This document shows, in pieces, positions 1 through 30,379 of a stretch of 30,379 nt of DNA. Each line of letters begins with the position of its first letter. Position 1 is the stretch's first letter. This DNA comes from a virus: the IMG/VR virus record IMGVR_UViG_3300025108_000243, positions 1 to 30,379 of that record. The stretch is one strand, 5' to 3'. The notes beneath the pieces are model-generated. The model had not been told where the DNA came from and did no database searches. It saw nothing but the letters and a program-made list of their open reading frames with translations. The translations under genes and the position numbers were made by a program.

Positions 1-2
1 TC

Positions 3-146
3 ATACATGAGTTTAAGTTAGCACGTAAGCTACAGTATGAGCATGAGTGGGATGAGAATAGTGAGCAAGCAGATTTTTATAGACAACGTGCTACCTATTA
101 TGGTAAGCTCAAAGATGAAGGAGTATTATATGACCCAAAGTTTTAA
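3..146 (+). CDS. C-terminal end of an unknown early protein (partial)
   Basis: An open frame runs in from the left edge and stops at TAA 144-146, giving the last 47 residues of a protein whose start lies outside the window. The visible part is rich in charged and aromatic residues (KLQYEHEWDENSEQADFY, then RQRATYYGKLKDEG) and looks helical. No family is recognised. It is read in the same direction as everything downstream and ends 36 bases before the next start, so it is probably the previous gene of the early operon. The lack of in-frame stops and the phage-like codon use support it, but the fragment is short. Confidence 0.6.
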   Translation: MHEFKLARKLQYEHEWDENSEQADFYRQRATYYGKLKDEGVLYDPKF

Positions 147-182
147 ACTAGAACTAATAAAGATTAAGAGGGAGAGTAAGCA

Positions 183-365
183 ATGAAAAGATTTAAAGTA
201 CTAACTACTACAGAAATGTTAACAAGATATATTGTGGAAGCTGAGAGCAAAGAACAAGTAGAACAACAAAACTTGTCTGGTTTAAAGATACTCAGTAATG
301 AAGTATTAGATAGTGGAGAAGAAGTTATCTATTCAGTAGAGGAGATACTAGATGATGGATGTTGA
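183..365 (+). CDS. Small early protein, unknown function
   Basis: A 60-residue acidic protein. A purine-rich Shine-Dalgarno stretch (GAGGGAGAG) lies just upstream of the ATG. The N-terminal half has an alternating pattern ending in YIVEAESKEQVEQQ, which resembles residues 15-30 of the gene at 713-943 (FIVEAKTEQEAEAL). The two are probably distant paralogues of a small beta-strand/helix fold. The pattern recalls DpnD/PcfM-like small proteins, but that is only a resemblance. The last codons overlap the next gene by 14 bases, which suggests translational coupling. Early position before the RNA polymerase fits a host-takeover role, which is inference. Confidence 0.65.
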   Translation: MKRFKVLTTTEMLTRYIVEAESKEQVEQQNLSGLKILSNEVLDSGEEVIYSVEEILDDGC

Positions 366-720
366 ACATAAGTACGTGACTGATAAACGTTTCAAGAAAG
401 CTATCAACAAGTATGTAAAGCAGTGGATACTAGACCATACACATGGTCATCACTATCATACATGGGCATGGGAGGAGGAGGATTTCATTACCTTTGGTTG
501 GCAAGGTAAGTACTATGACATCAACGTGTTTGTACCTGATGACATTCATGACCCTGCAATAGATGACATAAGGGCAGTAGCTTATGGTTTAACACTTGAT
601 GATGATGGAGTTAATCTAACTATGAACACAGAAGATGAGTGTGTTATGGTTGACTACCTACCAAGCCAAGAAGAAATAAACTTAGTAGCAGAAAGAGAAG
701 GGAGTAACTGTAATGTATGA
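352..720 (+). CDS. Hypothetical early protein, 122 aa
   Basis: A 122-residue acidic protein with a His/Trp-rich stretch near residues 28-42 (DHTHGHHYHTWAWEEED). That stretch could bind metal, but no known site is recognised. The start at 352 is preferred over the ATG at 355 because GAGGAG at 339-344 is then 7 bases upstream. It overlaps the previous gene by 14 bases and the next by 8, so it belongs to the same early operon. No family was recognised and the function is unknown. Confidence 0.7.
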   Translation: MMDVEHKYVTDKRFKKAINKYVKQWILDHTHGHHYHTWAWEEEDFITFGWQGKYYDINVFVPDDIHDPAIDDIRAVAYGLTLDDDGVNLTMNTEDECVMVDYLPSQEEINLVAEREGSNCNV

Positions 721-943
721 GTGGAACGTAAGAGTTGTAAGAACAACTTATAAATATGCAGAGTTTATAGTTGAAGCTAAGACTGAGCAAGAAGCTGAAG
801 CACTAGTAAACCCTGACACAGATGTTGTTGATGAAGAACATTGGAGTGAGATAGAAGAGGAGACTTATATACATGGTGACTATACTGAACGTATGGATGT
901 ATTGTTTCCTGAAGATTATAACAATGATGGAGAGCATGAATGA
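713..943 (+). CDS. Small early protein with VEAKTEQEAE motif
   Basis: A 76-residue acidic protein. GGGAG at 700-704 is 8 bases before the ATG. The N-terminus alternates hydrophobic and polar residues (strand-like) and leads into VEAKTEQEAEALV, a short acidic helix. The same motif, encoded by nearly the same 31 bases, appears in the gene at 1353-1577, and a weaker version in the gene at 183-365. These appear to be members of one small family expanded in the early region. It shares ATGA (940-943) with the next gene. Function unknown. Confidence 0.7.
   Translation: MYEWNVRVVRTTYKYAEFIVEAKTEQEAEALVNPDTDVVDEEHWSEIEEETYIHGDYTERMDVLFPEDYNNDGEHE
776..806 (+). repeat. Direct repeat copy 1 (codes AKTEQEAE)
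   Basis: This 31-base segment recurs at 1497-1527 with one mismatch. The first 25 bases are identical. In both places it is read in the frame giving AKTEQEAE followed by A or G, then L. It therefore links two early genes that otherwise differ, consistent with recent duplication or recombination between paralogues. Confidence 0.8.
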
Positions 944-1098
944 GTAAATGTGGTAGATGTAAAGAGACTGAAGGTAACCCTGAAGATATGGCAAACAATA
1001 TATCAGATGTATTATTATGTGATGATTGTTATACAGAGGTAAGGTACTTAGTATTAGATAACTTAGCCTTAGATAACTTAAGCCAATTAAATATATAG
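940..1098 (+). CDS. Zinc-ribbon microprotein, 52 aa
   Basis: A 52-residue ORF from ATG 940 to TAG 1096-1098. GGAG at 929-932 lies 7 bases upstream, and the ATGA junction with the previous gene is typical of this genome. Residues 4-7 are CGRC and residues 27-30 are CDDC. Two CxxC knuckles about 20 residues apart indicate a likely zinc ribbon. The C-terminal third is leucine-rich (LVLDNLALDNLSQL). The function is unknown; small zinc-ribbon proteins in phage early regions often bind nucleic acid or host proteins. It is easily missed by length cut-offs. Confidence 0.65.
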   Translation: MSKCGRCKETEGNPEDMANNISDVLLCDDCYTEVRYLVLDNLALDNLSQLNI

Positions 1099-1108
1099 GA
1101 GGAGGGAG

Positions 1109-1363
1109 ATGAGTAACATATACATACAGATAGATGATGATACCTATCTATCAATACACCAAGACGAAGAGAGTGGTATACAAGAGTGTGTACCTATGAG
1201 GTATAAGGACAATGCTTTGCTTGGACATCCTGTACATTATGCAACAGTAGATGAACTAGCTGACATACTAGATGATGTAGTGCATAGGGATTACTCTCTA
1301 TTCAACAGTAGTCCTAATCAATTTAACTTTACATTTGATGAAGAGGTAAGCAATGACAACTGA
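1109..1363 (+). CDS. Hypothetical early protein, 84 aa
   Basis: An 84-residue, strongly acidic protein beginning MSNIYIQIDDDTYLSI. A very purine-rich ribosome binding site (GGAGGAGGGAG) ends directly before the ATG. The acidic composition, including DELADILDDVV around residues 48-58, could suggest a DNA-mimic or host-inhibitor protein, but nothing specific supports this. It overlaps the next gene by 11 bases. No family recognised. Confidence 0.65.
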   Translation: MSNIYIQIDDDTYLSIHQDEESGIQECVPMRYKDNALLGHPVHYATVDELADILDDVVHRDYSLFNSSPNQFNFTFDEEVSNDN

Positions 1364-1577
1364 AAGACAACTAAGTAAATACTATGGAGATAGTGAGTGG
1401 GGTAGGAGTGCAAAGGTATCACATGTTAATGATTCTATGGGTAACTTCTTCTATGTCACACAGTATCAAGACAACAAGGTAGTAAGAAAGATAACGGCTA
1501 AGACTGAGCAAGAAGCTGAAGGACTAGCTGAAGATTGGACATTATCAAACCCAATAGTAGTTAAAGGAGAAGATTGA
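1353..1577 (+). CDS. Small early protein with AKTEQEAE motif (paralogue-like)
   Basis: A 74-residue protein. AAGAGG at 1341-1346 precedes the ATG. Residues 49-56 (AKTEQEAE) match the gene at 713-943 at both DNA and protein level, and the preceding residues again form a strand-like stretch (FFYVTQYQDNKVVRKI). It ends in TGATG, sharing one base with the start of the next gene. Function unknown; likely part of a small duplicated family. Confidence 0.65.
   Translation: MTTERQLSKYYGDSEWGRSAKVSHVNDSMGNFFYVTQYQDNKVVRKITAKTEQEAEGLAEDWTLSNPIVVKGED
1497..1527 (+). repeat. Direct repeat copy 2 (codes AKTEQEAE)
   Basis: Second copy of the 31-base repeat also found at 776-806. It differs at one base, giving Gly in place of Ala after the motif. 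Confidence 0.8.
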
Positions 1578-1816
1578 TGGCAGTAAATAAGTATGATGAT
1601 GCATACATAATGGGGTATCATAATGGTTACCATGATGTAGGTTATAACAATCCATACCATAAGCATGGTGAACCACAGAACCATATCAAGTATAGGAATG
1701 GACATGCAGATGGATGTGCATTGAAGAGAGATGAAGAGTTTATTGAGTTACTACCAGAGGAGGTAGCTGAAGGGAAGGAATGGAGTAAGATGTACAACAC
1801 GAAGGAGAGAGTATGA
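1577..1816 (+). CDS. Hypothetical early protein, Tyr/His/Asn-rich
   Basis: ATG 1577 overlaps the previous stop as TGATG and has GGAG at 1566-1569, 7 bases upstream. The in-frame TTG at 1574 would add one residue and is less likely. The 79-residue product has a Tyr-, Gly- and His-rich N-terminal half (DAYIMGYHNGYHDVGYNNPY, then HKHGEPQNH) containing a GY-x-NGY-type pattern seen in small phage proteins of unknown role. It ends in a more acidic tail. It shares ATGA with the next gene. Confidence 0.65.
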   Translation: MAVNKYDDAYIMGYHNGYHDVGYNNPYHKHGEPQNHIKYRNGHADGCALKRDEEFIELLPEEVAEGKEWSKMYNTKERV

Positions 1817-1965
1817 CTGACTTAATAATGTTTGTATGGATTGGACTGATGCTAACAGTATCAGCAGTAGGATACTTTAGTAAGTATGAGATGATAGGTG
1901 CACAGTTCTTATTGATGTTACTTGGAGTTGTATCCATAAGTATATCTTCAATAGTGTATAGTTAA
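1813..1965 (+). CDS. Two-helix membrane microprotein, 50 aa
   Basis: ATG 1813 overlaps the previous stop (ATGA) and the frame ends at TAA 1963-1965. The 50-residue product has two hydrophobic stretches, about residues 4-22 (LIMFVWIGLMLTVSAVGYF) and 30-49 (AQFLLMLLGVVSISISSIVY), separated by a short charged turn (SKYEMIG). A hairpin membrane protein is likely. Size and topology would fit a small holin, but its place just before the RNA polymerase gene fits an early membrane-acting protein equally well. GGAGAG upstream acts as ribosome binding site. Confidence 0.6.
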   Translation: MTDLIMFVWIGLMLTVSAVGYFSKYEMIGAQFLLMLLGVVSISISSIVYS

Positions 1966-1988
1966 ACTAATGTCAAAGGGGGTCTATC

Positions 1989-2786
1989 TTGGATGTAACT
2001 TTAGAAACAGAACAGAGACTAATTGAGGAACAGCTTCAGTTAGAGACTGACATGATGACAGGTGGCATACACCGTTTTAGAAAGATAAAAGATGTGGCAG
2101 TAGACAAAGGAAAGGAATCACATACACCACATGGAAGAGCAATAGTATCCAGACTAGTACATGCAGTAGCAGGTTCAGTAGTACAGTTCATTAACAACCC
2201 TACTAATACCTCACGAGATATTGCTTGGAAAAATTTAAAGGACATGGATGCAGAGCAAGTAGCATACTTAGCACTAGTCACACTAGTGGATAGCATAAGC
2301 AGAAAGAATACCTTACTGTTTGTAGCTAGAACCATAGGCTCAAACCTAGAGATACAAGATAGGTTAGACAAGTGGATACACAGTGAAGGAGAGACAGCTA
2401 CTAATACTATCAAGCTTGCTATGAAGAAAGCATATGGAGCTAGAAGGTTTGGTCTGACTAACAAGATGAACAAGGATGGCTACAAGAATACTGAGTGGCT
2501 CAAGTCTGAACGTGTACATGTAGGGTTTAAGTTAGTTGACCTTATCATACAAAGTACAGGTGTCATCAAGTTAGATACACAACAGACTGAACGTAAGAGA
2601 CGTGCAACCTATGTTGTACCAACCCAAGATACACTTGAATGGATTGCAGCATTCAATGAGTATATGGAAGGCTCACGTCCACGATACCTACCATGTATTA
2701 TACCACCTAAAGATTGGACATCAATTAAAGGGGGTGGATATCATGGACACCAGATAGATGAACTACCTATAGTGAGGAGAAAGTAA
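1989..2786 (+). CDS. T7-type RNA polymerase, N-terminal subunit (split gene)
   Basis: A 265-residue protein matching the N-terminal part of T7 RNA polymerase up to about T7 residue 300. Recognisable stretches include GIHRFRK near residue 25, DAEQVAYLAL near 88, ERVHVGFKLVDLIIQSTG near 175-192, and CIIPPKDWTSIKGGGY near 237-252. The family transcribes class II and III phage genes from dedicated promoters. This part holds the N-terminal promoter-binding and upstream-melting domain. An in-frame TAA at 1968-1970 leaves TTG 1989 as the only usable start; AAAGGGGG ends 6-7 bases before it. The gene stops at TAA 2784-2786, and the rest of the polymerase begins on the overlapping ATG. Confidence 0.9.
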   Translation: MDVTLETEQRLIEEQLQLETDMMTGGIHRFRKIKDVAVDKGKESHTPHGRAIVSRLVHAVAGSVVQFINNPTNTSRDIAWKNLKDMDAEQVAYLALVTLVDSISRKNTLLFVARTIGSNLEIQDRLDKWIHSEGETATNTIKLAMKKAYGARRFGLTNKMNKDGYKNTEWLKSERVHVGFKLVDLIIQSTGVIKLDTQQTERKRRATYVVPTQDTLEWIAAFNEYMEGSRPRYLPCIIPPKDWTSIKGGGYHGHQIDELPIVRRK

Positions 2787-4432
2787 TGAGTTTAAATGTA
2801 CACTTAAAGAGACTAGCTCAACAAGACTTAACAGCTGAGTATGCATGTCTCAATGCATTACAGCATACAGAGTGGAGAGTTAATCAGAATATCCTCAAGG
2901 TTATACGTCACATGTGGGACAATGGACAAGAGGTGGGTAAGCTACCTGCAAGGGAAGACATACCTCTACCTAACTATCACTTCAGTAAAGAACCAAGTGA
3001 GATGAACGAGGAAGAGAAAGCTACGTTTAGAATCTGGTCACGTAAACGTGCTGAGATTTACTCTAACAATAATCGTAGTGTGAGTAAACGTATCCAAGTT
3101 GAACGCACACTCCAGATAGCAGAACAGTTTGCTAAGTATGATAGGTTCTACTACGTGTGGCAGAATGATTTCAGGTCACGTAAGTATGCAAGCAGTACCT
3201 TCCTGTCACCACAGTCAGCTGATTGGAGCAAGAGCCTACTAGAATTTGGTTACTCTATGCCTATCAATAACTGGGATGATGCAAGGTGGTTGTGTATACA
3301 TGGTGCAAACCTATATGGTAACGACAAGATAACGTTAGACAAACGTGAGGCTTGGGCATGGGACTATGTAGATGAGACACATAGGATAGTAGATAATCCT
3401 TATGACAATCAGGCATGGCTTGATGCAGACAAACCCTTTCAGTTTCTAGCTTGGTGCTATGAGATGTCAGCCCTAGCTAAACAGGGTTGGGGTTATCACA
3501 CTAGGCTACCTGTCTCTGCTGATGGTAGCTGTAATGGATTGCAACATCTGTCTGCCATACTAAGAGATGAGGTAGGAGGTAGAGCTACTAACCTAGTACC
3601 TTCTGATCTACCTCAAGACATCTATACACAGGTAGCTAACCAAGCTATACAACGTATCCAAGCAGAGGATACAGAGATAGGTAGGAAGTGTTTAGAGTTT
3701 GGTATTGATAGGAAGTTAGCTAAGAGACCTGTTATGATTGTGCCTTACTCTGGTACTAAGCATGCTTGTCGTACCTACATAGAAGATGCTATCAAAGATA
3801 AGATCAAGGAAGGTGCACCTAATATATTTGGGGATGACTTGTTCACTGTGACACACTACCTTGCAGGACATATATGGGATAGCATTAGTGGTGTGATTGT
3901 ATCAGCACGTAAGGTGATGGACTATGTTAAGAGTGTAGGAGATGTATACTCTGGCATGAACAGGCACATGGAATGGGTAACACCTACAGGTTGGGTAGTT
4001 ATGCAACAGTACAGTGAGGTACAGCAGAAGAGAATCAAGACACACATCAACGGTGATGTAGTATCTCTATCCTTTCCTAAAGATAAGGAAGACACGATCA
4101 ATAAGCAGAGGACAGGGTTGGGTAGTAGTCCTAACTTCATCCATAGTTTAGATGCCTCTGCTATGACACGTACTATTAACAAGGCTACTCAAGTAGGGAT
4201 AGTAGACTTTGCTATGGTTCACGACAGCTACGGTACACACAGTAGCATGATGCCACAGCTATCTAATATCTTACGTGAAGAGTTTGTTAGTATGTATGAA
4301 GAGCATGATGTTCTTGATGAACTAAGGACACATGCAATCAAGACTCTAGGTACTGAGGATGTACCTCTGCCTCCAAGTATGGGCAACCTAGATATCCGTA
4401 ACGTATTGAAATCAGATTATTTCTTTGCCTGA
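2786..4432 (+). CDS. T7-type RNA polymerase, catalytic subunit (split gene)
   Basis: A 548-residue protein matching T7 RNA polymerase from about residue 300 to the end: thumb, palm, fingers and C-terminal foot. Catalytic Asp246 sits in ADGSCNGLQH (T7 D537). Lys313 and Tyr321 in KRPVMIVPY match T7 K631 and Y639. His479-Asp480 in VHDSYGT match H811-D812. The end, NLDIRNVLKSDYFFA, resembles the T7 FAFA foot. In the specificity loop, Arg416 is kept but the T7 N748, R756 and Q758 positions appear as Lys418, Val426 and Leu428, implying a different promoter. ATG 2786 overlaps the upstream stop as TAATG, with GAGGAG at 2774-2779, so coupled translation of a two-subunit enzyme is likely. Confidence 0.93.
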   Translation: MSLNVHLKRLAQQDLTAEYACLNALQHTEWRVNQNILKVIRHMWDNGQEVGKLPAREDIPLPNYHFSKEPSEMNEEEKATFRIWSRKRAEIYSNNNRSVSKRIQVERTLQIAEQFAKYDRFYYVWQNDFRSRKYASSTFLSPQSADWSKSLLEFGYSMPINNWDDARWLCIHGANLYGNDKITLDKREAWAWDYVDETHRIVDNPYDNQAWLDADKPFQFLAWCYEMSALAKQGWGYHTRLPVSADGSCNGLQHLSAILRDEVGGRATNLVPSDLPQDIYTQVANQAIQRIQAEDTEIGRKCLEFGIDRKLAKRPVMIVPYSGTKHACRTYIEDAIKDKIKEGAPNIFGDDLFTVTHYLAGHIWDSISGVIVSARKVMDYVKSVGDVYSGMNRHMEWVTPTGWVVMQQYSEVQQKRIKTHINGDVVSLSFPKDKEDTINKQRTGLGSSPNFIHSLDASAMTRTINKATQVGIVDFAMVHDSYGTHSSMMPQLSNILREEFVSMYEEHDVLDELRTHAIKTLGTEDVPLPPSMGNLDIRNVLKSDYFFA

Positions 4433-4434
4433 TT

Positions 4435-4453
4435 TCTAAAGTTACATCCTAGC
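4435..4453 (+). promoter_or_regulatory. Candidate phage RNAP promoter, upstream of SSB
   Basis: TCTAAAGTTACA at 4435-4446 begins 3 bases after the RNA polymerase stop codon. CTAAAGTTACA is shared exactly with the intergenic copies at 12742 and 27776. The second half (TCCTAG) differs from the ATTA ending of the others. The SSB start follows about 40 bases downstream. Position, recurrence and orientation suggest a promoter for the phage polymerase; no transcription data are available. Confidence 0.45.
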
Positions 4454-4488
4454 CAGTTGGCAAAACACATAGCAATAAGGAGAATTAT

Positions 4489-5106
4489 ATGCTAGTAATA
4501 AAAGGTAAGTCCCTATGGGCAAAAGTGTTTGAACCAGATACAAGGTTCAACGAAGATGGGGAGTATTCTACACAGGTAGTAATGCCTGAAGCAGATGCTG
4601 CCCAAGTTTGTGAACAACTTGAAGCACTCATTGATGAGGAGTACAACAAGGTTGTCAAGGAGAAGCCACAAGCAAAGGCAACCCTGTCCAAACGTGCAAT
4701 CACTGAGCCAGAGATGGATCAAGATGGTAATGCAACAGGTAACGTAGTGTTCAAGAGTAAACTCAAGGCTAAGATCAGAGCTAAGAACGGTCAGACCTAC
4801 AAGCAAAAGGTTAATGTTGTGGATGCTAAACGTAATCCAATGACAGGTGGACAGTTGATAGGTAATGGTTCAGTTATTAAGATAGCTGTTGAACCTGTTA
4901 CCTACTACATGCCAAGCAGTAAGACTGTAGGTGTGTCACTTAGACTCAAGGCTGTACAAGTTATTGACTTGGTTGAGCATGGTACTGCTAACTCTATCTT
5001 TGATGAGGAAGAAGGATTTGTAGCCAAAGCAATAGAGAAAGATAACTCTGCTGTCTTTGATGATGCAGATACAGAAGGTAAAGCTAGTGACGAAGGGGAC
5101 TTTTGA
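4489..5106 (+). CDS. Single-stranded DNA-binding protein (T7 gp2.5-like)
   Basis: A 205-residue protein of the size and place of T7 gp2.5, which coats ssDNA and coordinates polymerase and helicase at the fork. The N-terminal part (KGKSLWAKVFEPDTRFNEDG) and central basic strands (KSKLKAKIRAKNGQTYKQKV) fit the OB-fold SSBs of marine T7-like phages. The C-terminus is a long acidic tail (DEEEG, then DDADTEGKASDEGDF) ending in Phe, the hallmark of gp2.5 tails that contact partner proteins. AAGGAG lies 6-7 bases before the ATG. It overlaps the endonuclease gene. Confidence 0.85.
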   Translation: MLVIKGKSLWAKVFEPDTRFNEDGEYSTQVVMPEADAAQVCEQLEALIDEEYNKVVKEKPQAKATLSKRAITEPEMDQDGNATGNVVFKSKLKAKIRAKNGQTYKQKVNVVDAKRNPMTGGQLIGNGSVIKIAVEPVTYYMPSSKTVGVSLRLKAVQVIDLVEHGTANSIFDEEEGFVAKAIEKDNSAVFDDADTEGKASDEGDF

Positions 5107-5446
5107 GGCAAGGGTTATCTCAGACCTAGTAGCACGTGACATTCCACATGTGTATGAGCCAGAGAAGTTGGCATACTTTGTGGAACGTCACTATGTTCCT
5201 GACCTAAAGATAGGCAAGATGATAGTGGAGCTTAAAGGATACTTCAGACAAGACAGTCAACGTAAGATGAAGGCTGTTAAGGCACAGTACCCTGACTTAG
5301 ATATACGATTTGTATTTCAAAAGGCAAGCTCCACTATACAAGGAGCTAAGAAAAGGAAGGATGGTTCTAAGATGACCTGTCAAGAATGGGCAGACCGTAA
5401 TGGTTTTATATGGGCAGAAGAAACAATACCAAAGGAGTGGTTATGA
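5060..5446 (+). CDS. Endonuclease I, Holliday junction resolvase (T7 gp3-like)
   Basis: Matches T7 endonuclease I, which resolves branched DNA and helps degrade host DNA. The catalytic set is visible: Glu in GTFEARV, Asp in YVPD, and Glu and Lys in VELKG, corresponding to T7 E20, D55, E65 and K67. The strand QYPDLDIRFVFQ and the end AEETIPKEWL also match T7 (HPELDIRIVF, LIPAEWI). The product is about 120-130 residues, shorter than T7's 149. The start is uncertain: ATG 5060 or 5063 gives a long overlap with SSB, while GTG 5087, with AGAAGG upstream, gives a shorter one and keeps all catalytic residues. Confidence 0.9.
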   Translation: MMQIQKVKLVTKGTFEARVISDLVARDIPHVYEPEKLAYFVERHYVPDLKIGKMIVELKGYFRQDSQRKMKAVKAQYPDLDIRFVFQKASSTIQGAKKRKDGSKMTCQEWADRNGFIWAEETIPKEWL

Positions 5447-5691
5447 GTGCTATAGATATAATAGAAACAGTTAAGTCAACTGTAGATTTACAAGCTGAGT
5501 TCAATGAGAAGGGCTTGAGTGTATCAGTGTGGTTAGACTCAGATGAGATAGAACACACAGCACATTATGATGATATGGCTATTGACATAGTAGGTGACCC
5601 TGAAAAATATGATGACGAAAAACTGAAAAAAATTATTGAAGGTTTGGATTACATGTCAAAGTATATAAAGGAGTCAATGGGAGATGCCTGA
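5443..5691 (+). CDS. Hypothetical acidic protein, 82 aa
   Basis: ATG 5443 overlaps the endonuclease stop (ATGA) and has AAAGGAG at 5431-5437, so it is preferred to the upstream in-frame start at 5410. The 82-residue acidic protein has a strand-rich first half (GLSVSVWLDSDEIEHTAHY) and a helical second half (DDEKLKKIIEGLDYMSKYIKE). It occupies the place where T7 carries gene 3.5 (lysozyme/amidase and RNAP inhibitor) but shows no zinc-amidase motifs. Function unknown. It overlaps the primase-helicase gene by 8 bases. Confidence 0.7.
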   Translation: MSAIDIIETVKSTVDLQAEFNEKGLSVSVWLDSDEIEHTAHYDDMAIDIVGDPEKYDDEKLKKIIEGLDYMSKYIKESMGDA

Positions 5692-7288
5692 TGATAGTGA
5701 GTTTGTAAGACACGAAGAGTGTCCTCACTGTGGCAGTAGTGATGCCAATGCTTTATATACTGATGGTCATCACTACTGTTTCTCTTGTCAAGTATCAACA
5801 ATAGCACAAGATAATGAAGGAGTGATAGCAGTGACTACACAGAAGAGTAACTTTGCCTTCCTACCTATTGAGGTACAGGCATTCAACACAAGGAAGATAA
5901 CTGAGAAGACAGCAAAACACTGGCAGTATGGTGTGTCTATTTACAAAGGTAAGAAGGTACAAGTTGCCAACTACTATGATAGACAGGGCACACTCCAAGC
6001 ACAGAAGGTTAGGTTTCCTAACAAAGACTTCCTTGCTTTAGGTAACATGAAGAAGATAGGTTTGTATGGTGAACATCTCTGTCGTGATAGTGGTAAGATG
6101 ATTACCATTGTTGAAGGAGAGATAGATGCCTTATCAGTTAGTCAAGTCTTTGACAACAAGTGGTCAGTTGTCAGTGTTCCGTTAGGTGTAGACTCAGCTA
6201 AGAAAGCTGTATCCAAATCTCTTGAGTGGTTGTGTAACTATGAGTCTATTGTTATTATGTTTGATAATGATGAACGTGGACAACAAGCTGCAAAGGAAGT
6301 AGCCAGTATACTACCACCTAGTAAAGCTAAGATAGCCAAGCTACCACTGAAGGATGCAAGTGACATGCTTCAAGCAGATAGACAGGCTGAACTTATTGAT
6401 GCAGTGTGGGCAGCTAAGACCTACAGACCTGATGGTATTGTAGCAGGTATAGATGTCTGGGAATTAATCAATGCTGAAGATGATAAACAATCTGTATCAT
6501 ATCCTTATGTAGGTATACAAGATAAGACAGGTGGTTGTCGTAAGGGTGAGATTGTAACACTCACTGCAGGTAGTGGCATAGGTAAGTCACAACTAGCCAG
6601 AGAGTTTGCTCACTCCTTCATTATGCAAGGACAGACTATAGGTTACATAGCATTGGAAGAGAATGTTAAACGTACCTCACTTGGTCTGATGTCTATTGAG
6701 TTAAACAAACCAATACATCTACAATCAAATGATATACCAGTGGAAGAACTAAGACATGCCTTCATTAATACAGTTGGGTCTGGTAGGGTATACATGTATG
6801 ATCACTGGGGTTCTACTGATTCTGAGAACTTACTATCTAAGATCAGGTATCTAGTCAGAGGTTGTCAAGTTGATTATGTTATACTTGATCACATTAGTAT
6901 TGTTGTCTCTGGTTTAGAAGGTGGAGATGAGAGACGTATCATTGATAACACCATGACTAAGTTACGTTCATTAGTAGAAGAACTCAACTGTGGTTTGATA
7001 CTAGTGTCACATCTTAAGAGACCTTCAGGTGACAGGGGACATGAGGATGGAGCACAGACTTCTATGTCACAGCTTAGAGGTAGTGCTGCAATAGGTCAGC
7101 TGTCTGATATGGTGATAGGATTAGAACGTAACCAACAAGACAAAGACAAACCTAACGTGAGTCAGGTTAGAGTACTTAAGAACAGATGGTCTGGTGAGAC
7201 AGGCTTGAGTTGTTCACTAGAATATAACACAGAGACAGGTAGAATGAATGAGGTACAATTCCCTGATGAAGATGAAGTAGAATTTTAA
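5684..7288 (+). CDS. Primase-helicase (T7 gp4-like)
   Basis: A 534-residue bifunctional replication protein. The zinc finger of the primase is C13-x2-C16 and C32-x2-C35. The TOPRIM core shows VEGEIDAL (E144) and FDNDERG (D194, D196). The RecA-like helicase has Walker A AGSGIGKSQ (K301), the Walker B strand VILDHISIVV, the sensor SHLKRP, and an arginine-finger region LKNRWSGETG. The acidic tail ends in Phe (PDEDEVEF) as in T7, where it docks the DNA polymerase. Slightly shorter than T7 gp4 (566). It synthesises primers and unwinds DNA at the fork as a hexamer. Confidence 0.95.
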   Translation: MPDDSEFVRHEECPHCGSSDANALYTDGHHYCFSCQVSTIAQDNEGVIAVTTQKSNFAFLPIEVQAFNTRKITEKTAKHWQYGVSIYKGKKVQVANYYDRQGTLQAQKVRFPNKDFLALGNMKKIGLYGEHLCRDSGKMITIVEGEIDALSVSQVFDNKWSVVSVPLGVDSAKKAVSKSLEWLCNYESIVIMFDNDERGQQAAKEVASILPPSKAKIAKLPLKDASDMLQADRQAELIDAVWAAKTYRPDGIVAGIDVWELINAEDDKQSVSYPYVGIQDKTGGCRKGEIVTLTAGSGIGKSQLAREFAHSFIMQGQTIGYIALEENVKRTSLGLMSIELNKPIHLQSNDIPVEELRHAFINTVGSGRVYMYDHWGSTDSENLLSKIRYLVRGCQVDYVILDHISIVVSGLEGGDERRIIDNTMTKLRSLVEELNCGLILVSHLKRPSGDRGHEDGAQTSMSQLRGSAAIGQLSDMVIGLERNQQDKDKPNVSQVRVLKNRWSGETGLSCSLEYNTETGRMNEVQFPDEDEVEF

Positions 7289-7314
7289 TTAGTGCTGAGA
7301 CACAAGGAGAAGAT

Positions 7315-9021
7315 ATGGATTTAATATTTGATATAGAAGCAGATAACTTACTAGATGATGTCACTAGTGTATGGTGCATAGTAGGTAGAGATAAGGATAC
7401 AGAAAAGGTATACACCTTTGAACCCCACGAAATAGAACAAGGGCTTGTGTTCTTATCTAAAGCAGACACACTCATAGGTCATAACATAATTGACTATGAC
7501 TTAAGAGTGTTGAAGAAGTTGTATGACTTTGATTATACAGGTAAGGTAATAGATACATTAGTATACTCAAGAACTATATGGTGTGACGTAAGAGAGATAG
7601 ACATTGCACTGAGTAAGAAGAATAACTTTCCTCAAAAGCTTATGGGTAGTCATAGCCTTAAGGCATGGGGATACAGATTAGGAGAACTAAAAGGTGAGTT
7701 CAATGTGGGCAGTGAGAGCTTTGCAGCTTTCTCAAAGGAGATGTTACAGTACTGTGTACAAGACACGCAAGTCACAGCCAAACTTTATCATAAAATTATG
7801 GAGAAAAATTTTAGTCAACAGGCATTAGACTTAGAGACTGAGATACATACTCTACTACTACAGCAACAGGAGTATGGTTTTCCTTTTGATGTTGAGGCAG
7901 GTAAGGAACTATGGTACAAACTATCTGCACGTAAGTCAGAGATTGAGAATGAATTAGTTGAAACCTTTGAGCCTACTATCGTAGAGTTAAAGACTAAGAC
8001 AAAGACTATACCATTCAACCCTGCTTCTCGTATGCAGATAGCAGACAGACTTATGAAGAGAGGTTGGAAACCTGAAGCCTTTACTGATGGTGGTGACCCT
8101 AAAGTAGATGAGTCTATACTATCAGGTATTGATATGCCAGAGGCTGCTATGTTAAACGAGTACCTACTACTTAATAAAAGGTTAGGTCAGTTAGCTACAG
8201 GTAATCAGGCTTGGTTAAAACTAGAAAAGAATGGCAGAATGCATGGACGTGTTAATCATATGGGTGCTGTTACTTCTCGTTGTACCCATTCCAACCCCAA
8301 CGTTGCCCAAGTTCCTAGTGTAGGTGCACCTTATGGTAAAGAATGCAGATCATTATTCCATGCTCCTATAGGGTATAGTCTTCTTGGTGCTGATGCCAGT
8401 GGTCTTGAGCTACGGTGTCTTGCTCACTACATGGCTGCTTATGATGATGGCTCTTATGCTAACACTGTAGTCAACGGTGACATACACACTATCAATCAAG
8501 AAGCAGCAGGTCTACCTACTAGAAACAATGCCAAGACTTTTATCTACGGATTCTTATATGGGTCAGGTGATGAGAAGACAGGTAAGATAATAGGTAAGGG
8601 AGCTAAAGAAGGTAGAGCTATTAAGAAGAAGTTCTTGAAGAAACTACCTGCACTCAAGTATCTCAAGGATGCAGTATCAGAAGCTGCAGCTGAAAGAGGT
8701 TGGGTCAAAGGATTAGATGGACGTGTTATACCTGTCAGGCATAGTCATGCTTCACTTAATACTTTGTTACAATCAGCAGGTGCACTGGTGTGTAAGACTT
8801 GGTATGTATTCATAGCTGATGCTATTAAGATGCAAGGACTTGATGCACAAATCGTAGCATTCATACATGATGAAGTACAACTAATAGTTAAAGAAGGGCA
8901 GGAAGATGAAACAGGGAGAGTTATTCAGTCATGCATGCACAGAGTCGAAGAACACTTCAACTTCAGATGCAAACTTGACAGTGATTACAAGTTTGGACGA
9001 AACTGGGCAGACACGCATTGA
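7315..9021 (+). CDS. DNA polymerase, family A (T7 gp5-like)
   Basis: A 568-residue replicative polymerase with an active-looking 3'-5' exonuclease: Exo I FDIEAD (D6, E8), Exo II GHNIIDYDLRVL, and Exo III YCVQDTQVTAKLY. Polymerase motif A is LGADASGLELR (D360). The O helix is R403-x3-K407-x3-Y411 in RNNAKTFIYGF, almost identical to T7. Motif C is IHDE (D519, E520). Tyr411 is the Pol I 762 equivalent, associated with virulent phages. It is shorter than T7 gp5 (704), mostly in the region before and within the thumb. AAGGAG precedes the ATG. The end overlaps the endonuclease VII gene in another frame. Confidence 0.95.
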   Translation: MDLIFDIEADNLLDDVTSVWCIVGRDKDTEKVYTFEPHEIEQGLVFLSKADTLIGHNIIDYDLRVLKKLYDFDYTGKVIDTLVYSRTIWCDVREIDIALSKKNNFPQKLMGSHSLKAWGYRLGELKGEFNVGSESFAAFSKEMLQYCVQDTQVTAKLYHKIMEKNFSQQALDLETEIHTLLLQQQEYGFPFDVEAGKELWYKLSARKSEIENELVETFEPTIVELKTKTKTIPFNPASRMQIADRLMKRGWKPEAFTDGGDPKVDESILSGIDMPEAAMLNEYLLLNKRLGQLATGNQAWLKLEKNGRMHGRVNHMGAVTSRCTHSNPNVAQVPSVGAPYGKECRSLFHAPIGYSLLGADASGLELRCLAHYMAAYDDGSYANTVVNGDIHTINQEAAGLPTRNNAKTFIYGFLYGSGDEKTGKIIGKGAKEGRAIKKKFLKKLPALKYLKDAVSEAAAERGWVKGLDGRVIPVRHSHASLNTLLQSAGALVCKTWYVFIADAIKMQGLDAQIVAFIHDEVQLIVKEGQEDETGRVIQSCMHRVEEHFNFRCKLDSDYKFGRNWADTH

Positions 9022-9388
9022 TGCAGTGACTTGTAATGTTTGTGATACCATGCAACCTATTGCTAACTTTCAAGTCTTAGTATCAGGTGAGATAAAAAGA
9101 AAATGTAGGTCTTGTAAAAGTGGACAGGACAAAGTAGTCCAACGATTAAGGAAAGAAAACAAACCACCTCCTGATGATTACTGTTGTCCTATATGTGAGA
9201 GAGACATGAAGGAGATAAGTAAGTATGGTCAACCTATGTTAAGCAAGTGGGTACTAGATCATTGCCATGATACTAACACATTCAGAGGTTGGTTATGTGG
9301 TAACTGTAACACAGGACTAGGTGGGTTTAAGGATGATAAAGATAAAGTACTAAGAGCTTACAACTATTTGAAAGGACATACACCATGA
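8906..9388 (+). CDS. Endonuclease VII-type recombination nuclease
   Basis: A 160-residue protein. The C-terminal half is the His-Me finger/endonuclease VII fold: CPIC near 94-97, LDHCHDTNTFRGWLCGNCNTGLG at 117-139 (catalytic DHCH, second Zn pair C131/C134, Asn135). The N-terminal half has another zinc knuckle pair (C43-x2-C46, C67-x2-C70). The family cleaves branched DNA, as T4 gp49 does. ATG 8906 has AAGGG about 7 bases upstream but means a 116-base overlap with the polymerase gene. In-frame TTG and GTG codons up to 9026 are alternatives that leave the nuclease domain intact. Confidence 0.85.
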   Translation: MKQGELFSHACTESKNTSTSDANLTVITSLDETGQTRIDAVTCNVCDTMQPIANFQVLVSGEIKRKCRSCKSGQDKVVQRLRKENKPPPDDYCCPICERDMKEISKYGQPMLSKWVLDHCHDTNTFRGWLCGNCNTGLGGFKDDKDKVLRAYNYLKGHTP

Positions 9389-9558
9389 AATGTTGGCACT
9401 GTAATACTGAACTGATATGGGGAGGAGACCATGACATTAGTATAGAAGATGGTTATGAATTTGATGGTATAGTTAGTAACTTATCTTGTCCTAACTGTCC
9501 TACTCATGTAGATGTATATTTAAATCTGGAGAAAATTGATGAAAAGATTATTAATTGA
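9385..9558 (+). CDS. Zinc-ribbon microprotein, 57 aa
   Basis: ATG 9385 overlaps the previous stop (ATGA), with AAAGGA upstream; the frame ends at TGA 9556-9558. The 57-residue product starts MKCWHCNTELIWGGDHD and has a second pair CPNC at residues 35-38, giving two CxxC knuckles as in small rubredoxin-like zinc ribbons. Such small proteins are common in phage replication modules, without known function. It overlaps the exonuclease gene by 20 bases. It is too short for many gene finders but fills the only gap in this dense region. Confidence 0.7.
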   Translation: MKCWHCNTELIWGGDHDISIEDGYEFDGIVSNLSCPNCPTHVDVYLNLEKIDEKIIN

Positions 9559-10252
9559 TGGAGACATTGTAGCTTACAAAGCTGCTACTAGTGCAGAGAC
9601 ACCTATTAACTGGGGTGATGGACTATGGACTTTACATTGTTATGAAGATGAAGTTAAAATTAGAATAGATGATCAGATAAACAAGCTTATGGAAGCACCT
9701 GTTGATACTCATCTAATAGCTTTTACAGATACTACTAACTATCGTAAAGATGTAGCACCTTACTATAAACTTAATCGTAAGAAAGTACGTAAGCCTATGC
9801 TACTTGGATGGGCTAGAGAATACATGATTGAAAAATACAACGTTGAAATATGGAAAGGATTAGAAGCTGATGACGTACTTGGTATACTTGGTAGCAAAAG
9901 CGAAAGAAATATTATATGGTCTGCAGATAAAGACCTACTCACTATACCTGCACTGCATTGGATTGATGGAGAAGTGGTTCACATTACTGAAGAAGAAGCT
10001 GACTACCAGTTCTATTATCAAACACTTGTGGGGGACAACACTGATAATTATAAAGGGTGTCCTAGTGTGGGTTCTGTTAAAGCTAAAAAAATTCTTGAGG
10101 GGAATTGTACGTGGGAGACTGTTGTCAATACGTTCAAAGATCAGGGACTATCAGAAGAAGTAGCCTTAGAGAATGCTAGACTAGCACGTATATTACGTGA
10201 TGGAGAATACAATATAGATACAGGTGAAGTAAAACTATGGACACCCAACTAA
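9539..10252 (+). CDS. 5'-3' exonuclease (T7 gp6-like, FEN/PIN fold)
   Basis: A 237-residue nuclease of the FEN/T7 gp6 family, which removes RNA primers and degrades host DNA for nucleotides. Metal-binding motifs are in order: LLIDGDIVAY near the N-terminus, FTDTTNYRKDVAPYYKLNR, LEADDVLG, WSADKDLL, and GDNTDNYKGCPSVGSVKAKKIL (the helix-hairpin-helix-like arm). ATG 9539, with GGAG at 9528-9531, is preferred over the in-frame TTG at 9536. It sits just after the recombination nuclease, as in T7 where gene 6 follows the polymerase block. It overlaps the next gene by 16 bases. Confidence 0.9.
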   Translation: MKRLLIDGDIVAYKAATSAETPINWGDGLWTLHCYEDEVKIRIDDQINKLMEAPVDTHLIAFTDTTNYRKDVAPYYKLNRKKVRKPMLLGWAREYMIEKYNVEIWKGLEADDVLGILGSKSERNIIWSADKDLLTIPALHWIDGEVVHITEEEADYQFYYQTLVGDNTDNYKGCPSVGSVKAKKILEGNCTWETVVNTFKDQGLSEEVALENARLARILRDGEYNIDTGEVKLWTPN

Positions 10253-10524
10253 GACACATGGAGTATATGAAGATGAAAGCAGATGAAGCAGACATGGTAA
10301 ACAATCCACCTCACTACAACAAAGGTAAGATAGAAACCATAGACTATATCGTAGATGCACTGGGTGAGTGGGAAGCAGTTAGTTACTGTCAAGGTAATGT
10401 CATTAAGTACTTGAGTACTAGACTGTTTGCCAAAGGTAATCCTATACAAGATGCAAAGAAAGCACAGTGGTATCTTACTAAGATGATTGAACTAATGGAA
10501 CAAACTAAGGGGAAGAATTGGTAA
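10237..10524 (+). CDS. DUF3310 family protein
   Basis: A 95-residue protein with the clear DUF3310 signature: NNPPHYNKGKIETIDYI near residues 22-38, then YCQGNVIKYLSTR and DAKKAQWYLTKMI. The family is widespread in phages, usually near nucleotide metabolism and replication genes, and has no proven function. AGGTGA lies 9 bases before the ATG; internal ATGs at 10258, 10267 and 10273 would still keep the core. It overlaps the exonuclease upstream and shares TAATG with the MazG-like gene, so the three are co-translated. Confidence 0.85.
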   Translation: MDTQLRHMEYMKMKADEADMVNNPPHYNKGKIETIDYIVDALGEWEAVSYCQGNVIKYLSTRLFAKGNPIQDAKKAQWYLTKMIELMEQTKGKNW

Positions 10525-10844
10525 TGGATTTTAAATCATATCAAAAGAAAGCAAACAGTACAGCTATATATGATAGTAAGTTTTCTATATTATATCCTAC
10601 ACTTGGACTAGCAGGTGAGGCAGGAGAGGTAGCAGAAAAAGTCAAAAAAATTATTAGAGATAATAAACAAATAGTAAATGAAAGAGAAGGGTTAGCTAAA
10701 GAACTAGGTGATGTGTTGTGGTACATAGCTGCTATAGCTAGAGATATAGGTTATAGTATGGAAGACATAGCTCAGATGAACTTAGATAAACTAGCTGATC
10801 GTAAAGCAAGAGGAACAATACAAGGCAACGGAGATAACAGATGA
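10524..10844 (+). CDS. MazG-like nucleotide pyrophosphohydrolase
   Basis: A 106-residue all-alpha protein with the MazG-type metal site: E32-x2-E35 in GLAGEAGEVAEKVKK and E60-x2-D63 in KELGDVLWY. The family hydrolyses nucleoside triphosphates or (p)ppGpp-like nucleotides; in marine phages it is thought to tune host physiology or nucleotide pools. ATG 10524, overlapping the previous stop as TAATG, is preferred to the TTG at 10518. It overlaps the ribonucleotide reductase by ATGA, supporting a joint role in dNTP supply. Confidence 0.85.
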   Translation: MDFKSYQKKANSTAIYDSKFSILYPTLGLAGEAGEVAEKVKKIIRDNKQIVNEREGLAKELGDVLWYIAAIARDIGYSMEDIAQMNLDKLADRKARGTIQGNGDNR

Positions 10845-12745
10845 TAAGTAATCATTTACCAACAGACTACCAGACATTCATAGCTACTAGTAGATATGCT
10901 AGATGGTTAGAAGAAGAGAACAGAAGAGAGACATGGGGAGAAACCGTAGATAGATACATCTCCTTCCTAAAGGGTAGTACAAATAAACTATCTAATGAAG
11001 TCTGGAAAGAACTAGAAGAAGCTATACTTAATCTACAAGTAATGCCTAGTATGAGAGCCTTGATGACTGCAGGTGTTGCAGCTGAAAGAGATAACACTTG
11101 TATATACAACTGTTCCTACCTACCAGTAGATCACATACGTGCATTTGATGAGGCTATGTTTATCTTACTATGTGGTACAGGTGTAGGCTTTAGTGTTGAG
11201 AGACAGTCAATCTCCAAGCTACCTGACATACCTACTGAGATGGTTCAGAGTAATGATGTTGTATTTGTAGAAGATAGTAAAGAAGGTTGGGCAAAGTCTT
11301 TACATAAATTATTATCACACCTATATACAGGTGACATACCTAAGTGGGATATGTCTGCTGTACGTCCTGCAGGTGCTAGACTCAAGACGTTTGGTGGTAG
11401 GGCTAGTGGTTCACAACCATTGATAGACTTGTTTAACTTTGTAGTAGAAATCTTTAAGGGTGCTGCAGGTAGAAAGCTTAACTCTATTGAGTGCCATGAT
11501 ATCATGTGTAAGATTGGTGAAGTTGTAGTTGTAGGTGGTGTTAGACGTTCAGCTATGATCAGCTTGTCCAACCTAAGTGATGGACGTATGGCTAAAGCTA
11601 AGTCTGGTCAATGGTGGGAGAATGAAGGACAACGTGCATTGGCTAATAACTCTGTAGCTTATACAGATAAGCCTGACATGGAAGGGTTTATGAGAGAGTG
11701 GTTATCTCTTGTAGAATCTAAGTCAGGTGAGAGAGGTATCTTCTCAAGAATAGCAGCTGACAATCACGTTAAGATGAATGGACGTAGGGAAACAGGGTAT
11801 GAGTGGGGTACTAATCCTTGTTCAGAAATTATCCTAAGACCTTATCAGTTCTGTAATCTAACTGAAGTTGTTGTACGTGAAACAGATGATAAGGAAAGTC
11901 TTAAGAAGAAGGTAAGACTAGCTACCATACTAGGTACATTACAATCTGCCTTTACTAAGATGCCTTACCTCCGTAAGATATGGCAGAAGAATACAGAAGA
12001 AGAGAGATTACTAGGTGTATCCTTAACAGGTATCATGGATAACATGGTCTTATCTAAGACTAGAGATAGTAAGACATGGCTAAAAGAAATGAAGCAGGTA
12101 GCTATAGACACTAATGAGGAATACTCAGAGATGTTAAGTGTACCACAATCAGCAGCTATTACTTGTGTCAAACCTTCTGGTACTGTATCACAGTTAGTTG
12201 ATAGTGCTTCTGGTATTCATGCCAGACATAGTGACTATTACATTAGAACTGTACGTGGAGATAACAAAGACCCACTTACTATGTTCTTAAAAGACAGTGG
12301 TATCCCAGCTGAACCATGTGTAATGAAGCCAGACTCTACTACAGTGTTTAGCTTTCCTACTAAATCACCTACTGGTTCTGTTACTCGTAATGTTATGACT
12401 GCTATAGAACAGCTAGAGTTATGGAAACACTATGCATTAGAATGGTGTGAGCATAAACCTTCTGTTACTATTACAGTTAAAGATGCTGAGTGGATGGAAG
12501 TAGGAGCATGGGTATATAAGAACTTTGACATATGTTCTGGTATTTCTTTCTTACCTCATAGTGATCATACATATGCACAAGCACCCTATCAAGATATAGA
12601 TGAAGCTAAGTATTATGCACTACTTAATGAGATGCCTGAGTCTATTGATTGGTCTGCTTTATCCTTATATGAGAAGAAAGATACAACAACTAGTAGCCAA
12701 ACTTTAGCATGTTCTGCTGATGGTTGTGAAATAGTTGATATCTAA
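10841..12745 (+). CDS. nrdJ: Ribonucleotide reductase, class II (adenosylcobalamin-dependent)
   Basis: A 634-residue reductase matching monomeric class II enzymes (Lactobacillus leichmannii type), which make deoxynucleotides using adenosylcobalamin. Visible features: MRALMTAGVAAERDN with NCSYLPVD (Cys91), the GTGVGF loop, NPCSEI (radical Cys327 and Glu329), FCNL (Cys338), KPSGTVS, and a C-terminal shuttle pair C624-x4-C629 in ACSADGCEIVDI. So the redox and radical cysteines are complete. No separate small subunit or activase is present. It needs host or environmental cobalamin. It ends the nucleotide block; a promoter-like motif overlaps its stop codon. Confidence 0.92.
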   Translation: MISNHLPTDYQTFIATSRYARWLEEENRRETWGETVDRYISFLKGSTNKLSNEVWKELEEAILNLQVMPSMRALMTAGVAAERDNTCIYNCSYLPVDHIRAFDEAMFILLCGTGVGFSVERQSISKLPDIPTEMVQSNDVVFVEDSKEGWAKSLHKLLSHLYTGDIPKWDMSAVRPAGARLKTFGGRASGSQPLIDLFNFVVEIFKGAAGRKLNSIECHDIMCKIGEVVVVGGVRRSAMISLSNLSDGRMAKAKSGQWWENEGQRALANNSVAYTDKPDMEGFMREWLSLVESKSGERGIFSRIAADNHVKMNGRRETGYEWGTNPCSEIILRPYQFCNLTEVVVRETDDKESLKKKVRLATILGTLQSAFTKMPYLRKIWQKNTEEERLLGVSLTGIMDNMVLSKTRDSKTWLKEMKQVAIDTNEEYSEMLSVPQSAAITCVKPSGTVSQLVDSASGIHARHSDYYIRTVRGDNKDPLTMFLKDSGIPAEPCVMKPDSTTVFSFPTKSPTGSVTRNVMTAIEQLELWKHYALEWCEHKPSVTITVKDAEWMEVGAWVYKNFDICSGISFLPHSDHTYAQAPYQDIDEAKYYALLNEMPESIDWSALSLYEKKDTTTSSQTLACSADGCEIVDI

Positions 12746-12758
12746 AGTTACAACATTA
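12741..12758 (+). promoter_or_regulatory. Candidate phage RNAP promoter, upstream of head module
   Basis: CTAAAGTTACAACATTA at 12742-12758 is identical over 17 bases to the copy at 27776-27792. It overlaps the stop codon of the reductase gene and precedes the first head-module gene by 16 bases. That is where T7-like phages start class III transcription. The exact reuse of a 17-mer in two intergenic sites 15 kb apart is unlikely by chance. Confidence 0.6.
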
Positions 12759-12774
12759 GCGAAAGTTTGCGTAA

Positions 12775-12960
12775 ATGAAACTACTAGGCAACGACTTTAA
12801 CATTACAGATGCGTTACTTAACCATTTAAAAATGTTATTTCCTAACAAACTTCCGTTAGAACATGTTACCCCTGAAGAGCTAGGTTTTCTCAGGGGACAA
12901 CAGTCTATCATACAGAAGCTTGTTGAATTACAAAATCAAGACTACAACATAGAGGAATAA
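12775..12960 (+). CDS. Hypothetical protein, 61 aa (head-module start)
   Basis: A 61-residue protein, mainly helical by composition (ALLNHLKMLFP, then FLRGQQSIIQKLVELQNQ). No strong Shine-Dalgarno sequence is seen before ATG 12775, and the candidate promoter ends only 16 bases upstream, so the leader would be short. It is the first gene of the structural block and separated by 3 bases from the next. It might be a minor virion or assembly protein, by position only. Confidence 0.6.
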   Translation: MKLLGNDFNITDALLNHLKMLFPNKLPLEHVTPEELGFLRGQQSIIQKLVELQNQDYNIEE

Positions 12961-12963
12961 AAT

Positions 12964-13194
12964 ATGGGTGGATTATTAGGGGGTAGTAAAGCCCCTGCTC
13001 CTATGCCAACTCCTGCTCGTCCAGTGACAGCTGCAAGTAAAACTCCAGACATAGAGTTAGACGATACGGATTTAGAGAGCACAACATTAAAGAAAAAGAA
13101 GACAGGCAAGAAAGCCTTGAGAACAGACTTGACTATGGCTGATTCAACACAGTCAGCAAGTGACAGTTCTGGCTTACAGATACCTAAAGGTTAG
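12964..13194 (+). CDS. Small Pro/Ala- and Lys-rich protein, probable minor virion protein
   Basis: A 76-residue protein with a Gly-rich start (MGGLLGGSKAPAPMPTPARP), an acidic middle (ELDDTDLEST), a lysine cluster (LKKKKTGKKALRTDL) and the end SSGLQIPKG. The low-complexity, disordered look and the KTGKKALRTDL...GLQIP ending resemble small proteins next to portal genes in podophages. Function unknown. AGAGGA lies upstream, and the gene starts 3 bases after the previous stop. Confidence 0.65.
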   Translation: MGGLLGGSKAPAPMPTPARPVTAASKTPDIELDDTDLESTTLKKKKTGKKALRTDLTMADSTQSASDSSGLQIPKG

Positions 13195-13197
13195 CTT

Positions 13198-13374
13198 ATG
13201 GGAGCTTTGACATACAATACAGGTTTTGTTAAGAAACTTACAAATAGAGACTCTAATGAAATAGACCAAAATACTAACATGACGGTTGAAGGTGAAGAGC
13301 CTGAACCTACTGAAGCTGTGTCAGACAGTAAATATAAAAAGAAAAAAGTAGAACTAAAGCCCTTCATAGAATAA
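13198..13374 (+). CDS. Hypothetical protein, 58 aa
   Basis: A 58-residue frame from ATG 13198 to TAA 13372-13374, filling the gap between two head-module genes. It has an acidic centre (EGEEPEPTEA) and a lysine-rich end (KYKKKKVELKPFIE), and looks disordered. No good Shine-Dalgarno sequence is seen, and it starts 3 bases after the previous stop, so translation by re-initiation is likely. No family recognised. Confidence 0.55.
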   Translation: MGALTYNTGFVKKLTNRDSNEIDQNTNMTVEGEEPEPTEAVSDSKYKKKKVELKPFIE

Positions 13375-13384
13375 GGATTAAGAT

Positions 13385-14920
13385 ATGGAAATGGAAACAG
13401 GAGTCGTAGCTAAACGTTATGGACAACTTGAAAGTGAACGAGATACGTTCCTTGAAAGAGGACGTGAAGCTGCTAAACTAACTATACCTACTCTTTTACC
13501 AGAGGAAGGACATAGTAGTTCATCTATATATCCTACACCTTATCAAGGTATTGGAGCAAGAGGTGTAAATAACTTAGCATCTAAATTATTACTTGCACTA
13601 CTACCACCTAACAGTCCTTTCTTTCGTTTGACAATAGATGACTTTGATTTACAAGCTATTGCAGGTGATAATAGAGGACAAGTTGAAGAAGGACTAGCAC
13701 GTATTGAACGTGCAGCTATGGCAGAAATAGAATCTAAAGCTATCAGAGTACCAGCTTTTGAAGCCCTTAAGCTTCTCATAGTAACAGGTAACTCACTAGT
13801 ATATATGCCTAAAGAAGGTGGTATGAAAGTATACAGACCTGATCGTTATGTTAATAAACGTGACACAATGGGTAACTTACTAGAAGTTATTACTAAAGAA
13901 AGTCTTAATGTTTTAAACTTACCTGATTCAGTAAAAGAACTTATGCCTCCGTCAGACTCACCTGTCAAGAACTATGACCTATATACTAAGGTGTGTAAGG
14001 TTGAAAAAGGATGGGAAGTATATCAAGAGGTAGCAGGTATAGAAGTACCTGAGTCAAGAGGTATGTTTAAGAAAGATCAGAACCCTTATATCCCACTACG
14101 ATTTATTCGTATTGATGGAGAAGATTATGGTCGTGGTTTTATAGAAGAATACTTAGGTGACTTACGTAGTTTAGAAGCTTTAACTCAATCTATTGTTCAA
14201 GGCTCTGCTGCATCAGCTAAAGTTTTATTCTTAGTACGTCCTAATGGTACAACAAAAACAGCTAATCTAGCTAAAGCTCCTAACGGTGCATTCCTAACTG
14301 GAGATACTAATGATGTATCTACACTACAGGTACAAAAAGCTAGTGACTTTCGTGTAGCATTAGAAACTATGCGTATGATTAACGACAGATTAAGTGCTGC
14401 TTTCTTATTGAACACTAGTGTACAGAGACAAGCTGAACGTGTCACAGCAGAAGAGATACGTTTTATGGCACAGGAACTTGAGACTTCTTTAGGTGGTGTA
14501 TACTCTATACTATCACAAGAGTTTCAATTACCACTAATAAACCTACTGCTTGAGTCATTAACTAAGCAAGGTAAAATGCCACGTATGCCTAAAGATAGCA
14601 TCAAACCTACAGTGGTCACAGGTATTGAAGCATTAGGTCGTGGACAAGACTTAAATAAATTAGCTACATTCTTGCAATATCTACAGCCATTAGGTCAAGA
14701 GATTATTGCTAGTGAAATGAATGTAGGTGATTACATAGACAGACTAGCAGCATCTCTAGGTATTGATACTTCTGGCTTAATTAAATCTGAACAGCAGAAG
14801 CAACAAGAACAGATGATGATGCAACAGCAACAACAAGCAATGTTAGAACAACAAACAGTAGCTGGTATGGCACAAGGAGCTGCACCTAATTTAGCGAAAG
14901 CTGCTGTAGAAGAAGGATAA
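13385..14920 (+). CDS. Portal / head-tail connector (T7 gp8-like)
   Basis: A 511-residue protein clearly homologous to T7 gp8 (536), the dodecameric portal through which DNA is packaged and ejected. Matching stretches include YPTPYQGIGARGVNNLASKLLLALLPP near residues 50-75, VTGNSLVYMP, DGEDYGRGFIEEYLGDLRSLEALTQSIV, QRQAERVTAEEIRFMAQELE, TSLGGVYSILSQEFQLPL, and GIEALGRGQDLNKL. The C-terminal end is Gln-rich (residues about 475-490), typical of the portal crown. It heads the portal-scaffold-capsid order of T7. Confidence 0.95.
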   Translation: MEMETGVVAKRYGQLESERDTFLERGREAAKLTIPTLLPEEGHSSSSIYPTPYQGIGARGVNNLASKLLLALLPPNSPFFRLTIDDFDLQAIAGDNRGQVEEGLARIERAAMAEIESKAIRVPAFEALKLLIVTGNSLVYMPKEGGMKVYRPDRYVNKRDTMGNLLEVITKESLNVLNLPDSVKELMPPSDSPVKNYDLYTKVCKVEKGWEVYQEVAGIEVPESRGMFKKDQNPYIPLRFIRIDGEDYGRGFIEEYLGDLRSLEALTQSIVQGSAASAKVLFLVRPNGTTKTANLAKAPNGAFLTGDTNDVSTLQVQKASDFRVALETMRMINDRLSAAFLLNTSVQRQAERVTAEEIRFMAQELETSLGGVYSILSQEFQLPLINLLLESLTKQGKMPRMPKDSIKPTVVTGIEALGRGQDLNKLATFLQYLQPLGQEIIASEMNVGDYIDRLAASLGIDTSGLIKSEQQKQQEQMMMQQQQQAMLEQQTVAGMAQGAAPNLAKAAVEEG

Positions 14921-14926
14921 TAATAT

Positions 14927-15682
14927 ATGGCAGACTCAATTAATACTTTTCAAGAAGAAGCACCTGAATCCCCAGAGCATCAACAAGCTATGCTTGATAG
15001 GGAAAGAGGAGCACCTGTGGATGAATCACGTCCAGATTGGCTTCCTGAGAAATTTAAAACTGCAGAAGATATGGCTAAAGCTTACTCATCTTTAGAGTCA
15101 AAGCTTGGTCAATCTAAAGAACCCCCAGAATCAGAGGTACAGGAAACCCCTTCTGAAAACCCTTCTGAAGTAGCTGAACTACTAGACAGTAAAGGTCTAG
15201 ACTTCTCAGTATTTCAAGAAGAATACTCTGAAACTGGTACACTATCAGATGATGCTTACACTGCTCTTAATGAAGCAGGTTTCTCTAAGCCTCTGGTAGA
15301 TTCGTGGATAGCTGGGCAAGATGCTTTGGCTGCTTCCACAAGAGAAAGTATGTATTCACTAGCAGGGGGAGAAGAACAGTATGGTCAGATGGTTCAATGG
15401 GCTTCTGACAACTTACCTGAAAGTGAAATAGATGCTTTTAATGCAACAATGAATACGCAAGATACTAATATGATTAGTCTAGCTGTTCAAGGTATGGTAT
15501 CACGTTATCGTTCTGAAGCAGAACCTACTCTTATTCAAGGTAGTAATAATTCTGAACCTTCAGGTGGGAAATTTGATAGCACTGCTCAAATGACTACAGC
15601 TATGCGTGACCCTAGATATGCTACTGATCCTGCCTATAGACAAGAGGTGGCTAACAGGTTAGCAAAATCTAGTCTATTCTAA
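14927..15682 (+). CDS. Capsid scaffolding protein (T7 gp9-like)
   Basis: A 251-residue acidic, Glu/Ser/Pro-rich protein between portal and capsid, the place of T7 gp9. The N-terminal part is disordered-looking. RPDWLPEKFKTAEDMAKAYSSLESKLG near residues 25-52 is the usual scaffold signature in T7-like phages. The C-terminal end is basic/helical (MRDPRYATDPAYRQEVANRL), typical of the capsid-docking end. Scaffold assists procapsid assembly and leaves before maturation. A hairpin terminator follows 17 bases after its stop. Confidence 0.85.
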   Translation: MADSINTFQEEAPESPEHQQAMLDRERGAPVDESRPDWLPEKFKTAEDMAKAYSSLESKLGQSKEPPESEVQETPSENPSEVAELLDSKGLDFSVFQEEYSETGTLSDDAYTALNEAGFSKPLVDSWIAGQDALAASTRESMYSLAGGEEQYGQMVQWASDNLPESEIDAFNATMNTQDTNMISLAVQGMVSRYRSEAEPTLIQGSNNSEPSGGKFDSTAQMTTAMRDPRYATDPAYRQEVANRLAKSSLF

Positions 15683-15698
15683 TATTGTTGTTATGGTT

Positions 15699-15724
15699 GG
15701 GGGATTAAGTTCCCCCTTCCTTTT
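15699..15724 (+). terminator. Hairpin terminator after scaffold gene
   Basis: GGGGGA (15699-15704) pairs with TCCCCC (15711-15716) around a six-base loop, followed by TTCCTTTT. This is a good rho-independent terminator shape and lies in a true intergenic region. Confidence 0.7.
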
Positions 15725-15783
15725 AAGTGCACGATTAACTTTGTGTATTTAAAAGGAACTGATCATTCCTAGACACTAAGCTA

Positions 15784-15799
15784 TAAAGACAAACTATTA
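15784..15799 (+). promoter_or_regulatory. Candidate phage RNAP promoter, upstream of capsid
   Basis: TAAAGACAAACTATTA keeps TAAAG, the central A-x-A and the ATTA end of the motif seen at 12742, 24383 and 27776, with the same spacing; other positions differ. It lies downstream of the 15699 terminator and 95 bases before the capsid start. A hairpin (CCTT/AAGG, 15808-15819) follows and could stabilise the 5' end of the mRNA. The match is weaker than the others. Confidence 0.35.
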
Positions 15800-15894
15800 C
15801 CCCTGACCCTTTGCGAAGGATACTCTTGGAGAAAGATTGTAGACATGCTGAGTGTAATTTCAACTCAACTTAACTACTAAGAGGTAATTAAAAA

Positions 15895-17010
15895 ATGGCA
15901 CAAGCTGCTTCAAACCCTGCTTACACCGTAAGCTTTCAGGGTCAAAATAATAATACAGGTGACGTTAGAGACCTGTTTCTCAAGCTATATGCTGGGGAAG
16001 TCCTAACTGCATTTGAAGAAAAGAAAGTCCTAATGGACAAAGTAAGAACTCGTACTATTAGTAAGGGTAAATCTGCTTCATTCCCTATGACAGGTAGAGC
16101 AACTGCTGAATACCTGACCCCAGGAAATGAGATTACTGGTGGTAATATCAGAGCAGGTGAGAGAATTGTAACTATTGATGACTTGCTTATCTCTAGTCAA
16201 TTCATTGCTAATATTGACGAAGCTATCAATCACTATGACGTAAGAAGCATCTACTCTAAAGAAGCTGGTATTGCGTTAGCTAACGAAGCTGATAGAAACG
16301 TTGCAAGAATGCTTGTTAAAGCTGCATTATCTACTAATGCTACTAGAGCAGCAGGTCTTGTTCAAGACTATAAAGCATTTACTGAAGAAGATTTTACTGA
16401 TAACGTAACTATTGGTACTCAGACTGCAGATTCAATAGACCCTGCTAAACTAGCTAAAGCTATCTTTGATGCAAAGAAAGAGTTTGACATAAAGAATGTT
16501 GATCATACTTCTGCATGTGTAGCTCTTGCACCAGATCAGTACTATGCATTACTAGACGTTTCAGATGGTTCTAAGTTAACTTATATGAATAAAGACTTTG
16601 GTGGTAATGGTAACATTGCAGGAGCAACTGTTCCTATGATTGCAGGAATGCCTATCGTTATGTCTAACCATGCTAAAGTTGCTAACTTATATCAGAACTT
16701 TACTACTGGTAATGCTGCAGAAGGTAAGACTTCTGACAATGCTCCACTAGCTAATACTGCTGGATCAGGAAGAGCAACTCACTATGACTTACCAACTGCT
16801 AACGTAGATGGTGCAGACATGGTTGCTATTGCTGCTAAGTTTAGAGGCTTTATCTTTACACCTGAAGCTGTAGCTACTGTTAAGCTACTTGACTTAGGTA
16901 TGGAATCAGAGTACCAAATCAATAGACAAGGTACACTCATGGTTGCTAAATATGCAATGGGACATAACGTTCTACGTCCTGCTGCTTGTATTGGTCTAAT
17001 TGAGGCTTAA
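15895..17010 (+). CDS. Major capsid protein (T7 gp10-like)
   Basis: A 371-residue HK97-fold major capsid protein, near the length of T7 gp10A (345). Features typical of the family are the N-terminal VRDLFLKLYAGEVLTAFEEKKVLMDKVRTRTI, the P-loop strand SASFPMTGRATAEYLTPG, IDDLLISSQFIANIDEAINHYDVRS, and the end AMGHNVLRPAACIGLIEA. AAGAGG precedes the ATG. Codon use looks tuned, with many GCT, GTT and AAC codons. It is preceded by a roughly 210-base non-coding leader and bracketed by two terminators, as expected for the most highly expressed gene. Confidence 0.95.
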   Translation: MAQAASNPAYTVSFQGQNNNTGDVRDLFLKLYAGEVLTAFEEKKVLMDKVRTRTISKGKSASFPMTGRATAEYLTPGNEITGGNIRAGERIVTIDDLLISSQFIANIDEAINHYDVRSIYSKEAGIALANEADRNVARMLVKAALSTNATRAAGLVQDYKAFTEEDFTDNVTIGTQTADSIDPAKLAKAIFDAKKEFDIKNVDHTSACVALAPDQYYALLDVSDGSKLTYMNKDFGGNGNIAGATVPMIAGMPIVMSNHAKVANLYQNFTTGNAAEGKTSDNAPLANTAGSGRATHYDLPTANVDGADMVAIAAKFRGFIFTPEAVATVKLLDLGMESEYQINRQGTLMVAKYAMGHNVLRPAACIGLIEA

Positions 17011-17020
17011 TTATAATAAC

Positions 17021-17054
17021 AGGGAGAGGTTTCTAGAGCCTCTCTCTATATTTA
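17021..17054 (+). terminator. Hairpin terminator after capsid gene
   Basis: AGGGAGAGG (17021-17029) pairs with CCTCTCTCT (17039-17047), nine pairs with one G-T, around a nine-base loop, followed by an AT-rich run (ATATTTA). The place directly after the capsid gene is where T7 has its main terminator, T-phi. Confidence 0.75.
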
Positions 17055-17066
17055 TTGGAGTATTAA

Positions 17067-17321
17067 ATGGCAATAACACATGCAGGAGAAACCTTTCAGG
17101 GTTTACGTATACCTAAAAGTTCTCCCAAAGGTACTAAGTCTCATGCTGTATTAATAGGTACTAAAGATAAACCAAAGTTAATTAGGTTTGGTGAAAAGGG
17201 TGCAAAAACTAATCAATCTAAAAAACAACGTGATGCGTTTAAAAGTAGACACCAAAAGAATATTAAAAAAGGTGAAACATCTGCAGCTTATTGGGCTAAT
17301 AAGGTTAAGTGGAAAGCATAG
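17067..17321 (+). CDS. Small basic phage protein (AYWANKVKW type)
   Basis: An 84-residue, strongly basic protein. The pattern MAITHAGETFQGLRIPKSSP, then KSHAVLIGTKDKPKLIRFG, and the C-terminal KSRHQKNIKKGETSAAYWANKVKW is shared by small proteins in many marine phage genomes. Its function is not established, and a nucleic-acid-binding virion component is only a guess from charge and position. TTGGAG precedes the ATG. It sits just past the capsid terminator, at the head of the tail genes. Confidence 0.7.
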   Translation: MAITHAGETFQGLRIPKSSPKGTKSHAVLIGTKDKPKLIRFGEKGAKTNQSKKQRDAFKSRHQKNIKKGETSAAYWANKVKWKA

Positions 17322-17330
17322 GAGAATGTA

Positions 17331-17915
17331 ATGGCAGGAACAACACAGATAGATGCAGTCAATACAATGTTATCTGCTATTGGAGAAGCACCAGTAAGTA
17401 GTCTAGATTCTGGACTTATAGAAGCAGAGATAGCTGAGACAATATTAAATACAATAGACAGAGAAGTACAATCTATGGGTTGGCACTTCAACACAGAATT
17501 AAATAAGAGCTTTGCTCAATCTACAGACGGTGAAATTATTTTACCTAGTACTATATTAAGAGCAGATGCTACACTGACAGCACAGAGTCCTGACTTAGTA
17601 CAACGTGGTACAAGAATGTATGATAGAAAAAATCACACTTTTGTAATAGGTGCTTCAGCACAGTTAGACGTAGTAGTGCAATTAGAATTTAATGACTTAC
17701 CAGAGATATGTAAAAGATATATCACCCTACGTGCTACAAGAGTCTTCCAAGATCGTGTAGTAGGTTCAGGTACATTACATGACTTTCAATTAAGAGATGA
17801 ACAAAATGCATTGATGGAATTAAAAGAGTTTGACAAAGCTACAGATGATCATAACATCTTTGATAACTACGATACATATGCTATCATTGACAGACAAGGA
17901 CGGAGAACACTCTAA
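17331..17915 (+). CDS. Tail tubular protein A (T7 gp11-like)
   Basis: A 194-residue protein, matching T7 gp11 (196) in length and in signature: TQIDAVNTMLSAIGEAPVSSL near the start, then AETILNTIDREVQSMGWHFNTE, and FNDLPEICKRYITLRATRVFQDRVVGS. The protein forms the adaptor ring beneath the portal to which nozzle and fibres attach. AGGAG is 7 bases upstream of the ATG. It ends in TAATG, shared with the nozzle gene, so the two tail proteins are translationally coupled. Confidence 0.93.
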   Translation: MAGTTQIDAVNTMLSAIGEAPVSSLDSGLIEAEIAETILNTIDREVQSMGWHFNTELNKSFAQSTDGEIILPSTILRADATLTAQSPDLVQRGTRMYDRKNHTFVIGASAQLDVVVQLEFNDLPEICKRYITLRATRVFQDRVVGSGTLHDFQLRDEQNALMELKEFDKATDDHNIFDNYDTYAIIDRQGRRTL

Positions 17916-20257
17916 TGGCACTTATCAGTCAATCAATCCCAAACCTAATTAATGGTGTATCTCAACAGCCACCATCTTTAAGACTTAGTACTCAAGCAGA
18001 AGTACAAGAGAATGGTTTATCTAACGTTGTTACAGGTTTATCTAAACGTCCAAGCTGTTCACATATAGCTGACTTAGGTACAATCTCTAACTTAGATAAA
18101 GCTTTTATACATACTATACGTAGAGATGAGAATGAATTTTATTCTATGGTAGTAGATACTGCAGGTACTATCAGGGTGTTTGACAAAGATGGTGTGTCTA
18201 AGACAGTAACCAACAATGCTGCATCTTACTTAAGTGGTTTAACTAAACCTAATGAAGAATTAGCAGCAGTGTCTATTGCTGACTCAACCTTTATTGTAAA
18301 CAAGAATACAATCGTAGCTAAAGCTAGTACAACATCTACTACTCGTAATCCAGAAGCTTTAGTATATGTTAAGCAAGCTGACTATTCTTCAACTTATCGT
18401 TTAGTATTAACCAAAGGTGGTACTAGTAGAACTGTACAATTTGCTACTAAATCTAGTACTCAGTCAAGTACATCTTTAACACAGAATGCAGAACGTGGAG
18501 CAGCTACTGATTTAATAGCTACTAATTTAAATACATTTTCTGGTACTAGTGTTAGTAGTACTTATTATGATAACATAACTAATGGTAGTGCTGTATCAGG
18601 TTTAACAGTTACACGTTATGGTAACGTATTACACATACAATCTACAAATAGTACAGACTTCCAAGTAGAAGTAGGTGACTCTCATGGTGGTCAACATTTA
18701 TTAGTATTCAAAGATGAGACACCTGACTTTAAAAAATTACCTGTAGAAGCTCCAGTAGGTTATGTCATAAAAGTATCAGGAGATAATCAGAAAGCTCAAG
18801 ATGATTATTATGTAAGATTTACAGATGATGAAGTCTGGAAAGAAACACTAGAGCCTAACATATTAACAAGCTTAAATCCTACAACTATGCCACACAAGCT
18901 AACTAAATTAGCTAATGGTAACTTTCAGTTTGATCCTGTCACTTATGAACCAAGAACTGTAGGTGATGATAATACTAACTCCTTCCCTTCTTTTGTAGGT
19001 TTTACATTAAGTGATATATTCTTTCACCGTAACAGATTAGGTGTACTAGCTGATGAGAATGTTATATTCTCCAGAGCAGGAGAGTTTACAAGCTTTGACT
19101 TTTTCCGTAAGTCAGTATTAACTATAGTAGACAGTGACCCTATTGATGTTGCAGTATCTTCTAACAAGGTTAGCATACTTAAACATGCTGTACCTTTTAA
19201 TGAATCCCTATTATTATTCTCAGATTTAACACAGTTTAAAGTTACTGCTGATCCAGTACTAACACCTGAGACTATTAACATATCTAATACTACAGAGTTT
19301 GAAGCCTCCTTAAGAGCTAAACCAGCACAAGCAGGTAGGTTTGTTTACTTTGCCTCTAAAAGAGGAGCATGGTCTGGATGTTGGGAATACTTTGTAGATA
19401 CTGATACAGATAGTAATGATGCTACAGAGATTTCAGCACATGTCCCTGAGTACTTAGATGGTGAGATAATTAATATACAAGCTTCTTCTAACGAAGATAT
19501 GCTACTTGTACAAACAGATAATGACCCACAAGCTGTCTATGTATATAGATACTATTGGAGAGGTAGAGAAAAACTACAAGCCTCTTGGTCACGTTGGACG
19601 TTTACAGGAGATATACTTGGAGTATCCTTTAATCGTGCTGATATAACATTACTAGTCAAACGTGCTAACAACTTATTTCTTGAACGTATTAACTTATCTG
19701 TAGATGATGCTACAAATTATACAACTAATAAATTTAGTATTCATTTAGATAGACGAGTTAAATTACAAACAGGTGGTCTCACAGCTATACCTTATACAGA
19801 TAGTGCAGTTATTTATGTAGATCAGACAGGTAAAATTATACCTTTATCTGCTGTAGCTGCTAAATTAGCTGCATCAGAAGTAGTATTTGCAGGTATACCT
19901 TTTCAATTTAAGTACCAATTCTCTGAGCCTATTGTTAAAAATGGTGACAAATCTATAACAACAGGTAAGTTACATATAAGAAACTATGCAGTTGTTTATA
20001 GCAATACAGGTTTCTTTCAAGCAGAAGTCACTCACTCAAAACGTACCCCTTATGTAAGAAACTTTACTGGACGTATTGTTGGTGCTGCTTCTAACGTTTT
20101 AAACAAAGCTGCTATTGACTCAGGTACTTACCGTTTTGGAGTACTTGGACATGGTAATGAAACAAGTATTACACTAAAAAGTTCTAGTCATTTCCCATGT
20201 ATATTTCAGTCAGCTGAGTGGGAAGGATTCTTTGTACTACGTTCTAGGAGACTATAA
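17915..20257 (+). CDS. Tail tubular protein B / nozzle (T7 gp12-like)
   Basis: A 780-residue protein, close to T7 gp12 (794), the hexameric nozzle at the tail tip. The N-terminus is the family hallmark: SQSIPNLINGVSQQPPSLR, then QAEVQENGLSNVVTGLSKRPS. Later landmarks are GFTLSDIFFHRNRLGVLADENVIFSRAGEF near residues 365-395, LLLFSDLTQFKV, and YVYRYYWRGREKLQASWSRW. Predominantly beta composition. It starts on the TAATG of gp11 and ends in TAATG with the next gene. Confidence 0.95.
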   Translation: MALISQSIPNLINGVSQQPPSLRLSTQAEVQENGLSNVVTGLSKRPSCSHIADLGTISNLDKAFIHTIRRDENEFYSMVVDTAGTIRVFDKDGVSKTVTNNAASYLSGLTKPNEELAAVSIADSTFIVNKNTIVAKASTTSTTRNPEALVYVKQADYSSTYRLVLTKGGTSRTVQFATKSSTQSSTSLTQNAERGAATDLIATNLNTFSGTSVSSTYYDNITNGSAVSGLTVTRYGNVLHIQSTNSTDFQVEVGDSHGGQHLLVFKDETPDFKKLPVEAPVGYVIKVSGDNQKAQDDYYVRFTDDEVWKETLEPNILTSLNPTTMPHKLTKLANGNFQFDPVTYEPRTVGDDNTNSFPSFVGFTLSDIFFHRNRLGVLADENVIFSRAGEFTSFDFFRKSVLTIVDSDPIDVAVSSNKVSILKHAVPFNESLLLFSDLTQFKVTADPVLTPETINISNTTEFEASLRAKPAQAGRFVYFASKRGAWSGCWEYFVDTDTDSNDATEISAHVPEYLDGEIINIQASSNEDMLLVQTDNDPQAVYVYRYYWRGREKLQASWSRWTFTGDILGVSFNRADITLLVKRANNLFLERINLSVDDATNYTTNKFSIHLDRRVKLQTGGLTAIPYTDSAVIYVDQTGKIIPLSAVAAKLAASEVVFAGIPFQFKYQFSEPIVKNGDKSITTGKLHIRNYAVVYSNTGFFQAEVTHSKRTPYVRNFTGRIVGAASNVLNKAAIDSGTYRFGVLGHGNETSITLKSSSHFPCIFQSAEWEGFFVLRSRRL

Positions 20258-20703
20258 TGAAAGCCCATGTGAGACAAAGCACCCAAGAAGATGTAGATTA
20301 TCTATGTAATAATCTTAGACCTGAAGATAGGCAAGAGGTGATAGCATCACATGGTAGTACAGAGAAGGCTTTACAAACTGGATTAGATTTGTCTGACGAA
20401 TGTTGGACATTTCTAGTATCAGAAACAAATGAAATAGCAGGTATATATGGAGTAGCTAGACAGGATGACACAGTTGCGTGTGTTTGGTTACTTACTACTC
20501 CTGCTGTTCATAAAATATGGATAACTTTTTTAAGAGAGTCTAAAAGATTGACAAAAGAAATGAATAAAAAGTATACTATCTTGACTAACTCTGTTGATGC
20601 AGAGTATACTGTGGCTATAAAATGGCTTAAGTTTTTGGGTTTTACTTTTATTAACAAACATAACCAATGGGGTAAACCCTTTTTAGAATTTGTAAGGATA
20701 TAA
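20257..20703 (+). CDS. T7 gp13-like protein (GNAT-like fold)
   Basis: A 148-residue protein in the gene 13 position. The start VRQSTQEDVDYLCNNLRPEDRQEVIASHG and the centre EIAGIYGVARQDDTVACVWLLTT fit the gp13/DUF2833 family, which has a GNAT-like layout. No acetyl-CoA loop (R/QxxGxG/A) is evident, so catalysis is doubtful. In T7, gp13 is needed for infectivity but is not a major virion part. AGGAG upstream; translational coupling by TAATG with the nozzle gene. Confidence 0.75.
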   Translation: MKAHVRQSTQEDVDYLCNNLRPEDRQEVIASHGSTEKALQTGLDLSDECWTFLVSETNEIAGIYGVARQDDTVACVWLLTTPAVHKIWITFLRESKRLTKEMNKKYTILTNSVDAEYTVAIKWLKFLGFTFINKHNQWGKPFLEFVRI

Positions 20704-20704
20704 C

Positions 20705-21337
20705 ATGGCAGGATTACCTCCACAGGCATATTTGCAGATGGCTCAAGTAGGCTTTGAGTTGCTTAATAAAAACAATGAAGCAAAAGCACAAGAAGCTAGG
20801 TATCAACAGAACAGAATTAATGCAGTAGCTGCACGTGACTTAAAGATACAAGCACTTAACACAAGAGCTATACAAGAAGTAGAAGCAGTAGCAGAAGATA
20901 AAATGGCTCTAGCTATTAAAGCTTTAGAGACAAAAGAAAGCCAAAAAGTGGCTGCAGGTGAAGCAGGAGTATCTGGTAAATCAGTTAAACAACAGATAGA
21001 TTTAACAGAAGCTAGAAAACTTAGAGGTATGGATAAGTATAATGCTAATATTGAAAACATTCTTACACAAATTGAACTAGAAAAAACAGGTCTTAATGCA
21101 GAAGCTTTAAATAGTATTAATGCTTTACAAAGAGGAGTACAACCTAGTTTAGGTGCTGCTATAGTAAAAGGAGCATCAGCTGCAGCTACAGCTTCAGTTA
21201 AATATGGTGATGGTAAGTTATTTGGTATGGATTTATTAGCTAATAAAAATGTAACAAACTTAGTAGAAAAAGGAACGTATGGTGACCTTATAACTCCTTT
21301 AATAAAAGCACCTCCTTTCAGTATAACATCCACATAA
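20705..21337 (+). CDS. Internal virion protein (T7 gp14-like)
   Basis: A 210-residue protein, length near T7 gp14 (196), in the gp14 position. It is mostly helical and Ala-, Lys- and Gln-rich, with a long amphipathic or coiled-coil stretch around residues 20-130, as in gp14. T7 gp14 is ejected first and forms a pore in the outer membrane. The C-terminal quarter has an Ala-rich segment (IVKGASAAATASVKYGDG). Identification rests on position, size and composition rather than strong motifs. Confidence 0.75.
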   Translation: MAGLPPQAYLQMAQVGFELLNKNNEAKAQEARYQQNRINAVAARDLKIQALNTRAIQEVEAVAEDKMALAIKALETKESQKVAAGEAGVSGKSVKQQIDLTEARKLRGMDKYNANIENILTQIELEKTGLNAEALNSINALQRGVQPSLGAAIVKGASAAATASVKYGDGKLFGMDLLANKNVTNLVEKGTYGDLITPLIKAPPFSITST

Positions 21338-21352
21338 TTTATGAGGTATTAA

Positions 21353-24300
21353 ATGGCAAAGAGAACTCCAGTAAGTGGTTTAGATATTAGTGGAATTTCT
21401 ACTAAACCTGTAGCAAGACCAGTAGATACTTATGTACGTCCTGCAAAAATTCAAACACAACCTTCTCCTTTAAGTCAGTTTGTAGATGCTATAGCTCCAG
21501 CAGTAAAAGCTGTAGAAGATAAAAACTTAGAGACCAGATTAAAACGTGAAAGAGAAATAGAAAACTTTAGATTAAAATCTAAGTATGCACAGATGGAAAC
21601 AAATGCATATGAATTAAACCTAAGTGTGGAAAACGATTTTAAAGTAAATGAAAAGACTTATGTTAAAGATTATACTAGTACTTCTTATTTAGAGCCAATT
21701 AAAAAACATCAATATAATTATCTAGAAACTTTAAAAAATCAAGGTACTGATGAACTTGTTATAGAAGCTGCTCAATTAACATTTGATAAACATAATGTTA
21801 AATATGTAGCTGACTTTAATGCTGCAAAAGCTAAGTATAATACTGACTTACTTAACAACAATAATATGGATACCCATACACAAACAATGTTAAGTACTGG
21901 GCAAACAAAAGAAGAAAAAATAAAGAATCATCAAAATATTATAACGCAGTTTGCAGAAGCTAATCCTTTACCTAATGGTAAGCCTGATTTTAAAAGAGCA
22001 ATAGATAATGCTTATAATCTTTTAAAAAGTCAACCTACGTATGATAATACTTTGTGGGATGCTTTATCCACAATGAAGTCTAAAGATGGTAAAAAATTAC
22101 CAGTTATGTACACAGCAGAAAAACGTAAAGACACTGCTGTAATGGAAAAAGCAAGAGATACACAAATACAAAAGAACCAACTTAACAAAGTTAAAACGGA
22201 AACTCTTGCAATTAAAATTACTGATGCTATAAATAATGGTACACGTATAGATAATATAACATATAGAAACCCTAAAACAAACTTTAACGTAGCTTTTACT
22301 ACAGCTGAGAAAGATCAATATGTTACTGCTTTAATACAAAGACCTGAGTTTCAAAGTAAAACTTCTAGAGCTAAGTTATTTGCTCAAATTGGACATGTAC
22401 CTGCAAATATAACAGCAGAATTAAAAAAGGGTATTCAATATATAGACGGAACTACTGTTGCTACTTCAGATGACGATAATGCTCTTATAGAACAAAGTTA
22501 TTTAATTTGGGAGTCTTTAAAAAACGCAAACAATAACATGACTAAACTTATTGGTGATGATGCACATAAATTGTTTTTAGCTATGGAAACAAATATTAGA
22601 GAACAAGCAACCACTGGCACATACCAACCTGAAACTATGATGACTTTAGATGCAGAAGGTAGTGATCCAGAAGTAGCTCTTACTCCAAGACAACCTATTA
22701 ATTATAATAATGCTGCTAATGTAATTAGTAAGATAGATATTAAAAACTATAAAAAATCTGATTCTTTAAAAAAGCTACTAGCTACTAAAGTAAATAGGAA
22801 CAATCTTCTTCAAAGGCTTTTTGGAGGAGCAGACTTATCTGAAGTTACTAATGCTGCTTCAATCTTACCAGATATTACAGAACGTGCTCACTACATTCAA
22901 ATGAGTGATCCAAGCTTAAGTGAAGAAGAAGTAGTAGAAAAGGCAATAACAAGTGCTGAAGCAGATTACACTATAATAAAATCAGGTGCTGGTAAGAACT
23001 ATGCTTTTAAACATTTAAATACTGATGTAGGTTCTCCCTTAAAACCTGAAGTTGTTTTACCAGAGTTTAATAAAGTATTGCTTGAGTCTAAAGTAGTAAG
23101 ACAATACGTGAAACAAACTTTTCCTAACCTTAATGAAGATGATCTTAAAAGTATAGATGTTGCTATTGAACCTTTAGGTAAAGACCCTAATCAAGTAAGT
23201 ATTAACTTATATAATATAGCTAAAGGTAGAGAATTTATAGGTATGTTTAGAGTTCCTTACAGTAAAAGTAAAATATTAAGTAAGAAAGGTCAGAAAGTTG
23301 TATTACAGGAGTTTGCTAATACTTTGACAAAAGAAATTGTACCAGAAGGTTCAACTAGTTATTCTACAACAACAGCCCCTAAAACAGATTTTATAGAAGT
23401 AGGTACATTTACAAAGCCAAGTAGTGAAGACTATGATACTATAACAACTGAAATGGGTACACTTAAACGTTCAGACCTTAATACTAGTGTAGGATCAGTT
23501 ATTAAATATGTACTAAATTCATTTGGTGATCCTATGGTTCAAAACTCAGAAGCAATAGGAGCTTTATCAACAAGGTTAGGTAAATCTTTAACTGACCCTA
23601 TTTTTAATCTTATAGCAGATGAAATAAAAAAAGCAAAAGACTTTGAGGGTTTTGGTGCTGATGATGTTATAACTGAAATGGGTACAATTAAAAGTACGGA
23701 TAAGGATAAACAATCTTCTTTATTAGATGATGTTGTAAATACTGCAAGTAATATTGTAGATCAAATTAAGCCTATTAGTACAGCTAGTGCAGATAGTACT
23801 CTAGATAATACAAAAGTAAGTAACCAACCAACAGGAGATCAAGTGATTATAGAAGGTAATACTACAGAAGAAAAAACAGCTAACATGATAGCAACTCAAG
23901 AAGGTTTCTCTAGCACACCTTATGCAGATGGTAAAGATAAGTCAGTAGGCTTTGGTTTCTATTTACCTGCTTTAGAGGCTGATGAGAAAGCTTTGATTAA
24001 AGATGTTAACAATGTTACAAAAGAAGAAGGTGTAGCAGTACTAAAATTAAAAGTACAGAAGATTGGTAACTATCTAGAAAAAGAAATGCAAGGTTTTAGA
24101 AATTTACCAGAGGAAGCACAGACAGCTATCATTAGTATGGGCTACCAGTTAGGTGTAACTAACCTTCCAAAAACTTGGAAAAAATTTACAGCAGCTATTA
24201 AAGAAGCAGGTCAGTATGAAGAAGGGTCTACTGAACAAGCTGAAGCTTTAGCTAAAGCTAAGTTTGAAATGCTATATAGTAAGACTAAAGATGGTAAAAC

Positions 24301-24385
24301 TGTCTTAAATAAATGGGCTAAACAAACCAAAGAACGTGCTTTTGAAATGGCTAATGCTGTAAGTGATGCTAACCTTTCAGTATAA
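21353..24385 (+). CDS. Internal virion protein (T7 gp15-like) with C-terminal lysozyme domain
   Basis: A 1010-residue protein, longer than T7 gp15 (747). The first 800 or so residues are helical and Lys/Asn-rich, as expected for the ejected core protein that builds the periplasmic tunnel. Residues about 835-1005 form a GH24 (T4-type) lysozyme-like domain: catalytic Glu850 in QEGFSSTPYADG, Asp859 exactly nine residues later as in T4 lysozyme (E11, D20), then KSVGFGF, with Ser864 at the T26 place. LPEEAQTAIISMGYQLG is the usual later motif. It probably opens the cell wall during DNA entry. Confidence 0.85.
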   Translation: MAKRTPVSGLDISGISTKPVARPVDTYVRPAKIQTQPSPLSQFVDAIAPAVKAVEDKNLETRLKREREIENFRLKSKYAQMETNAYELNLSVENDFKVNEKTYVKDYTSTSYLEPIKKHQYNYLETLKNQGTDELVIEAAQLTFDKHNVKYVADFNAAKAKYNTDLLNNNNMDTHTQTMLSTGQTKEEKIKNHQNIITQFAEANPLPNGKPDFKRAIDNAYNLLKSQPTYDNTLWDALSTMKSKDGKKLPVMYTAEKRKDTAVMEKARDTQIQKNQLNKVKTETLAIKITDAINNGTRIDNITYRNPKTNFNVAFTTAEKDQYVTALIQRPEFQSKTSRAKLFAQIGHVPANITAELKKGIQYIDGTTVATSDDDNALIEQSYLIWESLKNANNNMTKLIGDDAHKLFLAMETNIREQATTGTYQPETMMTLDAEGSDPEVALTPRQPINYNNAANVISKIDIKNYKKSDSLKKLLATKVNRNNLLQRLFGGADLSEVTNAASILPDITERAHYIQMSDPSLSEEEVVEKAITSAEADYTIIKSGAGKNYAFKHLNTDVGSPLKPEVVLPEFNKVLLESKVVRQYVKQTFPNLNEDDLKSIDVAIEPLGKDPNQVSINLYNIAKGREFIGMFRVPYSKSKILSKKGQKVVLQEFANTLTKEIVPEGSTSYSTTTAPKTDFIEVGTFTKPSSEDYDTITTEMGTLKRSDLNTSVGSVIKYVLNSFGDPMVQNSEAIGALSTRLGKSLTDPIFNLIADEIKKAKDFEGFGADDVITEMGTIKSTDKDKQSSLLDDVVNTASNIVDQIKPISTASADSTLDNTKVSNQPTGDQVIIEGNTTEEKTANMIATQEGFSSTPYADGKDKSVGFGFYLPALEADEKALIKDVNNVTKEEGVAVLKLKVQKIGNYLEKEMQGFRNLPEEAQTAIISMGYQLGVTNLPKTWKKFTAAIKEAGQYEEGSTEQAEALAKAKFEMLYSKTKDGKTVLNKWAKQTKERAFEMANAVSDANLSV

Positions 24386-24398
24386 AGGTACATAATTA
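24382..24398 (+). promoter_or_regulatory. Candidate phage RNAP promoter, upstream of gp16 homologue
   Basis: TAAAGGTACATAATTA at 24383-24398 matches the motif at 12743 and 27777 in 13 of 16 positions, including TAAAG, TACA and ATTA. It overlaps the gp15 homologue's stop codon and lies 15 bases before the ATG of the next gene. The strict intergenic placement supports a regulatory role. Confidence 0.45.
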
Positions 24399-24413
24399 AA
24401 AAAGGAAATGTAA

Positions 24414-27400
24414 ATGTCAACAGTAACCTTAGATGAAATGTTAAAGACACTAGAGGCTGATGATACTAAAATACCTCTATCACAGACTGTGTCTGAATCT
24501 GCTCTTTTTGATTCTCAGATGAAAGAAGATAGTGAGAAATCAGACAGAAGTTTTTTTGAAAGTGCTGGTACAGCTTATAGTGAAAACTTATCTATAAAAG
24601 CTTTGGGAGACAGTATTGATAAAGCAACTACTGTTGACATTGGTGCACCTATTACCAACTTTACTCCTGAGTTAATTAAAACTTTAACAGAAGGTTTACC
24701 TATAGAAGCAGCTAAAGAAATATTAGAAGATGCTAAAGATAATGGTTTTCAAACAGCTATGAAGCAGAGAGAGTTTGCTTTAAAAACGTTAGATAATCGT
24801 AAAAGACTAGAAGCTGATGGTTTTACAGGTATAGCAGCTAATGCTTTTTCTGTGATGTTTGATCCTTTTGAATGGTCTGCTATATTAGGTCTTACTGCTG
24901 CTGCAACTACTGCTGGAACTCCTGTAAGTGGTGCAGCTGCTCTTACTGCAGGTACTATTAAACAAGCTTACAACGTTAAGAGAGCCTTTAAGGTAGGTGC
25001 TCTAGCTACAGCAGCAGAGAGTGCAGCTTTTGAAGGTATTAGAGCTAATGTTAAGTATGATATTGATGCTAATGATGTGTTTATTGCTGGAGGAGTAGGT
25101 GCTCTATTAGGTGGTAGTTTAAATGCAGGTAGAATAGCCTTCCAAAAAGCAGGGCAACGTTCTAAAATTGCACAGAAAGTTGTAATGGGTAAAGAACTTA
25201 CACCTTCTGAAAAACTATTTCACGATCAGTTTAACGTAGATGCTTTAGCTGAAAAGATTATAGCAAGAGAACTAACAGGTGAAGCTTTTCTTGAGTCTAC
25301 AAAAGGTGGACAACAGGTTAAAAGTTTTACTAAACTAAAAAATGAAGACGTAGCTACATTACCTCAACAAGCTGGATGGAGTATGTTTGGTTTACGTGAG
25401 TTAATTTCTACTACTGCTAGAATGGGAGCTTCAAATATAGCTTGGGCTAGATATACTGGCAGAGCTTTAGGAGGCAACTTTACTGGATATGAAGGTGGAA
25501 AGTTAGCTACTAATGTATCTGCTTCAGAGATTGCTGAATCTTTACAAGGTGTATTTCGTGATCGTTTAGCAACCCTCTTACCAAAAGCTCAAGCAAGGTT
25601 TGTTAAAGAAACAGGAACAAGTGTTGCAGAGTTTAATAGGGCTGTATCACGTTATGTGAGAGGAATAGATAGACAGAACGTAACTGATGATATAAAAATA
25701 GTAGCTGAAGAGATTAGTAGGGTACAAAACAGATTAGCAGAGTTAGCTGCTGAAGCTGATGTATCAGGTTTTACTAAGAAGTTATTAGGAAAAAATCCTT
25801 TTTACATGTCTCGTATCTTTGATAATGATAGAATTGCACAAATAAAAGCAAGGTATGGAGATAAAGCTAATGAATATTTAGATGAACTAATTGAGACAGC
25901 TATACGTAGAGAGCAGTTAAATATAGAAGATCAAGTAACAAAGATGTTAACTAAAAAAGGTAAAGTAGCAGACATTGATACAGTAGGTAATTATATAAAC
26001 AAGATTGCAGTAGCTTATAGAAAAGGTATAACATCTTCTAAAATTGCAAAAAGAGATATACCTGATTCTAGTGAAATGACTTTAGAAGATTTAGGTGATA
26101 TGCTTAAAGCAGAAGGATTTGAATTAGATGAGATAGATGTTGTTACAGAAATACTTACATTGTCTAACATACCTAGGTCACATAAACGAGCTAGAAATCG
26201 TATGGTTTTAAATGAAGGTACTACAATTAAAGTAACTAATCCAGATGGTGAACTAGAAGATTTAGCTTTTACTGACTTACTAGTAGAAGATGCTGAACAA
26301 CTTGTTAACAGTTATATCTTTCAATTATCAGGTGCTATTGGTTTAGCTAGGAATGGTATTAATACTAACGTAGCAGGTAGTCAGTTTGATAAATTAAAAG
26401 GAAAAATAATAAGCGAAGGTGAAGCAAAAGGTTTACCTCAAGATGAAATAAGAAAAGCTGCAGATGCTGCACAGTTTATGTATGATGGTATCACAGGTAG
26501 ACTTAAGAATAGAGAAGAAGTTCAGAACATAACTGATATGAACGTAGCTGTAAGAGCTTTTAGCTTCTCTGTAAACATGGGTATGTCTGGAATGTCAGCC
26601 TTAATGGAACTTACTAATTCTATGTTTGAGTATAGTTTTACAACTATCCTTAAATCTGCACCTGCTTACAAACAACTCTTTGATTTAGCCTCTAAGAATG
26701 GTAGATTACCTGATGGTCTTATGAGAGAGTTAGTTGAGACTATGGGAATGGGAAATGAAGTAGCTTTAGGTAAGTGGAATAATGTTACACGTTTTGATAC
26801 TGAAGATATAGGTACTGTTATTTCTCCTGAACGTGCTAGTTTTAGTAAAAAAGGTTCTACTCTACGACAGGCAGTAGGTCTTGCAGAAAGAGGAGCTTAT
26901 GGTGCACAGAAACACGTAGCTTATTGGTCTGGTTTAACAGGTGTTACACAGACTTTACGTAGGTTATCTATGATGCATTTTACTAATGAATTTGCATTAG
27001 CTGCAAGAAAAGGTAAATTACCTTTCTCTAATATAAAAAGACAACAGCTTGGTATTACTGATGAAATGGGTGATAAAATACTTAAGGTTATGAATAGTAA
27101 TCTAGTTGAAAAAGCACCTAATGGAAGAGTAACTAAGCTTAACATTGACAAATGGGATGAAGATGTTAGAGAAGCTTTTCGTGCTTATGGGTTTAAAGAT
27201 GCTAGAACTAATGTACAAGAAACTAACTTAGGGTCTACTAATAGATGGATGAAGTCTAGTCAAGTAGGTAGAACAATGTTTCAGTTTATGAACTTTACTT
27301 TAGGTTCTTTAGAGCAACAGACTCAAAGGTTAGGAGTTAGAGGTAACCCTTTTGGAGGAGGTGGTAGAGATGCCTCAGTAGCTAAAATATTAGTTGCAGC

Positions 27401-27773
27401 TGCTGCTATGGGTGGTCTTATGTATCTTGCTAGAGTACAGCTTAATGCTGCAGGACGTAGTGATGCTGATGAATATATTAAAGAACGTATGAAACCAGCT
27501 AACTGGACTATGGGTGCTCTTCAACAGATAGGAGCAGCTTCTATGTTTACTTATATTTATCAAGTAAGTACAGGGGCTATGTCTGGTAATTCTTATGCTA
27601 TTACTCCTCCTGCTATATCTATAGCACAAAATGCTGCAGGTAGTTTAGCTAATATATGGGAAGGTGATATGACAGAATCTGAATATAGAAAAGCATTAAG
27701 AGTCTTACCTTACCAATCTTTATACGGAGCTAGACAAATAATTAACTCAGTTGCAGACTATTTTGCTAACTAA
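24414..27773 (+). CDS. Internal virion protein, DNA ejection (T7 gp16-like)
   Basis: An 1119-residue protein in the gp16 position, shorter than T7 gp16 (1318). In T7 this core protein enters the cell, spans the inner membrane and draws in the DNA. Hydrophobic stretches are seen around residues 157-185 (Ala/Gly-rich), 218-236 (VFIAGGVGALLGGSL) and near 990-1010 (ILVAAAAMGGLMYLARV). The long centre is helical. No lytic transglycosylase motif is seen at the N-terminus, unlike T7 gp16; the lysozyme-like domain is on the preceding protein instead. AAGGA precedes the ATG. Confidence 0.85.
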   Translation: MSTVTLDEMLKTLEADDTKIPLSQTVSESALFDSQMKEDSEKSDRSFFESAGTAYSENLSIKALGDSIDKATTVDIGAPITNFTPELIKTLTEGLPIEAAKEILEDAKDNGFQTAMKQREFALKTLDNRKRLEADGFTGIAANAFSVMFDPFEWSAILGLTAAATTAGTPVSGAAALTAGTIKQAYNVKRAFKVGALATAAESAAFEGIRANVKYDIDANDVFIAGGVGALLGGSLNAGRIAFQKAGQRSKIAQKVVMGKELTPSEKLFHDQFNVDALAEKIIARELTGEAFLESTKGGQQVKSFTKLKNEDVATLPQQAGWSMFGLRELISTTARMGASNIAWARYTGRALGGNFTGYEGGKLATNVSASEIAESLQGVFRDRLATLLPKAQARFVKETGTSVAEFNRAVSRYVRGIDRQNVTDDIKIVAEEISRVQNRLAELAAEADVSGFTKKLLGKNPFYMSRIFDNDRIAQIKARYGDKANEYLDELIETAIRREQLNIEDQVTKMLTKKGKVADIDTVGNYINKIAVAYRKGITSSKIAKRDIPDSSEMTLEDLGDMLKAEGFELDEIDVVTEILTLSNIPRSHKRARNRMVLNEGTTIKVTNPDGELEDLAFTDLLVEDAEQLVNSYIFQLSGAIGLARNGINTNVAGSQFDKLKGKIISEGEAKGLPQDEIRKAADAAQFMYDGITGRLKNREEVQNITDMNVAVRAFSFSVNMGMSGMSALMELTNSMFEYSFTTILKSAPAYKQLFDLASKNGRLPDGLMRELVETMGMGNEVALGKWNNVTRFDTEDIGTVISPERASFSKKGSTLRQAVGLAERGAYGAQKHVAYWSGLTGVTQTLRRLSMMHFTNEFALAARKGKLPFSNIKRQQLGITDEMGDKILKVMNSNLVEKAPNGRVTKLNIDKWDEDVREAFRAYGFKDARTNVQETNLGSTNRWMKSSQVGRTMFQFMNFTLGSLEQQTQRLGVRGNPFGGGGRDASVAKILVAAAAMGGLMYLARVQLNAAGRSDADEYIKERMKPANWTMGALQQIGAASMFTYIYQVSTGAMSGNSYAITPPAISIAQNAAGSLANIWEGDMTESEYRKALRVLPYQSLYGARQIINSVADYFAN

Positions 27774-27775
27774 AG

Positions 27776-27792
27776 CTAAAGTTACAACATTA
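27776..27792 (+). promoter_or_regulatory. Candidate phage RNAP promoter, upstream of tail fibre
   Basis: CTAAAGTTACAACATTA, identical to 12742-12758, starts 3 bases after the gp16 homologue's stop codon and ends 16 bases before the fibre gene's ATG. T7 has phi-17 at the corresponding place. Confidence 0.6.
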
Positions 27793-27808
27793 ATAACGAG
27801 GAATACAT

Positions 27809-29068
27809 ATGCCATTATCATATCAAAATAATACTGGGGATAACAGTACGGATACGTTTAGTATCCCCTTTACCTACACTGCAACTAGCGAAATAAGTGT
27901 TACAGTTGATGGGGTAGCTCAGTCAAATTTGAGTTTCCCTTCCACTTCTACAGTGCAATTAACCAGTGCTCCTGCTAGTGGCACTGTTGTACAAGTTAGA
28001 CGTACCACAGATTTATCATCAAGAGCAATAGACTTTGCATCTGGTTCAGTACTAACAGAAGAAGACTTAGACAACTCTAATATACAAATCTTTCACTCAT
28101 CTCAAGAAGCTAGAGACTTAACTGCTGACTCAGTTAACTTAGGTCAAGATGATAAGTGGGATATGCAGAATAAAGTTGTTAAGAATGTGGCAGACCCAAC
28201 AGCTGCTCAAGAAGCTGCAACTAAGAATTACGTAGATACGTCTGCAGCTTCACAAGTTGCACAGGCAACAGCAGCTAAAACTGCAGCAGAGACTGCTAAA
28301 GCAGGAGCTGAAACTGCTGAAACCAATGCAGAGACTGCTGAAACTAATGCAGAAACTGCTCAAACAGCAGCAGAAGCAGCTAGAGATGCAGCAGTAGTAG
28401 CTAAGACTGCAGCAGAAACAGCAGAAACTAATGCTGAAACTGCTGAAACTAATGCTGAAACAGCTGAAACTAATGCTGAGACTGCTCAAACTAATGCTGA
28501 AACAGCTGAAACTAATGCAGGTACGTCTGCAACACTAGCACAAAACTATGCAAACAAAGTTGATGGTGCAGTAGAAAGTTCTAACTATTCATCTAAGGCA
28601 TGGGCTTTAGGTGGTACTGGTGTTACAGATACTGCAGGTTCAGGTGGTGCAAAAGAGTGGGCAACAGATACAACTAATCAAGTAGATGGCACAGAGTACT
28701 CAGCTAAAGAATATGCTATTGGAACACAATCAGGACAGACTTCAGGTTCAGCTAAACAATGGGCTATTGGTGGTGGAAATGGTTTTAGTACTAACACTAC
28801 AGTAGATGGTAGTAATTACTCTGCTAAGTATTGGGCTGAACAAGCTGCAGCATCAGTAGATAATTTTGATGATACGTATTTAGGAGCTAAATCTAGTGCA
28901 CCTACATTGGATAATGATGGTGATGCTTTGAACGCAGGGGATTTGTACTACGATACTACTGATACTAATATGAAAGTTTACAATGGTTCAGCTTGGGAAA
29001 ACGTAGCAGTTAGTACTGCAGGTTTTGCTTCAGCAGGGTTCTCAATAGCAATGAGCATAGCTTTATAA
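27809..29068 (+). CDS. Tail fibre with T7 gp17-type anchor
   Basis: A 419-residue fibre. Residues 1-140 resemble the T7 gp17 virion-anchoring domain: MPLSYQNNTGDNSTDTFSIP, FTYTATSEISVTVDG, VRRTTDLSSRAIDFASGSVLTEEDLDNSN. Then comes a repetitive rod rich in AETAETN heptads (about residues 150-237). Next are four S-A/S-K-x-W/Y-A modules (YSSKAWA, YSAKEYA, SAKQWA, YSAKYWA) and a small end domain with GDLYYDTTDTNMKVYNGSAWENV. No large receptor-binding head is present, so the following genes probably supply it. CGAGGA precedes the ATG. Confidence 0.88.
   Translation: MPLSYQNNTGDNSTDTFSIPFTYTATSEISVTVDGVAQSNLSFPSTSTVQLTSAPASGTVVQVRRTTDLSSRAIDFASGSVLTEEDLDNSNIQIFHSSQEARDLTADSVNLGQDDKWDMQNKVVKNVADPTAAQEAATKNYVDTSAASQVAQATAAKTAAETAKAGAETAETNAETAETNAETAQTAAEAARDAAVVAKTAAETAETNAETAETNAETAETNAETAQTNAETAETNAGTSATLAQNYANKVDGAVESSNYSSKAWALGGTGVTDTAGSGGAKEWATDTTNQVDGTEYSAKEYAIGTQSGQTSGSAKQWAIGGGNGFSTNTTVDGSNYSAKYWAEQAAASVDNFDDTYLGAKSSAPTLDNDGDALNAGDLYYDTTDTNMKVYNGSAWENVAVSTAGFASAGFSIAMSIAL
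28307..28519 (+). repeat. In-frame 21-base repeats in tail fibre (AETAETN heptads)
   Basis: Tandem 21-base units encoding A-E-T-A-E/Q-T-N occur in two blocks, about 28307-28366 and 28415-28519, separated by a degenerate stretch (AAEAARDAAVVAKTA). Third positions vary (GCT/GCA, GAA/GAG), so selection seems to act on the protein. The heptad suggests a helical trimeric shaft, similar to SETNA-type repeats in lambdoid side-tail fibres. Copy number could change by slippage. Confidence 0.8.
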
Positions 29069-29078
29069 AGGATAAGAA

Positions 29079-29414
29079 ATGGCACAGAATTTTAGACGAT
29101 ACACTCTACAAGGAGTAGGTACTGCAGCAGCAGATATTCCTGACGGAGCTAACTTTGATTCTTATGATACAATCGTAGGAATACACATGACAAACACAGC
29201 CACAACTGCAATACTTGTAGACTGTTATATTAATAATGGTACAGCAAACGTGTACTTAGTTAAAGGTGCACCCATAGCAAGTGGAGGTGCTCTACAGGTT
29301 TTAGATGGTGGAGCAAAGATAGTTGTTCAATCAGGAGACAGACTATACATTAAATCAGATACTGCCTCATCACTAGATTGTTGGGTTTCTGCAGTAGATG
29401 CAATTAGTTCATAA
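29079..29414 (+). CDS. Small beta-rich structural protein near fibres
   Basis: A 111-residue protein of mostly beta composition (VDCYINNGTANVYLVKGAPI, ALQVLDGGAKIVVQSGDRLYI) without charged clusters or membrane segments. Small proteins of this look lie between tail fibre genes of cyanophages and other marine phages and are probably virion decoration or fibre accessory proteins. AAGGA precedes the ATG, 11 bases after the fibre stop. A fibre-linked structural role is inferred from position. Confidence 0.65.
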   Translation: MAQNFRRYTLQGVGTAAADIPDGANFDSYDTIVGIHMTNTATTAILVDCYINNGTANVYLVKGAPIASGGALQVLDGGAKIVVQSGDRLYIKSDTASSLDCWVSAVDAISS

Positions 29415-29425
29415 GGAGATTTATT

Positions 29426-30244
29426 ATGGGATACGTAGGTAACCAATCTACAAACTCGTACTCTTCTATGGTTAAACAAGATTTAACAGGAGCATCAGGT
29501 GCTTCAGTTACCTTGAGTCACCCTGTAGCTAATGCTAATGAAGTAGAATTGTACATCAACAATGTAAGACAAGAACCAACAACATCTTATACAACTAATG
29601 GTACTACATTAAATTTTGTAGGTTACACAGTTGCAGCATCAGATGACATCTACGTCATATTTTCTGGTAAGGCTTTGCAAACCATAGTCCCACCTGACGG
29701 CTCAGTAAGCACAGCCAAGATAGCAGATGATGCAGTAACAAATGCAAAGATAAACAATAGCACAATAGACCTTACATCTAAGGTTACTGGTGTATTGCCA
29801 GTTGCAAATGGTGGTACTGGGGTGTCAAGTCCTATTCTTGTTTATGCAAGAAAAAGCAATGGTAATGTATCAACAGCATCAACAATTATTTGGAATACTG
29901 AAATGGTTGATACAGCAGGTGCATATAATAATACTACTGGTGTATTTACTTGTCCAAAGTCTGGTCATTATGAAGTACATTGGCATTACTTACATAGATT
30001 TCCAGGATATCTACGAACTACTCTTCAAAAGAATGGCACTTATATATGGGGAAGTGGACAGAAATCTATTATTTATAATCGTAATGTTGATTCTACTGAT
30101 GAATCACAAGTAAGTGGAATGGCTATAGTTAATTGTTCAGTCAATGATACTCTTTCTATTTACTTTATAGGTAGAAGTGGCACATCTGATATCTATGGTG
30201 AACAGAACAGTCATAATGGCTTTTTGGTAAAATTTTTAGGATAG
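29426..30244 (+). CDS. Tail fibre / adhesin with C1q-like C-terminal domain
   Basis: A 272-residue protein. Residues 1-90 form a beta module that recurs in fibres (SYSSMVKQDLTGASGASVTL, then VELYINNVRQEPTTSYTTNG, and DDIYVIFSGKALQTIVPPDGSVSTAKIADDAVTNAKI). The linker PVANGGTGVSSP is typical of phage fibres. The C-terminal 130 residues look like a C1q/TNF-type jelly roll: YNNTTGVFTCPKSGHYEVHWHY, LQKNGTYIW, and a closing HNGFLVKFLG strand. Such trimeric domains bind surface ligands, so this is a likely receptor-binding protein. AAGGAG precedes the ATG. Confidence 0.8.
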   Translation: MGYVGNQSTNSYSSMVKQDLTGASGASVTLSHPVANANEVELYINNVRQEPTTSYTTNGTTLNFVGYTVAASDDIYVIFSGKALQTIVPPDGSVSTAKIADDAVTNAKINNSTIDLTSKVTGVLPVANGGTGVSSPILVYARKSNGNVSTASTIIWNTEMVDTAGAYNNTTGVFTCPKSGHYEVHWHYLHRFPGYLRTTLQKNGTYIWGSGQKSIIYNRNVDSTDESQVSGMAIVNCSVNDTLSIYFIGRSGTSDIYGEQNSHNGFLVKFLG

Positions 30245-30255
30245 GAGCATAGAGA

Positions 30256-30379
30256 ATGGCATTAAGTAAAATTCAAGTCTCCTCAATGGCAGACAATACA
30301 ATTCATGGCAGACGTAACCTTATAATTAATGGTGCAATGAATTTAGACCAAAGAAATAGTGGGTCAAGTGTAAATCTTG
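30256..30379 (+). CDS. Further tail fibre/structural protein, N-terminus (cut by window end)
   Basis: A frame opening at ATG 30256 with AGGAG upstream is still open at the window end. The 41 visible residues include MADNTIHGRRNLIINGAMN followed by LDQRNSGSS. The RNLIINGAMNxxQR motif is common near the N-terminus of phage tail fibre and receptor-binding proteins. Starting 11 bases after the previous gene, it continues the fibre cluster. Confidence 0.7.
   Translation, partial: MALSKIQVSSMADNTIHGRRNLIINGAMNLDQRNSGSSVNL

Follow-up and report, generated by a model that had tools for sequence, protein, structure and literature searches.

A T7-type RNA polymerase encoded by two genes in a clade of uncultured marine phages

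Uncultured marine phages of a large T7-like group encode their RNA polymerase (RNAP) as two proteins, cut near the loop at which engineers have divided the T7 enzyme. That enzyme serves as the model for RNA polymerases of one chain and is much used in synthetic biology, including in deliberately split versions. A near-identical cut was made by nature twice independently and has been kept through a deep marine clade, and that the split is genuine, old and under selection is well supported. The split pairs are two-part polymerases available from nature, with promoter specificities that appear to be new, and allow a test of whether the switch from initiation to elongation requires covalent attachment of the promoter-binding domain.

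Organization of the two RNA polymerase genes

The window (the whole stretch of DNA analysed, a 30,379-base IMG/VR virus record, which is a fragment) carries the following features at its RNAP locus:

1989..2786, + strand: RNAP N subunit gene (265 aa, TTG start), encoding the promoter-binding, N-terminal domain and ending after the conserved PPKDWTSIKGGGYHG...LPIVRRK tail
2774..2779, + strand: GAGGAG Shine-Dalgarno sequence for the C subunit, within the last codons of the N gene
2784..2788, + strand: TAATG stop-start overlap of the N and C genes; relatives have ATGA, TAAGTTATG, TAGTATG, or whole genes between
2786..4432, + strand: RNAP C subunit gene (548 aa, ATG start), encoding thumb, palm, fingers, all catalytic residues and the specificity-loop region

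The TAA of the N gene (2784-2786) overlaps the ATG of the C gene (2786-2788), with one base common to both ORFs. The N part matches Pfam RPOL_N (E 2.5e-12) and the C part Pfam RNA_pol (5e-101); they cover positions 2-266 and 272-816 of PHROG 414, respectively, and thus span the family end to end without a gap. N residues 9-263 align to T7 RNAP 30-298 and C residues 16-548 to T7 314-883, and in a multiple alignment the break falls at T7 300/300, in the linker that joins the promoter-binding domain to the thumb. The catalytic residues D246, K313, Y321 and D480 (T7 D537, K631, Y639 and D812) are invariant in 24 relatives. The initial annotation had described two ORFs covering the whole polymerase without a missing segment, a break near T7 residue 300 between the N-terminal domain and the thumb, retention of all four catalytic residues, a TTG start, a TAATG junction and a GAGGAG site, and all of this agrees with the alignments and the sequence. 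Domain order and catalytic residues are therefore those of a T7-type single-subunit RNAP, but the one polypeptide is replaced by the products of two genes throughout the clade.

Conservation of the split

Relatives were collected by IMG/VR protein and profile searches; loci were counted where both RNAP halves were readable, and some contigs were fetched more than once. On this basis the polymerase is split in 226/226 loci of the clade to which the window belongs and fused in none, with 125 distinct 480-nt junctions. The C subunits of this clade are 51-100% identical to that of the window, while N-subunit identity goes down to about 40%. No single uninterrupted RNAP gene was found among relatives with a C-subunit identity above about 45%. 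The initial annotation had proposed a natural split rather than an error, and had named two observations that would speak against it, a single gene in the close relatives and a base error near position 2784. The first is contradicted by the split in every locus of the clade, the second by two other contigs (IMG/VR 3300037635_000156 and 3300006924_001874), which encode an identical C subunit and have the same junction.

The distance from the N stop codon to the C ATG is -4 nt at 71 junctions, -1 at 29 and +3 at 11, with further values of +44, +211 and up to +975 nt; the junctions include all three frame relations and TGA, TAA and TAG stops. An upstream TTG start may be used in the +44 cases. 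Most members retain stop-start coupling, and most keep GTGAGG ahead of the C start. One 70-aa ORF lies between the halves in L230 (2204-2416) and five small ORFs in L222 (2505-3483), so that a fused product is ruled out in these two loci and strict 1:1 synthesis is not essential. Small unrelated ORFs at this place parallel the arrangement in the cultured phage HTVC025P.

For most pairs of the window with its close relatives, dN/dS lies at about 0.13-0.16 (N) and 0.10-0.14 (C), and both halves are under purifying selection. The values for L015 (0.35 for N and 0.26 for C) come from a possibly chimeric contig. In L015, L054 and L240 (IMGVR_UViG_3300011253_000113), N and C up to residue ~395 resemble the window at 96-100%, and C from there on, its promoter and the following genes resemble L205 at 95-100%. 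A joint swap of specificity loop and promoter was considered for L015 and dropped: all downstream sequence is likewise of the other lineage, an assembly chimera is therefore as likely as a recombinant, and the contig was not used as evidence.

Five near-complete relatives (40.7, 40.7, 40.0, 40.1 and 45.2 kb) were searched in full; in each, RNA_pol and RPOL_N gave a single match, and no second full-length RNAP was found elsewhere in any of the five genomes.

Genome context

The window has a T7-type gene order. It starts with six small ORFs without PHROG matches, the RNAP, a gp2.5-like single-stranded DNA-binding protein (SSB), endonuclease I and a primase-helicase, continues with a PolA-type DNA polymerase, endonuclease VII, an exonuclease and ribonucleotide reductase, and ends with the head-tail connector, the major capsid protein, tail and internal virion proteins and tail fibres. 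One 1010-aa ORF (21353-24385, + strand), located among the internal virion protein genes, had no PHROG match at E 0.001. An integrase was not found in the window, itself a fragment record. The gene order that delimits the Autographiviridae (T7 group) is present, namely RNAP, gp2.5 SSB, endonuclease I, primase-helicase, PolA, connector and internal virion proteins. The wording for this family also names possession of a single RNAP gene (PMC11092137), and in the window one RNAP is encoded by two genes.

When contigs from bacterial genomes were scanned for a host, zero members of the window clade were returned. The best matches were fused relatives from alphaproteobacteria (L124, a Rhodobiaceae MAG, 45%; L145, an alphaproteobacterial SAG, 42%) and the independently split prophages of SAR11. 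As these lie outside the window clade, an alphaproteobacterial host for the window phage is only a guess. One relative, G006 (IMGVR_UViG_2802429358_000003), contains two identical stretches with the promoter motif, at ~2450 and ~43435 (reversed coordinates). Their spacing of ~41 kb within a 45.2-kb record suggests a genome of about 41 kb with terminal redundancy. The IMG number format of G006 may indicate an isolate or single-cell source and hence a possible route to the host.

Putative promoters

A search of the intergenic regions of the window and five relatives for shared motifs identified CTAAAGTTACANC. The window contains this motif exactly on the + strand at three places, which are conserved in the relatives; a further copy lies on the opposite strand:

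1988..2004, - strand: putative antisense cognate promoter CTAAAGTTACATCCAAG over the N-gene start codon; predicted +1 at 1988, reading left
4436..4452, + strand: putative cognate T7-type promoter CTAAAGTTACATCCTAG, just past the RNAP stop
12742..12758, + strand: exact promoter-like motif copy between the ribonucleotide reductase gene and the head genes
27776..27792, + strand: exact promoter-like motif copy ahead of the tail-fibre gene

The copies of this T7-geometry motif (CTAAAGTTACANCCTAG) are candidate cognate promoters, an assignment based on conservation and position. An exact 10-base core occurs within about 5 bases past the RNAP stop in 37/80 distinct sequences versus 106/20,000 random stretches. 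The copy at 4436 corresponds in position to phi1.1A of T7 and to phi2/phi3 as annotated in the LUZ100 record. Other lineages have the variants CTAAAGTACCACTC, CTAAAGTTCCCCTC and CTAAACTGTACCTC, and the identical change is found in the antisense copy over the N start, so that sense and antisense copies co-vary between lineages.

The antisense copy, whose predicted +1 immediately precedes the TTG start of the N gene, fixes the codons GTA-ACT-TTA-GAA in 29/29 diverged relatives; synonymous sites are frozen here, while elsewhere in the N gene these four codons account for 48, 31, 13 and 47% of their residues, respectively. Deep members of the window clade have the downstream copy and lack the antisense one. 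A generic search for antisense repeats at the RNAP starts of fused relatives found no comparable arrangement, HTVC011P having only a palindrome. The cultured split phages HTVC025P and Eyrgjafa likewise yielded no antisense site of this kind. In LUZ100, a phage promoter lies upstream of the RNAP in the sense direction (PMC10134795), unlike the antisense copy of the window. The co-variation of the putative antisense promoter with the polymerase suggests an undescribed form of self-restraint, or of early-gene shut-off, by a phage polymerase.

Predicted structure and mode of action

AlphaFold models of the single chains have a mean pLDDT of 78 (N) and 80 (C), and both match the corresponding parts of T7 RNAP (TM 0.75 for N and about 0.8 for C). 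When N is modelled alone, its last 34 residues, including the conserved PPKDWTxxxGGGYHG motif, have a pLDDT below 50, as would be expected for a tail that folds on its partner. The same model has a TM of 0.70-0.76 to elongation complexes (e.g. 1h38, 1msw), compared with 0.47 to the promoter complex 1cez and 0.44 to the early intermediate 3e2e; this elongation-like fold may reflect the AlphaFold training data.

The two genes most probably encode a co-translated heterodimer that works like T7 RNAP, although dimer formation and activity are what we infer. The initial annotation had thought a working heterodimer plausible, and it is here the best of the readings considered, on the grounds of conservation, selection, the fold match, the co-variation of the promoter motif with the polymerase lineage, the activity of T7 RNAP cut at 301/302 once its halves are brought together, and the viability of SAR11 phages in culture whose RNAP is independently split in this linker. 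Both subunits would be made from one message, with ribosomes that end the N subunit restarting at once on the overlapping ATG, so that the halves would be produced about 1:1 and side by side. The N subunit would then dock on the C subunit via its conserved C-terminal tail, predicted to be disordered alone. The heterodimer would recognise the promoter candidate that follows the RNAP gene and those that precede the head genes and the tail-fibre gene, and transcribe the middle and late genes as T7 RNAP does. As the polymerase rises, the antisense promoter over the N start would fire leftward against early transcription and limit the synthesis of the polymerase itself.

The N-terminal domain of T7 RNAP binds the promoter and refolds at promoter escape, and the break in the window lies at the end of this domain. 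The N subunit could accordingly be a detachable initiation factor that opens promoters with C and leaves or is exchanged at elongation, like sigma or mitochondrial TFB2M/Mtf1. We regard this as unlikely. The elongation-like fold of the N model and the separate encoding of the halves in L222 and L230 would fit such a factor, but the model may simply mirror the training data, the stop-start coupling of most members suggests equal amounts, and the conserved tail (T7 ~267-300) lies past the refolding part and is probably a permanent anchor. Slightly less probable still is a sigma-like cycle, in which the fission made the promoter-binding domain a separable initiation factor and a self-limiting antisense promoter was placed over the start of its gene.

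Against the heterodimer of two separate chains, it could also be argued that the frames are joined in translation, by frameshifting or readthrough, into one chain, and the commonest junctions indeed have the C frame at -1 to N with an overlap of 1 or 4 nt. This is very improbable: a single clade shows all three frame relations, TAA or TGA stands in frame throughout one lineage, and the junction has no conserved slippery site, GTGAGG and a start codon being kept instead. With the three stop codons and the genes that intervene in L222 and L230, a fused chain was rejected. A sequencing or assembly error, or a decaying gene, is the least probable explanation of all, for although the window is a single metagenome contig, the same junction recurs in independent assemblies among many distinct split junctions, dN/dS is well below 1 in both halves with invariant catalytic residues, and no unsplit reads were found for the related split of SAR11 phages (Chen et al. 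2019, PMC6811365).

An independent fission in SAR11 phages

Split T7-like prophages were found in single-cell and metagenome genomes of SAR11 (Pelagibacteraceae; L130, L134-L139, L141, L143 and L152). Among cultured phages, HTVC025P, HTVC041P and Eyrgjafa have two annotated 'RNA polymerase' genes, with two small ORFs between them in HTVC025P, and HTVC011P of the same group has a single one. The RNAP of HTVC019Pvirus group III has been described as 'fragmented into two parts' in all except HTVC011P (Chen et al. 2019, PMC6811365).

In whole-polymerase trees, the window clade has support 100, with the unsplit L045 and L124 as its sister, and the SAR11 group is separate. The split sequences were united in 0/200 bootstrap trees, and the AU test rejects a single clade (p = 0.0004). 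A shared origin of the two splits is thereby rejected, and RNAP fission has occurred at least twice in T7-like phages.

In some group III pelagiphages (L315, L316, L318, L130 and L134), TGCACNNGTGCA-type palindromes follow the RNAP gene, and in HTVC011P they are also present at the RNAP start; these are possibly operators of a MarR-like regulator.

Comparison with known split polymerases

The initial annotation held that the RNAP of a T7-order genome is normally one chain and offered N4 as precedent. The split is borne out, but the supposed lack of a precedent of T7 order is not: SAR11 phages of this gene order are split, and a split RNAP in such a genome is therefore not unprecedented. The closest precedent is HTVC019Pvirus group III (HTVC025P, HTVC041P, Eyrgjafa EXVC018P, uvMED S30-C28 and uv-Fonsiphage-EPL), not N4 RNAPII. 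Like the window, these phages have a T7-order genome with RPOL_N and RNA_pol in two genes, which overlap or have small genes between them (HTVC025P), and the break lies in the same linker between N-terminal domain and thumb. It falls about 7 residues upstream of that of the window (about T7 293 versus T7 300), so that the LxLVK strand stays on the C half. The N half has an extra C-terminal extension, unlike that of the window, and the C subunits of the two groups are only ~37% identical.

RNAPII of phage N4 (Schitoviridae; gp15 and gp16) is broken at T7 ~453, inside the catalytic part (PMC4496689). This cut, at T7 453/454, is past the thumb and the DX2GR motif and before motif A, and identity with the break of the window is rejected. 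N4 RNAPII has a truncated N-terminal domain and depends on gp2 for its specificity, in contrast to the window enzyme with its full N-terminal domain and T7-geometry promoter candidates.

Roseophages CRP-171 and CRP-804 and pelagiphages HTVC019P and HTVC121P share the gene families of the window and its order RNAP-SSB-endonuclease-primase-DNAP, but their RNAP is one uninterrupted gene. The engineered T7 RNAP cut at 301/302, one or two residues from the natural break of the window, works once light-induced dimerisation domains join the halves (PMC13304687); other engineered cuts are at 69, 179 and 563. Unlike the window enzyme, this system is artificial, with halves held together by fused light-dimerising domains, so spontaneous assembly at this break is something we only infer. 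Given N4 RNAPII and the SAR11 phages described in 2019, a split RNAP has only limited novelty; the new findings are a fission at nearly the same site that is separate, deep and widespread, and a putative antisense cognate promoter.
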